The notes beneath the pieces are model-generated. The model did no database searches. It saw only the letters and a list, made by a program, of their open reading frames with translations, and was not told the origin of the DNA. 64,000 bases of DNA from an uncultured Roseburia sp. (GTDB lineage: Bacteria; Bacillota; Clostridia; Lachnospirales; Lachnospiraceae): NCBI GenBank assembly GCA_947649645.1, contig CANSSP010000016.1:1-64000 (forward strand). Reading direction: 5' to 3'. The position numbers and the translations under genes are program-made. Positions within the stretch are counted from its first letter, which is position 1, and every line of letters starts with the position of its first letter. Below are positions 1 through 64,000 of the stretch, in pieces.

Positions 1-3000
1 CGCTGCAATGGAATATAGTACACAGAACTATACCCAAAAGAACTTCCTGTATTAGCAAAAGAATAGTGGTCTTCTCTTTCCCTAAAGAATTTATCAAGAT
101 GCTCCACTGGAATGCCGTTCCAGTCATTTACACCATCCCATGTCTTGTTCGCTGTCCTACAATAGATTACCAAATTCTCATGTGCCCCTTCAAAAGCATC
201 TGCTTCTCTGGTTTCTGGGCAATCACCATAGAAATATACTTTTTGCAGCCCAGCGCAGCTCTTAAAACATGATGCTGGAATGTTCTGAATGCTTGCTGGG
301 ATATTAATTGTCCGAAGCGTGCTACATCCCGTAAAGCATCCCTCACCTAATGTCTCTGTGGATTCTGGCAGCATCATTGTCTCCAGCGCACTACAAGAGG
401 CAAATGCCGCTTTCCCCAAAGACTTCAGGCCTTCACCCAGAAGAATCTCCGTCATTCCACTACATCCGCCGAATGCCCCTTCGCCAATCTCCCTGACACC
501 TCTGGCATCCATATCGTCCTTAATCGCTACGTCGTTCTTAAATGCTTCTTTCTCGATCTTATTGACATTTGAGACATCTACAATCGCTAAGCTTGGGCAA
601 TCCGCAAAAGCTGACTCTCCAATCTCAGTCAGACTGCTTTCTGTCAACACCCGGTAAAGCTGACTGGCACCTTTAAATGTATTCTTTCCAATCCTTGTTG
701 CACCGCCAGTTTCTACCAATTTCACATCCTGCATATAATCCTTCGGCTCTCCAATGCTTTCAAGCCATGCATCTGCGTTTTTATCAGTCCAGGTAAACAA
801 ATTCCCTTCCTCAAAATCTGGAACTTCTCCCTCACCAATAAATTTAACCTCTCCGATATCATCGCGATACACCCATTTTAATCCACTCTTGAATTCACCT
901 TTTGACTCATCCGTCTTATTTGGATCCCATCGCTCGTTATCAAGTTCATACAGTTCGGCCCATTTATGACGTACTTTGTCTGTATCGGTCTTATCAACAC
1001 CATCCCATCCGTTTTCCCATCCAGTAGAATCCTTAAGGACAAAGAGAACCAACCCCTTGTTATTATAAGAAGTATTGCTTCCAACTTTATTTCCTGTAAT
1101 AGCGTTATTTCTGTATAAATATGTTGTAATCATCGCTCCATTCTCCCAGTTAGAGGAAGAAGATGATGATGTCTGTGCCTTAGGTGCATTACCATAAAAG
1201 AATATCTTGCTAATACTGGTGTTATAATAAACAGCATAATTCTCCACTGTCTTCACCGTCTTAGGAAATCTTAATTCTTCCAGATGACTACAATAGGTAA
1301 ATGCCTTACTGCCGATTGTTTCCACACCCTCAGGGACAGAAAACTTATCATCTGGCTGACCTGCAGCATAGTAGATAATCTTTGTCTTTGCCTTATTGTA
1401 TAATACATTCTTTTCTGTTACCATATTGGGATTGTTCTCAGACATGGTAATCTTTGAAAGTTTTGGACATCCTTCAAAAACATCCCCAGAAATCTCGCGG
1501 ATAATCGAACCAAAATCAACACTCTCCAGAGAATCACAGCCACGAAGTGCGGAATTCCCAACACTCTCAATACTGTTTGGAAAAACAATTTTTTTCAGAG
1601 AGGTACAGCCAAGGAATGCCTCTCGCCCAATAGTATGTAACTTATCTGGCAATGTGATTTCACTAATTGCAATACAATTTTGGAAAGCACTATTTCCTAA
1701 GACCTCAAGATCACCACCAAAACGCACGTCTTTCAATCTGCTACAACCAGAAAATGCATTATTTTCAACAGTTGTCAGCTTTCCTCCCACGCCATCAATT
1801 GAAGTCAGAGCAGCTGCACCAGAAAATGCATATCCTTTAATTGTCAACAAAGAGCCTGGGAAACTCACGCTAGCAAGCGAAGTTGCACCAGAAAACGCAT
1901 ATTCTTCTATTGTCTCCAGTCCCTCTTGAAATTCCACACTCCCTAAAGATTTCGCATTATAAAATGCACGCTGACTAACAGAGGCAAGACTCTTTGGCAA
2001 TTTCACTGTTGTCAAAGCAGAAGAAGCAAAAGCATATGTCCCCATGGATTCAAGACCCTCTGGCAGATACACTGTCGATATATTAGTCTTATAAAAAGCG
2101 TTATTTCCGATGACCTTTACCGTGTCTGGTACTACAGCTGCCTTCCCCGCATTGCATGGATAACTAATCACTTTCTTTGGTGCATCTTTTGTTACCAGCA
2201 TCTTATTTTCTACAGTATAAGTTGTATTTCCCTGCTCTACCTCAATCTCAGCAAGCTTACCGCCTACAAATGGATTTACACCAATTGTATCAACAGAAGA
2301 TAGTATGACAAATTTTTCAAGAGCAGTCTCACTAAAAGCATCCGCTCCTATTTTTGTAAGAGAAGTTGTCTTCCACTCAAGACCTGCCATCTGATTACAG
2401 TTATAAAACGCATTTTCCTCAATGCTTGTTACTCCTGTACCTATAACAACTCCTGTAATTTTGGAACAACTATAAAATGCATTACTTCCAATCTTTGTCA
2501 CATTATCAGGTATTGTCAACATCCCACTCGCATCACATGAACTAAAGGCTGAATTTCCAATCTCATTAATATAATCAGGTATTGTAATACTTGTCAACCC
2601 TGAACAATTTGCAAAAGCTCCATCGCTAATCCTTGTCACTTGATTTGACCAAACAACATCTTTCAAGCTATTGCAGCTAGAAAATACATTTGATCCAATC
2701 GAAGTTACATTGTCCAATCCTGTAATTCCCGTAGCACTGCTGCACCAATTAAACGCATACGCCCCAAGTGTACGCACCTGGCCAGGTATTTCAATGGTTT
2801 TTATCTTTTCACATTGCTGAAATGCCCCTGGGCTAATTGATGTGCTCCCACTTGGCCATATAACCTGCGTCAACCCTGTTGCAGCAAACACATAACTCCC
2901 CATAGTAGCATCCGCTTTAAGGGAAATCGTGCTTAAAGCCGAACAATGATTAAATGCATAGTTTCCAAAATTTCCTACAGAATTGCTACCAGAAACATCC

Positions 3001-3512
3001 TCAAGACTCTTACACTCAGAAAATGCATAACTACCAACCTTATTCACCCCTGATAGAGAAATTCCAACCAGCGAAGAACAATTTCTAAAAGTATAATTAC
3101 CAACCTCTGTCACTCCTGACATGGAAACAGATGCCAAATCTTCAAAAGAATAGAATGCATATACTCCAAGCTTTGCCACCCCCGTTATGTTTACCTCAGT
3201 AACCACATTGGCATACCTTCCCCATGGAGCAGTCGGCCCACTATAGGGCTTTCCATTCTCATCATAATAAGGGTTGTTGTAGTCAGTACGCGCTCCATAA
3301 TCAGGCATTATGCTAGCCCCCTGACCAGTCAATGTCAAAGTTGTTCCAGTAATGCTCCAACTAATATCTCCATCTTCACCGCTTTTCGGTTCTGCCGCTT
3401 GGCTAACACTAAAAATGTCTAACACCCCTGCCAGACTTCCCGCTGGCAGCGGCATCATTTGTAACACAAGCGTCACCACCAATAAAATGGCAACTTTTTT
3501 TCTTTGTTTCAT
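1..3512 (-). CDS. BspA-family leucine-rich-repeat surface protein (3' end beyond window)
   Basis: An open frame of 1,170 codons starts at an ATG whose complement is at 3510-3512 and is still open at base 1, so the C-terminus is missing. A GAGAGG ribosome site lies about 9 nt upstream. Residues 1-40 form a signal peptide (Lys/Arg-rich start, hydrophobic core, Ala-rich cleavage region). Most of the rest is tandem repeats of about 23 residues with the BspA (LRR_5) pattern IGxxAFxxCxxLxxVxxP. A non-repeat, Trp- and Asp-rich insertion near residues 805-905 interrupts the array, and repeats then resume. BspA-like proteins are secreted or wall-attached and often mediate adhesion. The anchor and exact function cannot be seen here. 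The gene looks more AT-rich than its neighbours, which may indicate transfer. Confidence 0.9.
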   Translation of the reverse strand, partial: MKQRKKVAILLVVTLVLQMMPLPAGSLAGVLDIFSVSQAAEPKSGEDGDISWSITGTTLTLTGQGASIMPDYGARTDYNNPYYDENGKPYSGPTAPWGRYANVVTEVNITGVAKLGVYAFYSFEDLASVSMSGVTEVGNYTFRNCSSLVGISLSGVNKVGSYAFSECKSLEDVSGSNSVGNFGNYAFNHCSALSTISLKADATMGSYVFAATGLTQVIWPSGSTSISPGAFQQCEKIKTIEIPGQVRTLGAYAFNWCSSATGITGLDNVTSIGSNVFSSCNSLKDVVWSNQVTRISDGAFANCSGLTSITIPDYINEIGNSAFSSCDASGMLTIPDNVTKIGSNAFYSCSKITGVVIGTGVTSIEENAFYNCNQMAGLEWKTTSLTKIGADAFSETALEKFVILSSVDTIGVNPFVGGKLAEIEVEQGNTTYTVENKMLVTKDAPKKVISYPCNAGKAAVVPDTVKVIGNNAFYKTNISTVYLPEGLESMGTYAFASSALTTVKLPKSLASVSQRAFYNAKSLGSVEFQEGLETIEEYAFSGATSLASVSFPGSLLTIKGYAFSGAAALTSIDGVGGKLTTVENNAFSGCSRLKDVRFGGDLEVLGNSAFQNCIAISEITLPDKLHTIGREAFLGCTSLKKIVFPNSIESVGNSALRGCDSLESVDFGSIIREISGDVFEGCPKLSKITMSENNPNMVTEKNVLYNKAKTKIIYYAAGQPDDKFSVPEGVETIGSKAFTYCSHLEELRFPKTVKTVENYAVYYNTSISKIFFYGNAPKAQTSSSSSSNWENGAMITTYLYRNNAITGNKVGSNTSYNNKGLVLFVLKDSTGWENGWDGVDKTDTDKVRHKWAELYELDNERWDPNKTDESKGEFKSGLKWVYRDDIGEVKFIGEGEVPDFEEGNLFTWTDKNADAWLESIGEPKDYMQDVKLVETGGATRIGKNTFKGASQLYRVLTESSLTEIGESAFADCPSLAIVDVSNVNKIEKEAFKNDVAIKDDMDARGVREIGEGAFGGCSGMTEILLGEGLKSLGKAAFASCSALETMMLPESTETLGEGCFTGCSTLRTINIPASIQNIPASCFKSCAGLQKVYFYGDCPETREADAFEGAHENLVIYCRTANKTWDGVNDWNGIPVEHLDKFFREREDHYSFANTGSSFGYSSVYYIPLQ

Positions 3513-3723
3513 AAACTTCGCCTCTCTTTCTTTCATTATAGTTGATTTTGATTACAATATATTCCAAGGCGCAAAAAAAACGCCATTGCCCACAAAAGGA
3601 AATGTAATTTCACCAGTCATAAAATAAAAAATAAGAAACCTAATTATTTTTCGTCATTATTCTATTATTCCTTAAATTTTTCCGCCCAAATTTTGTATAT
3701 GTTCTATATACTCAGTTATTAAT

Positions 3724-3752
3724 ATTATACTACTAACTTTTTCCATTGTCAA
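3724..3752 (-). promoter_or_regulatory. Consensus promoter for the BspA-like gene
   Basis: On the minus strand, TTGACA (3747-3752) is followed after 17 nt by TATAAT (3724-3729), a perfect match to the vegetative consensus. Transcription from here would give a leader of about 205 nt before the ATG at 3512. The leader is AT-rich and contains a small GGCG/CGCC hairpin near 3568-3584. No riboswitch is recognised. The rest of the 3513-3950 interval holds no gene that I can see. Confidence 0.65.
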
Positions 3753-3950
3753 ATTTTTGCCACTTTTTTGCCATTATTTTTATCCCATAAACTGAGTTTT
3801 TGTTCACCTTGTTACTATTAACAGCAATATGTTTAACACTGAACGTATGCCTAAAAAAGGGCATCGACTTTGCTTGTGCTCTAGCAAAAATGCTTTCGTG
3901 TTTTTTTGATGGTACTCTACTATGTTTCGAACAATTTCCTATAAAATGAC

Positions 3951-3996
3951 AAAAAAATCGGAAATCTTATAAAAAAATATTAAAGACTTCCGATTT
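3951..3996 (-). terminator. Intrinsic terminator of the tRNA pair
   Basis: Two 14-nt arms (3983-3996 and 3955-3968) pair with one G-U wobble. The hairpin is followed on the minus strand by seven T residues, just downstream of tRNA-Leu. Confidence 0.8.
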
Positions 3997-4005
3997 CCTC
4001 TATAA

Positions 4006-4091
4006 TGCCGCAGACCGGAATCGAACCGGTACGGGTATCACTACCCACAGGATTTTAAGTCCTGGGCGTCTGCCAGTTCCGCCACTGCGGC
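4006..4091 (-). tRNA. tRNA-Leu (anticodon UAA)
   Basis: An 86-nt cloverleaf. The acceptor arms GCCGCAG and CTGCGGC pair, followed by discriminator A. The anticodon loop is CTTAAAA, giving UAA. There is a long variable arm (GGGTAGTGATACCC), typical of class II leucine tRNAs, and a T-loop GGTTCGATTCC. The CCA end is not encoded. Confidence 0.95.
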
Positions 4092-4134
4092 ATAAATATT
4101 CTTCAATAATAGCAACCACTTTAATATTATTGAA

Positions 4135-4207
4135 TGGGACCTACAGGGCTCGAACCTGTGACCCTCTGCTTGTAAGGCAGATGCTCTCCCAGCTGAGCTA
4201 AGATCCC
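4135..4207 (-). tRNA. tRNA-Val (anticodon UAC)
   Basis: A 73-nt cloverleaf with acceptor GGGATCT pairing AGGTCCC (one wobble), D-arm AGCTCAGCTGGGAGAGC, anticodon loop CTTACAA (UAC) and T-arm ACAGGTTCGAGCCCTGT. The discriminator is A and CCA is not encoded. It is the first gene of a two-tRNA transcript with tRNA-Leu, 43 nt upstream of it. Confidence 0.95.
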
Positions 4208-4241
4208 ATGTCCATCGGTTACTACCGCAACCGACTTGTTC

Positions 4242-4270
4242 AGTATACTATCCAATCCATAAAATGTCAA
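4242..4270 (-). promoter_or_regulatory. Promoter of the tRNA-Val/tRNA-Leu unit
   Basis: TTGACA (4265-4270), a 17-nt spacer, then TATACT (4242-4247) on the minus strand, about 35 nt before tRNA-Val. A short hairpin (TCGGTT/AACCGA) follows in the leader. Confidence 0.75.
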
Positions 4271-4298
4271 CACTTTTTTTAAATTTTTTCGACTTTTT

Positions 4299-6776
4299 TT
4301 ACTCTCCCATCAGGCGCTCCACAAGCCGGACACAATCGGCCGCATCTCCGGAATATCCGTCCGCACCGATTTCTTCCGCAAAGCTTTGTGTGATCGCGGC
4401 CCCCCCGATGATCACCCTGCTCGTGCAGCCTTTTTCTTTCACCAGCTCCACCACCTCTTTCATGCGCATCATCGTGGTTGTCATCAGCGCAGACAGACCG
4501 ATGACACTGGCTTTCTCCTTTATCGCGGTATCTACGATCTGCTGAGCCGGAACATCTTTTCCAAGGTCGATCACCCGATATCCATAATTTCTGAGCATAA
4601 GAACCACCAGATTCTTACCGATATCGTGAATATCTCCCTCTACGGTCGCCATCACAACTGTCGCCTTTTCCTCCCTGCCGTCGCGTTCCAGCATCGGCTC
4701 AAGATACTCAATCGCCGTCTTCATCGCGTTTGCAGAGGCGATAAGCTGCGGCAGAAAATATTTCTGTCTGTCAAACAGCACGCCAACCTCGTTAATCGCC
4801 GGAATCAGCTGGCTGTCGATCACCGCATCGGGGCGCATTCCTTCCGCCAGAAGCTTTTCCACCTCCGCAAGGATCGTTCCCTTCTCTCCCTTTACAACCG
4901 CGGTATACACAGCCGTTTTCTCCGCCACAGAAACATCTTCCTCTTTCGCAGACGCCTTCTCCGATGCCGTTTTTTCCGTTTTTGCAGGAATTGCCCGTAT
5001 CTCTGGCACAGGTACTGCCCCCGAAGCATATTTTTCGTGCAGAAAATTCATACGTTCAATATATCTGAGATCGGACGCTTCTTTATTGAGAAGCATATCG
5101 GCAGCAAACGCGGCGCTCATCAGAAGCTCCTGCGACGGATTTGCGATCGCCATCGTCAGACCGTTTGCAATCGCCATTGTTAAAAAAGCGGTATTTACAT
5201 AAGAACGCTCCGGCAGCCCGAACGAAATATTGGAGAGCCCGCAGACGGTCGGCAGGCCCAGTTCTTCCCTGCAGTACGAAAATGTCTCAAAACAGTCGAG
5301 CGCCGCCTTTGGATTCGCCCCGACAGTTGCCACCAGGCCGTCCACCACCATATCCTCCCGCTCCAGGCCCGCCGCAAGCGCCGCCTCCATAACGGCACGG
5401 ATAATCTCATGCTTCTCCGTGCAATTCTGCGGCAGCCCTGCATCCGAAAGCGGAAGCAGGATAAACATCGCTCCATACTTTCTGGCAATCGGAAGAAGTT
5501 TTTCCATTTTTTCTTTTTCCATGGAAATCGAATTGATCAGCGCCCGTCCCGGGTATATGCGGAGTGCCGCTTCAATGATATCCACATGACTCGAATCGAT
5601 GCACAGCGGACAATCCACCGTCGATGTTGTCTCATAGACCGCAGCCAGCAGCATTTCCTTTTCATCGATCCCGTTCATCCCCATATTAATGTCGAGAATA
5701 TCTGCACCGTTTTCTTCCTGCTCCAACGCCATGGAACGTACCAGATTTAAGCTGCCTTCCCTGAGCTGTGCCTGGAGTTTTTTCTTTCCGGTAGGATTGA
5801 TGCGTTCGCCGATTACCATAAAAGGACCGTCCGGACGAATTTCCACGGCCCGGCGCTCCGACGTAAGCATCCTCCGCTTCTGCCGGAGGGGCCTGCGTGT
5901 CTTCTTTCCCTCCACCGCGCGGCTCAGCGCCGCGATATGCCCGGGCGTCGTCCCGCAACAGCCGCCGATCAGAGAAGCCCCTGCATCTGCCAGTGCAGCC
6001 CCCAGTAACGCAAACGCTTCGGGCTCTGTGCGGTAAACCGTCACACCGTCACACAGTTCGGGCATGCCCGCATTCGGCTTTGCCAGAAGCGGAACCGTGG
6101 CATATTCTGCCATCTTTGCCACCAGCGGCAGCATCGCCTCCGGGCCAGTCGAACAGTTCAGACCCACAGCATCCGCCCCCAGGCTCTGAAGAGTCACAAC
6201 CGCCGTCACCGGATCCGTTCCGTAGAGCGTCCTCCCATCCTCATTGTACGTCAGTGAAACCATGATCGGAAGGTCGCAGACTTCCCGGATGGCAAGCACA
6301 GCCGCACGGCATTCCTGAAGGCTCATCATCGTCTCCACCACAAACAGATCCACACCGGCCGCTGCCAGAATACCGGCCTGTTCACGGTAGACATCGACCA
6401 GTTCCTCAAACATCATCTCTCCGACCGGATAGATCTGGCGTCCCGTCATCGTCAGATCACCGGCCACAAGTGCTCTCCCTCCCGCCGCTTCTTTTGAAAG
6501 CGCCACAAGCTCCCTGTTCATGCGGACAATCTGCCCGGCAAGACCATATTCCTCAAGCTTGATCCGGTTGGCCGTAAATGTGGGTGCGTATAAAATATCC
6601 GTTCCGGCCTGCACATACCGCCTCTGCAGATCTATAAGGACTTCCGGATGCTCTGTGATCCACTGCTCCGGGCACACTCCCACCGGCATTCCCGCATTCT
6701 GCAGATTGGATCCCGTCGCCCCGTCCAGAATCACCGGTCTGTTTTTTACAAGTTCTCGAAATGTATCTCTGGTCAT
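4299..6776 (-). CDS. metH: Cobalamin-dependent methionine synthase (three-domain form)
   Basis: 825 residues. It transfers a methyl group from methyltetrahydrofolate to homocysteine via cobalamin. Residues 1-290 are the homocysteine methyltransferase barrel with zinc ligands in GLNCSTG and GGCCGTTPGH. Residues about 310-570 are the pterin-binding barrel. A charged Ala/Lys/Glu linker is followed by the B12 cap and Rossmann domains from about 620, with the cobalt-ligand motif DIHDIG at 715-720. The C-terminal SAM-binding reactivation domain of E. coli MetH (about 1,200 residues) is absent, as in many Clostridia, so a separate reactivase would be needed. The ATG at 6776 was chosen for its GAGAGG ribosome site; an upstream in-frame extension lacks one. 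No B12 or SAM riboswitch is visible upstream. Confidence 0.95.
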   Translation of the reverse strand: MTRDTFRELVKNRPVILDGATGSNLQNAGMPVGVCPEQWITEHPEVLIDLQRRYVQAGTDILYAPTFTANRIKLEEYGLAGQIVRMNRELVALSKEAAGGRALVAGDLTMTGRQIYPVGEMMFEELVDVYREQAGILAAAGVDLFVVETMMSLQECRAAVLAIREVCDLPIMVSLTYNEDGRTLYGTDPVTAVVTLQSLGADAVGLNCSTGPEAMLPLVAKMAEYATVPLLAKPNAGMPELCDGVTVYRTEPEAFALLGAALADAGASLIGGCCGTTPGHIAALSRAVEGKKTRRPLRQKRRMLTSERRAVEIRPDGPFMVIGERINPTGKKKLQAQLREGSLNLVRSMALEQEENGADILDINMGMNGIDEKEMLLAAVYETTSTVDCPLCIDSSHVDIIEAALRIYPGRALINSISMEKEKMEKLLPIARKYGAMFILLPLSDAGLPQNCTEKHEIIRAVMEAALAAGLEREDMVVDGLVATVGANPKAALDCFETFSYCREELGLPTVCGLSNISFGLPERSYVNTAFLTMAIANGLTMAIANPSQELLMSAAFAADMLLNKEASDLRYIERMNFLHEKYASGAVPVPEIRAIPAKTEKTASEKASAKEEDVSVAEKTAVYTAVVKGEKGTILAEVEKLLAEGMRPDAVIDSQLIPAINEVGVLFDRQKYFLPQLIASANAMKTAIEYLEPMLERDGREEKATVVMATVEGDIHDIGKNLVVLMLRNYGYRVIDLGKDVPAQQIVDTAIKEKASVIGLSALMTTTMMRMKEVVELVKEKGCTSRVIIGGAAITQSFAEEIGADGYSGDAADCVRLVERLMGE

Positions 6777-6828
6777 GTGTTTTCCTCTCTGTCTGTATTC
6801 TCTTTTATCTTTTCCGCGCAATGCAATT

Positions 6829-6857
6829 ATTATGCCATTTCCACGCGCGCTGTGCAA
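6829..6857 (-). promoter_or_regulatory. Probable metH promoter
   Basis: TTGCAC (6852-6857), 17 nt, CATAAT (6829-6834) on the minus strand, about 50 nt before the metH ATG, in the space divergent from dacA. Confidence 0.5.
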
Positions 6858-6947
6858 GCGTTTTATCACACACCTTTCAGTCATAAAGTACATGCATCTC
6901 TCTTACACTTTAATAAATCATCTGATCATGTAACGCAGGAGGACCCC

Positions 6948-8147
6948 TTGAAATTTCTGATCTCTCTTTTTCTGAGCATGAACCTGGCAATCTCCTCATT
7001 TTTTTCCGCCTCTGCAGTCTCTGCCGCAGAGCACGCCATCCGCGCGGAGGAAAATACCACAGATGCCGCTTTAAATGTCTCTGCCCCAAGCGTTCTATTA
7101 ATGGAAGCTTCCACCGGAGCCGTTATCTACGAAAAAAATTCCCATGAGGTGCTGCACCCTGCCAGCATCACAAAAATCATGACGCTGATCCTGATTTTCG
7201 ATGCTCTCGCTTCCGGGCAGATCGCGCTCACCGACACAGTAACGGTATCGGAATACGCCGCCAGTATGGGAGGCTCTCAGGTATTTCTGGAACCGGGCGA
7301 AATTCAGACCGTCGAGACAATGATAAAATGCATCAGTGTCGCGAGTGCCAATGACGCCTGTGTCGCCATGGCAGAACAGATTGCCGGCTCAGAAACCGAA
7401 TTTGTCCGCATGATGAACGAGCGTGCAAAGGGACTTGGTATGAACGAAACATCTTTCGTCAACTGTTGCGGTCTTGACACAGACGGCCATATGACAAGCG
7501 CCTACGATGTTGCACTGATGTCACGGGAACTGATCACAAAGTACCCCGACATCCATAAATACTGTACAATCTGGATGGAAAATATCACACACACCACCGC
7601 AAAAGGAACCAGCGAATTTGGACTGACCAACACCAATAAACTCATCCGGCAATACGAGTATGCCACTGGTCTGAAGACCGGCTCGACAAGCCTTGCCAGA
7701 TATTGTGTCTCCGCTACGGCCAAAAAAGATGACATGGAACTGATCGCCGTCGTTATGGCGGCGCCAGACTACAAAGTACGCTTTTCCGACGCTACGACGC
7801 TCTTAAATTATGGATTTGGAAAATGCCGGGTTTTTTCCGACCAGAATGCCGATAAACTGGCCTCTCTTCCAATAAACAAAGGGATTAAAGAAGATGTCGG
7901 TTTAGCCTACGCCGGTCCCTTTCAGTATATATCCACAGACGGATCAGACCTCAGCGGTATCAGCAAGTCCATTGATCTGCCGGAGGCAGCAGAAGCTCCT
8001 GTCAGAAGAGGCGAAATTGCCGGCCGTGCAGTCTATTCCCTGAACGGACGCGAAATCGGCAGTATCGATATCGTCTACACAGACTCTGTAAAAAAAGCCG
8101 CTTACAGGGATTATTTTCTAAAAACACTCCACCTGTTTCTGACCTAA
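6948..8147 (+). CDS. dacA: D-alanyl-D-alanine carboxypeptidase (penicillin-binding protein, S11 family)
   Basis: 399 residues, secreted. It trims the terminal D-Ala of peptidoglycan stem peptides. The three active-site motifs are present: SITK (SxxK), SAN (SxN) and KTG. A C-terminal beta domain follows and ends in a basic, aromatic segment that could lie on the membrane. I chose the TTG at 6948 because an AGGAGG site lies 5-7 nt upstream and this start gives MKFL and a hydrophobic signal peptide ending near SAVSAAE. A longer upstream frame exists but has no ribosome site. The gene stands alone, divergent from metH. It could be called DacB or DacF by other schemes. Confidence 0.93.
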   Translation: MKFLISLFLSMNLAISSFFSASAVSAAEHAIRAEENTTDAALNVSAPSVLLMEASTGAVIYEKNSHEVLHPASITKIMTLILIFDALASGQIALTDTVTVSEYAASMGGSQVFLEPGEIQTVETMIKCISVASANDACVAMAEQIAGSETEFVRMMNERAKGLGMNETSFVNCCGLDTDGHMTSAYDVALMSRELITKYPDIHKYCTIWMENITHTTAKGTSEFGLTNTNKLIRQYEYATGLKTGSTSLARYCVSATAKKDDMELIAVVMAAPDYKVRFSDATTLLNYGFGKCRVFSDQNADKLASLPINKGIKEDVGLAYAGPFQYISTDGSDLSGISKSIDLPEAAEAPVRRGEIAGRAVYSLNGREIGSIDIVYTDSVKKAAYRDYFLKTLHLFLT

Positions 8148-8183
8148 TTCACATAAAGAGAACCGGGTAACCTCATTTTCGTG

Positions 8184-8222
8184 CAGGCAGGGCCGCAGCT
8201 TTTCTATTTCCGGCCCTGCCTG
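8184..8222 (+). terminator. Strong hairpin downstream of dacA
   Basis: Perfect 12-bp stem (8184-8195 with 8211-8222), G+C-rich, 15-nt loop, 36 nt after the dacA stop. There is no T tract, so termination is inferred. Confidence 0.5.
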
Positions 8223-8289
8223 TGTCTGTCCGGAAACACAAGAATACAAAATGCCTTAAAAAGAATATCCCTGTCAATTTCACAAAGAA

Positions 8290-8318
8290 TTGACATTTCC
8301 ATAAAAAAGGAGTAGGAT
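8290..8318 (+). promoter_or_regulatory. Promoter of the antiporter gene
   Basis: TTGACA (8290-8295), 17-nt spacer, TAGGAT (8313-8318), 33 nt before the ATG at 8352. Confidence 0.6.
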
Positions 8319-8351
8319 TGACGCGGTATAAAAATAAGAGGAGATATTGTT

Positions 8352-9629
8352 ATGACAGGTTACAAATTTTTACTTGATCTCGCAATCATTTTATTATGCA
8401 CAAAATTACTGGGAATCGCAACAAACAAAGTACAGATGCCACAGGTTGTCGGTTCTCTCGCCGCAGGCCTTTTGCTTGGCCCGGCAATGCTTGGGATTAT
8501 TACAGAGACGGATTTTCTACAGACAGTAGCCGAATTAGGCGTCATTGTTCTGATGTTCGGCGCCGGCCTGGAAACCGATATCAAAGAACTGAAAAAAAGC
8601 GGAAAAGCCTCTTTTGTGATCGCGCTTTGTGGTGTCGTTGTCCCGATCATCGGCGGCTTTGCCGTGTCGTATTTCTTTAACCGCCCTGGCGTCATTGACT
8701 CAGACGCATCCTGCACACTGTTTCTGCAGAATATTTTCATCGGTGTGATTCTGACCGCAACCTCCGTCAGCATCACCGTAGAAACCTTAAAAGAACTTGG
8801 CAAACTGAAATCACGGACGGGTAATGCCATCTTAGGCGCCGCCATTATCGACGATATCCTGGGCATTGTCGCTTTAACCGTAATCACCAGCCTCGCGGAT
8901 CCCTCCGTGCAGATCCATCTTGTGCTGCTGAAAATTGCCGGCTTTTTTCTCTTTTCCATTGTCCTTGGGTACCTGTTTTACCGGATGTACAAATACTGGA
9001 TGACTCATTCGGATAAAATGCGCCACAGACACGTTATCATCGGCTTTGCGTTCTGCCTGCTCATGGCATACGTGGCAGAATCATGGTTTGGAGTTGCAGA
9101 TATAACCGGTGCCTATATCGCCGGGCTGATTATATCAAACATCAACCGTTCCACCTATCTGCAGGAAAAATTTGATGTGCTATCGTATCTGCTTTTATCG
9201 CCTGTTTTTTTCGCGAATATCGGACTGGCTGTAGAGCTTCCGAAAATGACGCCCACAATCGCCCTGTTTACCATACTTCTTATTCTCGCCGCAATACTGA
9301 CAAAAGTTCTGGGCTGCGGTCTGGGCGCCAGAATGTGCGGGTACAATCCCAGCCAGTGCAGACGAATCGGTATCGGAATGGTATCAAGAGGTGAGGTTGC
9401 ACTGATTGTGGCAAGCAAAGGGGCAGCCATCGGCCTTCTGGGCAGTTCATTTATGGGTCCCATTGTCATTATGGTCGTCACTACAACCGTGCTGACCCCG
9501 ATTTTACTCAAACTCGTGTATAAAAACGGTCCTGTCAGCAATGTCCGTGAAGAGGAAAACATTACAGCTTATCATGAAAAACTGACAGATCTTCGCCGGA
9601 GTATAAGCAAAGGAAAAATATCACAGTGA
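8352..9629 (+). CDS. Cation:proton antiporter, CPA2 (KefB/NapA-like) family
   Basis: 425 residues, inner-membrane, with about 12-13 hydrophobic segments filling residues 1-390 and a short charged cytoplasmic tail. The N-terminal pattern (LLLGPAMLGII, then a GLETDIKEL turn) and the central AAIIDDILGI with paired Asp are typical of Na_H_Exchanger members that swap Na+ or K+ for protons. It lacks the TrkA-N and TrkA-C nucleotide-binding domains of full KefB/KefC. A ribosome site AGAGGAG precedes the ATG. It is a single-gene unit between its own promoter and a long inverted repeat. The ion cannot be told from sequence. Confidence 0.9.
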   Translation: MTGYKFLLDLAIILLCTKLLGIATNKVQMPQVVGSLAAGLLLGPAMLGIITETDFLQTVAELGVIVLMFGAGLETDIKELKKSGKASFVIALCGVVVPIIGGFAVSYFFNRPGVIDSDASCTLFLQNIFIGVILTATSVSITVETLKELGKLKSRTGNAILGAAIIDDILGIVALTVITSLADPSVQIHLVLLKIAGFFLFSIVLGYLFYRMYKYWMTHSDKMRHRHVIIGFAFCLLMAYVAESWFGVADITGAYIAGLIISNINRSTYLQEKFDVLSYLLLSPVFFANIGLAVELPKMTPTIALFTILLILAAILTKVLGCGLGARMCGYNPSQCRRIGIGMVSRGEVALIVASKGAAIGLLGSSFMGPIVIMVVTTTVLTPILLKLVYKNGPVSNVREEENITAYHEKLTDLRRSISKGKISQ

Positions 9630-9670
9630 TCTCCATATCGACGTAAAGGAAGCAGCCTGCCCTGCGGGCC

Positions 9671-9740
9671 CCGCCAAACACAAGTCCGCTCTGCGGCGAA
9701 GCAGCGCCAGAATCCCGCAGAGCGGGCTTGTGTTTGGCGG
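9671..9740. repeat. 26-bp inverted repeat (long hairpin)
   Basis: Left arm 9671-9696 and right arm 9715-9740 are complementary at 25 of 26 positions, the exception being a G-T pair, with an 18-nt loop. It lies 41 nt after the antiporter stop and before a minus-strand unit that ends at 9760. It could be a bidirectional terminator without a T tract or a small palindromic repetitive element. I see no second copy in this window. Confidence 0.8.
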
Positions 9741-9759
9741 CAGCTCACCGAAACTTCTG

Positions 9760-9897
9760 TCATACCCGCTCATTCGGCGTTACTTTTCGTATATAAACAG
9801 CTGTGGCAGGCAGTGCGCAGACACAGATCGCCGTGTAAAAATCCCATACCGACATTTTCGGCACCGCATAAACGAAGAGGGATACGGCAGTCCTCAT
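9760..9897 (-). CDS. Possible small membrane peptide overlapping the regulator stop
   Basis: 45 codons. The ATG (9895-9897) overlaps the stop of the AraC-type gene in an ATGA arrangement, which suggests translational coupling. Residues about 4-38 are mostly hydrophobic and end in a basic/polar tail. I do not recognise the family. It could be a real small protein or the remnant of a longer membrane protein. Without homologues it stays tentative. Confidence 0.35.
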   Translation of the reverse strand: MRTAVSLFVYAVPKMSVWDFYTAICVCALPATAVYIRKVTPNERV

Positions 9898-10745
9898 TCC
9901 TGTTTTCTGATCACCGGAACCCACACTTCATATTGCGCATTTTCCGGATCCGGACTGAGATACACTTCGATATCGGGTGCATTTCCGTATTCATACCCAG
10001 ATGTCGGAAGCCATTCCGCCACAATGCGCTCCTGAAGCTTCTGAATGGACTGGTTTGTTCCCGAACCTGGAAAAACTGCCCACAAAGCCGCCGGAACGAT
10101 ATACTCTTCAAACTCGTCCGCCGGTTCTGTACTCGAAACGGCAATAAAATATTTCCATTGCTCCCCGTCCCGGCAGACACTCATGCCCAGAAGACCCATA
10201 GGCGGCGTATTCATTTTTCCTGACAGCTTCTGAATCGTCCCGTCCGATACTGCCCGCTCCCACATGGTGGGAACAACCGCAAAATTCTTCTCCAGCTCCG
10301 TGGAAAGCGGGGCAGATATCCCGACAATCCGGAACGCTTCTTTTGATTCAATCCGATAATTCATCTCTTCAGCTCCTTTCACAATCACCTTAAATACAAG
10401 AGGCGGAAAAGATTTTACAGATACGCCCCCGCTTTTTACTGCAGACGGAGCAATCCCATGAACAGATTGAAACGCCCTGTTAAACGCCGTAGGAGAACTG
10501 TATCCGTATTTTAAAGCAATATCGATGATTTTTTCTGTCCCATCCGCCAGCTCTACGGCGGCAAGAGACATTTTTCTCCTGCGAAGATACTCCGAAAGCG
10601 GAACGCCTGCCATATATGTAAACATCCGCTGAAAATGATAGGAAGAACAGCAGGCAATTTTCCCGATCTGTTCATAATCCACCTCATCGGTCAGGTGCTC
10701 CTCTATATAGGCAATCGCATTGTTCAGCCTTTCAATCCATTCCAT
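9894..10745 (-). CDS. AraC-family regulator with GyrI-like effector domain
   Basis: 283 residues. Residues 1-105 are an N-terminal AraC/XylS double helix-turn-helix (YHFQRMFTYMAGVPLSEYLR, then a second motif containing YGYSSPTAFNRAFQ). Residues about 125-283 resemble the GyrI-like small-molecule-binding domain, as in Rob/SoxS-type multidrug sensors, with the typical ending VEVYLSPDPENAQYEVWVPV-like (here IEVYLSPDP and YEVWVPV). This architecture usually senses hydrophobic compounds and activates efflux or detoxification genes. Its target is not evident; the neighbouring antiporter is on the other strand. A GGGAGG ribosome site precedes the ATG. Confidence 0.88.
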   Translation of the reverse strand: MEWIERLNNAIAYIEEHLTDEVDYEQIGKIACCSSYHFQRMFTYMAGVPLSEYLRRRKMSLAAVELADGTEKIIDIALKYGYSSPTAFNRAFQSVHGIAPSAVKSGGVSVKSFPPLVFKVIVKGAEEMNYRIESKEAFRIVGISAPLSTELEKNFAVVPTMWERAVSDGTIQKLSGKMNTPPMGLLGMSVCRDGEQWKYFIAVSSTEPADEFEEYIVPAALWAVFPGSGTNQSIQKLQERIVAEWLPTSGYEYGNAPDIEVYLSPDPENAQYEVWVPVIRKQE

Positions 10746-10918
10746 TTTCTATTTCCTCCCTGTCAGAATACATTATACAAACCAGCTTTTCCATTTTCCT
10801 CTCATTTTCTGCACGAAAAAGAGAGCCATCCACATAAACCAGAAAATACACACCGTCTGTCCCGTGTTCTATATGTATCCTCGCAAAAATACATCCCGAA
10901 AAATCTCTTTCAGAATCG

Positions 10919-11236
10919 CTACTCCAGATAGGCACCAGAATAGTAAGGAATTGTAATATACTGACCAACGTGAATATCATTTTCCAGAATATGATTGACA
11001 GAACAGATCTCCGCAATATAATCCGCCATACTGCCGCACTCTTCTGTGATATATGTGTCAGCTATCTTCCAGAGAGTATCCCCTTCTTTTACCTGTACAC
11101 TCGTATAGTATTTATAGGAGCATTCGGCAGATGCAGCCTGGGCATTCTGCGAACAGAGAAACAATGTGCCAATAACCACAACAACAATTGCTCCGACAAG
11201 TAAAATCAGTGCCGTCTTCTTTTTCCCACCCATCAT
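10919..11236 (-). CDS. YneA-like LysM protein, probable SOS division inhibitor
   Basis: 105 residues. A basic N-terminus (MGGKKK) precedes one transmembrane segment (about 9-27) and an extracytoplasmic LysM domain (KEGDTLWKIADTYI to HVGQYITIPY). In Bacillus subtilis yneA has this architecture, sits divergent to lexA, and delays division during DNA damage. The same arrangement occurs here. The upstream promoter (TTGACA 11330-11335, 17 nt, TATTCT 11307-11312 on the minus strand) has an SOS box lying across its -35 end and spacer. The location and SOS control make the YneA role likely, but sequence identity in this family is low. A G-rich site precedes the ATG. Confidence 0.75.
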   Translation of the reverse strand: MMGGKKKTALILLVGAIVVVVIGTLFLCSQNAQAASAECSYKYYTSVQVKEGDTLWKIADTYITEECGSMADYIAEICSVNHILENDIHVGQYITIPYYSGAYLE

Positions 11237-11317
11237 CTTATTATATCCCCCCAGTGTCTTATTATTTCCACAACAATTTGCGGATCTGTCATTTATTTTC
11301 TATCCCAGAATATTATA

Positions 11318-11371
11318 AGAACATTTGTTTGTCAAGATATATTTCGAACAAATTTTCGGAATATATGTTTG
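11318..11371. promoter_or_regulatory. Three LexA (SOS) boxes between yneA-like gene and lexA
   Basis: The Gram-positive SOS consensus is CGAACRNRYGTTYG. Box 1 at 11318-11331 reads AGAACATTTGTTTG, box 2 at 11345-11358 reads CGAACAAATTTTCG, and box 3 at 11358-11371 reads GGAATATATGTTTG. Box 1 overlaps the minus-strand promoter of the LysM gene. Box 3 overlaps the -35 of the lexA promoter. This supports autorepression by LexA and joint control of both genes. Confidence 0.85.
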
Positions 11372-11397
11372 CAATTCAGTTTAAAATATGTTATAAT
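11369..11397 (+). promoter_or_regulatory. lexA promoter
   Basis: TTGCAA (11369-11374), 17 nt, TATAAT (11392-11397). The -35 shares bases with SOS box 3. Confidence 0.7.
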
Positions 11398-11447
11398 GGG
11401 GGAAGATCAGATTAATGTTATCGAATACATTGACAGGAGGCGTCTAC

Positions 11448-12065
11448 ATGGCATATGGCAAGATAAGCGCAAAGCAAAAGGAGATTCTGGAATTTATCAA
11501 ACAGGAGATTTTAAACAGGGGATATCCGCCCGCAGTCCGCGAGATCTGTGAGGCGGTCGGTCTGAAATCCACCTCATCGGTACACTCACATCTTGAGACG
11601 CTGGAGAAAAACGGCTATATTCGGAGAGATCCGACAAAACCACGTGCGATCGAGATTATCGATGACAATTTCAATCTCACCAGACGCGAAGTCGTCAATG
11701 TGCCTGTGATCGGGAGCGTCGCCGCAGGCCAGCCGCTTCTGGCTGTTGAAAATATCGAAAATTACTTTCCGATTCCGGCAGAACTTATGCCAAATACGGA
11801 TGCTTTTATGCTTCATGTAAAGGGAGAAAGCATGATCAATGCCGGCATTCTCGACGGAGATCAGATCCTGGTTCAGCAGCAATCCGATGTGAGAAACGGT
11901 GATATTGTAGTTGCCTTGATAGAAGATTCGGCTACCGTCAAGACATTTTATAAAGAAGACGGCCACATACGTCTGCAGCCTGAAAATGATACGATGGATC
12001 CCATCATCGTAGAAGACTGTACCATTCTCGGAAAAGTATTTGGCGTGTTCCGCCTCTTTTCCTGA
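11448..12065 (+). CDS. lexA: LexA, SOS-response transcriptional repressor
   Basis: 205 residues. Residues 1-70 are the winged helix ([33 protein letters not shown]). Residues about 83-205 are the S24 latent peptidase. The self-cleavage bond is Ala93-Gly94 (VAAGQP), with Ser128 (GESM) and Lys165 (ATVKTF) as the catalytic pair. RecA filaments trigger cleavage after DNA damage. The ATG at 11448 follows AGGAGG by 7 nt. It is transcribed divergently from the YneA-like gene and has three SOS boxes upstream. Confidence 0.97.
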
Positions 12066-12295
12066 AAACCCATGCCAGCTTTCCGGCACCGGAATCTATA
12101 ACAGAAGATTTCGCAGGTTCTCTGGCAGATTACACACAGACCGCATTGCATCCTGTCGCCGCGCTGATTCTGCATGGCCGGGCGCGGAGTCCGCAGCAAA
12201 ACGCAGACTCTTAAGTGTAATAATCAGTACCCTTATGGTAATTAAAATGCCAAAAAATCCTGCCATGCCATCCCCGCATGATATATGACGCTGTC

Positions 12296-12326
12296 TGCTG
12301 CGGGCCGCCTTTACGTCCCCGCAGCA
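12296..12326. terminator. Hairpin between convergent lexA and rsfS
   Basis: A 9-bp G+C-rich stem (12296-12304 with 12318-12326) lies about 40 nt after the rsfS stop and 230 nt after lexA. No T run follows on either side. Nothing else is recognisable in the 301-nt gap 12066-12366. Confidence 0.35.
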
Positions 12327-12366
12327 ATACAATTCTGTTTCTGGCGAGGCATACATCGCTTTACTC

Positions 12367-12714
12367 TCAGTCCTCTTTCAGATCAACGACTTTTCCGTCT
12401 CCCCAGATTCGTTCCAGATCATAAAACGCACGGTCTTCTCTGGAAAAAATATGAATGATGATATCACCGTAATCCATAAGAATCCAGGTTGATTTTGAAT
12501 TTCCTTCGATCTGTTTTACATTAAGTCCCGCTTTAAAGAGCGCCTCGTCTGCCGCATCCCGCATCGCCTGAATCTGGTTCAGATTCGTTCCGCCTGCAAT
12601 CACAAAAAAATCGGCAATCGGCGATAGCTCACGGATATCTATTACTTTTATATCTTCTGCCTTGCGCTCACTCAGCGCGGCGGCAGCAATTTTGCAGTAT
12701 TCTTCCGATGTCAT
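12367..12714 (-). CDS. rsfS: Ribosomal silencing factor RsfS
   Basis: 115 residues, the usual length for this family. It binds L14 on the 50S subunit and blocks subunit joining when nutrients are scarce. The Iojap fold is seen in IKVIDIRELSPIADFFVIAGG, the segment STWILMDYGDIIIHIF, and the C-terminal YDLERIWGD. The ATG overlaps the yqeK stop by 4 nt, so the two are translationally coupled. Confidence 0.95.
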   Translation of the reverse strand: MTSEEYCKIAAAALSERKAEDIKVIDIRELSPIADFFVIAGGTNLNQIQAMRDAADEALFKAGLNVKQIEGNSKSTWILMDYGDIIIHIFSREDRAFYDLERIWGDGKVVDLKED

Positions 12715-13295
12715 AATTCGTTCCTCTCTTTCTGATACTGTCTGTAAAATTCATATGTCATCTTTGTGACCGGATCAATGGAACCGCCTCTCCCAGACAG
12801 ATGCCGGAGTGTATCAGATAAAATCTGAGCCATACAGGCGTTTAAGTCCGCAAACGCGAGTCTGCGCACCTCATCCAGATTGGGCGCCTTATCGCGCAGC
12901 GGCTCTATATAATCCGCAATATAAATGATTTTGTCAAGAACACTCATATCCGGTTCTCCGGTCGTGTGAACCTTTATCGCGTGCAGGATACCCGGGTCGC
13001 TGACCCCGTATTCTGTCTCCGCCAGAAAGGCTCCCAGTTTGGCATGAAGAAGATACGGGCTCTCCATTTCGATGCCGGTAATCGGGAGATCATTCTTCTC
13101 ACACATTCTGATCTTTTCGTGATTGGGAATACACTTGGCACAATCATGGAGCAGCCCCGCCAGCATCGCCCGTTCTACCGGAAAACCATGCGCCATGGCA
13201 AGGCAACCGGCCGTATACATAACGCCTCTGGTATGTTCATAGCGTCCTTTGTCCAGCTTTTTTTTCAGTCGTTTGCGTATTTCATTCTGTTCCAT
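12711..13295 (-). CDS. yqeK: HD-domain hydrolase YqeK (Ap4A hydrolase family)
   Basis: 194 residues. The HD fold has a first His in YEHTRGVMYTA, the HD pair in AGLLHDCAK, a further His in AIKVHTTGEP and Asp in IIYIADYIEP. YqeK homologues hydrolyse diadenosine tetraphosphate symmetrically to two ADP. The ATG at 13295 has a GGAGGG site. A longer open frame upstream overlaps nadD and is not used. It lies in the typical order nadD-yqeK-rsfS. Confidence 0.92.
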   Translation of the reverse strand: MEQNEIRKRLKKKLDKGRYEHTRGVMYTAGCLAMAHGFPVERAMLAGLLHDCAKCIPNHEKIRMCEKNDLPITGIEMESPYLLHAKLGAFLAETEYGVSDPGILHAIKVHTTGEPDMSVLDKIIYIADYIEPLRDKAPNLDEVRRLAFADLNACMAQILSDTLRHLSGRGGSIDPVTKMTYEFYRQYQKERNEL

Positions 13296-13318
13296 ATTTC
13301 CCTCCACAAGACAGTCTG

Positions 13319-13954
13319 TTACGATTTTCGGTACAACCCATGATTTCTGATATATTCCTCTACTTTCGGAGGAAGATGATCGAAAGTCTGTCTGCCTCCG
13401 GCCACCGCATCTCTGAGAATGGTAGAAGAAATATCCGTCTTCCCGCCTGTAAGCGGGCGGATATCTGCCTGAAACAGCTTCTTTATTTCTTCGATTTTCT
13501 TCCCGATCTGCATAAGATCCATGTGGTCGCGTACTGCCACAAGTATCACTGCCTTTTGCGCAATAATCTCCGGATGACGCCACTGTTCGAAATAATCAAG
13601 CGAATCTGCTCCCATAATAAAATAAAAATGTGTCCGGGGGTACTGTTCCGTAAGCATGGTCATCGTCAGATATGTGTAACTGACTGTCTGGCTTTCGATT
13701 TCCATACGGGACAGCCGAAATGCGCGATAATCCTCAATAGCGAGCTCCACCATTCTGGCCCGGTCCTCCGCCGGCGTCATGTCTGATTCCGCTTTATTAG
13801 GGGAATGCCCTGCCGGAATAAACCAGACTTCATCCAGATCATATTCTGCCATGGCATTGAACGCAATGTTGATATGCCCCATATGAATCGGGTCAAAACT
13901 TCCGCCCAATATCCCGATCCTCTCATATTTTCCGGAAACTTTTTCGCTCTGCAC
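13319..13954 (-). CDS. nadD: Nicotinate-nucleotide adenylyltransferase
   Basis: 211 residues. It makes deamido-NAD from nicotinate mononucleotide and ATP. It has the nucleotidyltransferase motif GGSFDPIHMGH and the C-terminal ISSTILRDAV, matching the ISxTxxR signature. Start choice: two GTG codons lie 6 nt apart. The second (13952-13954) sits 7 nt after AGGAGG, whereas the first leaves only 1 nt, so I use the second. It is 12 nt after yhbY and 23 nt before yqeK. Confidence 0.93.
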   Translation of the reverse strand: MQSEKVSGKYERIGILGGSFDPIHMGHINIAFNAMAEYDLDEVWFIPAGHSPNKAESDMTPAEDRARMVELAIEDYRAFRLSRMEIESQTVSYTYLTMTMLTEQYPRTHFYFIMGADSLDYFEQWRHPEIIAQKAVILVAVRDHMDLMQIGKKIEEIKKLFQADIRPLTGGKTDISSTILRDAVAGGRQTFDHLPPKVEEYIRNHGLYRKS

Positions 13955-13966
13955 TGACACTCCTCC

Positions 13967-14263
13967 TTATTTCGGAAGCACAAACCGGGAATTTTTCTTT
14001 GCCTGTCGGAATATAATTATTTTTTTTCCGATCACCTTGACAACCCCTGCATGTGTGCGCTCTGCAATCATATCCGCAAGCTCTCCCGGATCATCCGCAC
14101 AATTTTTTAATACGGATATTTTGATCAGTTCTCTCTTTTCCAACGCTTCACTGAGCGCATTGATGATTTCCGGTGTAAGACTGGCTTTTCCAATCTGAAA
14201 AATAGGCTCCAGTGTATTTGCCTGACTGCCCAGATATGCACGCTGTTTACTCGTTAATTCCAT
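13967..14263 (-). CDS. yhbY: YhbY/CRS1-YhbY RNA-binding protein
   Basis: 98 residues. The KH-like CRM fold binds pre-50S ribosomes. It starts MELTSKQRAYLGSQA and has the central GKASLTPEIINAL, ELIKISVLKN and the GKKIIIFR strand. A GGAG site precedes the ATG at 14263. A start 4 codons upstream is possible but has weaker spacing. It is the first gene of the yhbY-nadD-yqeK-rsfS run and follows a structured gap after obgE. Confidence 0.93.
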   Translation of the reverse strand: MELTSKQRAYLGSQANTLEPIFQIGKASLTPEIINALSEALEKRELIKISVLKNCADDPGELADMIAERTHAGVVKVIGKKIIIFRQAKKNSRFVLPK

Positions 14264-14280
14264 AATTTTCTCCATATTCC

Positions 14281-14337
14281 GCGCTGCATTTACACATTGA
14301 CGAGACTGTGACAGGCCTAAAAAAGGCTTTGCAGCGC
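14281..14337. other. Structured intergenic element between obgE and yhbY
   Basis: An 8-bp outer stem (14281-14288 with 14330-14337) encloses a smaller inner hairpin around an A-run (AGGCC/GGCTT). It lies in the 124-nt gap upstream of yhbY. It may be a terminator or attenuator, or a leader structure. No family is recognised. Confidence 0.4.
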
Positions 14338-14387
14338 ACAGACACAGCTCCCGCGATTGAACATTCCATTTTCAATCTTATTTCTCT

Positions 14388-15728
<1,341 letters not shown>

Positions 15729-15791
15729 TCAGATCAGAAGAAAGACCGGATCTCTTCATGTCCGGGCATGACACCTCTCTTCATCCCCCTG

Positions 15792-15836
15792 TGCACAATA
15801 AGACCCGGCTATTATCATAGTCGGGCCTGCTGTGCA
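15792..15836. other. Stem-loop between rpmA and obgE
   Basis: Outer arms TGCACA (15792-15797) and TGTGCA (15831-15836) enclose a second stem of nine positions with one mismatch (CCCG and CTAT halves) and a tetraloop. It begins 3 nt after the rpmA stop on the minus strand. There is no T tract. It may be a processing site or partial terminator that sets the ratio of L27 to Obg. Confidence 0.45.
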
Positions 15837-15838
15837 TC

Positions 15839-16123
15839 TTATTCAGCTACTGGATAAACGGAAGCCTGTTTCTTGTCTCTTCCCTTTCTCTCGAATCTTA
15901 AGATACCATCTTTCAATGCAAATAAGGTGTCATCGCCGCCGATCCCTACATTTACACCCGGATGAATCTTCGTTCCTCGCTGTCTGTATAAAATATTTCC
16001 AGCTTTCACGAACTGTCCGTCTGCTCTCTTGGCGCCCAATCTCTTAGACTCAGAGTCACGGCCGTTCTTGGTAGAACCCACTCCCTTTTTATGAGCAAAA
16101 AACTGAAGGTTCATATTTAACAT
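15839..16123 (-). CDS. rpmA: 50S ribosomal protein L27 with cleavable N-terminal extension
   Basis: 94 residues. It begins [16 protein letters not shown]. The nine residues up to LQFF are the Firmicutes-specific leader that Prp removes between Phe and Ala, exposing the L27 N-terminus that reaches the peptidyl-transferase centre. The conserved [15 protein letters not shown] follows. An AGGAGG site lies 8 nt before the ATG. The Prp gene is immediately upstream. Confidence 0.97.
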
Positions 16124-16126
16124 GTC

Positions 16127-16456
16127 CTACACCTCCTTGAAATTCAGAATGACATAATCACTTCCATATGTGTGCTGTATTCCCTGCAGTCCCAGAACCA
16201 GAGACCTCATCAGAAGTCCGCCGTCGTGCCCCGGCACTTTCTGAAACCGCAGTACAATCCTGCCGCTGTTCTCGTCAGAATCTACCGTAAAATCTTCTGC
16301 GGTGTACTCCTCCAGAGCATTGACCGTATTGATTACCAGGGCGGAAATCCCCGCGCAGACGATATCCTCCCCTTTTACGGCATATCCGGCATGTCCGGCG
16401 CACTCAAAACCGAGATACGCCCCGCTGCGGTCCTTATAAACCGTTATCCTTGTCAT
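16127..16456 (-). CDS. prp: Ribosomal-processing cysteine protease Prp
   Basis: 109 residues. It cleaves the N-terminal extension of L27. The catalytic pair known from Staphylococcus aureus is present at the same positions: His22 (CAGHAGYA) and Cys34 (DIVCAGIS). It sits between rplU and rpmA, the usual order, 3 nt before the L27 gene, so protease and substrate are co-transcribed. Formerly called YsxB or DUF464. Confidence 0.96.
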   Translation of the reverse strand: MTRITVYKDRSGAYLGFECAGHAGYAVKGEDIVCAGISALVINTVNALEEYTAEDFTVDSDENSGRIVLRFQKVPGHDGGLLMRSLVLGLQGIQHTYGSDYVILNFKEV

Positions 16457-16472
16457 AACCGCATCCGGCCGC

Positions 16473-16778
16473 TTACGCGTTGATCTTTTCGATCTTAACC
16501 TTTGTAAACGACTGTCTGTGACCCATTTTCTTGTGATAACCGGTTTTTCTCTTGTACTTGTAGACGATGATCTTTTTGCCCCTGCCCTCTTTTACGACAG
16601 ACGCTTCCACCGATGCACCTGCTACATCCTCTCCGACTCTGATTCCGTTATCGGACACAGCCAATACCTGATCAAACGTTACCTTCTCACCGGCCTCGAC
16701 ACCAAGCTTTTCAATGGTAATGATATCGCCCTCGGATACTTTGTACTGTTTACCGCCTGTTGCTATGATCGCGTACAT
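16473..16778 (-). CDS. rplU: 50S ribosomal protein L21
   Basis: 101 residues. It starts [14 protein letters not shown] and has the C-terminal [14 protein letters not shown] signature. It is the first gene of the rplU-prp-rpmA-obgE operon, with an AGGAGG site 7 nt before the ATG and a structured leader upstream. Confidence 0.97.
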
Positions 16779-16862
16779 GTGGCACCTCCTATTTTATCAT
16801 TACTCGCCAGTTATGGTGCTGTCCTTTCCGGACAGTCTTTCAACCTCACTGCGCGGCATACC
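16779..16862 (-). promoter_or_regulatory. Probable L21 leader RNA
   Basis: An 84-nt untranslated leader with a CTGTCC/GGACAG hairpin near its middle. Firmicutes rplU operons commonly carry an autoregulatory L21 leader; position and size agree. I could not compare it with the family model. Confidence 0.5.
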
Positions 16863-16867
16863 GTGTT

Positions 16868-16896
16868 ATTTTATCATATGATTTTTCAAACGTCAA
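16868..16896 (-). promoter_or_regulatory. Promoter of the rplU operon
   Basis: TTGACG (16891-16896), 17 nt, TAAAAT (16868-16873) on the minus strand. The -35 lies inside the last codons of the upstream MATE gene. Confidence 0.65.
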
Positions 16897-18310
16897 CCTG
16901 TTTTCCCGTATTTTCCGCAAGCTGCGCATCTCCGGCCGGATCATTGCCAAACAGATCATCTCTGGTAATATTGTTGAGCCATTTCCCGCTCCGATAATGG
17001 TGAAGTACCCACGGCCATTTTACAAACTCATCCGTACAGAGCAGAAAATAGACCCACATCACGGGAAGCTTTAAAACAAACGCTGCAAAAAAACCGAGCG
17101 GCACCGCATAACACCACATATCGACGGTATCACAGATAAAACCGAAACGGCTGTCTCCTCCCGCCCTGAACACTCCGACAATCAGTGTCGTGTTTACAGC
17201 GGCTCCCATTACATAATAAGCGTTGATAAGCAGCATATATTTTAAATAGTACATCGCCTGATCCGAAAGCGACGCGTACCGCAGGACAACCGGCATCACT
17301 GCAAGAATAATAAGACCTCCGGCGATCCCCGTGATGACAGTGAGCTTCATCAGCTTTTTCGCACCGTCTTTCGCTTCCGCCGGCTTGTTTTCTCCGATGA
17401 TCTTTCCGAGCAGGATGCCGCCGGCACTCGCCGTCCCAAAACACAGAATCGTTCCGAAATTGCGCACAACGATGACAAACGAATTGGCCGCCACTGCATC
17501 CGTCCCCAGATGACCGATAATCACAGAGTACATCGAAAACGCCACGCTCCAGGCGATATCGTTTCCCAGCGCCGGCAGGGACAGCCGGACAAAGTCCGAA
17601 AACAGTACCTTATTTTTTACAAACAGATATTTAAAGTCCAGCTTCACATCCGTATTGTTCATCGATACCACAAAACATGCCATAAGCTCGATCAGCCTTG
17701 ACACGGAGGTTGCAATCGCAACGCCTGCCGCGCCCAGCCTTGGCGCGCCGAAAAAACCGAAAATAAACACCGCGTTCAGCAGGATATTGAGTGAAAACGC
17801 CAGCACGTTCATTGCCGTGCTGATCATCACCTTCCCGATACTCCGTAAAACCGCCAGATAAACCTCGATAATTCCCCAGCAGAGATAACTGACGCTCATA
17901 AACCGCAGATACGAAACACCGATTCCGATCAGTTCTGCATCATTTGTAAACAACCGCATCATCGCCTCCGGAATCAGCAGGGCAGCTCCGGCGAAAAGCA
18001 GCGCAAAACACAGCGAAAAGCGCAGGGCAATACCCTCCACCACCTGAATCGCCCTCATATCTCCTTTTCCGTAATACTGAGCGCAGAGTATTGTCGCCCC
18101 GGTTCCAAGTCCATAAAACACCATAAAAAGCACATTGGCATACTGCGATGCCAGCGACACGGCTGAAATCGATGACTGACCGACATAATTAAGCATGACC
18201 ACATCGGCTGAACTGACCGCCGCACTCAGCAGATTCTGAATCACAATCGGCAGCACCAGCTTAAAAATCTGGCTGTAAAAAGATTCCCCCTCTGTCGTTT
18301 TTGTCTGCAT
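16886..18310 (-). CDS. MATE-family multidrug/toxin efflux transporter
   Basis: 474 residues with about 12 hydrophobic segments in two six-helix halves. The first half has LPIVIQNLLSAAVSSADVVM and the second has LSLPALGNDIAWSVAFSMYS, typical of MatE repeats. It is driven by a Na+ or H+ gradient and exports drugs or metabolites. The start at 18310 follows a GGGGAG site; an ATG seven codons upstream has a poorer one. The C-terminal tail carries the rplU -35. It is divergent from the two-gene ABC exporter, and a palindrome overlaps its promoter, so the two efflux systems may be co-regulated. Confidence 0.92.
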   Translation of the reverse strand: MQTKTTEGESFYSQIFKLVLPIVIQNLLSAAVSSADVVMLNYVGQSSISAVSLASQYANVLFMVFYGLGTGATILCAQYYGKGDMRAIQVVEGIALRFSLCFALLFAGAALLIPEAMMRLFTNDAELIGIGVSYLRFMSVSYLCWGIIEVYLAVLRSIGKVMISTAMNVLAFSLNILLNAVFIFGFFGAPRLGAAGVAIATSVSRLIELMACFVVSMNNTDVKLDFKYLFVKNKVLFSDFVRLSLPALGNDIAWSVAFSMYSVIIGHLGTDAVAANSFVIVVRNFGTILCFGTASAGGILLGKIIGENKPAEAKDGAKKLMKLTVITGIAGGLIILAVMPVVLRYASLSDQAMYYLKYMLLINAYYVMGAAVNTTLIVGVFRAGGDSRFGFICDTVDMWCYAVPLGFFAAFVLKLPVMWVYFLLCTDEFVKWPWVLHHYRSGKWLNNITRDDLFGNDPAGDAQLAENTGKQVDV

Positions 18311-18363
18311 AAACGTTCTCCCCTCTGGCATTTTTATCCTGTCCCGAAAAAAACATGGTATAC

Positions 18364-18397
18364 ATCATAGCACACTCCCTCCCGGATTTCAATCCGG
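18364..18397 (-). promoter_or_regulatory. MATE promoter with overlapping palindromic operator
   Basis: On the minus strand TTGAAA (18387-18392), 17 nt, TATGAT (18364-18369). A 16-nt palindrome CCGGATTTCAATCCGG (18382-18397, plus strand) covers the -35, as a repressor site would. Confidence 0.6.
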
Positions 18398-18424
18398 TTA
18401 TCCCTGCAAAAAAAGTTTTTTCTC

Positions 18425-18453
18425 TTGTATCTTTTTCCCCGACCATATAAAAT
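18425..18453 (+). promoter_or_regulatory. Promoter of the ABC exporter pair
   Basis: TTGTAT (18425-18430), 17 nt, TAAAAT (18448-18453), facing away from the MATE promoter. Confidence 0.5.
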
Positions 18454-18631
18454 TAAGAAGATACCCCTGTGCAGACGGATTGGCGCCGCGCCGGTGACAG
18501 ATCGCCATAAGGACTGGACAGCTTTTTTTATACCCGGATTTGTATCGGAGCCCCAAATCCGGTCCGCAGCCCGAAATTCGGGATTCCGGTGCTGCGCCTT
18601 CACAAAACCGGCTCCCGTAATGGAGGATTTT
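18454..18631 (+). promoter_or_regulatory. Structured leader of the ABC exporter operon
   Basis: About 170 nt precede the first ATG. It contains a 9-bp hairpin (18534-18542 with 18554-18562), a second one (CGCAGC 18565-18570 with GCTGCG 18591-18596, inner CCCGAA/TTCGGG) and a possible 13-codon GTG-started peptide near 18470-18511 with only a weak ribosome site. In B. subtilis the related bmrCD genes are controlled by leader-peptide attenuation (bmrB). A similar mechanism here is inference. Confidence 0.4.
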
Positions 18632-20434
18632 ATGCACACCATTTCTTTTATGCTGCGTTATGTAAAAAAATATCGCCTTCAATATACTGCGGGCATCATC
18701 ACTTTATTTATTGTAGACTTTGCCAGCCTGTTTATCCCGAAGCTGACCGGAACTGTCACCGACGGGCTGACTGCGCATACCCTCGGCTGGAACGGCGTCG
18801 TCTCCTGCCTTATCTCCATTTTCATACTTGGCCTTACCCTCGCCGTCGGCCGTTTTCTGTGGCGCTACTTTCTCTTCGGCGTATCGCTCTCGATTGAGCG
18901 CGAGCTGCGCAACGATATGTTCGGCCATCTCGAAAAGATGAGCGTGGAATACTACAATGTACATAAAACCGGCGATCTGATGACACGGTTCACAAGCGAC
19001 CTGAATGCCGTGCGCATAGCCATCGGCCCTGCCGTCATCTGTGTTTTTGACGCCACCGTAATGACCGTCATGGTAATCTGTCAGATGATGTACTACGTCA
19101 ATATCCGCCTTACGCTTCTGGCCGTCATTCCCATGTTTTTCATCTGCGTGGGCGAAATTTATTTTGGAAAAATCATAAACGGCCGATTTATGGAACGCCA
19201 GGAGGCCGTCTCTCATCTCACGGATTTTGTGCAGGAAAGCTTCTCCGGTGTCCGCATCATCAAGGCTTTTGTCCGGGAACGTGCGGAATTAAGAGCATTT
19301 GCAAAGGCAAACAAAAACGCCATGGATAAAAACCTGCGCGTCGTCCGTTTACAATCCGTTGTGATGCCGCTTCTGGACGTCATCATCGGCCTATCGAGCC
19401 TTTCCACGCTTATCTATGGCGGTTCCCTTGCGCTGACCGGAGAAATCACCCTGGGCCGTTTCGTCGCCTTCCACCAGTACATCAATATGCTGGTCTGGCC
19501 AATGATTGCCTGCGGCGACGCCATTAATATGTTTTCACAGGGCACAGCCTCCATCCGCCGTATCCAGGATATTTTTGACGAAAAACCGGAGGTCTCTGAC
19601 CAGGCCGATGCTGCCGGCCCGGCACAGATTAAGGGCGATATCACGCTCTCTCACCTGACATTTGTACACCGCGGGCAGAGCGGGCCGACCCTAAAGGACA
19701 TCAGCCTTTCTGTACCGGCAGGAACCACACTCGCTATCATCGGAGGGACCGGAAGTGGAAAGTCCACACTGGTCAATCTTCTGCTGCGGCTCTACAACAC
19801 ACAACCGGGTATGATCTCCATCGATAAAAAAGACATTAACACCCTTTCGCTGAAGACGCTGCGGGAAAACATCGCCTACGTGCCACAGGATAACTTCCTG
19901 TTTTCCGACACGCTCAGATCCAACATTGCATTTGGAGCCGACAGACAGAATATGGACGCCATCGTACAGGCGGCAGAAACTGCCTGTATCCATGAAAATA
20001 TCGTCTCCTTCCCCGACGGTTATGAAACCATCGTGGGCGAGCGCGGCGTCACACTCTCCGGCGGACAGAAGCAGCGCAGCTCCATTGCGAGAGCACTGAT
20101 GAAAGACGCACCGATTCTGATACTCGATGACGCACTCTCCGCTGTTGACACCGACACCGAGGAGAAAATCCTGCGCAATCTTAAGAAAAACCGCGCGGGG
20201 AAAACAACAATTCTGATCGCGCATCGTATCTCGACAATCCAGAACGCCGATATCATTCTCGTTCTTAAGGACGGCCAGGCAAAAGAAATCGGAAACCACG
20301 AAGAACTGATGCGAAAAAACGGTATTTACCGAAACATGTTCGAACAGCAGCAGCTCGAAGCTGCCGTCCCGGAACAAAAAACCGCCGCAATGACACAGGA
20401 ATATCAGCAATTACAGGGAGGAAGCGATCAATGA
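18632..20434 (+). CDS. ABC exporter half-transporter with non-catalytic Walker B (BmrC-like)
   Basis: 600 residues: six transmembrane helices (about 1-320) then a nucleotide-binding domain. Walker A is GGTGSGKST, signature LSGGQKQR, Walker B ILILDDALSAVD. The position of the catalytic Glu is Asp, the mark of the degenerate subunit in heterodimeric exporters such as BmrC/BmrD and TM287/288. Start at ATG 18632, with GGAGG 5 nt upstream. Its stop overlaps the next ATG by 4 nt, so the partners are coupled. Likely a multidrug or peptide exporter, substrate unknown. Confidence 0.92.
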   Translation: MHTISFMLRYVKKYRLQYTAGIITLFIVDFASLFIPKLTGTVTDGLTAHTLGWNGVVSCLISIFILGLTLAVGRFLWRYFLFGVSLSIERELRNDMFGHLEKMSVEYYNVHKTGDLMTRFTSDLNAVRIAIGPAVICVFDATVMTVMVICQMMYYVNIRLTLLAVIPMFFICVGEIYFGKIINGRFMERQEAVSHLTDFVQESFSGVRIIKAFVRERAELRAFAKANKNAMDKNLRVVRLQSVVMPLLDVIIGLSSLSTLIYGGSLALTGEITLGRFVAFHQYINMLVWPMIACGDAINMFSQGTASIRRIQDIFDEKPEVSDQADAAGPAQIKGDITLSHLTFVHRGQSGPTLKDISLSVPAGTTLAIIGGTGSGKSTLVNLLLRLYNTQPGMISIDKKDINTLSLKTLRENIAYVPQDNFLFSDTLRSNIAFGADRQNMDAIVQAAETACIHENIVSFPDGYETIVGERGVTLSGGQKQRSSIARALMKDAPILILDDALSAVDTDTEEKILRNLKKNRAGKTTILIAHRISTIQNADIILVLKDGQAKEIGNHEELMRKNGIYRNMFEQQQLEAAVPEQKTAAMTQEYQQLQGGSDQ

Positions 20435-22425
20435 AACGGCTGTTTACCTATCTGAAACCACACCGTGGGACCATGGCAGCGGCAACTCTTCTGGTCCTTT
20501 TTATCATCGCAGTTGAGCTTTACCGGCCGGTTATCATCGGAAACGCCATCGACGAACATATCAACGGCTACTACAGGCCCTACCGCGTCACATCCGCGGA
20601 TACAGAGGGAGCCGTATCCTATCGCGGCATCTTTCTGACAAGGGAATACAACACTCCGACAGCCGACGCAGAATATTATCAGCTTCTGCTCTGCGAAGAC
20701 AACTATTATATGGCGGAACACCTGACAGGCGAAGCGTGCGAACGCCTGAAGGACGCAGATCACACACTGTCCGCCGCTTATGTGGCAGACGGCGCTCCCC
20801 TGCTCACCTGCGAAGAGCTAAAAGAGCTCCGCCGCCCGGATTATAGAGGAATCCTCACCGCGGCGGCTTTTTATCTTCTGATGCTGCTTTCCGGCTTCAT
20901 CCTTAATGCCGCCAACACCTGGATACTGCAGAAAATGGGACAGAACATTATCTATGAGATGCGGGAAGAAGTTTTTTCCCACATCCACACCCTGTCTCTT
21001 GGCTTTTTCAATACAACACCTGTGGGAAAACTTGTGACACGTGTCTCAAACGATACCGAGGCCATCAACGAACTATTTTCCACAATTCTCATAAAGCTGT
21101 TTAAAAACATTGTAAAAATCATTGGTTTCGCAGTCGTCATGCTCTCCATCCACGTGCGGATGGCAGTTTTCTCGTTCCTGCTGCTTCCTGTCGTCACGCT
21201 GCTTACCTTTTTCTTCCGTTCCCTCTCGCGGAAAGCTTACCGGCTCACCCGCACAAAAATCACAGAACTTAACACGTTTTTATCCGAGCACATCCCGGGC
21301 ATGAAACTGATTCAGATTTTTGCGCGCGAAAGAGAAAAATACCGGGAATTTGAGACAAAATCCGGCGAATTGTTCACGGCAAACTGGCGCGAAGTGATGA
21401 TATTTGCCGTCTTCCGGCCCACCATTTACTTTCTCTCCGTCATCGCCATGATCACGGTCATCGGCACAGGGAGCGCCGCCGTACTGAGCGAAACGCTCTC
21501 CATCGGTACTCTCTTTATATTTATCAGCTACATCGGCTCTTTTTTTGAGCCGATTCAGGAGCTGGCAGAACAGTTCGGCACCTTACAGTCGTCCCTGGCC
21601 TCCGCAGAAAAAGTCTTCTCCATTTTAGATGAAACGCCGGAAATCGTCTCCCCCGCCCGTCCCGTCAAGGTAGAAATCAAAGGACGTATTGAATTCCGGC
21701 ACGTCTGGTTTGCCTACGAAAAAGAAGATTATATCTTAAAAGATGTCAGTTTTATAATTGAACCGGGACAGAAAGCCGCGTTTGTCGGCGCGACAGGCGC
21801 GGGAAAATCTTCGATTTTAAATCTGATCGGCCGATATTATGATATACAGAGAGGCCAGATTTTCATCGACGGCGTCGATATCCGCGAAATCGACACCGAT
21901 GTGCTGCGCGCCGCCATCGGCCAGGTACAGCAGGACGTATTTTTGTTTACCGGTACGATCGGAAGCAATATCTCCCTGAACAATGACGCCATCTCTCCGG
22001 AAGAAATCCGGTGCGCCGCTGAAATCGTAAATGCCGCTCACTTTATCGAAAAACTTCCGGGCGGCTACAACGAGCCGGTTACAGAGCGCGGCAGCACGCT
22101 CTCTGCGGGACAAAGGCAGCTCCTCTCATTCGCCCGGACTCTGGCGTACTGCCCTGCCATCCTGGTACTCGACGAGGCAACGGCAAACATCGACACGGAG
22201 ACAGAAGAAATGATCACACAGGCCCTGGAAAAACTGATGGAAGGGCGCACCACGATCATGGTCGCACACCGGCTGTCCACCATCCAGCATGCAGATAACA
22301 TTATTGTCATGCAAGGCGGACAGATACAGGAAGAAGGAACACACCAGGAATTGCTGCGCCGGGACGGACTGTACAAAAAACTGTATGAGCTTCAGCTGGC
22401 GGATCTGCAAAACCGATCCGCATGA
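20431..22425 (+). CDS. ABC exporter half-transporter with extracellular insert (BmrD-like)
   Basis: 664 residues. Helix 1 (about 15-38) is followed by a polar loop of about 100 residues (41-138) before helix 2. Such an extracellular domain between helices 1 and 2 is also found in BmrD. The nucleotide-binding domain has Walker A GATGAGKSS, a variant signature LSAGQRQL and a complete Walker B LVLDEATANID with catalytic Glu. It therefore supplies the catalytic Glu missing from its partner. Its stop is followed at once by a bidirectional terminator. Confidence 0.92.
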   Translation: MKRLFTYLKPHRGTMAAATLLVLFIIAVELYRPVIIGNAIDEHINGYYRPYRVTSADTEGAVSYRGIFLTREYNTPTADAEYYQLLLCEDNYYMAEHLTGEACERLKDADHTLSAAYVADGAPLLTCEELKELRRPDYRGILTAAAFYLLMLLSGFILNAANTWILQKMGQNIIYEMREEVFSHIHTLSLGFFNTTPVGKLVTRVSNDTEAINELFSTILIKLFKNIVKIIGFAVVMLSIHVRMAVFSFLLLPVVTLLTFFFRSLSRKAYRLTRTKITELNTFLSEHIPGMKLIQIFAREREKYREFETKSGELFTANWREVMIFAVFRPTIYFLSVIAMITVIGTGSAAVLSETLSIGTLFIFISYIGSFFEPIQELAEQFGTLQSSLASAEKVFSILDETPEIVSPARPVKVEIKGRIEFRHVWFAYEKEDYILKDVSFIIEPGQKAAFVGATGAGKSSILNLIGRYYDIQRGQIFIDGVDIREIDTDVLRAAIGQVQQDVFLFTGTIGSNISLNNDAISPEEIRCAAEIVNAAHFIEKLPGGYNEPVTERGSTLSAGQRQLLSFARTLAYCPAILVLDEATANIDTETEEMITQALEKLMEGRTTIMVAHRLSTIQHADNIIVMQGGQIQEEGTHQELLRRDGLYKKLYELQLADLQNRSA

Positions 22426-22452
22426 AAAAAAGAGTGCCCTGCACTCTTTTTT
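22426..22452. terminator. Bidirectional terminator between ABC exporter and mazF
   Basis: Perfect 12-bp stem AAAAAAGAGTGC/GCACTCTTTTTT (22426-22437 with 22441-22452) with a 3-nt loop. It has T runs in both orientations and serves two converging genes. Confidence 0.9.
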
Positions 22453-22464
22453 GCGGCGCCAATC

Positions 22465-22812
22465 TTATGTATACAACTCCAGGCTGATCTCAAGCGCCTT
22501 ATCTATTTTTACCAGGATCTGGTTGTCAAGGTGACACACCTTATCCTTGAGTCTTTTCTTGTCGATCGTGCGAAGCTGTTCCAGCAGCACAACGGAATCT
22601 TTGACCAGATCGTATTTTTGTGAATCAAGCTCCACATGCGTCGGCAGTTTTGCTTTGTTCATCTGTGATGTAATGGCCGCACAGATCACCGTCGGACTGT
22701 GCCGGTTTCCCACGTCATTCTGTATAATCAGTACCGGCCGCACGCCTCCCTGTTCTGATCCGACTACAGGTCTTAAATCTGCATAAAATATATCTCCACG
22801 TCTTATCATCAT
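22465..22812 (-). CDS. mazF: MazF/PemK-family mRNA interferase (NdoA type), without adjacent antitoxin
   Basis: 115 residues. It starts [20 protein letters not shown], as EndoA of Bacillus does, and has [12 protein letters not shown] and TVICAAITS. The family cuts single-stranded mRNA at short sequences. The ATG at 22812 is preceded by GAGGTGGAG. In Bacilli the antitoxin gene ndoAI precedes the toxin after alr. Here only 82 nt separate alr from mazF and hold no antitoxin frame with a ribosome site. Either the antitoxin lies elsewhere or the protein has become a housekeeping endoribonuclease. Confidence 0.92.
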
Positions 22813-22894
22813 ATACTCCACCTCATGATCTTTTAAGGATAGTATTCCCAATTTTAGCAGATGTATACGCATAACAGCTCCGGCAAAAGAAGAA

Positions 22895-24061
22895 TCACGA
22901 AAAATAATCCCTGGCTCCGATCACTTTTCCCCCCTGCACATAAACTCTGGGCACACGTTTTCCAAGGCCGCAGACAAATTCATAGTTAAAACGCCCGGAA
23001 CGCCCACCGGCCTCCTCCATCGTAATGCACGCCTCTCCATCCTGCCCGATCAGAACAACCTTATCCCCACATTTTACTTCCGGAATATCCGTAACGTCCA
23101 CCATAAACTGATCCATGCACACACGCCCCCTGATGGGTGCTCTCATTCCGTGAATAAGGACATCACCACAGTTTGAAAGGCCTCGCGCGTAACCGTCCGC
23201 ATAGCCTACGGGAATCGTGGCGATCCGCCTTGTATCCGGCGTCACATAAGTGCCGCCGTAACTGACGGCCCTGCCCGCGGGAAGTTCTTTCACATACGCC
23301 ACATGTGTATAAAGAGAAAGAGCCGGTTTTAACACAATCCCGTTCTTATCCACTTCCTCCGACGGCCAGAGCCCGTACATTGTGATTCCGGCCCGCACCA
23401 GATCCAGATTTGCCTCCGGAAGCTCCACAATCCCGGCACTGTTCGAACAGTGACGGATCGGAATCGAAACACCGCGCTCCTCTAACATCGAAACCATCTT
23501 GTGAAACAGCGCAAGCTGATTTCTCGCATCCGACTTATCTTTCTCGTCCGCCCTCGCAAAATGGGTAAAAATACCCTCTACCATAATATGCGGAAGCGCC
23601 GAAAGCCGTGCCATCTCATCCGCGGCCTCACACGTCACCGGATACCCGATACGGCTCATCCCCGTATCAACAGCAAAGTGAATCCGGCATTCCGTCCCGA
23701 GACGTGCGGCCGTTTCCGACAACGCCTGCGCCATCTCACAGGTAAAGACAGTCGGACGGATTTTTGCACGTATCATCTCGGCATACTGATCGGGAAACGC
23801 ATAACCCAGAATCAGAACCGGCTTCTCAATTCCCCTTCCGCGCAGGGCAAGCCCCTCCTCCACAGTCGCCACCCCGTAACCGTACAGATAAGGAAGATGG
23901 TCAACCGCCTCCGCAATCTCCACCGCGCCGTGCCCGTATCCGTCCGCCTTGATCACCGCCATGATTTTCGTCTGTTCTGAAAGCTTTTTATGCATCGCGT
24001 CCATATTGTGAACAACGGCATCCAGATTAATCTCGGCGTATACCCTGTTATATCCGTTCAT
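22895..24061 (-). CDS. alr: Alanine racemase
   Basis: 388 residues. A PLP enzyme that makes D-alanine for peptidoglycan. The PLP lysine is in [10 protein letters not shown]. The barrel continues with [12 protein letters not shown], and the C-terminal beta domain has the catalytic-Tyr segment [10 protein letters not shown] and CMDQFMVD. The ATG at 24061 overlaps the end of the preceding nnr gene by 14 nt, implying coupling. A longer in-frame start inside nnr is not needed. D-Ala produced here feeds the wall that DacA trims. Confidence 0.96.
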
Positions 24062-25664
24062 TCCACGCACCACACCTTTCCAGACATTTTGTCTCCCCGG
24101 CTCTTTCCGTCTGCCTGCAGACATCACCCGCAGTCTGTTCTTCTTTCTCAGATGCCGCGGACAGACGCCGCAGACCGGATATCAGATCCGACGCCTGCAT
24201 CCCTGCTGTTCCCGTCTCCGGCAGCATCCGGTCTCCCGCCAGCCCGTGCAGATACACGCCGAGCGGCGCCGCCTTATCCACACGCATTCCCTGTGCGAGG
24301 AGAGACGCGATCACACCACTTAAGACATCGCCGCTGCCGGCCGTCGCCATCCCACAGTTCCCGGACAGATTCAGAAAACTTCCGCCGCACGGCACGCCCG
24401 TCACTGTGTGTTCGTCTTTTAACACACATACCACGCCGTTTGTTACGGCATATGTCTCCGCCGTTTCAATCAGACTGCCCTGTATCTCCTCTATACATTT
24501 TCCCGTCAGACGGCTCATTTCCCCCAGGTGCGGCGTCACAATCACTTCCTGTCCGCACCGCTTCGCACAGTCTCTGATCAGAGGAAAAAAACGTTCCGGC
24601 TCCCGCGCAGTCAGATTCAGGGCGTCCGCGTCCAGAAGCACCGGAACCACACTCTCTTTAAGCACCCACTCCAGAAGCTGCGCCGACGCATCCGACACCC
24701 CCATTCCCGGGCCCACGACTACAGCATCCGCCCGGGAAACAGCATCCGCAATCTCTTCGCGTCTCAGCTCCTGCGGCTGGTAAGTCCGCAGCACCGCCTC
24801 CGGCACTGCCGTCTGTATCACCGTCCTGTTTTCCTCCGGCGTAAGCACCAGAACCAGGCCACATCCGGCGGCATATGCCGCCCTGGCACATAATACGGCC
24901 GCTCCCGCCATGTTGCGGCTCCCCGCCACTGCCAGGACCTTTCCGAACGTTCCCTTATTGGAATGACTTTTTCGCACGGGAAGAAAGGCTAAGTCTTCCC
25001 GCGTGAGTACCGCGGTATGTGGCTTTTGCCCAAGCCAGCTGCGCGCATCAATCCCGATCTCTTTCACCGCAATCTCACCGGAATATTCACTGCCCGGCCA
25101 CAGCAGCAGACCAGGCTTTGCAAAAGCAAACGTCACCGTGTAATCTGCCTTAAACGCCGCACCGGGAATACTGCCACAGTCGGCCAGGACCCCGGAAGCG
25201 ATATCGACGGCAATCTTTGTCCCCGGCAGGGCATTCATCGCCTGGATCAAATCCGCATAAACGCCCTCTGGCTTTAGCGACAGCCCTACACCAAACACCG
25301 CGTCGATTACCGCTGTATATATATTCTCTTCCGGAATCTCTCTGCCGATCTTCCCTCCGTAAGCCTCAAAAATCTGTTGCTGCAACAGATTCTGCTCTGA
25401 AGCCTTCCTCTTTTCACCGGCGAAAACGACATCCACATGCAAACCCTCCAGCAGCAGAAGCCTTGCAATTGCAAAACCGTCTCCTCCGTTGTTTCCCGCT
25501 CCGCAGACGACCAGCGTGCGGGACAGGCAGATTCCCCGCCGGTGCAGTTCCTCTACAAATGACAGTGCTGCCCGCTCCATCAGCACAATGGGGGGAATCC
25601 CGAAATATTCCGATGTGTTCGTATCATATTGCCGCATTTCCCGGCTGTCTGCAATATACTGCAT
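24048..25664 (-). CDS. nnr: Bifunctional NAD(P)H-hydrate epimerase / ADP-dependent dehydratase
   Basis: 538 residues. It repairs damaged, hydrated NAD(P)H. The N-terminal YjeF_N epimerase covers residues 1-215 with VVCGAGNNGGDGFAIARLL. The C-terminal ribokinase-like dehydratase (about 225-500) has ARAAYAAGCGLV and the ADP/Mg motif TAGSGDVLSGVIASL. A charged tail of about 35 residues beyond the usual end overlaps alr. GGAGG precedes the ATG. It follows a terminator after the coiled-coil gene. Confidence 0.95.
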   Translation of the reverse strand: MQYIADSREMRQYDTNTSEYFGIPPIVLMERAALSFVEELHRRGICLSRTLVVCGAGNNGGDGFAIARLLLLEGLHVDVVFAGEKRKASEQNLLQQQIFEAYGGKIGREIPEENIYTAVIDAVFGVGLSLKPEGVYADLIQAMNALPGTKIAVDIASGVLADCGSIPGAAFKADYTVTFAFAKPGLLLWPGSEYSGEIAVKEIGIDARSWLGQKPHTAVLTREDLAFLPVRKSHSNKGTFGKVLAVAGSRNMAGAAVLCARAAYAAGCGLVLVLTPEENRTVIQTAVPEAVLRTYQPQELRREEIADAVSRADAVVVGPGMGVSDASAQLLEWVLKESVVPVLLDADALNLTAREPERFFPLIRDCAKRCGQEVIVTPHLGEMSRLTGKCIEEIQGSLIETAETYAVTNGVVCVLKDEHTVTGVPCGGSFLNLSGNCGMATAGSGDVLSGVIASLLAQGMRVDKAAPLGVYLHGLAGDRMLPETGTAGMQASDLISGLRRLSAASEKEEQTAGDVCRQTERAGETKCLERCGAWNERI

Positions 25665-25721
25665 CTTTTCCTCCGTTTCCGTCCCACTTTTAAGACCTTC
25701 TGAAAGTACGTCCTATATGAT

Positions 25722-25756
25722 AAAAAGGCGCGTCTGCAAATGCAAAGCACCTTTTT
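25722..25756 (-). terminator. Terminator downstream of the coiled-coil gene
   Basis: 10-bp stem with one wobble (25747-25756 with 25722-25731) and flanking A and T runs, between the coiled-coil gene and nnr. Confidence 0.7.
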
Positions 25757-25793
25757 CATCGCCGACTGCCTCATCCGGGCGACAGCAACCTTT

Positions 25794-26438
25794 TCACTGT
25801 GAATGCGAACCGGCTTCTCCTGTTTCCTCCGCCTCGCTCTTTTCGTATTCCATGTCAAACAAATCCAGGGTCTGACTGCCAAAAATGTCGTGCAGAAAAG
25901 CATATATCTCTCTGCTGTTCTGTACACAATCCTGTTTTTGTATGATTTTTTTCTTTAGCGCAATCCGCATCTGCCTGATCCACTCCGAAATCTGCTCTGC
26001 CTCCCGTTCATTGACACGCATCTTTTCGTAACAATATTCCATCGTGGAGAGCATCAGATCTTCATTCTTTTCTCTGAGCAGGCGGGGCAGATCAAGCAGA
26101 CGCTCTTCGTATATATCCATCTTTTCATTGATCTTTTCAATCAGACGCCTGTCTTCCTTCAGTCTCCTTCTCTCCAGCGAATCCGCTTTTCCCTCGTCTG
26201 CCCCGTCCATATTAGCGACAATATTGTCCAGCAACGTCGATTTTAGTCCGCGCAGACTCTTTAACTGTGCGCCGCATTCCGCCTGCTCCGCAAGCAGACG
26301 GTTAAACGCCGCCTCCTGCGCCGCGATATCTTTTGTCTTTCCATAGATCGAAAACAGCCTGTGCCATTTTACGTCCAGCACCAGGAACGGAACGTTTACA
26401 TCTGACAGCGCCCTGCGGAATCTCCCTGTGTCCTTCAT
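25794..26438 (-). CDS. Conserved-looking coiled-coil protein of unknown function
   Basis: 214 residues. I do not recognise the family. No signal peptide or membrane segment. Residues about 38-60 and 75-175 are rich in Glu, Lys, Arg and Leu with heptad spacing (for example DRRLIEKINEKMDIYEERLL). A helical segment containing YAFLHDIFGSQTLDLFDMEY follows, then an acidic tail. An AGAGGTG ribosome site precedes the ATG. It lies 45 nt after rex, is probably co-transcribed with it, and has its own downstream terminator. The N-terminal FLVLDVKWHRLFSI segment looks like a small folded start. A cytosolic scaffold or regulatory role is only a guess. Confidence 0.75.
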   Translation of the reverse strand: MKDTGRFRRALSDVNVPFLVLDVKWHRLFSIYGKTKDIAAQEAAFNRLLAEQAECGAQLKSLRGLKSTLLDNIVANMDGADEGKADSLERRRLKEDRRLIEKINEKMDIYEERLLDLPRLLREKNEDLMLSTMEYCYEKMRVNEREAEQISEWIRQMRIALKKKIIQKQDCVQNSREIYAFLHDIFGSQTLDLFDMEYEKSEAEETGEAGSHSQ

Positions 26439-26483
26439 GTATCACACCTCTTTTGCCCTGTGCCGCCAAAGCGTCGCGCCACT

Positions 26484-27122
26484 TCAATCGTCCCTGTTCT
26501 TTACAATATTGTAAGACAGCTGCATAAGACTGTCAGACAGATGCACATTTTCCACGACAACGTCCTTGTTGAGCAGTTCCAGATCTACATGTGCAAAATT
26601 CCAGATCGCATGAACGCCATTGTCCACCAGACGGTTTGCAACCGCATCCGCTTTCTTTTTCGGCAGCGTCAGCGCCGCGATATCCACCCGGTTTTCCTTA
26701 CAGAACGCCTCCAGTTCATCCAGCATATAAATGCGGATTCCACGCACCAGCTTCTGCTCCAGTACCGGATTGATGTCAAAAAGGCCGATAATCACAAAAC
26801 CAAATTTCTCAAACTTTACATAATTGGCAAGCGCCTGCCCGAGATTACCGGCGCCGATCACAATAATGTTGTGTGTCTGGTCAAGTCCCAGAATCTTTCC
26901 GATTTCCTCATACAGATACTTTACATTATACCCATACCCCTGCTGTCCAAAGCCGCCAAAATTATTCAGATCCTGACGGATCTGAGAAGCCGTGACATTC
27001 ATTCTGCGGCTTAAGTCGTTGGATGAAATGCGCTCCACGCCTGCATCCAGCAGCTCCCCCAGATAACGATAATAGCGCGGCATCCTTCTTATCACAGCCT
27101 GGGATATTTCTTTTTCCCCCAC
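26484..27122 (-). CDS. rex: Redox-sensing transcriptional repressor Rex
   Basis: 212 residues. A winged helix at 1-80 (AVIRRMPRYYRYL, VTASQIRQDLNNFGGFGQQG) precedes an NAD(H)-binding Rossmann domain (IIVIGAGNLGQAL). Rex releases DNA when NADH rises and usually controls fermentation and hydrogenase genes. I choose the GTG at 27120-27122, 8 nt after AAGGTGG, giving MGEKEISQAVIRR. A GTG four codons earlier has no room for a ribosome site. No clear Rex operator is visible upstream of rex or of the hydrogenase operon. Confidence 0.95.
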   Translation of the reverse strand: MGEKEISQAVIRRMPRYYRYLGELLDAGVERISSNDLSRRMNVTASQIRQDLNNFGGFGQQGYGYNVKYLYEEIGKILGLDQTHNIIVIGAGNLGQALANYVKFEKFGFVIIGLFDINPVLEQKLVRGIRIYMLDELEAFCKENRVDIAALTLPKKKADAVANRLVDNGVHAIWNFAHVDLELLNKDVVVENVHLSDSLMQLSYNIVKNRDD

Positions 27123-27156
27123 AAAGATGTCCACCTTTCTTACTTCTTACTTGTCT

Positions 27157-27185
27157 ATTATAGAGAAAACAGGGGCGTCTGTCAA
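27157..27185 (-). promoter_or_regulatory. Consensus promoter of rex
   Basis: TTGACA (27180-27185), 17 nt, TATAAT (27157-27162) on the minus strand, a perfect match, about 30 nt before the start codon. Confidence 0.75.
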
Positions 27186-27255
27186 CGTGCGCGGAAACTG
27201 CCGCGCCGACCTCACGCACCACTCTGAGGGCATATTTTTCTGCACAAAACAGTGC

Positions 27256-27283
27256 AAAAAACAACAAACGGTATCACAACCGT
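27256..27283 (-). terminator. Probable terminator of the ABC-F gene
   Basis: A short stem ACGGT/ACCGT spans the stop codon and is followed by a T-rich stretch (27256-27267) on the minus strand. A second small hairpin (TGCAC/GTGCA, 27241-27256) follows. Confidence 0.45.
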
Positions 27284-29244
27284 CTCTCTTCCTCCAGTTC
27301 AATCGACAACGCCTCCCACGTCTCATAACATGCGTCCAGTTCCCCCTGGCATTCTGTCTGTTCTCCGGTAAGCGCACCCAGCTTTGCGGAATTTACGGCG
27401 TTTTCCGGCTTCTGACACTCTGCGTCAATCTCCGCGATCCGCGCTTCCAGCTCCGCGATCCTGGCCTCCGTCTTTTTCAGACTGTTCTCCAGCCTGCGCA
27501 GCCTGGCCTGAACAGCCTTTTTCGTCTGCCAGTCCGCTTTTGTGGATGCAGCGGAAGAATCTTCTTCTCCCGATGCGGCCTGCAGAAATCCCCCTCTTCC
27601 CTGTACCGCGCTCCCTGCGCCCGCAAACGTCTTCGTCATTTCTTCATGCTTCTCCAGATAATAGTCGTAGTTGCCGAGATAATTGACAAGCGTCTCTCCT
27701 GTCAGATCCAGGATGCGCGTCGCCGTCTGATTGATAAAATAGCGGTCATGAGATACGAAAAAAACGGTTCCCGTATACCGTCTTAAAGCCGTCTCTAAAA
27801 TCTCCTTGGAGGTGATATCGAGATGGTTCGTCGGCTCGTCAAGAATCAGAAAATTGGCGTCCGAGAGCATCAGCTTGGCCAGCGATACGCGCCCACGCTC
27901 TCCGCCGCTTAAATCTCCGATCCGTTTAAACACATCGTCTTCCGTAAACAAAAAAGCCGCCAGCACATTCCGGATTTTCGTATTGTTCAGCTTCGGATAG
28001 TCATCTGCAATCTCCGAAAAAATCGTCTTCTCCATATGGAGAAGCTGATGTTCCTGATCGTAATAACCGATATAGACATTCGCTCCCGTCGTGATGGCTC
28101 CGCCGTCCGCAGCGACAAGGCCGTTGATCATCTTTAGAATCGTCGTCTTTCCCGTCCCGTTATTCCCGATCAGAGCCACACGTTCCCCCCTCTTAATCTC
28201 AAAAGAGAGGTCAGAAAAAAGAGTGACCGGAGGATATGACTTGGCCAGGTGCTCCACGGCGAGAACATCGTTTCCGCTGATGACATTCGGCTCGAGCACA
28301 AGATGGATATCCGTATTTTCCTCCGTCGGCTTTTCGATGCGCTCAATTTTATCCAGCATTTTTTCCCGGCTTTCCGCCCTCCGGATGGATTTTTCCCGGT
28401 TGAACGACTTTAATTTTGCGATCACTTCCTCCTGATGCCGGATCTCCTTCTGCTGGTTTAAATACTGCCGGAGCAGATCTTCCCGCACTTTTGCTTTTTT
28501 TCTTGCAAAATCCGTGTAATTTCCCTGATATACAAAGCTTTTATGCTGAAAAATCTCAATCACCTTTGTCACAACGCGGTCCAGAAAATAGCGGTCGTGC
28601 GCCACGATGATAACCGCTCCTTTGTAGTTCATCAGAAAATTTTCCAGCCAGCGGATCGACTCCATATCCAGATGGTTCGTCGGCTCATCTAAAAGCAGAA
28701 CATCCGGTTTTGCCGCCAGAAGGCGCCCCAGGGAGACGCGCGTTTTCTGGCCGCCGGAGAGCTCAGCCATCTTTTTCGTAAACTCCTCCTCCGAAAAGCC
28801 AAGCCCCTTTAAGATGCCCCCCGCCTCACTGCGGTAGGTATAACCGCCGAGCAGTTCAAATTCATGACTCTGTCTGTGATAACTGTCTAACAGCTCCTCC
28901 AGCGCTTTTCCCGAAAGCCCTTCCATTCCGGCCTCCATCTCGCGCAGCCGCTCTTCCATTTTTAAGATATCTCTTCTGGAATTTAAAACTTCTTCATAAA
29001 TTGTCGTCTGCCCCGAGACATCCTGATACTGCGCGAGATAACCGATCGACGTGTCCTTTGCCAGCACCACCTGACCGTCGTCCGCCGCCTCTTCCTGTAC
29101 AATAATTTTAAGCAGCGTAGACTTGCCGGCGCCGTTGACGCCGACAATCGCTGCTTTTTCATTTGCTTCAATATGAAAACTGACTTCTTTTAAAATCTCG
29201 TCCGTCCCAAATGACTTTGAGACATTCTGACAGGATAAAATCAT
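27274..29244 (-). CDS. ABC-F family ATPase (translation factor type)
   Basis: 656 residues with two ABC domains and no membrane segments. Walker A motifs are GVNGAGKST and GNNGTGKTT, signatures LSGGQKTR and LSGGERGR, and both Walker B ends read LDEPTNHLD. The interdomain linker near 245-320 is Lys/Arg/Glu-rich, and the C-terminus (about 560-656) is a coiled coil. ABC-F proteins act on the ribosomal E site. YdiF/YfmR-like housekeeping members and antibiotic-protection members share this layout, and I cannot separate them here. The ATG at 29244 follows GAGAGGAA. A 34-codon upstream extension is not supported. Confidence 0.93.
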   Translation of the reverse strand: MILSCQNVSKSFGTDEILKEVSFHIEANEKAAIVGVNGAGKSTLLKIIVQEEAADDGQVVLAKDTSIGYLAQYQDVSGQTTIYEEVLNSRRDILKMEERLREMEAGMEGLSGKALEELLDSYHRQSHEFELLGGYTYRSEAGGILKGLGFSEEEFTKKMAELSGGQKTRVSLGRLLAAKPDVLLLDEPTNHLDMESIRWLENFLMNYKGAVIIVAHDRYFLDRVVTKVIEIFQHKSFVYQGNYTDFARKKAKVREDLLRQYLNQQKEIRHQEEVIAKLKSFNREKSIRRAESREKMLDKIERIEKPTEENTDIHLVLEPNVISGNDVLAVEHLAKSYPPVTLFSDLSFEIKRGERVALIGNNGTGKTTILKMINGLVAADGGAITTGANVYIGYYDQEHQLLHMEKTIFSEIADDYPKLNNTKIRNVLAAFLFTEDDVFKRIGDLSGGERGRVSLAKLMLSDANFLILDEPTNHLDITSKEILETALRRYTGTVFFVSHDRYFINQTATRILDLTGETLVNYLGNYDYYLEKHEEMTKTFAGAGSAVQGRGGFLQAASGEEDSSAASTKADWQTKKAVQARLRRLENSLKKTEARIAELEARIAEIDAECQKPENAVNSAKLGALTGEQTECQGELDACYETWEALSIELEEERRL

Positions 29245-29293
29245 ACTTCCTCTCATTCCGCCGCCCAGGCGGCCTTCTTTTTCGTGCCCTGCC

Positions 29294-30505
29294 CTACCGA
29301 AGGCTTTCCTCCAACGCCGCGCGGATGGCCTTGATAAAATCACCACTGTTTAAAACGGTCGGATTGGGATTGGTCGTAATCAGCGCCAGGTCTTTTGTCA
29401 TTTTACCGGACTCGATCGTCTTTATGCAGGCGTCCTCCAGCTTTTTCGCAAAATCGACAAGAGCCGCATTTTTATCGAGCTCCCCGCGCTTCTGTAACGC
29501 TCCGGTCCAGGCAAAAATAGTTGCCACCGAGTTTGTCGACGTCTCTTCCCCTTTTAAATGCTTATAGTAGTGACGCTGGACCGTTCCGTGCGCCGCCTCA
29601 TATTCATAGTATCCTTCCGGAGATACCAGCACAGACGTCATCATGGCAAGAGAGCCGAACGCGCTCGATATCATATCGCTCATCACATCGCCGTCGTAGT
29701 TTTTGCAGGCCCAGATATACCCGCCTTTTGATTTCATGACCCGCGCAACCGCATCGTCGATCAGCGTATAGAAATATTCGATTCCTGCGGCGTCAAATTT
29801 TTCTCTGTACTCCGCATCGAAAATCTCCTGGAATATATCCTTAAATGTGTGATCATATTTTTTGGAAATGGTATCTTTCGTCGCAAACCACAGGTCCTGC
29901 TTCTGGTCGAGCGCATAATTAAAGCAGCTCCTCGCAAAGCTCTCGACAGAACCGCAGAGATTGTGCTGTCCCTGTACCACGCCCGCGCCCGTAAAGTCGT
30001 GAATTAGTTCTCTCGTCTCGGTGCCGTCCTCTGCGGTGTAAACCAGCTCACATTTTCCCGGACCCGGAATTTTAAGTTCGGACGCCTTGTACACATCCCC
30101 GTATGCATGACGCGCGATCGTAATCGGTTTTTCCCAGTTCCTCACGCATGGCTCAATCCCTTTTACGACAATCGGCGTGCGGAACACCGTGCCGTCAAGC
30201 ATCGCGCGGATTGTACCGTTCGGGCTTTTCCACATCTCCTTTAACGTATACTCCGTCATTCTGGCCGCATTCGGCGTGATCGTCGCACACTTTACCGCAA
30301 CCCCGTATTTTCTGGTCGCATTGGCCGAATCCACCGTCACCTGATCGTCTGTATCGTTGCGGCACTTTAAGCCGAGATCATAATATTCCGTATTCAGCTC
30401 GATAAACGGGCTCAATAATTCATCCTTTATCATCTGCCAGAGGATGCGGGTCATCTCATCTCCGTCCATCTCCACCAGCGGGGTCGTCATTTTAATTTTC
30501 TCCAT
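29294..30505 (-). CDS. icd: NADP-dependent isocitrate dehydrogenase (dimeric, eukaryote-like type)
   Basis: 403 residues. It oxidises isocitrate to 2-oxoglutarate, making NADPH. Family features include [13 protein letters not shown], the substrate segment [18 protein letters not shown] and [16 protein letters not shown] near the cofactor site. It belongs to the subfamily of mitochondrial IDH2 rather than E. coli Icd. A GGGAGA site precedes the ATG, and it has its own promoter. It probably feeds glutamate synthesis in an incomplete TCA cycle. Confidence 0.95.
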
Positions 30506-30586
30506 CGCGCTCTCCCTTCTTCGCCCGACGGCCCAGAGCCTGAGCCGTCATTATCTGTACCTTTCCATTTTCTCTCTCAACACTTC

Positions 30587-30615
30587 ATTTAACCATTCCT
30601 GCCAGATTTTGTCAA
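30587..30615 (-). promoter_or_regulatory. Promoter upstream of icd
   Basis: TTGACA (30610-30615), 17 nt, TTAAAT (30587-30592) on the minus strand, in the gap after the site-2 protease gene. Confidence 0.55.
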
Positions 30616-30628
30616 TCCACAAATATGT

Positions 30629-31663
30629 CTACGTCATCAGACGCCGCACATCATTGATCACGACAAAAATCATAAACGCAAATAAAAGCATGATTCCGAT
30701 AAAGTGGACCATTCCCTCTTTTTCCGGGTCGACACGCCGCCCCCTGATTACCTCCGCAAACAGGAAGAGAAGCCGTCCCCCGTCCAGGGCCGGAAGCGGC
30801 AGAAGATTCATCACTCCCAGGTTGGCAGACAAAAAAATGGACATATAGAGCATCTGCAGGAAAACGCTGAACCACCCATAGGCAATATTCTTCTCATAGC
30901 CCTCACCGATCATATCCACGATACCGACCGGACCGCTCATCTGCTTTATGCTCACTTTTCCCGTCACAAGCGCCTTTAAACTGTTCAACGTCACCGAAAT
31001 CCAGTATTTTACCTCATACACGCTATATTTTAAGTTGTCAAAAAGGGACCCTGGCTTTCGCGCCGTGCTGCCGAGAAAACCGTACATATAATACCCTTTT
31101 TCCTCGTCAAGCTTTGGCGTAATGCGCACGGTGCGTCGCTCTCCGTCCCGTTCATAAACGATATCGACCGTCTCCCCCGGATGAAACTGCGTATACGCAC
31201 TGATCTCGCGGAAAAAATGAATCCGGCTGCGGTTCATCTTTACGATGACATCTCCTTCCTGCATGCCGGCTTCCTGGGCAGGATACCCTTCCTGCACGCC
31301 GGAAAGAACCGGGAGATCATATCCCGTATTGCAGTTTAATACAAATGCAAAGAAAAATGCCATGATAAAATTAAAAAGCGGTCCCGCAGCCACAACACTG
31401 ATGCGCGCCCAGACCGCTTTTTTCCCAAACGACCGGTCGCTGCTGCTCTCCTCGTCTTCGCCTTCCATCATGCACGCGCCGCCGATCGGGAACAGCTTCA
31501 GCGAATAAGTCGTATCTCCCTTCGTAAAACCGATCAGCGTCGGCCCCATTCCAAGGCAGAACTCATTGACCCTGATTCCGTTCGCCTTCGCCAGAAGAAA
31601 ATGGCCCAGCTCATGAAAAAGAATAATAACACTGAATACGATAAGTGCAACAATGATTTTCAT
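30629..31663 (-). CDS. rseP: RseP/RasP-family site-2 intramembrane metalloprotease
   Basis: 344 residues. The zinc motif HELGH lies in helix 1 (residues about 17-21), a PDZ domain at about 110-190, and the third ligand in LLPLPALDGGRL near 285. It cleaves membrane anchors such as anti-sigma factors or signal peptides. The gene follows dxr by 26 nt in the usual uppS-cdsA-dxr-rseP order. Confidence 0.95.
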   Translation of the reverse strand: MKIIVALIVFSVIILFHELGHFLLAKANGIRVNEFCLGMGPTLIGFTKGDTTYSLKLFPIGGACMMEGEDEESSSDRSFGKKAVWARISVVAAGPLFNFIMAFFFAFVLNCNTGYDLPVLSGVQEGYPAQEAGMQEGDVIVKMNRSRIHFFREISAYTQFHPGETVDIVYERDGERRTVRITPKLDEEKGYYMYGFLGSTARKPGSLFDNLKYSVYEVKYWISVTLNSLKALVTGKVSIKQMSGPVGIVDMIGEGYEKNIAYGWFSVFLQMLYMSIFLSANLGVMNLLPLPALDGGRLLFLFAEVIRGRRVDPEKEGMVHFIGIMLLFAFMIFVVINDVRRLMT

Positions 31664-31689
31664 ATCAACCTACTTCCCTTTCTTTTCCG

Positions 31690-32832
31690 TCACCATTGTT
31701 CCGAAATCTGCCCGTAAACGGTCTGCTCCGTCATAAGAATCTCATCTACCGTCGGATCTGCGATGTAATCCGCACTGTCCATACAGGATTCTATAATCTC
31801 TGTAATCTCCGGATAGCGGATTTTCTGTTCCAGAAAGAGCGCCACCGCACGCTCGTTGGCCGCGTTAAACACCGTCGGCAGATTACCTCCCCGCTCAAGC
31901 GCCTCATAGGCAAGCGAAAGCCCCTTAAACGTCTTAAGATCCGGCTCCTCAAACGTCAGATTCTTAAGACTGCACAGATTCAGACGCTCCCCCGAAAGGC
32001 TGCGCCGCATCGGATAATAAAGCGCATACTGTATGGGCAGCCGCATATCCGGCGTGCCGAGCTGGGCAATCACTGCGCCGTCGACAAACTCAACCGCCGA
32101 GTGAATAATACTCTGCGGATGGACGACCACCTGTATCTGACCGGGCAGAACGCCGAACAGCCATTTCGCTTCCATTACCTCAAGCCCCTTGTTCACAAGC
32201 GTGGAAGAATCAATTGTGATTTTTCTGCCCATGGACCAGTTCGGGTGCTTTAAAGCATCTTCCACTCTGATATCTTCAAGCTCCTCTTTCTTTTTCCCGC
32301 GGAACGGCCCGCCGGAAGCGGTCAGCAGAATCTTATGCACTGCATTCCGGCCCGCCCCCTGCAGACACTGAAAGATGGCGCTGTGTTCGCTGTCCACCGG
32401 AAGAATCGGAACGCCGCATTCTCTGGCCAGCGGCATGATAAGGTGCCCCGCCGTGACAAGCGTTTCCTTGTTGGCAAGAGCAATCGCCTTCCCTGCCTTA
32501 ATCGCCGCGATCGTCGGCTTAATTCCCAGCATCCCCACAATCGCCGTGACAAAAATCTCACTCTCCGGCTGCACGGCCACCTCGGTCAGCCCCTCCATGC
32601 CGCAGACAATTTTTACATCCAGATCCGCCGTGCGCTGCCGTAAATCCCGTGCGGCATCCTCCTGGAAAACACAGGCAAGCAGAGGCTTAAACTCACGGAT
32701 CTGCTCTTCCATCAGGCGGATATTTCTCCCCGCCGCCAGCGCCGTGACCCGGATATCCTTCTGCTCCCTCACAATCGAAAGTGTCTGCGTGCCAATGGAA
32801 CCCGTAGACCCTAAAACTGCTATTTTTTTCAT
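31690..32832 (-). CDS. dxr: 1-deoxy-D-xylulose-5-phosphate reductoisomerase
   Basis: 380 residues. It makes MEP in the non-mevalonate isoprenoid pathway, using NADPH. NADPH-binding GSTGSIGTQTL is at the start; metal and substrate motifs are PVDSEHSAIFQ, LTASGGPFRG and WSMGRKITIDSSTLVNKG. It supplies precursors for UppS two genes upstream in the same run. 17 nt separate it from cdsA. Confidence 0.97.
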   Translation of the reverse strand: MKKIAVLGSTGSIGTQTLSIVREQKDIRVTALAAGRNIRLMEEQIREFKPLLACVFQEDAARDLRQRTADLDVKIVCGMEGLTEVAVQPESEIFVTAIVGMLGIKPTIAAIKAGKAIALANKETLVTAGHLIMPLARECGVPILPVDSEHSAIFQCLQGAGRNAVHKILLTASGGPFRGKKKEELEDIRVEDALKHPNWSMGRKITIDSSTLVNKGLEVMEAKWLFGVLPGQIQVVVHPQSIIHSAVEFVDGAVIAQLGTPDMRLPIQYALYYPMRRSLSGERLNLCSLKNLTFEEPDLKTFKGLSLAYEALERGGNLPTVFNAANERAVALFLEQKIRYPEITEIIESCMDSADYIADPTVDEILMTEQTVYGQISEQW

Positions 32833-32849
32833 TGGTCTCTCCTTTTTGT

Positions 32850-33656
32850 CTAGGGTGAAATCACATACACCGCAAGAAAATAAATAAGCGGCGCCGTAAA
32901 AATCACGCTGTCAAAACGGTCTAAAATACCTCCGTGCCCGGGAATCAGCGTCCCGTAATCCTTAATGTCATAATTCCGCTTGACGGCAGATGCCGCCAGA
33001 TCACCGACCATGGAGACAAGGGCGCCCGCTGCGCAGATACCTGCAAGAAAAAAGATCTGCCGCGACGTCACCCCCATAGCTTCCCTGAATATGATTCCGT
33101 ACAGACCGGCGAGCAGCGCCGCACCGAGCACGCCGCCGACGGCTCCCTCCACCGACTTTTTAGGGCTGAGCCGCGGAGACATTCTGTGTTTCCCGAACTT
33201 CACGCCGACGCAGTACGCGCAGGTATCGCATCCCCAGGAACACAGAAAGATCAGCCAGACAAGATAAGCCCCTGTGGGAAGCTCCCGCGTCCGGTATATG
33301 AACGAGAGCATCACCGCCACATAAAAAACACCGAAAAATGCCGCCAGAACCTGTTCCGTCCGATATTTCGGATAAGTAAACACATACGCCGCCATCAGCA
33401 GAATCAGAAATCCCAGGACGAACACCATCGGATCCGGCAGTAAAGGAAAACGCAGTGCGACATAGTATACTCCTGCGGCAAGATACCCGATCATCCCCGG
33501 CGCTGCCTTTTCAATCCCCAGAATGCGGTACAGTTCGTACATGCCAATATAAGATATCAGCAGTGAAGCCGCTAAGAGGATATCTCCTCCGGCCGTAATC
33601 AGTCCCAACGCGGCAATCACCAGCACGATCCCGCTCAACAGTCTTGTCTTAAACAT
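32850..33656 (-). CDS. cdsA: Phosphatidate cytidylyltransferase
   Basis: 268 residues with about eight hydrophobic segments. It makes CDP-diacylglycerol for phospholipid synthesis. The C-terminal signature SMVGDLAASAVKRNYDIKD to PGHGGILDRFDS is intact. It lies between uppS (18 nt) and dxr. Confidence 0.96.
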   Translation of the reverse strand: MFKTRLLSGIVLVIAALGLITAGGDILLAASLLISYIGMYELYRILGIEKAAPGMIGYLAAGVYYVALRFPLLPDPMVFVLGFLILLMAAYVFTYPKYRTEQVLAAFFGVFYVAVMLSFIYRTRELPTGAYLVWLIFLCSWGCDTCAYCVGVKFGKHRMSPRLSPKKSVEGAVGGVLGAALLAGLYGIIFREAMGVTSRQIFFLAGICAAGALVSMVGDLAASAVKRNYDIKDYGTLIPGHGGILDRFDSVIFTAPLIYFLAVYVISP

Positions 33657-33674
33657 GATTTTATCTCCCCACCG

Positions 33675-34382
33675 TTATTCTTCTCCGATCCCCCCGAATC
33701 TTCGATCCCTCTTATTATACGCCGCAATGGCCTGCTCTAATTCTTCTTTGCGAAAATCGGGCCACGGAACGTCTGTAAAATAAAATTCACTGTATGCGAG
33801 CTGCCAGAGAAGGTAGTTTGACAGCCTCTGTTCTCCGCCGGTCCGGATTAAAAGATCGGGATCCGGGATATCTGCCGTGTCCAGATAACCCGCAAACAAA
33901 GACTCATCCATTTCATCCGCCGTATGGATGCCCGCCGCAATATCGGCGTGCATCCGGCGCATCGCCCTTACCATCTCGTCCCTGCTTCCATAGTTGATGG
34001 CGATCTGCAGATTCAGACCGTCATTGTCTGCGGAGGCAGACTCCAGCGCGCGGATCTGCTCTCTGAATTTCTCACTCAGTACCGTGGTATCCCCGATCAC
34101 GCGCACACGCATATTATTCTTATCCGCGGTACGGATACAATTTTTCAGATAACTTTCCAGAAGTTTCATCAGCGCGCGCACCTCGCTGTCGGGCCGGTTC
34201 CAGTTTTCCGTGGAAAACGCATACATCGTCACATATCTGACCCCCAGATCATAGGCGGCCTGACAGACCGTCTCTACATTTTTCGCGCCCATCGTATGTC
34301 CATAATTGCGCGGCATTCCCTTTGCCTTTGCCCATCTTCCGTTTCCGTCCAGAATGATCGCAATATGCTGCGGAATTTTCAT
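33675..34382 (-). CDS. uppS: Undecaprenyl diphosphate synthase (cis-prenyltransferase)
   Basis: 235 residues. It extends farnesyl diphosphate with isopentenyl diphosphate to the C55 wall-lipid carrier. IILDGNGRWAKAKG carries the catalytic Asp, and DLLIRTGGEQRLSNYLLWQ and EFYFTDVPWPDF are further family blocks. The ATG at 34382 follows a G-rich site; a 14-codon upstream extension is not used. The gene follows frr by 84 nt. Confidence 0.96.
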   Translation of the reverse strand: MKIPQHIAIILDGNGRWAKAKGMPRNYGHTMGAKNVETVCQAAYDLGVRYVTMYAFSTENWNRPDSEVRALMKLLESYLKNCIRTADKNNMRVRVIGDTTVLSEKFREQIRALESASADNDGLNLQIAINYGSRDEMVRAMRRMHADIAAGIHTADEMDESLFAGYLDTADIPDPDLLIRTGGEQRLSNYLLWQLAYSEFYFTDVPWPDFRKEELEQAIAAYNKRDRRFGGIGEE

Positions 34383-34466
34383 CTTATGCCCCCATTCCAT
34401 TATAGCGAAAATGAGGACACGCATTCCGTCATGTCCCCATACTCTTTGTTCCCGATATCTACGCCT

Positions 34467-35021
34467 TTAAACGGTCATAATCTCTTTTGTCTTCGCCTCC
34501 ACGGCTTTGTCTACTTCCGCGATATACTTATCCGTCATCTTCTGCGTCTTTTCTTCGAGCTCCTTGATCTCATCCTCTGATACATCTGTACTTTTCGCCA
34601 GCTTTTTAAAGGAATCGTTGGCATCGCGGCGGATATTGCGGACCGCAACCTTCGCGTTCTCACCTTTTTTCCTGATCTCCTTCGCCAGCTCCTTACGACG
34701 CTCCTCAGTCAGCTCCGGAAACAGAAGACGGATCACCTTTCCGTCATTCGTCGGATTGATTCCCAGATCCGACGTCAGGATCGCCTTTTCGATCTCTTTT
34801 ACCATAGAAGGCTCCCAGGGCTGAATCTGAAGCATCCGCGGCTCCGGAACGTTGACGTTTGCAACCTGCTGGATGGCTGTCGGAGCTCCGTAGTAATTTA
34901 CCCGCAGTTTGTCCAGAACGTGCGGATTTGCACGTCCCGCCCGGATACTGCCAAATTCATCCGCCAGATTCCCCATTGTCTTCTGCATCTTATTATCATA
35001 TTGAACCAGTCTCTCATCCAT
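34467..35021 (-). CDS. frr: Ribosome recycling factor
   Basis: 184 residues, the standard length. It splits post-termination ribosomes with EF-G. IRAGRANPHVLDKLRVNYYG and LTEERRKELAKEIRKKGE are characteristic. The start at 35021 follows a GGGGG site. Order pyrH-frr-uppS is conserved. Confidence 0.97.
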   Translation of the reverse strand: MDERLVQYDNKMQKTMGNLADEFGSIRAGRANPHVLDKLRVNYYGAPTAIQQVANVNVPEPRMLQIQPWEPSMVKEIEKAILTSDLGINPTNDGKVIRLLFPELTEERRKELAKEIRKKGENAKVAVRNIRRDANDSFKKLAKSTDVSEDEIKELEEKTQKMTDKYIAEVDKAVEAKTKEIMTV

Positions 35022-35122
35022 ATGCTTCCCCCCTGCTTTTCCCAATGTCTCCCTGTTTTCACGCTGCCCGCTCTGCAGACCGGCGCCGGAACAAAAAATC
35101 CCTGGCAGCTGTGCATTCCGGA

Positions 35123-35836
35123 TTATCGGTTATCCGGAACGTCCACAGTAACCTTCGTGCCGTCGAAGGCTCCCGTCATCGCTTTTACAATGCTGTTTTC
35201 TCCGCTCAGCCCAAATACAAACATGGGCATTTTATTCTCCATGCACATGATGGAAGCCGTCAGATCAACCACTGCCAGTTTACGGTCAATAACTTCCTGA
35301 ATCGAAATCTCATCGTATTTTTGCGCAGACGGATTTACCTTCGGATCACTGTCATACACGCCGTCAATGGCTTTCGCCAGATAGATACCGTCCGCATCCA
35401 TCTCAACTGCCCTTAAAACAATGCCGGTATCCGTCGAAAAGTAGGGATGTCCCGTCCCTCCTGCAAAGAAGACCACCATCCCTTTTTCAAAATATTTATT
35501 CGCGCGGTCCTTCGAAAAGAGCTTTGTCATGGCGCCGCACTCAAATGGCGTTAAAATCTGCGTTTTCATCCCGATCGAGCGAAAAATCTCGGAAACATAG
35601 ATACAGTTCATAATCGTTGCCAGCATCCCGATCTGATCCGCCTTGGTCCGGTCGATCGTCCCGCTCGTTCTTCCCCTCCAGAAATTACCGCCTCCGATCA
35701 CGATACCGACCTGTACGCCACTCTCCGTAATCTCCTTTACCTGACGCGCAACTTCCGTCACGGTCGCCTCGTCAAAACCGGTATGTTTTTTCCCCGCGAG
35801 AGCCTCCCCGCTCAGCTTCAGCAAAACCCGCCTCAT
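35123..35836 (-). CDS. pyrH: UMP kinase
   Basis: 237 residues, amino-acid-kinase fold. It phosphorylates UMP to UDP. LLKLSGEAL at the N-terminus, VIGGGNFWRGR, and the AGGTGHPYFSTDTGIVLRA block are diagnostic. The genes rpsB and tsf, commonly upstream in Firmicutes, are absent here; a bactofilin gene takes that place 15 nt upstream. Confidence 0.97.
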   Translation of the reverse strand: MRRVLLKLSGEALAGKKHTGFDEATVTEVARQVKEITESGVQVGIVIGGGNFWRGRTSGTIDRTKADQIGMLATIMNCIYVSEIFRSIGMKTQILTPFECGAMTKLFSKDRANKYFEKGMVVFFAGGTGHPYFSTDTGIVLRAVEMDADGIYLAKAIDGVYDSDPKVNPSAQKYDEISIQEVIDRKLAVVDLTASIMCMENKMPMFVFGLSGENSIVKAMTGAFDGTKVTVDVPDNR

Positions 35837-35851
35837 ATTCGTCCTCCAGTA

Positions 35852-36766
35852 TTATTCGGCTGCTTCCGGCCCGGCTGTGCCGTCCGGCCCTTTCTTATTC
35901 TCAAACAGACTCTGTACGTCAACATCGGAATAGCACTGCGAGCAGAATCCTTCGATGACGGCACCGTTATTGATCTGCACGGAACGGGATTTGATATTCC
36001 CCATGACGACAGCGGAAGTATCAACCACCACCGGTCCCTGCACATCAATATCACCCTTGATCGCACCTGCAATGACTGCGGATGCACTCGTCACGTTTCC
36101 GATGATAACGGAACCAAGACCGATCTTGACGGTTCCGGTACTCACAACTTCTCCTTCCACCTGCGCCGCATCCGCAAAAAATTCGGACGTATTGCTGTTT
36201 CCGTTTACGACTCCCGTCACAGTCAGTTTACCATTGCATCCGACATTGCCGTTTACCTGTCCGCGGATATCGAGAGAACCGGCCGACATAATGTCGCCCT
36301 TGATCACCGTTCCCTCCGTGATGACAGAAACTTCATCTGTGTGTAATCTTTCCTGGTTTGTTACTGGTGTTGCTGCATTATCAGCCATTTTTTTCTCCTC
36401 CTGGGTTGATCTGTTTTTTGCATCCTGTGTATGTTCCCGACCTTCGTTAAGCGACGCCGCATCTCCTGACGGCACTGCTCCCCTTGCAGGCCCCTGATCT
36501 GCCGCGGCAGATACTGTGGGACCGGTCTGCCGTCTGGCGGCCTGCATGACCGGTGTCTGCACCGGCAGCGGCTGTACCGGTTTTACTGATTTTACCTGTT
36601 CCAGAAGCCCGTCCAGCTTTGATAATTCGGATTCCACGTCAACTTCGCCTTCCAGCGTGTTCACAGACACTCCACTCTTTTTCTTCGCCTCCAGGTCTTC
36701 ATCTCCAGGTACCAGTTCATTGACTGCCTGTGAAAAGTCTTCCTTAAAGTCCTTGAAAAATCCCAT
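35852..36766 (-). CDS. Bactofilin-type polymer-forming cytoskeletal protein
   Basis: 304 residues. The C-terminal half (about 140-285) is a right-handed beta-helix of repeated short strands (VITEGTVIKGDIMSAGSLDIRG, then VNGNV, GDIDVQGPV and similar), the bactofilin (DUF583) pattern. The N-terminal half is a flexible, Gln/Ala/Pro-rich linker (60-130) after an amphipathic start MGFFKDFKEDF. It ends in a Cys-containing turn (GFCSQCY) and an acidic tail. Bactofilins self-assemble at the membrane and position wall enzymes. The neighbouring secreted deacetylase fits such a role. There is no transmembrane segment. Confidence 0.88.
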   Translation of the reverse strand: MGFFKDFKEDFSQAVNELVPGDEDLEAKKKSGVSVNTLEGEVDVESELSKLDGLLEQVKSVKPVQPLPVQTPVMQAARRQTGPTVSAAADQGPARGAVPSGDAASLNEGREHTQDAKNRSTQEEKKMADNAATPVTNQERLHTDEVSVITEGTVIKGDIMSAGSLDIRGQVNGNVGCNGKLTVTGVVNGNSNTSEFFADAAQVEGEVVSTGTVKIGLGSVIIGNVTSASAVIAGAIKGDIDVQGPVVVDTSAVVMGNIKSRSVQINNGAVIEGFCSQCYSDVDVQSLFENKKGPDGTAGPEAAE

Positions 36767-36780
36767 GTTCTTTCCTCCGT

Positions 36781-37767
36781 TTATTTCTGGCTACTCGTCC
36801 CCGCCATTTTCACATACTGAATAACCGATGTATTTTCGTCAACTGGCAGAATCTCCGCACCCATCTCCCGAAGCGATTCAACCAGCGGACGCACCGCCTC
36901 CACCGTCTCTGACTTATCCGCTGAATCGTGCAGAAGCACGACGGACGTCTTGTATTTTACCACAGCATCCGTGACATTTGCAACAATCTCCTCCGCTGTA
37001 TAGGATGCCGCCGTATCCCCCGCAGTGATATTCCAGTCAAAATAGACCGTGCCCTGTTCCTGTAAATACGAAATCAGACTGCTCATGGGAACATCGCTGA
37101 TCTGGTTATTGCTGCCCCCGGGAAAACGGTAATACCGGCAGTCCGCCCCGGTCACTTCTTTCAGATAGCCACGCAGCCTCTGATAATCTTCTGCAAATGC
37201 CTCTCTGGACTCATAGACCTCACTGTATTTGTTGGAATAAGAATGCATACCAAGCGTATGGCCCTCATCCACAATTCTTTTGTACAGTCCTCTGGACGCC
37301 TCATCCTCTTTTCCCGTCACAAAAAAAGTCGCTTTTATATCGTATTCAGCCAGAATATCAAGAATTTCCGCGGTCCGCTCTGACGGCCCGTCGTCGAAAG
37401 TGAGATACACTTTGTGCTGGTCTTTCACTCCGGCCTGATTGGACAGCTCGTCCATCCCGGAAATAAGCGCTGTCCCCATGCCGCCTGTATCCGCCTCTGT
37501 ATCTGTGCCGCCCCCTGCTCCCAGGCGCTCTCCCGCTCCCTGGTTGCCGTTTAAATATTCACCTGCGTCGCGCACCCCCGATCTGGACAACACCAGATTG
37601 TCCAGTTTTTTCTCAAGCGATATGGTTTTGACAAGCAGAAATAAAATCAGCAGCATCGACAGGATAATCCAGCCCGCTGTGATCCCGATGATCGCGGTTT
37701 TCATTTTTCCGATTCTTTTTCTCCGCCTTCGCTGATTGCGGATTGCTTCCGTGTCCATTTCCTGCAT
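36781..37767 (-). CDS. Membrane-anchored polysaccharide deacetylase (NodB/CE4), one zinc His replaced
   Basis: 328 residues. A basic N-terminus and one transmembrane segment (about 24-46) precede a low-complexity linker (60-100) and the NodB domain (118-320). Motif 1 is TFDDGP with Asp125/Asp126. Motif 2 normally reads HSxxH; here it is HSYSN (175-179), so the second zinc His is Asn. Motif 3 (YRFPGG) and the later leucine/His motif LLHDS are present. The family N-deacetylates peptidoglycan or other glycans. The altered site may weaken metal binding. Start at ATG 37767 after a GGGGG site. Confidence 0.88.
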   Translation of the reverse strand: MQEMDTEAIRNQRRRRKRIGKMKTAIIGITAGWIILSMLLILFLLVKTISLEKKLDNLVLSRSGVRDAGEYLNGNQGAGERLGAGGGTDTEADTGGMGTALISGMDELSNQAGVKDQHKVYLTFDDGPSERTAEILDILAEYDIKATFFVTGKEDEASRGLYKRIVDEGHTLGMHSYSNKYSEVYESREAFAEDYQRLRGYLKEVTGADCRYYRFPGGSNNQISDVPMSSLISYLQEQGTVYFDWNITAGDTAASYTAEEIVANVTDAVVKYKTSVVLLHDSADKSETVEAVRPLVESLREMGAEILPVDENTSVIQYVKMAGTSSQK

Positions 37768-37831
37768 GTGGGCCCCCAAAGTAAACTTAATACTCATCTA
37801 TTGTATCACATTTTTTCATTTTTCAAAGAAA

Positions 37832-37868
37832 AAAAGAGCAAAAAAATGATTGATTTTTTTACTCTTTT
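37832..37868. terminator. Terminator downstream of the DUF368 gene
   Basis: Arms 37832-37846 and 37854-37868 pair over 15 positions with one C/A mismatch; the loop is 7 nt and both arms contain seven-base A or T runs. A weak promoter (-10 TACAAT) for the deacetylase may follow. Confidence 0.65.
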
Positions 37869-37911
37869 CCCTGTTTTTTCTGTTATTTCCTACAAAACAT
37901 TGCAAAAGACG

Positions 37912-38754
37912 CTATTTTTCAAGAATCCACGCCGCAAAAACTCCAATAAAAAACAGAAACACTCCGGCTATAATACCTCCTGTCCCGGCTGTCCCGGTCC
38001 CGATTTCCCGAAATACGGCAGCCGGGGACGAAAGCAGAAGACCCAGAATCACAAAATAGGTCATCCTCTCATGATGCTTAAGAAAGTAATCAATCAGCCC
38101 CGCCGTAAGATAAGCTCCGACTGCAACGCCAGAACCAAAAGGAATGAGAATACCAAGACTTAAAATCGCGTTATGAACATCCAGATGCACAAGCGCCGAA
38201 AACAACTGACTGATCCGGCCAAGCAGGGGCATATAATATCCCAGAGACATCAGTACCATCGAACCGCTCACACCCGGAATCACCATTGTCGCCGCTCCGA
38301 CGATTCCAAGAAAAAACAAGGTTGCGGCGCCGGAAAAGCCGGTTCTCAACATCCGCTCACCGCCCTGTCCCAGAAACTGTATCCCGATCATCAGCAAAAA
38401 AGAACACAGCGCGGCAAATCCTTCCGCCGCAAGAAAACGGCCGGAAATCTTTTTTAGTATGACCGGAAGACCGCCGAAAATAAATCCGACGAACAAAAGC
38501 GCCGTCTGAAGCGGAAACTGTACAAAAAGCGCTTCCATCGCAAAAGAAAGACCTGCAATTCCCAGTATCATCCCCACGGCATACGGCATTAAAAACCAGA
38601 CGCTCTTTTTCCAGTGTCTGAAAAAACCTGTCACCGCATGGATGATATCCGGATAGACCCCCATGGACACCAGAAGCGTACCGCCGCTGACACCGGGAAT
38701 GATATTGGCAGCCCCCACTGCGGCCCCCCTCAGCAAATCTCTGATAAATTCCAT
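37912..38754 (-). CDS. DUF368 membrane protein, PopT-type polyprenyl-phosphate translocase family
   Basis: 280 residues, about eight transmembrane segments. Two family repeats are visible: GAANIIPGVSGGTLLVSMG near the N-terminus and MVIPGVSGSMVLMSLGYY near 165. DUF368 proteins were shown to return undecaprenyl phosphate across the membrane in other Firmicutes and in Vibrio. That function fits the carrier-lipid genes dxr and uppS a few kilobases away. The gene follows the Na/Pi-type transporter by 15 nt and ends at a terminator. Confidence 0.9.
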   Translation of the reverse strand: MEFIRDLLRGAAVGAANIIPGVSGGTLLVSMGVYPDIIHAVTGFFRHWKKSVWFLMPYAVGMILGIAGLSFAMEALFVQFPLQTALLFVGFIFGGLPVILKKISGRFLAAEGFAALCSFLLMIGIQFLGQGGERMLRTGFSGAATLFFLGIVGAATMVIPGVSGSMVLMSLGYYMPLLGRISQLFSALVHLDVHNAILSLGILIPFGSGVAVGAYLTAGLIDYFLKHHERMTYFVILGLLLSSPAAVFREIGTGTAGTGGIIAGVFLFFIGVFAAWILEK

Positions 38755-38769
38755 CTTCCCTCCTTTTAC

Positions 38770-39708
38770 CTATGCTGCCGGCACAAGACGCCCGGCCGCT
38801 CTGACCAGGCCGTCTGCAAAGGGAAGCAGGGTCAGCGTTGTCGCCACGTTAAATAAGATATGCATATTCGCAATCTGGACGGCCACATCCCCCGGCGCTG
38901 TCTTTTCCACCACTGCAATAAGCGGCGTAAACAGACAAAGCATCGTAAATCCTGCCGTACCGATCACGTTAAACATCAAATGAAGGGCCGCCGCCTGCTT
39001 CGCACTCCCTTTCCTCCCGGCCGAAGCCAGTACTGCCGTAATGCAGGTTCCGATATTCTGGCCAAAGAGAACATAGACCGCGGCCGCAAACGGAACCGTT
39101 CCCGACTGCGCGAGCGCCTGTAAGATACCGACAGATGCCGAGGATGACTGAATGGCCGCCGTAAACACAGCTCCGGCTAAAATTCCCGCAAGCGGATGCT
39201 CAAACTGCGTGATCAGACGCACAAATGCAGCCGACTTTCCCAGCGGCGCCAGGGCGGCGCTCATCATTTCCATCCCGATCAGAAGAATCCCAAGGCCCGC
39301 CAGAATCGTAACGCACTGCCTCTCCCGCGGCCTCCTCAGAAAGAAGGCAGATGCCACACCGGAAAATGCCACAAGCGGCGCGGCTGCTCCCAGATTGAGC
39401 GCAATCAAAACCCCTGTCGCCGTCGTGCCGATATTGGCCCCCATGATGATATGGCAGGCCTGCGTGAGCGTCATAAACCCTGCATCCAGAAACCCCACTG
39501 CCATGACGGTCACGGCTGAGGAAGACTGGATCAGCGCCGTCAGAGCCGCCCCCGTAAGCACGCCTCTGATACGGCCTGTCGTAAACCGACCGAAAATCTG
39601 ACGCATTCTGCCCTCCGCCGCCTCCCTGCACCCGGTGCTCATCATCTCCATCCCGTGAAGAAACAAAGCCAGACCGCCCAGCAGCGCAAAAAATTGATTC
39701 CGGTCCAT
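38770..39708 (-). CDS. Na/Pi-cotransporter family protein, short form without PhoU domain
   Basis: 312 residues. It has two inverted NptA/PNaS repeats with QSSSAVTVMAVGF and QSSSASVGILQAL, plus GANIGTT and GQNIGTC, the substrate-binding QSSS/GxNIGT motifs. Typical bacterial YjbB proteins of about 550 residues carry a C-terminal PhoU-like domain, which is missing here. It likely co-transports phosphate or another anion with Na+. GGGAGG precedes the ATG. It is probably co-transcribed with the DUF368 gene. Confidence 0.9.
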   Translation of the reverse strand: MDRNQFFALLGGLALFLHGMEMMSTGCREAAEGRMRQIFGRFTTGRIRGVLTGAALTALIQSSSAVTVMAVGFLDAGFMTLTQACHIIMGANIGTTATGVLIALNLGAAAPLVAFSGVASAFFLRRPRERQCVTILAGLGILLIGMEMMSAALAPLGKSAAFVRLITQFEHPLAGILAGAVFTAAIQSSSASVGILQALAQSGTVPFAAAVYVLFGQNIGTCITAVLASAGRKGSAKQAAALHLMFNVIGTAGFTMLCLFTPLIAVVEKTAPGDVAVQIANMHILFNVATTLTLLPFADGLVRAAGRLVPAA

Positions 39709-39848
39709 CTTCCCTCCCCGGCCAGGCTTTTTACCTTAAATATATGCCAGCGCCCCCGCCGATATGTGCCTTATGAGAAACAGTTTCTTAAACACTCTCC
39801 CGTCTGCTCTTCCACCAGCCAGCCTTTTCCTGTCTGTTCCCATGTCTC

Positions 39849-42800
39849 TCACTCTCCTGTCCTCGGACTCCTCATCCTTCCGCTGCCCGGCCTTCTCTCC
39901 GCGGAGCCGTTCCCGTCCGTCCCCGCGGACGGCGCCCCGCCGGAGGCGTCATCGTTACTGCCTTCATCCGTGCCGCCAGGGACCTCCGCCTCTGATGCGT
40001 CATCCCTTACACGGGCGGACGGTTCACGCACGTCACTGCCTCCATCCTCCTTTCCGCCGGACGGCATCTCAGGCCCGGACGGCGTCTCCTCCGGACCGGA
40101 CGGTGTCTCCTCCGGCTCCGCGGATGTCTTCCCCGGCCCGATGACGATCACATAGTCGGACGCGTGTGAAAACGACAGGCTCGTCGTTCCGTCCTCCGCG
40201 ATCCCGCCGGAACTGATGAACACCAGCTTTCCGGTACTGTCGTAATAATACAGGTTCCCGGTCCCGCCGGCATGCCCGCTTCCGAGATTTAACGTGAGAT
40301 CCGCCCGGAAGCCGAAGTCGCCGTCGTGCGTGAGCGACAGCTGCCTTGCCGGGCTGTCTCCCGCAAGTTCCTGCACCAGGCCGGGCGGCACGGCGTCCGT
40401 ATCCACCTTCACTTCCAGGTCAATGTCACGCTGCTCCGTCGCCAGCACGTCCAGGCCGTTGACGGTCCAGCTGTATGTCCCCATGTCAAGGACCACCGCA
40501 ACGCTCCGGTCCCGGATCGCCTCCAGGACCTCCTTCGGGATCACCGTCGCCTTCCCCATGTCGACCCTGACCGTCTCACCGTCAGACGCTTCCTGTGCCT
40601 TTTTCACGATCTCCTCAATCTCTTCTTCCGTAAGGCGCACGCCGCCCGTCGTTTCCGGCGGGGTTTCTCCGCCCTTCCGTTCCGCGTCCGCAACGGTAAA
40701 CTCCATGTCGCCCGTGACCTTCACCGCCGCGCCTGCGCCGTACCCTTCCCAGACGATATTTCTGTATGTCTCATTCTCAGACGGAAGCCTGAACGATGCC
40801 CCCTTATCCGCAACCGCATATTCACGGCTGCCGTCGGGATATCTCATTGTAATGAAACAGTTATAATATACTGCCGTAAAATCAATCTCCCGGTACTGTT
40901 CCAGTTTTTTCGTGGTGTTTCCCTTCCACTCCGACAGCCGCAGGCCTTTATAGTGCTCCGCATCCTTAAAAGCACCCGTTGCCTGTCCTTCCAGGTCGGC
41001 GTCCGACGGGTCCTCCCCGTCCGCAAGCACCATCTTTTTTACTTCCGCCATCTTCCCGTCCGTACCGCGGTAGGCAAGCAGGGTGTCCACCGTCGTCTTC
41101 CCCCGGTAGACCGCCGTCACGTCCAGCTGGAGGGAGGAGCCGGGCACATCGTCCGCGTCCCCCTCATAGTCCGGCAGGATCCATTTCTCAAACGCCGCGC
41201 CGCTGACGTCCTCCGGCGTCTCAAGGCCCGCGAGGACGTCGCTGAGCCGCGTCCCGGCCGGGTACGTCCTGCTGTCCTGTCTGCTGACAGGGCTGCCGTA
41301 CCGGTCAAAATAATGCAGCGTGCATGCCACCTGGGTTCCGGCATAATTCGTGCTTACCGAAAGATTCGCCACATCCCCCACTTTCGTGTCCTCATCAGCG
41401 CCGGAGAGCTCAAACCCGTCAAAATCGCCGGTTCTGGCGTCCTCCGGCAGTTTCAGCGCATCCAGCACGTCACGGAAGGATGCTTCCCTGTCGACAAACA
41501 CGGGAACGTTGACCGTTTTCGTCTCCCCGGAAAGGGTCATGTAAGTGAGGGCGACATTCGCGCATCCCTTGTCGTAGCAGGCCGTGAATGTGCACGCTGC
41601 TGCATCGGGAAATATAAACTTTGTATCTGCATCTGCCACTTTATTATTATTATATTTCCAGCCGGAAGGTGCATTTCCCTCCAGCGGCTGCTGTAAAATC
41701 CCCAGTTCCTCTATGCTGGCTCTTCTTCCCACATCCTTCACGACTCCGTCGAAAAGCAGCGAATCCGGAACAATGGTGCCGTCCTCCTGCTGCGCCCTTC
41801 CGTATATTTTTATCGGCACATCTTTCATGTCTTCCGCGTAGGTATTTCCTGCTTTCACCCTGTAATACCAGGGATAAGTACGATCAACATCGTCCCGAAA
41901 GTCTCTAAGATACGTTCTGTGCCCGATTTTATCATATACTGTAAGTGCTGTCAGATCCCATTCGCAAGGATATGTATCATCTGTTATGTCAATCGTTCCT
42001 GTATACTCATTTGTATCCGGATTCAGTTTTAATATTACCTCTGGCTGAGAAACTACAACATTGGAAATCATAGGAGAAAACACAGCTTTTGCCGTTTCAA
42101 CAGGATGTTCCTCAGATACCTTTACCGTGATGGTGACAACATCCCCCGCCGTTACAAACTGTCCGTTTTTATCGATCGTAATATTTTCAATCACCGGTCT
42201 TTCCGCATCAAAATCATCCCGCACAACAATAAAACTTTTCTTTTCTGAATTCCAGTTATAACTATAAAAATTGTGTACACCACTAGGATCTGTTGATATC
42301 CTCAATTTATACAATCTCCATTCTGCGGGATACGTTTTATCTGTAATCTCATACGTACCCGTCAGTCTCTGCATCTCCTCATCATAAGTCATTCGTACAG
42401 TCTGTGTCGTCGAATAACCGGGCGCCTCCATCAGCAATTCCATGGTTGCAGAACTAAACGATGTATCTTTACAGACAACATCAGCCGTATATGTCACCGT
42501 GTCACCTATTCCCAGCTTTCCATCACCGTCTAAATCATTTTCACGCATCTGCACATTGGAAATAGAAACACTTCCTGCTGATGGCCTGGGCGGTGTAGTT
42601 GTACCACAGTCCGCCGTGAATGTGTATATACACTGCCCCTTCTCGTCTCTGACCGCAAGATCTGTTTTATTTCCGGCCCGATCCACCACCCGCACGCTGG
42701 AAATAAAAAAATTAGTTCCATGAAGCCTGTCGCAGGAAAGCGTTCCGACATACAGATTTCTCTCTTCCGCTTTTGTGCATGTTACATATGAAGTACCATT

Positions 42801-43487
42801 TGATGAGATCACAATCTGAACAGATTCAATTCCGCTGTCTGCATCGTATGCCCAGACCTTAAAATGCAATGTATCATTCTTTGTCAGCGCCTGTCCGTTT
42901 TCCAGAAACTCAAACTTTTCGATCACCGGCTGATTTATATCGTACGAATCCGCCAGCGCCATAATGCCGCCCTCTTCTGCCTCCTGGCGGCGCGTGTTTT
43001 CTTCCCCTTCGCTCTCACCGGACGACTGCGTATCGTCCGCCGGCGTCTCATCTTCCGGCATTTCCGGACCGGTCGGCAGATCCGGATCAACGCCTTCCTG
43101 CTTTCCATCGGGTCTCTGCCCGTCTCCCGGCTCCGATTCCAGCCCGGGCATTTCCGTACTTTCCGCCGGCTGCATTTCGCCTGTCCCGGGCTCTTGTGCA
43201 TTCCCAGATTCCACGGCAGCTCCTTCCGTCTCATCCGTCGGCGGCACCGCCTCTGCCCCCGGTTCCGTATCCGGCTTCCGGATATCTCCCGTTTCCCGCT
43301 CACTTTCCCGTTCCCCGGCCTCACCGGTTTCCTCTGTCTCCGGCTCTCCGGCTTCCGGCGTCTCCGCCTGCACGGCGGATTCATTTTCACTGCCCTGCGC
43401 GGCCAGCCCCTGTGCCGGAGGCACTGCCGTCACCGCCAGAGATGCCGCAAGGCAAAGCCCCAGCAGTTTTCTGCCAAATTTCTTCAT
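39849..43487 (-). CDS. Large secreted repeat protein ending in a sortase-like PRTGE
   Basis: 1,212 residues. The signal peptide is MKKFGRKLLGLCLAASLAV and onward to about residue 30. Residues 32-175 are a Glu/Pro/Gly/Thr-rich low-complexity stretch. Several Ig-like beta modules follow, with repeats of the kind INQPVIEKFEFLENG and ERPVIENITIDKNG. Later come Gly/Asp-rich bacterial-repeat modules, a helical LTEEEIEEIVKKAQE segment and a Pro/Ser/Gly-rich tail with a tandem PEETPSG. The frame stops right after SPRTGE, which resembles a sortase motif but lacks the hydrophobic anchor and basic tail. Function unknown; a surface adhesin or glycan binder is likely. GGAGG precedes the ATG and a consensus promoter lies upstream. 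Confidence 0.88.
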   Translation of the reverse strand: MKKFGRKLLGLCLAASLAVTAVPPAQGLAAQGSENESAVQAETPEAGEPETEETGEAGERESERETGDIRKPDTEPGAEAVPPTDETEGAAVESGNAQEPGTGEMQPAESTEMPGLESEPGDGQRPDGKQEGVDPDLPTGPEMPEDETPADDTQSSGESEGEENTRRQEAEEGGIMALADSYDINQPVIEKFEFLENGQALTKNDTLHFKVWAYDADSGIESVQIVISSNGTSYVTCTKAEERNLYVGTLSCDRLHGTNFFISSVRVVDRAGNKTDLAVRDEKGQCIYTFTADCGTTTPPRPSAGSVSISNVQMRENDLDGDGKLGIGDTVTYTADVVCKDTSFSSATMELLMEAPGYSTTQTVRMTYDEEMQRLTGTYEITDKTYPAEWRLYKLRISTDPSGVHNFYSYNWNSEKKSFIVVRDDFDAERPVIENITIDKNGQFVTAGDVVTITVKVSEEHPVETAKAVFSPMISNVVVSQPEVILKLNPDTNEYTGTIDITDDTYPCEWDLTALTVYDKIGHRTYLRDFRDDVDRTYPWYYRVKAGNTYAEDMKDVPIKIYGRAQQEDGTIVPDSLLFDGVVKDVGRRASIEELGILQQPLEGNAPSGWKYNNNKVADADTKFIFPDAAACTFTACYDKGCANVALTYMTLSGETKTVNVPVFVDREASFRDVLDALKLPEDARTGDFDGFELSGADEDTKVGDVANLSVSTNYAGTQVACTLHYFDRYGSPVSRQDSRTYPAGTRLSDVLAGLETPEDVSGAAFEKWILPDYEGDADDVPGSSLQLDVTAVYRGKTTVDTLLAYRGTDGKMAEVKKMVLADGEDPSDADLEGQATGAFKDAEHYKGLRLSEWKGNTTKKLEQYREIDFTAVYYNCFITMRYPDGSREYAVADKGASFRLPSENETYRNIVWEGYGAGAAVKVTGDMEFTVADAERKGGETPPETTGGVRLTEEEIEEIVKKAQEASDGETVRVDMGKATVIPKEVLEAIRDRSVAVVLDMGTYSWTVNGLDVLATEQRDIDLEVKVDTDAVPPGLVQELAGDSPARQLSLTHDGDFGFRADLTLNLGSGHAGGTGNLYYYDSTGKLVFISSGGIAEDGTTSLSFSHASDYVIVIGPGKTSAEPEETPSGPEETPSGPEMPSGGKEDGGSDVREPSARVRDDASEAEVPGGTDEGSNDDASGGAPSAGTDGNGSAERRPGSGRMRSPRTGE

Positions 43488-43524
43488 GGTTTTCCTCCTT
43501 TGTAGTATAGTACTTTTTACTTAC

Positions 43525-43553
43525 ATTATAAAAAGTTTTACTATAGATGTCAA
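43525..43553 (-). promoter_or_regulatory. Consensus promoter of the large secreted protein
   Basis: TTGACA (43548-43553), 17 nt, TATAAT (43525-43530) on the minus strand, an exact consensus. The remaining gap up to 43785 shows no gene. Confidence 0.75.
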
Positions 43554-43784
43554 TATCTTAAATTCGTAGTGGTATCTCTTTCCTGTCTGTTATTGTGGAA
43601 AAAGAAACATACAGCTGACATCTGCTTTTTTGCACCTGTCGGATTCTTTTACGCCATATTATGACAATATAGGAGTGTTATCTGATAAACCATGAAAACA
43701 GAATGTCAGAACCATTGATAACGAACGTCCTTTATGAAATGGATAGATCAGAACAAAATATGCCCGTTCCTGTCCAAAATTACA

Positions 43785-43821
43785 TAAAAAATCTGACGGG
43801 CCGCATAGTTTCCCGTCAGAT
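43785..43821 (-). terminator. Terminator of the BofC-C gene
   Basis: Perfect 10-bp stem ATCTGACGGG/CCCGTCAGAT (43791-43800 with 43812-43821), followed on the minus strand by a T run (43786-43791), 20 nt after the gene's stop. Confidence 0.85.
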
Positions 43822-43842
43822 CTATGGCAGATGATCGGAGAC

Positions 43843-44220
43843 CTAGCTGGAATAGCTCTCCAGAAAATCATACAGTTCTTTTTCATCCGTAATCGGAATG
43901 CCCATAACCGCTTTCTCCTGCACTGCGGCGTCCAGGCTGCTCAGCCGGATGTTCGTCTCAAACAGAAACGTTATCCCGTCACCGCCGTACACGGCCAGAA
44001 AACCATCTTTTTCTCTGATAAGATAGGCATACGGCTCTCTGATACTCATACTCTCCGCCAGCTCCTCCGGTTCCGTCGTCTCCGTTTCTATCAGAATCCG
44101 CGTCTCTTTGTATCGAACCTCTTCTGTCTGTGCGTCCCCGGCTCCATACAGACGAATCAGACAGATGACACAGATCAGCACCGCTGCCGCAAAAAGGCAG
44201 ATACTTATCATTCTTTTCAT
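43843..44220 (-). CDS. BofC C-terminal-domain membrane protein
   Basis: 125 residues. One N-terminal transmembrane segment (about 5-24) leads to a short linker and a C-terminal domain with YLIREKDGFLAVYGGDG, then LDAAVQEKAVMGIPITDEKELYDFLESYSS. This matches the BofC_C pattern. In Bacillus, BofC restrains SpoIVB signalling in the forespore; short clostridial proteins carry only the C-terminal domain and have unknown roles. The ATG at 44220 has a GGAGG site. It lies 78 nt after the flippase gene and ends at a strong terminator. Confidence 0.75.
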   Translation of the reverse strand: MKRMISICLFAAAVLICVICLIRLYGAGDAQTEEVRYKETRILIETETTEPEELAESMSIREPYAYLIREKDGFLAVYGGDGITFLFETNIRLSSLDAAVQEKAVMGIPITDEKELYDFLESYSS

Positions 44221-44298
44221 TCCGGCCTCCCATAACACACTCTGCCAGGTCTTCCTGTTATGAATAAGTATCTGCCATTTTTTACGTTTTATACAAGA

Positions 44299-45966
44299 TT
44301 ATGGAAGAAGATGCAGCTTCTTTGCCAGTGCCGCAAACGCCCTCCCTTTTGGGAAGCGCATAATTTCTTCCTCTCTGAGCCCTTTTAAGAGAAGCAGCAG
44401 GACCGCATACACGACAGCGCCGATCAGGATGGATAAGAGCACCGCGGCCATATTCACGCGGAACAGATAGAAAAACAGCTGATAGGCGAGCCACACAACT
44501 ACACCCATCCCCGCCGAGGCAATGGCGGGTACCAGAAACGTCCGTTTCACTTCCTGCCGGTAACCGCTGAATCTGCGGATGGAACGAGCGTTTAAAACAC
44601 ACATGATAAAACCAAATGCGGAATTGGCAATAACGACGGCATAAATATTTAACTTAAATCCCAGCATCAGCGCGACGAGAATCAGCAGATGGAGAACAAG
44701 CGCAATAATCGCGTTTTTGATCGGCTCTTTCATACGGTTCATCCCCTGCAGAAGACCATTTGAGAGCGTCGAGAGCGAAAAAAACAATATCGCCGCGGCC
44801 CCGCTCATCATCATATTCGCGGCCATCACAGAAGAATCCTTAAACAGCATCTGAAGAATCGGGGAAGCAAGCACCCCCATTCCCACGGTACACGGAAACG
44901 CAATTACCATGACAAATCGTGTCGCCGTCGCAATCTGATGCTTTGCCTCTTTCCTCTTTCCCGCCGCATACGCCGCAGTGAGCGCCGGAACCGAAGACGC
45001 CGCCAGAGCAGACGCAATGGAAATCGGCACGTTAATAAGCACCTGGTACTTTCCGGAATAGATGCCGTTCCACACACCATACTCCCGCTCGGCGTATCCC
45101 TGAAATACCGAAATATTTTTAAAAACCGCCTCGTCAATCAGCGCATTGCAATTGTATATCGTACTGCTGAGCAATACCGGAACAATGGTTGCGACCAGTA
45201 CTTTCATAATCGAGCCATAAGAATCCACATTGGACCGGCGTTCCTTTTTCATCGTCTGTTTAAACTTCTTCATGAAGACAACAAGAACAAATGTGGAAAA
45301 CAAAAGAGCAACGAGCGCCCCCACCCCCGTGCCGATCGTACCTCCTGCCGCGCCGTAGGCTGCCGCATAGTTTTCTTCATTTCCGAGGAGACGCCCTGCC
45401 TTTGCGCCATAAGAAAAGAGCACGTAAGCCGCCCACACGCTGACAACGGCATTTGCGATCTGTTCTAAAATCTGCGAGACCGCGCTGGGCATCATCGTCC
45501 CGAGTCCCTGATAAAATCCACGCATCACGCCTAAAATGGCAACAATAACGAGCACCGGAACAAGCGTTTCCACCGCAAAAATACTAAGCGGCGTGCGCAT
45601 CAGCGTATTTGTGATAAAATCTGCGCCAAAAAAGAGAACCGCCGCCGCAACAGAACCGGATACCGCGCCAAATAACAGCGCACATCTTAAAATCCGACAG
45701 ACGTTTCTGCGCCTTCCCTGGGAGATATTCGCCGAAACCAGCTTTGAGACGGCAAGCGGCAGGCTGTAAGACGAGATAATCAGCAGTATATTATAAATTT
45801 TGTAAGCGCTCCCGTAATAGTTGTTTCCAGTGTCTCCGATAATCCCTGTCAGCGGAATCCGGTAGATCAGCCCGATAATCCGGCTGATCAGAGAAGCCGC
45901 CGCGAGAATGGAACCCTGCACCAGAAAGCTTGTGCCGCTTTTCTTTTTCTTTCTCTTATTTCCCAT
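44299..45966 (-). CDS. SpoVB/MurJ-like oligosaccharide flippase (MVF/PST family)
   Basis: 555 residues with about 14 hydrophobic segments. The Lys-rich start MGNKRKKKKSG precedes FLVQGSILAAASLISRIIGLIYR, typical of SpoVB/YtgP/YkvU members. These proteins flip lipid-linked wall precursors, SpoVB for the spore cortex and YtgP (MurJ) for vegetative wall. Which of these this is cannot be decided; the closeness of yqfCD and a BofC-C gene hints at sporulation. The start follows a TCGAGGAAG site. Confidence 0.88.
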   Translation of the reverse strand: MGNKRKKKKSGTSFLVQGSILAAASLISRIIGLIYRIPLTGIIGDTGNNYYGSAYKIYNILLIISSYSLPLAVSKLVSANISQGRRRNVCRILRCALLFGAVSGSVAAAVLFFGADFITNTLMRTPLSIFAVETLVPVLVIVAILGVMRGFYQGLGTMMPSAVSQILEQIANAVVSVWAAYVLFSYGAKAGRLLGNEENYAAAYGAAGGTIGTGVGALVALLFSTFVLVVFMKKFKQTMKKERRSNVDSYGSIMKVLVATIVPVLLSSTIYNCNALIDEAVFKNISVFQGYAEREYGVWNGIYSGKYQVLINVPISIASALAASSVPALTAAYAAGKRKEAKHQIATATRFVMVIAFPCTVGMGVLASPILQMLFKDSSVMAANMMMSGAAAILFFSLSTLSNGLLQGMNRMKEPIKNAIIALVLHLLILVALMLGFKLNIYAVVIANSAFGFIMCVLNARSIRRFSGYRQEVKRTFLVPAIASAGMGVVVWLAYQLFFYLFRVNMAAVLLSILIGAVVYAVLLLLLKGLREEEIMRFPKGRAFAALAKKLHLLP

Positions 45967-45990
45967 AAAACTTCCTCGATCCGACGCTGC

Positions 45991-46509
45991 TCACTTAAGA
46001 ATCTTTTCCTCACTCCGGAAAATGCGCAGCGTATTCAGAATTTCATCCTGCTTTGCCTCCATCACCGCCGCCTCTTCCTCCGTCATATGATCATAGCCAA
46101 AAAGATGCAGCATGCTGTGCACGATCAGAAACGCAAACTCCCGCTTTTCACTGTGTCCGTAAGATATGGCCTGCGCCTTCAGACGTTCAGCGGAAATGAC
46201 GATGTCACCCAGCATGATTTCCCCTGTGTCGGGATTAAAGTTATCCTGAAAATCCTGTTCCAGATCCGAAAACTCCCCAGCCTTCTCATAAGAGATCAGC
46301 GGAAATGACAGGACGTCCGTGGGCGCGTCAATCCCGCGGTAAGTGCGGTTGTACTCCCTGATTCCCTCATCGTCCGTCAGCGTCAGATTCACCTCCGCAT
46401 CATAAGGAAATCCCTCGTGCTCGATCGCAAACTCCACTACCTGCTCCGCCAGCGTCTCATATTCAAATGCAAACGATATGTCTCTTTCCTTTTCTATTGT
46501 AAGACTCAT
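45991..46509 (-). CDS. ybeY: Endoribonuclease YbeY (rRNA maturation factor)
   Basis: 172 residues. The zinc motif HSMLHLFGYDH (HxxxHxxxxxH type) is intact near residues 130-141. PTDVLSFPLI and GEIMLGDIVIS are further family blocks. It matures the 3' end of 16S rRNA. Its start overlaps the stop of the HD-like gene by 4 nt (ATGA). Confidence 0.96.
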   Translation of the reverse strand: MSLTIEKERDISFAFEYETLAEQVVEFAIEHEGFPYDAEVNLTLTDDEGIREYNRTYRGIDAPTDVLSFPLISYEKAGEFSDLEQDFQDNFNPDTGEIMLGDIVISAERLKAQAISYGHSEKREFAFLIVHSMLHLFGYDHMTEEEAAVMEAKQDEILNTLRIFRSEEKILK

Positions 46510-47687
46510 ATCAGCAGCCTCTCCTCTTTCACAAGATATTCTCTTATTTTCAAAAACATATTCATGCTCAGGCCCGACTTATCGTACATTCCCATCGTGG
46601 AAAAATCATTCAGCGTCTGGTAAATCACCATATCCTGATTCCACTCACTCGACATCGTCTGACTATCCAGCACCTCGAGCTTTTTAATCAGCCCGTCCAC
46701 CATATGTACAATCGCGGATTCCACCGTCGTGGGAAGCTCCAGTTCCCCATTGTATTCGCTGATTACACGAATCACCTCTTCCGGAAAACACTCCTTCTGC
46801 GCAATGCGTATCCCGCTCTCGACCAGGGATTCCCCCTCGATAATGCCGATCCGGTAATAAAATCCGGACGCCGCACAGACATTCTGATCGGCGTTCACAA
46901 GCCTGGCACATTTTCCGGACGCCCGCGAAACACGCACGGCATGCCGGTATTCCGTTTCCGAAAACTTCAAAAGCTCTCTCGCCAGCGGATAAGATTCGTC
47001 GAGAATATCCGCAAAAAAATCCAGGACCTCCGCATTTTTTGCCGCCGCAAGCTGCCCGATCACCAGAAACAGAAATACGTCCGCAACCACACCTTCCAGC
47101 GCGCCATACAGAAAAAGACTGTACTTCACCTCGCGGTAGGCCATATAATAAAACACGGACGGCATCATGACCGAGAGTGAAAAAATAACGGCTCCGCACA
47201 GATAACGACAGTGGTAGCGTTCCACTGTCATCTCCAGCATACAGCCGAAGAGAATCATCAGACAGTATAATACCATCTCCGCCATACTGCACGCACATGC
47301 CAGACACATCATGGCGTTTAAAAAGAACACGGCACAGACGCCTGTGACACGCGAAGAAAGCGCCGTCATCACAAGAGCCGCCAGAATCACCGGTTTTAAA
47401 AATTCCGGCAGATTCACCGAGAGCAGGATAACCAGGGAACAGACAAAATACCCCGCCACAACCTTCCGGTAATCCGTCTGCCGGTTTTTCGACAGCTTCT
47501 TCTTTGTCCGTTCTCCCTCCAGGACATAGACAAACAACGCGAAAAAAGCCAGAGCAGGAATCAGATACGCGATCGCCTCATCCAGAAAGAAATTCCGGAT
47601 CCGGCAAAGGCTGGCCGTAAAGCCCACAGTGATCACAAACAGCAGCACTATATTTATCACTCGCTTTGCGACAAAACGTTCTTTCAT
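46506..47687 (-). CDS. PgpH-like membrane protein with degenerate HD domain
   Basis: 393 residues. About six or seven transmembrane helices occupy residues 8-215. The rest (about 225-393) aligns by eye with the HD domain of PgpH/YqfF, the c-di-AMP phosphodiesterase normally found between phoH and ybeY. The catalytic residues are gone: the YHHS start is YRHA (247-250), the YYHDIGK core is YYRIGI (277-282), and the later His pair is missing, while Asp331 (HMVDGL) remains. The long extracytoplasmic domain before the helices in PgpH is also absent. It is very likely unable to hydrolyse c-di-AMP and may be a sensor or regulator. It overlaps phoH and ybeY by 4 nt each. Confidence 0.8.
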   Translation of the reverse strand: MKERFVAKRVINIVLLFVITVGFTASLCRIRNFFLDEAIAYLIPALAFFALFVYVLEGERTKKKLSKNRQTDYRKVVAGYFVCSLVILLSVNLPEFLKPVILAALVMTALSSRVTGVCAVFFLNAMMCLACACSMAEMVLYCLMILFGCMLEMTVERYHCRYLCGAVIFSLSVMMPSVFYYMAYREVKYSLFLYGALEGVVADVFLFLVIGQLAAAKNAEVLDFFADILDESYPLARELLKFSETEYRHAVRVSRASGKCARLVNADQNVCAASGFYYRIGIIEGESLVESGIRIAQKECFPEEVIRVISEYNGELELPTTVESAIVHMVDGLIKKLEVLDSQTMSSEWNQDMVIYQTLNDFSTMGMYDKSGLSMNMFLKIREYLVKEERLLI

Positions 47688-48706
47688 GTTCTCCTTGTCT
47701 CCTGTCTTCTCCCCCGGGCCATACTTCTGCGCGCACCACCGCCCGTCTTGTCGCGGTTCTCGTAATCCTCATAAGCTTTCACGATCTTCTGCACCAGCGG
47801 GTGACGCACGACATCGAGACTCGTCAGCTTACAGATGCCGATCTCCTCCACTTTTGCCAGCACCTTAAGCGCCACATCGAGACCGGAAGATACCCCCGGC
47901 GCAAGGTCCTTCTGCGTCGCGTCGCCCGTGATCACCGCCTTGGATCCGAAACCGATGCGTGTTAAAAACATCTTCATCTGTGCCGGAGTCGTATTCTGCG
48001 CCTCATCCAGGATGATAAACGCATTGTCGAGCGTCCGGCCGCGCATATAAGCCAGCGGCGCGACTTCAATCAGTCCTTTTTCCATATTTTTCTGAAAACT
48101 CTCGGCTCCCATAATCTGATGAAGCGCATCATAGAGAGGCCTGAGATACGGATCCACCTTGCTCTGTAAATCACCGGGAAGAAAACCCAGTTTCTCTCCT
48201 GCCTCAATCGCCGGGCGCGTCAGAATAATCCTGCCCACGTCCTCATTTTTAAAGGCGGTGATCGCCATCGCCATCGCCAGATACGTCTTTCCGGTTCCGG
48301 CCGGGCCGATGCCGAACACAATCATCTTCTCCCGTATCGCGTCGACATAGCTCTTCTGACCAAGTGTCTTTGGCTTTACCGGTCTGCCGTTTACGGTATG
48401 GCAGATGCAGTCCTCGTCAATCGCAGTGATGGCAGATTCCTTCTCTTCCGCCGCCAGCGCCAATGCGTAACTGACATTCTGCTCCGTGATCACATTGCCC
48501 CTTTTTGACAGTTCCAGAAGCTGCATGCACACATTGGAAGCACGCTTAATCTGTGACTCTGTTCCGATAAACTTTACATTTTCTCCCCTGACAATCACCG
48601 TCACCTTAAGCGCGCGCTCTATCTTTCTGATATAAGCGTCAAACTGACCGAACACATTGGCGATATGATCGGCCGGTATATTTACTGAAATCTCAGTCAG
48701 ACTCAT
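47684..48706 (-). CDS. phoH: PhoH-like ATPase (YbeZ/PhoL type)
   Basis: 340 residues. Walker A FGIGPAGTGKTYLA, Walker B NAFIILDEAQNTTPAQMKMF and SKAVITGDATQ are diagnostic of PhoH ATPases that work with YbeY in RNA and ribosome metabolism. The N-terminal region about 1-90 is the KH-like start; the C-terminus has an Arg-rich tail of about 20 residues. I choose the ATG at 48706 (SLTEISVNIP), overlapping the end of yqfD by 14 nt. An upstream extension inside yqfD is less likely. Confidence 0.95.
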   Translation of the reverse strand: MSLTEISVNIPADHIANVFGQFDAYIRKIERALKVTVIVRGENVKFIGTESQIKRASNVCMQLLELSKRGNVITEQNVSYALALAAEEKESAITAIDEDCICHTVNGRPVKPKTLGQKSYVDAIREKMIVFGIGPAGTGKTYLAMAMAITAFKNEDVGRIILTRPAIEAGEKLGFLPGDLQSKVDPYLRPLYDALHQIMGAESFQKNMEKGLIEVAPLAYMRGRTLDNAFIILDEAQNTTPAQMKMFLTRIGFGSKAVITGDATQKDLAPGVSSGLDVALKVLAKVEEIGICKLTSLDVVRHPLVQKIVKAYEDYENRDKTGGGARRSMARGRRQETRRT

Positions 48707-49937
48707 CTGTTTCCCGCCCCTCTTCCCCTGTTGTCTGGTATATCCTGGCAGGCTGATAAGAAACGATCGATTCACAGGCATCAATCGTCCCTCCTGCCAC
48801 ATACTTATTGTTCTTTTTTACTATCATAACATTTTTTCCGATAATTTGAATACCTTTTTCTTCCAAATCTGCAAGATAATTCCTCAGATTTTTTGTCGCA
48901 ATCTGCCTTATCTCCTTCTCGGAATGTGTTTTCTTTGTTTTCTGGTATTCCTGGTAAGTCTTTCTGGTCAGGGAGACCGGTAAATAAAAATTGTCTGTAA
49001 ATCGGAGCTGACTGGTATCCGACACAACAGAGCAGTGCTCAAACCCGTGTTTAAAAAACGGATTTGCAAACGCAGCCCCAAAAATTCTGATACTATAATC
49101 CGTCTTTGTATTTCCGGTCGGCGTCTCATCGATATAATCCGCTTCTATGACGTCCTCATAAGAATAAGACACCTCTGCAGTGATATCAGCATCCGCGCTC
49201 TCATAGAGGTATCCCGACACCTCGCCGCTGTCATTTCTGATCTCCAGGCTTCCGCTGACTAAAATATCGCCCGCTTTCACCTCATCCCCCGCAGCGACAA
49301 GCGGCGTTCCGCTCCGCGTCACAATATCCTGGATCACGCCGTCCTTAGACGCAATGATATCGCAGACCGTATCTTCTTTTTTCTGGTAATCCTCCTCCGG
49401 CAGCAGATTTTCCTGAATATCCACCGTCATCTTTGTCCCGTAAATTTTGACGGACGTCCAGATGACCTCACTGTAACGGCTGCGCAGCGCCTCTTCAAGC
49501 CTTGCGCAGTCAACTCTGGTCTTTTTTGCCCCAAAAGAACTTCCCTCCTCCTTAAGGAAATCCAGAATCACCTCCTCTGAGAGATAGGAATTGCCGTTTA
49601 CCTCAATATTCCAGATAAAACCGGACATATAATAGAGCAAAGCCGAGAACAGGAAAATCCCCACGGCAAAAACTTTGCGCTTCCGGTAGCGATGCGCGTG
49701 GAACGGCATGCCACATCGCCGGATAATCCTTATCTTTGTCCTCGTCTTCTTTAATATCGGCTTTAAACTGCGGAACCCTTCGACACTGATGCAAAAGCGA
49801 TACCCTTCCCCATAAGGCGTCAGATTCCAGATCAGTATATCACGGCTGCCGCATAAATTCAGGAATCGTTCCGGTGCATATCCAGTGAGCTGGACATAAA
49901 CGTATCCCCGAACATATTTCATCGCAGATAAGAGCAT
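48693..49937 (-). CDS. yqfD: Sporulation protein YqfD
   Basis: 414 residues. A cytoplasmic N-terminal segment of about 90 residues with the family motif LTGYAPERFLNLC is followed by one transmembrane helix (near 91-108, FAVGIFLFSALLYYMSGFIW) and a long extracytoplasmic region with a POTRA-like module (VNGNSYLSEEVILDFL). In B. subtilis yqfD is expressed under SigE in the mother cell. It starts 3 nt after the yqfC stop. Confidence 0.92.
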   Translation of the reverse strand: MLLSAMKYVRGYVYVQLTGYAPERFLNLCGSRDILIWNLTPYGEGYRFCISVEGFRSLKPILKKTRTKIRIIRRCGMPFHAHRYRKRKVFAVGIFLFSALLYYMSGFIWNIEVNGNSYLSEEVILDFLKEEGSSFGAKKTRVDCARLEEALRSRYSEVIWTSVKIYGTKMTVDIQENLLPEEDYQKKEDTVCDIIASKDGVIQDIVTRSGTPLVAAGDEVKAGDILVSGSLEIRNDSGEVSGYLYESADADITAEVSYSYEDVIEADYIDETPTGNTKTDYSIRIFGAAFANPFFKHGFEHCSVVSDTSQLRFTDNFYLPVSLTRKTYQEYQKTKKTHSEKEIRQIATKNLRNYLADLEEKGIQIIGKNVMIVKKNNKYVAGGTIDACESIVSYQPARIYQTTGEEGRETDESD

Positions 49938-49940
49938 CCG

Positions 49941-50273
49941 TCAGTTCTCGTACCGGACTGCCTCGATAAGGCCCGTGATTTTCATTTCCTCGTTGGTGTA
50001 ATATTCAATTGCAAGATGCGCACCGGAAATCAATATCCTGCAGTTTTTGGTCTGAACCCGGATAAAGGAATCCTGGTATTCCAGGATCCCTTTATAATTT
50101 GCAATCAGTGCCTCCCTCCTCCCTGTTACGGTCAGAATGGCGGCTCCGAGCATCAGATCCTTGGGAAGCTCCAGGCTGTTTACCATTTTTTCGCGGAACG
50201 AAATATCGTCTGCGGGCGCGGCGTCCGGCCGCGCCGGTGTATTGTGAAGTGAATATCGCTGATTTCTTTTCAT
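49941..50273 (-). CDS. yqfC: Sporulation protein YqfC (YabP/YqfC family)
   Basis: 110 residues. The YabP-like core is LELPKDLMLGAAILTVTGRREALIANYKGI followed by repeated short strands. The first 28 residues are a polar extension, longer than usual. The ATG at 50273 has no ribosome site of its own. A good GGAGG with an ATG lies 36 nt upstream in the same frame but runs into TAG after nine codons (see the leader entry). Translation of yqfC may depend on reinitiation. It probably forms an operon with yqfD and phoH. Confidence 0.9.
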   Translation of the reverse strand: MKRNQRYSLHNTPARPDAAPADDISFREKMVNSLELPKDLMLGAAILTVTGRREALIANYKGILEYQDSFIRVQTKNCRILISGAHLAIEYYTNEEMKITGLIEAVRYEN

Positions 50274-50279
50274 ATATAA

Positions 50280-50309
50280 CTATATGAAATTTTGCGGAGT
50301 CTTATTCAT
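50280..50309 (-). CDS. Nine-codon leader frame upstream of yqfC
   Basis: ATG at 50307-50309, with GGAGG 6 nt upstream, encodes MNKTPQNFI and stops at TAG (50280-50282). It is in frame with yqfC, whose ATG follows 6 nt later. It may be a leader peptide that loads ribosomes for reinitiation, or a nonsense mutation in an extended yqfC. Confidence 0.45.
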   Translation of the reverse strand: MNKTPQNFI

Positions 50310-50322
50310 GATAATCCTCCAT

Positions 50323-50379
50323 CCCGGAATATTCCGGGTACGGGAACGCAGCCGGCCATAAGATCCGGCTCTGTTTCCC
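50323..50379. other. Palindrome and hairpin in the pdp-yqfC gap
   Basis: CCCGGAATATTCCGGG (50323-50338) is a perfect 16-nt palindrome just before the leader ribosome site. Next to it, GGGAA/TTCCC and AGCCGG/CCGGCT (50342-50379) form a hairpin close to the end of pdp. The latter may end pdp transcription, though it has no T tract. The former could be an operator or a hairpin. Confidence 0.5.
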
Positions 50380-50382
50380 ACT

Positions 50383-51687
50383 TTAACGGATATATCTGTG
50401 AATTACCGGACTCTTTTCGCTCTTCTCCTCCCCGATCTCGTAAGCGTCAAGGATTTTTCTGTACGCCGCCTCCTCCCTGGCGGCGTCGTTTCCGTAAATC
50501 ACGGCCAGCGTCTCCCCGGCGCGCACCGCATCGCCGTTCTTTTTCTTTAACAGAATGCCCACCGACAGATCGATTTCACTCTCCTTCGTCTCCCTTCCGC
50601 CGCCTAAAGCCATACAGGCCGTTCCGATTTCCTCGGCCAGAATCCGGTGCACGTAACCGTCTGTCCCGGCAATTACCGGAACGGCGTCCGCCGCCAGCGG
50701 CAGAAGCGACACGTCGTATACGTAAGCCGGATCCCCGCCCTGTGCCTCGATAAATTCCGCAAACCTGCGCAGGGCTGAACCATCCGCAATCACTCCCTCC
50801 ATCAGGGAAACCGCTTCCGCTTCGTCTGCCGCCCGCCCGGCCGCCACAAGCATCAGGGAACCGAGCGCAAAGACCACCTGCTTAAAGTCCTCTGGTCCCC
50901 CGCCGTTTAACATCTCAATCGCTTCAATCACTTCCAGTGAGTTGCCGACGGCCAGGCCGAGCGGCTGGTCCATATCTGTGATCACAGCATATGTTTTCTT
51001 TCCTGCCATCGTCCCGATCGATACCATGGCCTCCGCCAGAGCGACGGCGTCCTCCATTTTTTTCATAAACGCACCGTTTCCGGTTTTTACGTCCAGCACA
51101 ATCGCATCGCTGCCCGAAGCCAGCTTTTTGCTCATAATTGAGCTTGCGATCAGAGACAGCTGATCCACGGTTCCCGTCACATCCCGCAGCGCATAGAGCT
51201 TTTTGTCTGCGGGAGCCAGATTTGCCGTCTGCCCTGCAATCGCGATTCCGATCCGGTTGACATTCTCAAGGAACATCTCCTGCGTGATCCCCGTTGTAAA
51301 ACCCGGAAAACATTCCAGTTTATCGATCGTTCCCCCCGTATGGCCCAGGCCCCGGCCGGACATCTTGGCAACCGGAACGCCAAGAGCGGCAACAATCGGC
51401 GTCAGCGCAAGCGACGTCTTGTCTCCCACGCCTCCTGTACTGTGCTTATCAACCTTTACTCCGTCAATGCCGCTAAGATCAAGAACGTCCCCGCTGTCGC
51501 GCATTGCCAGCGTCAGGTCTACCGTTTCTCTTTTGCTCATCCCCTGAAAACAGATCGCCATCGTCATCGCCGACATCTGGTAATCCGGAATCGTCCCGTC
51601 GGTAAAACCGGACACCATATACCGGATTTCTTCCGTGGTAAGCTCCCCTCCCTTTTTCTTTTTTACAATCAGATCATACATGCGCAT
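50383..51687 (-). CDS. pdp: Pyrimidine-nucleoside phosphorylase (thymidine phosphorylase family)
   Basis: 434 residues. It cleaves uridine or thymidine with phosphate in salvage. VDKHSTGGVGDKTSLAL and SGRGLGHTGGTIDKLE are the phosphate and nucleoside sites. The C-terminal alpha/beta domain has SVGILLKKKNGDAVRAGETL. An AGGAGG site precedes the ATG, 26 nt after the ABC exporter stop, so both may share a transcript. Pdp versus DeoA is not distinguished with certainty. Confidence 0.94.
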   Translation of the reverse strand: MRMYDLIVKKKKGGELTTEEIRYMVSGFTDGTIPDYQMSAMTMAICFQGMSKRETVDLTLAMRDSGDVLDLSGIDGVKVDKHSTGGVGDKTSLALTPIVAALGVPVAKMSGRGLGHTGGTIDKLECFPGFTTGITQEMFLENVNRIGIAIAGQTANLAPADKKLYALRDVTGTVDQLSLIASSIMSKKLASGSDAIVLDVKTGNGAFMKKMEDAVALAEAMVSIGTMAGKKTYAVITDMDQPLGLAVGNSLEVIEAIEMLNGGGPEDFKQVVFALGSLMLVAAGRAADEAEAVSLMEGVIADGSALRRFAEFIEAQGGDPAYVYDVSLLPLAADAVPVIAGTDGYVHRILAEEIGTACMALGGGRETKESEIDLSVGILLKKKNGDAVRAGETLAVIYGNDAAREEAAYRKILDAYEIGEEKSEKSPVIHRYIR

Positions 51688-51713
51688 TGCTGTCTGCCTC
51701 CTTTCTGCATTTT

Positions 51714-53450
51714 TTATTTGTGAAACTGCATCGTATACAGCTTTTCATAGATTCCCCCTCTGGCAAGCAGCTCCTCATGCGTGCCTTCTTCCTCGATGCC
51801 TTCGTCCGTGAGCACGAGAATCTTCTGCGCATTTTTTATCGTGGAAAGGCGATGTGCGATCACAAATGTGGTGCGGTTCCTGGCCAGCCGCTCCAGCGAA
51901 TCCTGCACGACCTTCTCACTCTCGTTGTCAAGCGCGGACGTCGCCTCATCAAAGATCAGAATCGGCGGATTTTTAAGAAAAACGCGCGCAATGGAAAGGC
52001 GCTGCTTCTGGCCGCCCGAAAGTTTGATCCCGCGCTGTCCGATATCCGTGTCATATCCATTTGGAAGCGAGAGGATAAATTCGTGCGCATTGGCGTTTCT
52101 GGCCGCCTCCATCACTTCTTCCCGCGTGGCGTCCGGCCGCCCGTAGCGGATATTGTCATACACCGTGCCGACAAACAGATAGACATCCTGCTGTACAATC
52201 CCAATGTGATCGCGCAGACTTTTCAGCTTCAGACTACGGATATCCCTTCCGTCAATCTTCACCGCTCCCCCCGTCACATCGTAAAACCTTGGTATCAGGG
52301 AACACAGCGTACTTTTACCGGCGCCCGAAGAACCTACAAGCGCCATGTAAGATCCCGCCGGCACATTTAAATTGATATGATTCAGCACTGTCTCCGTGTT
52401 TTCTTCATATTGAAAAGACACATTTTCAAACGTGATATCTCCCTTCACCTCTTTTAACTCCACGGCATCCGGTCTGTCGTCTATATCCGGTTCAATCGCC
52501 ATAATTTCACAGAAGCGCTCAAACCCTGTGTAACCGTTCTGGAACTGCTCTGTAAAATCAATCAGCGTCCGCACCGGGTCGGTAAACACACTGATGTACA
52601 GGAGAAATGTGACAAGATCGCTGACATCCACACTTCCCCGCATGATCAGATACACGCCTGCAAGGATCACATTGACCTGGATAAGCGTCGTAAATGCCCC
52701 CAGGCCCGCGTGAAAACTCCCCATATAGTGATAACTGTTCTTTTTTGCAGAGAGAAACCCCTCGTTCCCCTCTTTGAATTTTTCATTTTCAATTCCCTCG
52801 TTCGCGAACGATTTGACGACACGGATCCCCGAAAGATTATCCTCAATCCTTGCGTTGATCTCCGCAATCCGGACCCGGTTCTGCTTAAACGCCCTGCGCA
52901 TCTTCCCATTCAGAAAATATGCATAGGCAAACATCAGCGGAAGTACGGCAAAGGCGGCCAGCGCCAGCATCGGACTGATACCGACAAGTATGATAAACGC
53001 CCCCGAAATCTTTAAAACAGACAAAATCAGATTCTCCGGCCCATGGTGCATCAGCTCCGTGATATCAAACAGATCGTTTGTAATGCGCGACATCAGCTGA
53101 CCGACTTTCTGATTGTCATAAAACGTGAACGACAGTTTCTGGAAATGGGCAAAAATCTTCGCGCGCATGTCGTATTCAATCTTCGCCCCCATCACATGAC
53201 CGTAATTGGAAATAAAAAATTTACTGTAGCAGTCCAGCGCAACCATTGCGCACAGGACGACGGCGATCACGCTGATCTGGCTGCGGATCTCCGCCGGATC
53301 GAGATAGAGAAGCGTAGACGTCACATAGCGGATGACCAGAGGAAGCGCAAGCGCGATCGCCGCCGAGACAGCCGCAAAAAACATGTCCGCCCAGAAGACA
53401 GCCCGATACGGTTTATAATAAGACAACATTTTCTTTAAATTTCCACTCAT
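51714..53450 (-). CDS. ABC exporter (MsbA/LmrA-like half-transporter)
   Basis: 578 residues: six transmembrane helices (about 15-310) then an ABC domain with GSSGAGKST, LSGGQKQR and ILIFDEATSALD. The catalytic Glu is present, so it can act as a homodimer. Substrate unknown; drugs or lipids are usual. It is divergent from the LUD-domain gene, about 70 nt away. Confidence 0.92.
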   Translation of the reverse strand: MSGNLKKMLSYYKPYRAVFWADMFFAAVSAAIALALPLVIRYVTSTLLYLDPAEIRSQISVIAVVLCAMVALDCYSKFFISNYGHVMGAKIEYDMRAKIFAHFQKLSFTFYDNQKVGQLMSRITNDLFDITELMHHGPENLILSVLKISGAFIILVGISPMLALAAFAVLPLMFAYAYFLNGKMRRAFKQNRVRIAEINARIEDNLSGIRVVKSFANEGIENEKFKEGNEGFLSAKKNSYHYMGSFHAGLGAFTTLIQVNVILAGVYLIMRGSVDVSDLVTFLLYISVFTDPVRTLIDFTEQFQNGYTGFERFCEIMAIEPDIDDRPDAVELKEVKGDITFENVSFQYEENTETVLNHINLNVPAGSYMALVGSSGAGKSTLCSLIPRFYDVTGGAVKIDGRDIRSLKLKSLRDHIGIVQQDVYLFVGTVYDNIRYGRPDATREEVMEAARNANAHEFILSLPNGYDTDIGQRGIKLSGGQKQRLSIARVFLKNPPILIFDEATSALDNESEKVVQDSLERLARNRTTFVIAHRLSTIKNAQKILVLTDEGIEEEGTHEELLARGGIYEKLYTMQFHK

Positions 53451-53463
53451 AACTCTCCTCTTA

Positions 53464-53492
53464 TTGAAATAATGCGAGTCTTCCCGTATAAT
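53464..53492 (+). promoter_or_regulatory. Promoter of the LUD-domain gene
   Basis: TTGAAA (53464-53469), 17 nt, TATAAT (53487-53492), 31 nt before the ATG; AGGAGG follows at 53511-53516. Confidence 0.7.
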
Positions 53493-53522
53493 AATTGTAT
53501 CGAATCATAAAGGAGGCAGCAC

Positions 53523-54161
53523 ATGAATCCAAAACAGATGCACTACGAAACTCTCGCGGATACCGTAATTGCGAACCTGAAAAAACGCCAGATCGAGGCA
53601 TGGTACTGTGCCAACGTCGAAGAAGCTGAAAAAAAGGCCTTCTCCTTCCTGACACCAGGCTGCCTGGTCTCCTTTGGCGGTTCCATGACCTTAACCGACA
53701 TCGGCATGCTCACGGCGCTGCGCCACGACCCGAATATCCGTCTGCTCGACCGCGCAAAAGTCTCCACACCGGAAGAGACGAGCCGGATCTACCACGACGC
53801 TCTTTCCGCCGACTTTTATTTTATGAGCACGAACGCAATCACCGCCGCCGGAGAGCTTGTCAATATCGATGGAACCGGTAACCGCGTCGCCGCGTTAATC
53901 TACGGTCCCAGAAATGTCATTATCATGGCCGGCATGAACAAAGTCGTCCCTTCCGTCGAAGAGGCCGTAAGCCGGGTACACAACACCGCCACCCCGATGA
54001 ACTGCAGACGTCTCGGCAGAAACACCCCCTGCGCGGCAACCGGCATCTGTGTCGACTGCATCTCACCCGACTGCATCTGCAACCAGGTCGTCATCACCAG
54101 AAGAAGCGGCATCCCCGGCCGGATCAAAGTCATCCTGATCGGAGAAGAACTCGGTTATTAA
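53523..54161 (+). CDS. LUD-domain protein (LutC/YkgG-related) with C-terminal Cys cluster
   Basis: 212 residues. The LUD fold shows GCLVSFGGSMTLTDIGM and TAAGELVNIDGTGNRV, then YGPRNVIIMAGMNKVV. Residues about 170-190 hold five Cys in CAATGICVDC and SPDCIC, which could bind an iron-sulfur cluster or zinc. Related proteins LutB and LutC serve lactate oxidation. Stand-alone clostridial members are uncharacterised. The gene converges on hydA and the two stop codons overlap within 4 nt. A redox role is inferred from that position only. Confidence 0.85.
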   Translation: MNPKQMHYETLADTVIANLKKRQIEAWYCANVEEAEKKAFSFLTPGCLVSFGGSMTLTDIGMLTALRHDPNIRLLDRAKVSTPEETSRIYHDALSADFYFMSTNAITAAGELVNIDGTGNRVAALIYGPRNVIIMAGMNKVVPSVEEAVSRVHNTATPMNCRRLGRNTPCAATGICVDCISPDCICNQVVITRRSGIPGRIKVILIGEELGY

Positions 54162-55879
54162 ACTTCTTTGCCGGCTTCTCCGGCATTACCGTCCACATTG
54201 GCCCTGTGCAGAAGTTTATGCCTCTTTCCGGCCAGAAATCCTTCACAGAGCTGCTTTACTGCCGGGTTTTCATCGGGAAAGCGGATATTGGATGCGGCGT
54301 CCACTTTATAGATTCCGTCCATTCTCCCTTTCCTGGTTCTCGGCCCCGCCTGCGCAGGCTGTCCTCCTCCCATGATACATCCCCTCCGGCACGCCATGAC
54401 CTCCACAAAATCATATGATTTCTCACCGCTTCGGATCGCTGCAAGCAGACGTCCCGCATTCGCAAGCCCGTGCACAACGGCGATTCTGACCTCGCGTTCC
54501 CCCAGTGTAACGACCGCTTCTCTGATCCCGTCTTCGCCGCGGACACCGGTAAAACGAATCGCGTCCAGCGCCTTATAATTTTTCTCTGTCGACAGGCGCC
54601 TTAAAACAGCCTCCGTGACGCCCCCTGTAACGCCGAAAATGGCGCCGCCCCCCGAAGCAATCGAAAATGGCATATCCGCAGCCTCGCCTCCAAGTTTCTC
54701 AAACTGGATTCCCACCTGTTTGATCATGCGGATAACCTCGACGGTGGTAAGTACAAAATCCGTATCCTGTCTGCCGTCCGTATAATTGTCCGGTCTTAAA
54801 ATTTCTCCCTTTTTTGCGGTGCAGGGCATAATGGACACCACGACGGTCCGCCTTCCGTCTGCCCTGTCTTTTTTGGCGGAATATTCCTTGATTACAGCGG
54901 AAAACATCCCCTGCGGGGAACGACAGGTGGAAATATTCCCGGCAAATTCCGGATATTTCCGCTCACAGAACCGGACCCACCCGGGACAACAGGAGGTGAA
55001 AAGCGGAAGCTTTTCTTTCTTTGAAAGGCGGTCCAGAAACTCTTCTGCCTCCTCCATCACGGTCAGATCCGCTGCGAAATTGGTATCGTAAACCTCGTCG
55101 AATCCCATAATGCGCAGAGCTTCCACCAGCTTCCCGAAGGAATTTTCTCCCTTGGGAATCCCGAAATGATCGCCGACGGCCAGGCGCACCGCCGGAGCAA
55201 CCTGCGCGACGACACGCACATTTTTATCGTAAATGGCGTTCCATACCTGCGTGACATTGGTGCGGATGGAAATGGCAGCCGTCGGACAGACCGACGCACA
55301 CTGCCCGCAGCCGACACAATCCGTCTCCGAAAGTTTCCGGTCAAACGCAGGCATCACTTCCATCCGCGCTCCCCGGTGAGCAAAATCAATCGCGCCGACC
55401 CCCTGTATCTCGTCACAGGTACGCACACAGTCCCCGCAGAGAATGCATTTGTTCGGGTCACGTACAATACTGGGCGAACTCATGTCAGGCGTTTTTTTCC
55501 TGCGATTGTCCGGAAAACGGACCTCACGCACACCCACACGGTAAGCAAGAGACTGCAGCTCACACATTCCGTTCTTGTGGCAGACCGTACAGTCCCTGCA
55601 GTGAGACGACAATAAAAGTTCAATAATCATCTTCCGGTAACGCTGGATCTTTTTTGTGTTTGTATATATGACCATGCCGGGCCGCGGCTGTTCCGAGCAG
55701 GATGCAAAAATCCTTCCCCGGTCGTCCTCCACCACACACATCCGACAGGCGCCGTAGACGGAGAGTTCAGAGTGATAACAGAATGTGGGCAGGTCAATTC
55801 CCGCTTTCCGGATCAACGACAGCACATTCTTTTCGCCCTCGATCGGAACATATTTTGAATCAATTGTTATATAATCCAT
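54158..55879 (-). CDS. hydA: [FeFe] hydrogenase catalytic subunit, NADH-linked (HydA/HndD type)
   Basis: 573 residues. N-terminal [2Fe-2S] ligands (Cys34, 45, 48, 61), a His-Cys3 cluster near 93-106, two [4Fe-4S] motifs (CILCGDCVRTC at 145-155, CVGCGQCASVC at 188-198) and the H-cluster domain. L1 is TSCCPGW (295-301), L2 MPCTAKK (351-357), and L3 reads MACRRGC (495-501) then GGGQP, where the canonical loop has MACPGGC. The size and order with HydB and HydC fit a bifurcating or NADH-dependent complex. The start at 55879 follows GGAGGG. Maturases HydE, HydF and HydG are not in the window. Confidence 0.94.
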   Translation of the reverse strand: MDYITIDSKYVPIEGEKNVLSLIRKAGIDLPTFCYHSELSVYGACRMCVVEDDRGRIFASCSEQPRPGMVIYTNTKKIQRYRKMIIELLLSSHCRDCTVCHKNGMCELQSLAYRVGVREVRFPDNRRKKTPDMSSPSIVRDPNKCILCGDCVRTCDEIQGVGAIDFAHRGARMEVMPAFDRKLSETDCVGCGQCASVCPTAAISIRTNVTQVWNAIYDKNVRVVAQVAPAVRLAVGDHFGIPKGENSFGKLVEALRIMGFDEVYDTNFAADLTVMEEAEEFLDRLSKKEKLPLFTSCCPGWVRFCERKYPEFAGNISTCRSPQGMFSAVIKEYSAKKDRADGRRTVVVSIMPCTAKKGEILRPDNYTDGRQDTDFVLTTVEVIRMIKQVGIQFEKLGGEAADMPFSIASGGGAIFGVTGGVTEAVLRRLSTEKNYKALDAIRFTGVRGEDGIREAVVTLGEREVRIAVVHGLANAGRLLAAIRSGEKSYDFVEVMACRRGCIMGGGQPAQAGPRTRKGRMDGIYKVDAASNIRFPDENPAVKQLCEGFLAGKRHKLLHRANVDGNAGEAGKEV

Positions 55880-55892
55880 TTTTCCCTCCAGA

Positions 55893-57764
55893 TCAGTTTT
55901 CCACGTAAACCGCGCCGAATGCACACTGTTCCACACACGCACCACATTTGATACACTTTGCAGCATCGACGGAAAACGGTTCCTTTATTTTTCCGGTGAT
56001 CGCGCCCGCCGGACAGTTTCTCGCACATTTTGAGCATCCCCTGCACTTCTGCGGATCAATCACAAAACGGCGCAGCGCCTGACAGTTTCCGGTGCGGCAG
56101 CGCTTATCCACAACATGATCGAGATATTCCTGCCTGAAATTTTTCAGAGTACTCAGCACCGGAAGCGCCGCGCTCTTTCCAAGCCCGCAGAGCGCCGTGT
56201 CGGAAATGGCCTCCCCGAGCTCCTGCAGAAGATCAAGCTGCTCCACCGTGCCTCTTCCCGCCACGATATCCTCTAAAATCTCAAGCATTCTTCTGGTGCC
56301 CTCCCGGCACGGGACACATTTTCCGCAGCTCTCGTTCTGCGTAAAATTCATAAAAAACCGCGCCACTTCGACCATACAGGTACTCTCGTCCATCACGACA
56401 AGACCGCCGGAACCGATCATCGCGCCGAGCTCTTTTAAAGAGTCAAAATCCAGTTTTACATCCAGATTACTGGTGACAAGACATCCGCCCGAGGGTCCTC
56501 CGATCTGTACCGCCTTAAAAGGCGCATCGTCTTTGATCCCGCCTCCGACTCCGAAAACAATCTCGCCAAGGGTTGTCCCCATCGGCACTTCGATCAGCCC
56601 TGTGTTTTTGACGCTCCCCGTCAGCGCAAATGCCTTTGTGCCCGGACTGTGCTCTGTCCCCAGTCTGTGATACCAGTCTGCTCCGTGTTCGATGATCAGC
56701 GGAACGTTCGCGTAAGTCTCGACATTGTTTAAGACTGTCGGCTTACCAAACAGCCCCTGCTCCACCGTCCGCGGCGGCTTTGTCCGCGGCATTCCACGCT
56801 CTCCTTCAATCGATGCGGTCAGGGCACTCCCCTCCCCGCAGACAAAAGCGCCTGCCCCGCGGTTGATGTGCACGCGAAATCCAAAGCCGGAACCCATAAT
56901 GTTTTCTCCCAGAAGTCCCGCTTCCTCTGCCTGGTCAATCGCGGTCCGAAGGCGCTTTACGGCGAGCGGATACTCCGCGCGCACATAGATATACCCCTCT
57001 TTCGCGCCCACTGCATACCCCGCGATCATCATGCCCTCAAGCATTTTGTGCGGGTCGCCCTCCATCACACTCCGGTCCATAAACGCGCCCGGGTCGCCCT
57101 CGTCGCCGTTGCAGACCACATAGCGGACCGTCTCCTTCTGCCCGGCCACCTGTTTCCACTTGTATCCGGTCGAAAACCCACCGCCGCCGCGGCCGCGCAG
57201 CTCCGATTTTGTTATGACGTCCACAACTTCCTGCGGCGTCATCTCAAACAGCGCTTTCTCCAGCGCCCGGTATCCCCCTGCAGCCAGATATTCCGCCAGA
57301 TTTTCGGCGTCAATATGGCCGCAGTTCTCCAGGACCTGCCTCGTCTGTTTCGCGTAAAACGGTATTTTTTCCTGTTCCCGATAGCGCACACCGTCAAGCT
57401 CATACAGGAGCCGCTCCACCGGACGGTTGTTTAAAATCGTCTCCTCAAAAATCTCATCGCAGTCCTCTTCCTTTACCTTTATGTACAGATAATTCATCGG
57501 CTCAATGCGCACCAGCGGTCCCATCTCACAAAAACCATGACAGCCGCTCCGCTTTACGCCGATATGGGCAATCTCCGGTCCGGATTCCACGGAAATGTCA
57601 TCTTTCCCCTCCGCCAGTTTTGCAAGTCTCTCATAAATCTGCTGTGACCCTCCGGCAAGACAGCCGGTTCCTGCACACACCAGGACTCGTTTCGTCTGTC
57701 TCTCCATCGTCCCGGCCGCCAGATCGCGCGCCTGTTTTAAATCGTCTCTGGAAGCTATTTTCAT
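55893..57764 (-). CDS. hydB: Hydrogenase NADH-binding subunit, NuoF-like (HydB/HndC)
   Basis: 623 residues. The N-terminal thioredoxin-like [2Fe-2S] domain has CAGTGC and GCHGFC. The FMN/NADH core has ELRGRGGGGFSTGYKW and NGDEGDPGAF. A [4Fe-4S] site is ESCGKCVPCREG with a distal Cys in TALCGLG. Two C-terminal ferredoxin motifs are CRGCSKCARNC and CIKCGACVEQC. It passes electrons between NADH and HydA. Its ATG overlaps the hydC stop by 4 nt. Confidence 0.95.
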   Translation of the reverse strand: MKIASRDDLKQARDLAAGTMERQTKRVLVCAGTGCLAGGSQQIYERLAKLAEGKDDISVESGPEIAHIGVKRSGCHGFCEMGPLVRIEPMNYLYIKVKEEDCDEIFEETILNNRPVERLLYELDGVRYREQEKIPFYAKQTRQVLENCGHIDAENLAEYLAAGGYRALEKALFEMTPQEVVDVITKSELRGRGGGGFSTGYKWKQVAGQKETVRYVVCNGDEGDPGAFMDRSVMEGDPHKMLEGMMIAGYAVGAKEGYIYVRAEYPLAVKRLRTAIDQAEEAGLLGENIMGSGFGFRVHINRGAGAFVCGEGSALTASIEGERGMPRTKPPRTVEQGLFGKPTVLNNVETYANVPLIIEHGADWYHRLGTEHSPGTKAFALTGSVKNTGLIEVPMGTTLGEIVFGVGGGIKDDAPFKAVQIGGPSGGCLVTSNLDVKLDFDSLKELGAMIGSGGLVVMDESTCMVEVARFFMNFTQNESCGKCVPCREGTRRMLEILEDIVAGRGTVEQLDLLQELGEAISDTALCGLGKSAALPVLSTLKNFRQEYLDHVVDKRCRTGNCQALRRFVIDPQKCRGCSKCARNCPAGAITGKIKEPFSVDAAKCIKCGACVEQCAFGAVYVEN

Positions 57765-58264
57765 GTATTTTCTGTCCTTTCCGCTGCAGGCCGATCCTGC
57801 GCCAGGTTTTTAATCAGCTCCGACACCGATTCCGGCGTCATGGCGGGATATACCTTTTCATTGACAGTCAGCGCAGGGGCCAGGCCACAGGCGCCAAGAC
57901 ACGACACCGTCTCCAGCGTAAAGAGCATATCCTCCGTCGTGTGCCGGTCTGCGTCAAGTCCAAGTTCCTGCCTTAACCGCTCTAAAATCGCCGTCGACCG
58001 CCGCACATGACAGGCCGTCCCGTCGCACACCCGGATAATATACTTCCCCTTTGGCTCAAAAGAGAAGTTTTCATAAAAAGTGGCTACACTGTACGCCTTC
58101 GCCTCCCCTATGCCAAGCTTACCGGCCACATAGCCAAGCAGCTCCGGCGGAAGATAGTGAAACTGTGCCTGGATATCCTGTATCACAGGGATAAGAGATT
58201 CCTTTTTCATCCCATGTCCCGCAATGATCTCGTCCGTTTTGTCATAATAGGACTGTTCTAGCAT
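57761..58264 (-). CDS. hydC: Hydrogenase [2Fe-2S] subunit, NuoE-like (HydC/HndA)
   Basis: 167 residues. The thioredoxin-like NuoE fold has cluster ligands in CDGTAC and CLGAC, and the N-terminal helical bundle contains LIPVIQDIQAQFHYLP. It is the first gene of hydC-hydB-hydA. The start at 58264 follows GAGGGGG. Only 30 nt separate this ATG from the upstream terminator hairpin, which leaves no evident space for a promoter. Confidence 0.95.
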   Translation of the reverse strand: MLEQSYYDKTDEIIAGHGMKKESLIPVIQDIQAQFHYLPPELLGYVAGKLGIGEAKAYSVATFYENFSFEPKGKYIIRVCDGTACHVRRSTAILERLRQELGLDADRHTTEDMLFTLETVSCLGACGLAPALTVNEKVYPAMTPESVSELIKNLAQDRPAAERTENT

Positions 58265-58294
58265 GTAATTCCCCCTCAATTCTTTCCTGTCGGG

Positions 58295-58335
58295 AAAAAA
58301 GGAAGGCCGACCAAAAAGTCCGGCCTTCCTTTTTT
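58295..58335. terminator. Perfect 15-bp terminator/attenuator between nfnB and hydC
   Basis: AAAAAAGGAAGGCCG (58295-58309) pairs exactly with 58321-58335; the loop is 11 nt and T runs exist in both directions. It follows nfnB and stands 30 nt before hydC, so hydrogenase transcription probably reads through it. Confidence 0.85.
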
Positions 58336-58433
58336 CCATTCCATCCGATGTGCGCTGTGAACGCCGTGCAGCGCCCGTCCGCAGCAGGCTCTCACCTGCC
58401 TCTCAGAAAAACCTTTCGTCCCTGCCGGCTCTT

Positions 58434-59831
58434 TTAAGAACCGGTACGGGTGTTTTTCAGATAATTATCAATTCCTTTTGCAGCCGCTTTCCCGGCGCCC
58501 ATTGCAAGTATCACGGTCGCCGCCCCTGTCACGGCATCGCCGCCGGCAAACACACCGGCCTTCGAGGTAGCGCCGTCCTCCTCCGACGCCACAATACACT
58601 TTCTGCGGTTGGTATCAAGTCCGCTCGTCGTGGAAGAAATGAGCGGGTTGGGCGAAGTCCCCAGCGACATGATCACCGTGTCTGCTTCAATCTCATATTC
58701 CGATCCGGGAACCTCCACCGGGCTCCTTCTTCCAGACTCGTCCGGCTCACCAAGCTCCATTCGGATAACACGCGCCCCTCTGACACGGCCGTCCTCGTCC
58801 ACAAGGATTTCGGTCGGGTTCTGGAGAAGATCAAAAAGAATGCCCTCCTCCTTTGCGTGGTGCACCTCCTCCACTCTGGCCGGAAGCTCCGCCTCACTGC
58901 GCCGGTATACGATATGCACCTCTGCGCCGAGACGCTTTGCCGTTCTCGCCGCATCCATTGCCACATTTCCTCCTCCGACGACAATCACTTTCTTTCCGGC
59001 CTTAATCGGCGTGTCATACCCTTCCAGAAATGCTTTCATAAGATTATTTCTCGTCAGATATTCGTTCGCGGAAAACACACCCAGAGCCTGCTCTCCCGGT
59101 ATCCCCATAAACCGTGGAAGTCCTGCACCGGATCCGATAAACACAGCCTCAAATCCTTCCTTCTCCATCAGCTCGTCGATCGTGACGGACTGTCCGATCA
59201 CTACATTTGTCTCTATTTTGACGCCGAGCGCTTTTACGTTCTCCACCTCCGCGGCGACTACCTCCTGCTTTGGCAGACGAAATTCCGGAATGCCGTAAAT
59301 AAGCACACCTCCCGCCTCATGGAGCGCCTCAAAAATCGTAACGTCGTATCCCATTTTCGCGAGATCTCCCGCACAGGTCAGTCCGGCCGGACCGGAACCG
59401 ATGACAGCCACCTTATGGCCGTTTTTCTGCTCTGGCGCTTCCGGCGTTATCCCCCTGGAGCGCGCCCAGTCCGCCGCAAAACGCTCCAGCTTGCCGATCG
59501 ATACCGGATCGCCTTTGATGCCGCGGATACATCTGCCCTCACACTGACTCTCCTGCGGACAGACACGGCCGCAGACAGCCGGCAGGGCAGAAGATCTGCT
59601 GATGGTCTGATATGCCTCCTCAAACTTTTCTTCTTTTATCTGCGATACAAATGCCGGTATATCGATGGAAACCGGACACCCCTTGACGCACTGTGCATTT
59701 TTACAGTTCAGGCACCGGGCCGCTTCCTCCACTGCCTCCGCCTCGTCGTATCCCAGGCATACTTCGTCAAAATTTGCCGCGCGCACCAACGGCTCCTGTT
59801 CACGCACCGGCACTTTCTTTAATACGTCCAT
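58434..59831 (-). CDS. nfnB: NfnB: large subunit of NADH-dependent ferredoxin:NADP+ oxidoreductase
   Basis: 465 residues. Alternative names are GltA and sulfide dehydrogenase alpha. The N-terminal cluster domain has CLNCKNAQCVKGC and CGRVCPQESQCEGRC. FAD and NAD(P)H sites are VIGSGPAGLTCAG and VVGGGNVAMDAARTAKRLG. A glutamate synthase small-subunit label is possible, but the partner immediately upstream is an NfnA-type reductase, and no gltB is present. Nfn bifurcates electrons from NADPH to ferredoxin and NAD, or runs in reverse. GAGGAGG precedes the ATG. Confidence 0.93.
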   Translation of the reverse strand: MDVLKKVPVREQEPLVRAANFDEVCLGYDEAEAVEEAARCLNCKNAQCVKGCPVSIDIPAFVSQIKEEKFEEAYQTISRSSALPAVCGRVCPQESQCEGRCIRGIKGDPVSIGKLERFAADWARSRGITPEAPEQKNGHKVAVIGSGPAGLTCAGDLAKMGYDVTIFEALHEAGGVLIYGIPEFRLPKQEVVAAEVENVKALGVKIETNVVIGQSVTIDELMEKEGFEAVFIGSGAGLPRFMGIPGEQALGVFSANEYLTRNNLMKAFLEGYDTPIKAGKKVIVVGGGNVAMDAARTAKRLGAEVHIVYRRSEAELPARVEEVHHAKEEGILFDLLQNPTEILVDEDGRVRGARVIRMELGEPDESGRRSPVEVPGSEYEIEADTVIMSLGTSPNPLISSTTSGLDTNRRKCIVASEEDGATSKAGVFAGGDAVTGAATVILAMGAGKAAAKGIDNYLKNTRTGS

Positions 59832-59932
59832 CCCATCCTCCTCTTTTTTACAGCTTCCGGCTCACAGTAATCCTCATTTCCTTCCCGGCGCCGCAAAGCG
59901 CAGTGCATGAGGGTACTGTCTCCGAAACGTTT

Positions 59933-60811
59933 CTATTCACAATTTCCACACCCACCGTGATGCGTATCGCCTTCCTGCAGCTTTAACATCGCTCTGCCTT
60001 CTTCGGTCTTATACTGGCTCTGCCGCTTTATTGCCTGGTCAAAATCCACAAGATGACCGTCAAATTCCGGTCCGTCCACACAGGCAAACTTTACTTCATC
60101 TCCCACTAAAAGACGGCAGGCTCCGCACATTCCAGTGCCGTCCACCATAATCGGGTTCATGGAAACAATCGTCGGTATCCCAAGCTCCTTTGTGAGAATA
60201 CAGACAAATTTCATCATTATCATCGGGCCGATCGCGACACAATGATCATAACGGATCCCCTTATCGTAAAGCTCCTTCAGCTGTGCGGTTCCCGTTCCAT
60301 GGAATCCATAAGAACCGTCGTCGGTGGCGACGTAGAGATTCGTCGCCACGTCCCGCATCGCGTCTTCAAGAATCAGCAGTTCCTTATTTCTGGCCCCCAT
60401 AATCACGTCACAATCCACTCCATGCTCATGCAGCCATTTCACCTGCGGATAAACCGGGGCCGTACCCACTCCGCCGGCAATAAACAAAATCTTCTTTTTC
60501 TTTAACTCTTCCGTCTCTTTATGTACCAGATCGGAGGCGCATCCCAAAGGCCCCACAAAATCCTGAAACGCATCTCCCTCTTTAAGACCTGCCATGCGCT
60601 CCGTGGAAGCGCCCACAATCTGAAACACAATCGTGATCGTCCCCTCCGTCCTGTCATAATCACAGATCGTCAGCGGAATGCGCTCTCCCGTCTCGTCTAT
60701 CTTTACGATCACAAACTGTCCCGGTTCACAATACCGCGCAACGCGAGGCGCCTTAACATCCATAAGATAAATCTTATCTGCCAGCTTTTCTCTCTTCGTG
60801 ATTGGATACAT
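59933..60811 (-). CDS. nfnA: NfnA: small FAD/[2Fe-2S] subunit of NADH-dependent ferredoxin:NADP+ oxidoreductase
   Basis: 292 residues. An FAD domain of the ferredoxin reductase fold (CEPGQFVIVKIDETGERIPLT), NAD-binding IAGGVGTAPVYPQVKWL, and a [2Fe-2S] site GTGMCGACRLLVGDEVKFAC. The tail THHGGCGNCE adds two Cys and two His, beyond the usual end. The start at 60811 follows AGGAGG. Paired with nfnB 101 nt downstream. A hairpin in the leader (60845-60877) may act as the ftsZ terminator. Confidence 0.93.
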   Translation of the reverse strand: MYPITKREKLADKIYLMDVKAPRVARYCEPGQFVIVKIDETGERIPLTICDYDRTEGTITIVFQIVGASTERMAGLKEGDAFQDFVGPLGCASDLVHKETEELKKKKILFIAGGVGTAPVYPQVKWLHEHGVDCDVIMGARNKELLILEDAMRDVATNLYVATDDGSYGFHGTGTAQLKELYDKGIRYDHCVAIGPMIMMKFVCILTKELGIPTIVSMNPIMVDGTGMCGACRLLVGDEVKFACVDGPEFDGHLVDFDQAIKRQSQYKTEEGRAMLKLQEGDTHHGGCGNCE

Positions 60812-60844
60812 GTTTTCCTCCTTGCCTGTTTTTGCCAAAACCAA

Positions 60845-60877
60845 AGGAAAAGCCGCTCTGTTCCGACGGCTTTTCCT
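60845..60877. terminator. Hairpin between ftsZ and nfnA
   Basis: Perfect 11-bp stem AGGAAAAGCCG/CGGCTTTTCCT (60845-60855 with 60867-60877), followed on the minus strand by an imperfect T stretch. It stands 148 nt after ftsZ and 34 nt before nfnA. No convincing nfnA promoter is visible in the gap 60812-61024. Confidence 0.6.
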
Positions 60878-61024
60878 AATTTCCCGGATTACTGTGAAAG
60901 TGCTGATCATACTTCAATCAGGAGTCCGCACTCCGCCGCGCACTTTTTACAGCCGACTGAAGCTCACAGGAACTCCCTGTCCGCTCATGGCGCTGTCCGT
61001 ATACCCGGAAGAGGTTTCTTATAT

Positions 61025-62230
61025 TTATTTGCGTGAATTTCGCAGAAAATCCGGTATCTTGATATCTACCTGCTGTACCGTACTCTCCGGCTGCCGCGGC
61101 TTCTGAATCCCCGTATAAGACGGATTCCCCTGCACAGGCTGCTGCTGCACGGGTGCACCGCCGCCATATCCCGCCATCGTCCCCGCAGCCGGACGGTTCA
61201 TCGAAGCCGGGCCCACGGGCCTTGTGACGCTGGCCGCGTTCTGGTACTGCAGCTTCGGCATAATCTTGTTCGCTGCCCCCGGACTCTCCAGCCCGGTCGC
61301 AATTACAGTTATCGTAGCCTCATCCGCCATCGTCTCATCAAACTTTGCACCGAAAATAATATTCGCATTGTCGCCGGCGAGATCCTGCACATAGCTCGCA
61401 GCGTCGTTGGCATCCATCAGAGAAATATCGCCGGATATATTGATAATAACGTGGGTCGCCCCGTTGATGGTCGTCTCAAGCAACGGACTGGCAACGGCAA
61501 GCTTGACCGCCTCGATCGCCTTGTCATCCCCTTTTGCATTGCCGATCCCGATATGCGCCATGCCTTTATCCTTCATGACAGTGGACACATCGGCAAAATC
61601 CAGATTAATCAGCGCCGGAAGATTGATCAGATCCGTAATACCCTGTACTGCCTGCTGCAGAACCTCGTCCGCCTTTTTCAGTGCATCCGGCATCGTGGTA
61701 CGCCTGTCCACAATCTCCAGAAGCTTATCATTCGGTATCACAATCAGGGTATCGACACTTTCCTTCAGACGGTCGATACCGGAGAGCGCGTTCACCATCC
61801 GCTGTTTTGCCTCAAATTTAAACGGCTTTGTGACGACGCCGACCGTCAGAATCCCCTGCTCTTTCGCAATCCGCGCGACAACCGGAGCAGCCCCGGTACC
61901 GGTACCGCCGCCCATACCACAGGTGACAAACACCATATCGGAACCCTTTACCGCCGCAGAGAGCTCTTCCATGCTCTCCTCCGCCGCTTTCTCACCGATA
62001 TCCGGCTGCGCCCCCGCTCCGAGTCCTTTCGTCAGCTTCTCACCGATCTGAATCAACGTCGGCGCCTTACAGAGCGCCAGAGCCTGTTTATCCGTATTTA
62101 TACCGATAAACTCCACACCACCGATACATTCGTCAATCATTCTATTTACAGCGTTGTTACCAGCACCCCCGACTCCGATTACTATAATCTTTGCACTGGT
62201 ATCTGCTTCCGTTGTCTTAATCTCCAGCAA
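61025..62230 (-). CDS. ftsZ: Cell division GTPase FtsZ
   Basis: 401 residues. It forms the Z ring. The tubulin signature [13 protein letters not shown] is present, with [15 protein letters not shown] at the nucleotide pocket. A variable Gly/Gln/Pro linker (about 330-385) leads to the C-terminal peptide [14 protein letters not shown] that binds FtsA, SepF and ZapA. The start is TTG (62228-62230), 7 nt after AGGAGG. It has its own promoter and follows ftsQ. Confidence 0.97.
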
Positions 62231-62372
62231 GGTAGTTCCTCCTTCATTCTCCCAAAATTCATATCCCGTTGTAAAATGATAACTTACTTACAGCAATCTA
62301 TCAGCCCGAAAATGCACTTCTTCCCAAATGCATCCCGGCATAAAAACCCCTGGATAAAAACTCATATATCTT

Positions 62373-62401
62373 ATAATATAATTTTTGCGCCAATTAATCA
62401 A
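62373..62401 (-). promoter_or_regulatory. ftsZ promoter
   Basis: TTGATT (62396-62401), 17 nt, TATTAT (62373-62378) on the minus strand, leaving a leader of about 135 nt. Confidence 0.55.
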
Positions 62402-62420
62402 CTTTTTTTTTCAAAAAAAC

Positions 62421-63170
62421 TTATGGATCCCTGTCAAAAACGATATCCGTGGTATCCGGTGTCCAGGTATTCAGATGCAGCGTTCCCTTCATCCCCGCAA
62501 TCTGCGGAAGAATCTGTGTAATCCGCACCGCCTTCTGGGAAAGGTATTCCGCCGTCCCCACACTGACCCTGATATCCCCGTAATTTAAGACCGGCTCCAG
62601 GCTTTCGTCGTAATGAATTTCTAATGGAAGAAGTTCGTATTTTTTTAAGGTCTGCGTCAGATTCAGAAGATCCGCAAGAACCCCCGGTTCTTTCAGCGGC
62701 AGTTTCTCGTACAGCACGACTGCGTCGCAGGAAATCCCGGTTATTCTGGGAATCCCCTCAATCTCCTCTGCCGAAGTCTCCACCACAAACCCGTCTTTAT
62801 CAAAATAAGCGTTCTGTCCGATTGAACTGATGTAAAAACTTCCAAGAATCCCCTTTTCGTAAACCAGAATCCGCACTGTGTGCGGATCGTCCAGAGAAAC
62901 CTCCATCATCTCCACAAACGGTACGTCCTCCGTCTTAAGAAACCGGTACTTCAGGTATACATACAGGGAATTCCACGCATATTCGTCGCTAAGCACCATC
63001 CTCTCAATCTGATCCGCTGAATAATGTTCATTTCCCTCCACGATAACCGTTCCGACCGTGAAGACCTTCCACACGATAAGAACCGCAGCGGCGGCAGTCA
63101 GTACCAGAACGCCCAGAACCGTAAAAACGATTTTGAGACGTTTTCTCTTTTTTCTCTGTTCTCTTCTCAT
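62421..63170 (-). CDS. ftsQ: Cell division protein FtsQ/DivIB
   Basis: 249 residues. An Arg/Lys-rich cytoplasmic start (MRREQRKKRKRLK) and one transmembrane helix (13-36) precede the POTRA domain beginning VIVEGNEHYSADQIERMVL and the beta domain. It links FtsL/FtsB to FtsW and FtsI. It begins 2 nt after the ftsW stop. Confidence 0.93.
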   Translation of the reverse strand: MRREQRKKRKRLKIVFTVLGVLVLTAAAAVLIVWKVFTVGTVIVEGNEHYSADQIERMVLSDEYAWNSLYVYLKYRFLKTEDVPFVEMMEVSLDDPHTVRILVYEKGILGSFYISSIGQNAYFDKDGFVVETSAEEIEGIPRITGISCDAVVLYEKLPLKEPGVLADLLNLTQTLKKYELLPLEIHYDESLEPVLNYGDIRVSVGTAEYLSQKAVRITQILPQIAGMKGTLHLNTWTPDTTDIVFDRDP

Positions 63171-63172
63171 AA

Positions 63173-64000
63173 TCAGGTAACCTCAAACTTTATTCCCCTC
63201 GACACGGACAACGCCAGCCCCATCTCCGACAACAGAAACGAAATGGATGTTCCACCGTAACTGACAAACGGAAGAGAAATTCCGGTGTTCGGAATCGTAT
63301 TCGTGACAACGGCGATGTTTAACACCACCTGAATGGAAATATGTGCCATAATCCCTACCACAAGCAGCGCGCCGTAGAGATCGGCCGCATTGCTGGCGAT
63401 AATCATAAACCGCCAGATGAGCAGCAGATAAAGCAGGATCAGACAGACCGCACCAAACAACCCCAGTTCCTCACAGATTACGGAGAAAATCATGTCGTTC
63501 TGCGCCTCGGGAATAAACCCGAGCTTCTGCATACTCTCTCCCAGCCCCTTGCCAAAAAGCCCGCCCGAACCGATCGCATACAATCCCTGCAGAGTCTGAT
63601 AACCCTTCTCATACCCTTCCGGATCCAGCCAGATCTTAATGCGCTCCGCCCGATAGCTCGCCAGCAGGATAAACAACACACCGACCGCAATGACAATCCC
63701 GCCCATCACTACAAAGTGCGAATATCTGGGGCTGGCCACAAAAAGCATACAGACCGCAATTCCCAGGATGATAATCGCCGTGCTCAGGTTATTATACGCC
63801 ACGACGCCGGTGATGGGGAGCGCAAATGCCATAACCTTCATCAGCGTTTTGAAATTTCCCACCTGCTTTGAAGTCTTGTAGACGACCGTAGCAAGAAAAA
63901 TAATAACCGCAAGCTTCGCGAGCTCCGATGGCTGAAAAGACTGGCCGCCGATATAAAGCCAGCGCGACTGGCCGCCCCCCTCTTTACCGATAAAGATAAC
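63173..64000 (-). CDS. ftsW: FtsW/RodA/SpoVE-family peptidoglycan glycosyltransferase (5' end outside window)
   Basis: 276 codons are visible and the frame is open at base 64000, so the N-terminus is missing. Conserved blocks: QSRWLYIGGQSFQPSELAKL, NNLSTAIIIL, GSGGLFGKGLGESMQKLGF, EAQNDMIFSVICEELG and the C-terminal TNTIPNTGISLPFVSYGGTS. These are SEDS proteins polymerising lipid II. Linkage to ftsQ and ftsZ favours FtsW over SpoVE or RodA. An internal GTG at 63862 is not the true start. Confidence 0.95.
   Translation of the reverse strand, partial: VIFIGKEGGGQSRWLYIGGQSFQPSELAKLAVIIFLATVVYKTSKQVGNFKTLMKVMAFALPITGVVAYNNLSTAIIILGIAVCMLFVASPRYSHFVVMGGIVIAVGVLFILLASYRAERIKIWLDPEGYEKGYQTLQGLYAIGSGGLFGKGLGESMQKLGFIPEAQNDMIFSVICEELGLFGAVCLILLYLLLIWRFMIIASNAADLYGALLVVGIMAHISIQVVLNIAVVTNTIPNTGISLPFVSYGGTSISFLLSEMGLALSVSRGIKFEVT

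Follow-up and report, generated by a model that had tools for sequence, protein, structure and literature searches.

We find that a gene at the pgpH locus of an uncultured Roseburia sp. is a descendant of PgpH without the extracytoplasmic domain, and that strong purifying selection acts on its dead HD domain within its clade, where the domain is nearly as conserved as that of active PgpH. Many Gram-positive bacteria cannot do without control of c-di-AMP, for which PgpH, the 7TMR-HD protein known as Lmo1466 in Listeria and as YqfF in Bacillus, is regarded as one of the standard phosphodiesterases. The gene lies on the minus strand of the window, i.e. the whole stretch of DNA analyzed (64,000 nt; positions 1 to 64,000 of the forward strand of contig CANSSP010000016.1, assembly GCA_947649645.1), at 46506..47687. 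It starts with ATG and encodes 393 aa, and its assignment as a PgpH-derived membrane pseudo-phosphodiesterase is based on the open reading frame and on profile homology. We favor the view that it is a pgpH orthologue turned pseudoenzyme, in which a rebuilt, metal-free pocket would serve a membrane-anchored regulator while GdpP takes care of c-di-AMP turnover; we consider this account probable.

The gene sits between phoH (upstream; 47684..48802, minus strand; PF02562, E 1.8e-95) and ybeY (downstream; 45991..46509, minus strand; PF02130, E 5.8e-47), two unmistakable flanks that define the pgpH locus, as a preceding sequence-only reading had proposed. The 4-nt overlaps noted there are present as well, with an ATGA at each junction, where phoH ends and the gene starts (47684..47687, minus strand) and where the gene ends and ybeY starts (46506..46509, minus strand). 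An AGGAG-like sequence directly precedes each gene at the locus, and yqfD and yqfC are found upstream of the phoH–pgpH-like–ybeY group. After ybeY, the segment 43843-45966 (minus strand) contains a SpoVB-like flippase gene, whose score falls short of the NCBIfam cut-off, and a small ORF that weakly matches BofC_C. A 1212-aa ORF at 39849-43487 (minus strand) has a sub-threshold match to DUF7743 as its only hit.

As single-sequence Pfam and NCBIfam scans detected no HD or 7TM domain above cut-off in the window protein, its descent had to be shown by profiles. A search of the window's own genome with PF07698 likewise gave no match, and phmmer with the window protein against the PDB returned nothing relevant. 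Alignment of the window family to an intact PgpH alignment (A2) with hhalign yielded a probability of 99.4 and an E value of 1.5e-21 over profile positions 41-386, spanning the 7TM region of the window protein; the profile comparison suggested earlier thus recovered PgpH descent although the single-sequence scans were empty. In addition, PF07698 exceeds its cut-off in the relatives L017 and L024, and profile A1 recovers the solved PgpH chain 4s1b (E 5.9e-6). Among Foldseek's top chains, structural matches ranked PgpH first, followed by the HD domain of the GlyRS β subunit. The nearest public relative is 92% identical to the window protein.

A hydropathy scan revealed seven hydrophobic segments in the membrane part (residues 1-229; 47001..47687, minus strand), where a predicted model (pLDDT 74, pTM 0.53 for the entire protein) contains helices from residue 7 to 229. 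The compact dead HD domain follows (residues 232-393; 46509..46994, minus strand), with an HD fold of the PgpH type. Together with the profile match to intact PgpH, this organization bears out the earlier statement that membrane helices and an HD-like fold have been kept. The extracytoplasmic 7TMR-HDED domain (PF07697) has no match in the window protein and would find no room in 393 aa, again as stated before; this domain does not strictly define PgpH, as the intact short PgpH L204 also lacks it.

According to a review, Listeria PgpH binds two metals via H514, H543, D544, H580, H604, H605 and D648, and phosphate oxygens of c-di-AMP also coordinate these metals (PMC8177086). In an alignment including the solved chain, the equivalent residues of the window protein are H249, Y278, R279, L288, Y312, N313 and D331; five of the seven ligands are missing. 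His249 (46941..46943, minus strand), equivalent to H514, is retained in all 15 gene-bearing genera of the window's clade, and Asp331 (46695..46697, minus strand), equivalent to D648, in 14 of them. The catalytic His-Asp doublet, H543 D544, is replaced by Tyr278-Arg279 (46851..46856, minus strand), with Y278 in 15/15 and R279 in 13/15 genera (His in the other two). Tyr312-Asn313 (46749..46754, minus strand) takes the place of H604 H605, Y312 being found in 12/15 genera (Phe in three) and N313 in only eight; the positions of H580 and H605 vary among the 15 genera. Trp349-Asn350 (46638..46643, minus strand), at positions occupied by Ala and Lys in Listeria PgpH, is invariant in the clade (15/15 genera; 48/48 rows of a Y278-defined group). 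Within this group of 48 rows, R279 is present in 45, Y312 in 44, H249 in 48, D331 in 46, E311 in 47 and H328 in 39; as Y278 itself defines the group, its count of 48/48 is circular, unlike the counts in the 15-genus clade.

Two segments of the HD domain are also shortened. The spacing between positions 543 and 580 amounts to 10 residues in 67 of 78 Lachnospiraceae homologues (2-16 in the rest), compared to 36-37 in 43/43 rows from outside the family, and that between 604 and 648 to 19 residues in 70 of 78 (13-24 in the rest), compared to 44-47 outside. Both shortenings are common to all 78 homologues measured, a count that excludes L039 and L119. With His-Asp changed to Tyr-Arg, His-His to Tyr-Asn and both segments shortened, the window protein would have no catalytic site. 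The loss of the doublet observed in the sequence-only reading thus stands, together with the locus and the lack of the outer domain, whereas its assertion that YRHA lacks the metal-binding His does not: H514 corresponds to the second His of YHHS, and numbering on the solved chain puts H249 at this position, so that the "missing His" reading was discarded. The residues and the two shared shortenings strongly support the proposal of a catalytically dead PgpH descendant, which is most likely unable to hydrolyze c-di-AMP. Homology to an enzyme is here combined with the loss of essential catalytic residues, as in pseudoenzymes. In L039, a metagenome-assembled copy from the window's genus that apparently lies on the same contig as the match in G219, an in-frame deletion of approximately residues 275-317 has removed the stretch from Y278-R279 to Y312-N313 and left the ORF open.

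The window's own genome encodes CdaA as well as GdpP with DHH and DHHA1 domains. A GdpP GGDEF model matched 198 of 200 family genomes (197 above cut-off), a model that also weakly matches some control genomes; the DHH part was checked in the window's own genome only. Based on these matches, the loss of PgpH catalysis was probably affordable, and c-di-AMP turnover probably rests with GdpP. A hydrophobic 332-aa ORF without a Pfam match is located directly upstream of cdaA in the same genome (L065:2317-3315). GdpP is described as a membrane c-di-AMP phosphodiesterase whose degenerate GGDEF domain is thought to be regulatory (PMC10243994, PMC5575661). GdpP differs from the window protein in its unrelated DHH/DHHA1 catalytic domain, and it is encoded elsewhere in the same genome.

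As the genome thus encodes both c-di-AMP synthesis and a second degrading enzyme, and as the pocket positions are conserved, the window protein could be a metal-free receptor for c-di-AMP (or pApA or ppGpp), with the old pocket as the sensor and the helices as the output. We regard this as possible but doubtful, since the metals of PgpH contact the c-di-AMP phosphates (PMC8177086) and five of the seven metal-binding residues are gone here, and since two segments of the HD domain are missing.

We surveyed 200 Lachnospiraceae genomes, one per genus and many of them metagenome-assembled. The window protein had a match in 54 of them; one of these matches, in G178, is probably another HD protein, with an open frame of 540 aa and with phoH and ybeY absent from the stretch read. 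PF07698 matched 19 of the 200 genomes, four above cut-off, and full-length PgpH was not found in them, the open frames of the listed PF07698 matches reaching at most 450 aa. Of 79 Lachnospiraceae homologues chosen for their locus or for their resemblance to the window protein, not one keeps all seven metal ligands; in L026 and L030 the His-Asp doublet is still present and H580 and H605 are gone. The locus survey that had been proposed therefore revealed a dead site throughout the family; searches of the open-licence literature turned up no description of a dead PgpH from this family. Among 291 genomes of the class, the compact form was matched end-to-end only in Lachnospiraceae, the other matches being partial and involving full-length PgpH, proteins of about 480-520 aa or, in the HD core only, proteins of about 510-530 aa. 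The window's genus shows a match in 54 of 60 genomes, including 29 of the 30 good ones; G248, a 99%-complete genome of this genus, has none.

The ybeY regions were fetched from 88 genomes without a match and from 12, then three more, with a match; YbeY itself had no match in 10 of the 200 family genomes. In 83 of the 88, phoH adjoins ybeY, a count that leaves aside L014, L159, L191, L198 and L248, family loci for which the fetched stretch does not include both flanks. The other five comprise two eroded copies (L137, L181), a 213-aa ORF (L178), aroB (L119) and L159, which was not judged. Absence here means absence from the locus, and the window-protein search also missed the eroded copies L137 and L181; two of the 88 genomes, G119 and G166, have a weak PF07698 match elsewhere. 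An exact 4-nt overlap of phoH and ybeY occurs in at least 25 of the 83 genomes in which the two adjoin, a lower bound with the start codon set to the first possible one, and such overlaps are therefore a habit of the operon. The ORF between phoH and ybeY in L178 (2734-3375; genome G173) is hydrophobic, has neither an HD domain nor a Pfam match and might be what is left of the gene's membrane half. In L119 (776-1891; genome G070), the 3-dehydroquinate synthase gene aroB lies between phoH and ybeY at the place of pgpH. In the metagenome-assembled L036, phoH is split into two ORFs beside an intact dead pgpH-like gene.

Across the rest of the order, PF07698 was found in 96 of 146 genomes, only two of these 96 being Lachnospiraceae, and the open frames of the proteins concerned mostly measure 613-799 aa, with 456-523 aa in some families. 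We read 46 loci outside Lachnospiraceae, the 30 best-scoring and others chosen as short or odd, and dropped two truncated ones (L206, L242) and one off the locus (L244). The remaining 43 rows, 42 of them picked by an HDxGK motif and two pairs representing the same gene (41 distinct genes), describe good copies and are not a census; all seven ligands are present in 33, nine have Gln at 605 only and one has Gln at 543. They include short PgpH proteins of about 460 aa (451-519 aa; families f4, f21 and f22; L204, L219, L231-L241), which share the locus of the window gene and leave no room for the outer domain; L204, the one scanned, resembles the window protein in having no PF07697. Unlike the window protein, these short forms keep the site in all 15 rows (13 distinct genes), with Gln at 605 in six. 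The outer domain and catalysis were therefore lost in separate steps, and the enzyme can be kept without the extracytoplasmic domain.

In a tree of 66 proteins calculated without the ligand columns (a quick search with SH-aLRT support), 49 Lachnospiraceae rows form one branch (100), inside which 20 Y278 rows form another (100). In a tree of PhoH and YbeY, the 15 gene-bearing Y278 genera fall into one 19-row clade (95), and the remaining four genera of this clade have no gene at the locus. The latter tree requires at least 24 presence/absence changes, a figure that may be slightly too high, as L119 was counted as gene-present although aroB sits there. Given these 24 changes and the four clade genera without it, the gene is dispensable at the family scale.

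Where the gene is kept in the window's clade, dN/dS values and an identity comparison both indicate that it is maintained by selection. Among 11 close pairs, dN/dS was 0.011-0.072 for the HD region, in the nine pairs with computable dS, 0.029-0.269 for the membrane part and 0.012-0.085 for PhoH; these are rough Nei-Gojobori values, all 11 pairs coming from the Y278 clade and several dS values exceeding 1. At a PhoH identity of 0.62-0.75, mean HD identity over common columns was 0.51 in the Y278 clade (101 pairs), 0.56 in both intact short (47 pairs) and intact long PgpH (84 pairs), and 0.35 (77 pairs) and 0.34 (31 pairs) in other dead groups, with pairs that share branches and are not independent. 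Omission of the ligand columns gave 0.51 for the Y278 clade, 0.54 and 0.55 for short and long intact PgpH, and 0.35 and 0.32 for the other dead groups. Identity of the membrane part was 0.20 in the Y278 clade, 0.25 in a drifting group and 0.26-0.28 in intact PgpH. At the ligand positions, the other dead lineages show free variation. Two genera tried from drifting lineages held two genomes and one genome; the single pair gave a dN/dS of 0.34 for the membrane part, a saturated HD value and an HD identity of 0.73. Thus, even a "drifting" lineage keeps its HD domain within a genus, and the drift is across genera. The gene has met with three fates: it is frozen in one clade, drifts elsewhere and has been deleted many times.

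These data bear on the idea that the gene is a decaying relic, useless once GdpP had taken over c-di-AMP turnover and conserved merely as a leftover. Its disappearance from the locus in 83 of the 88 genomes fetched without a match, the 24 changes, the membrane-only ORF of L178 and the free variation of the other dead lineages would all fit such decay. However, the HD dN/dS in the clade is well under 1 at the species level, HD identity approaches that of active PgpH (0.51 vs. 0.56), nearly all good genomes of the genus have the gene, and the dead domain is kept better than the membrane part, which is not what one expects of a relic; we consider decay unlikely.

A little less credible still is that the protein remains an enzyme, acting on another substrate through a site that is different or binds a single metal and to which H249, D331 and E311/H328 contribute. 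The retention of these residues in the Y278 group would allow it, and H328 precedes D331 by one helical turn in the predicted model (helix 322-339). However, neither residue of the HD doublet is left, which removes even the usual mononuclear site of the HD superfamily; moreover, H328 is Gln in 8 of the 48 rows, and R279 would put a positive charge into the metal site.

Least probable of all is that the protein assists PhoH and YbeY as an adaptor in RNA or ribosome metabolism, at which the shared locus, the same wherever a gene-bearing locus includes both flanks, weakly hints: where the gene is missing, phoH and ybeY remain neighbors and often overlap, RNA binding is disfavored by the acidity of the HD domain (net charge -6; -11 to -3 in the clade, with active PgpH also acidic at -13 to -2), and active PgpH shares the locus with no RNA or ribosome role reported to our knowledge. 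The strict translational coupling from which such a role had been deduced carries little weight, given 83 genomes with phoH and ybeY adjacent in the absence of the gene, 25 of them with the same overlap, and AGGAG-like sites of the genes' own. Of the first interpretation, the dead PgpH descendant remains, and the RNA or ribosome role is unlikely.

We therefore return to a pseudoenzyme with a rebuilt pocket. As the dead domain is conserved almost like its active relatives, it probably serves a new purpose. The ligands that were kept and the residues that replaced the others are about equally fixed, for which reason a rebuilt pocket fits better than decay, although we are less sure of it than of the loss of catalysis. 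In the proposed mechanism, the former active site would have been remodeled into a metal-free pocket in which H249 and D331 stay and Y278-R279 and Y312 fill the former metal positions. R279 would probably make up for the charge of the metal; its counterpart, as a guess, is D331/E311 or a phosphate of whatever ligand is bound. Docking of a nucleotide or of a partner protein to the HD domain would then be linked to the membrane through the seven helices. The receptor or scaffold that had been suggested at the outset as a possibility is compatible with these observations, as the dead HD domain is strongly selected and the substitutions in its pocket have come close to fixation in one clade.

Several observations weigh against this account. 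Conservation of the dead HD domain does not quite reach that of the active one, R279 gives way to His in two of 15 genera, and N313 is not fixed. Both the drifting group and intact PgpH conserve the membrane part better than the clade does, and the L039 deletion of the Y278-R279 segment, the lack of a match in G248 and the dispensability of the gene at the family scale also count against it. The GlyRS β subunit provides a precedent, as its HD domain is likewise dead and has a conserved cavity: the HD motif is changed to Ser-Lys, and cavity mutations affect aminoacylation (PMC8464048). This subunit is soluble, tRNA-binding and not membrane-bound, and shows no orthology to the window protein; by analogy, it warns that the ligand of a dead HD pocket need not be a nucleotide.

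More tentatively, and with odds well below even, the rebuilt pocket could be part of a switch from enzyme to sensor that concerned the whole family. Catalysis would have been lost in the Lachnospiraceae ancestor, the Roseburia-type clade would have rebuilt the His-Asp site, now Tyr-Arg, into a metal-free receptor, for c-di-AMP or a different nucleotide, with signaling helices, and other lineages would have drifted or deleted the gene.

If annotated from its locus only, the window gene would be mislabeled as a c-di-AMP phosphodiesterase. Lachnospiraceae, a common gut family, offer a natural experiment, in which the same gene is intact in other families of the order and, within this one, dead and drifting, dead and frozen, or deleted. 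The nearly equal conservation of dead and active domains suggests a function other than catalysis, which active PgpH might have as well.
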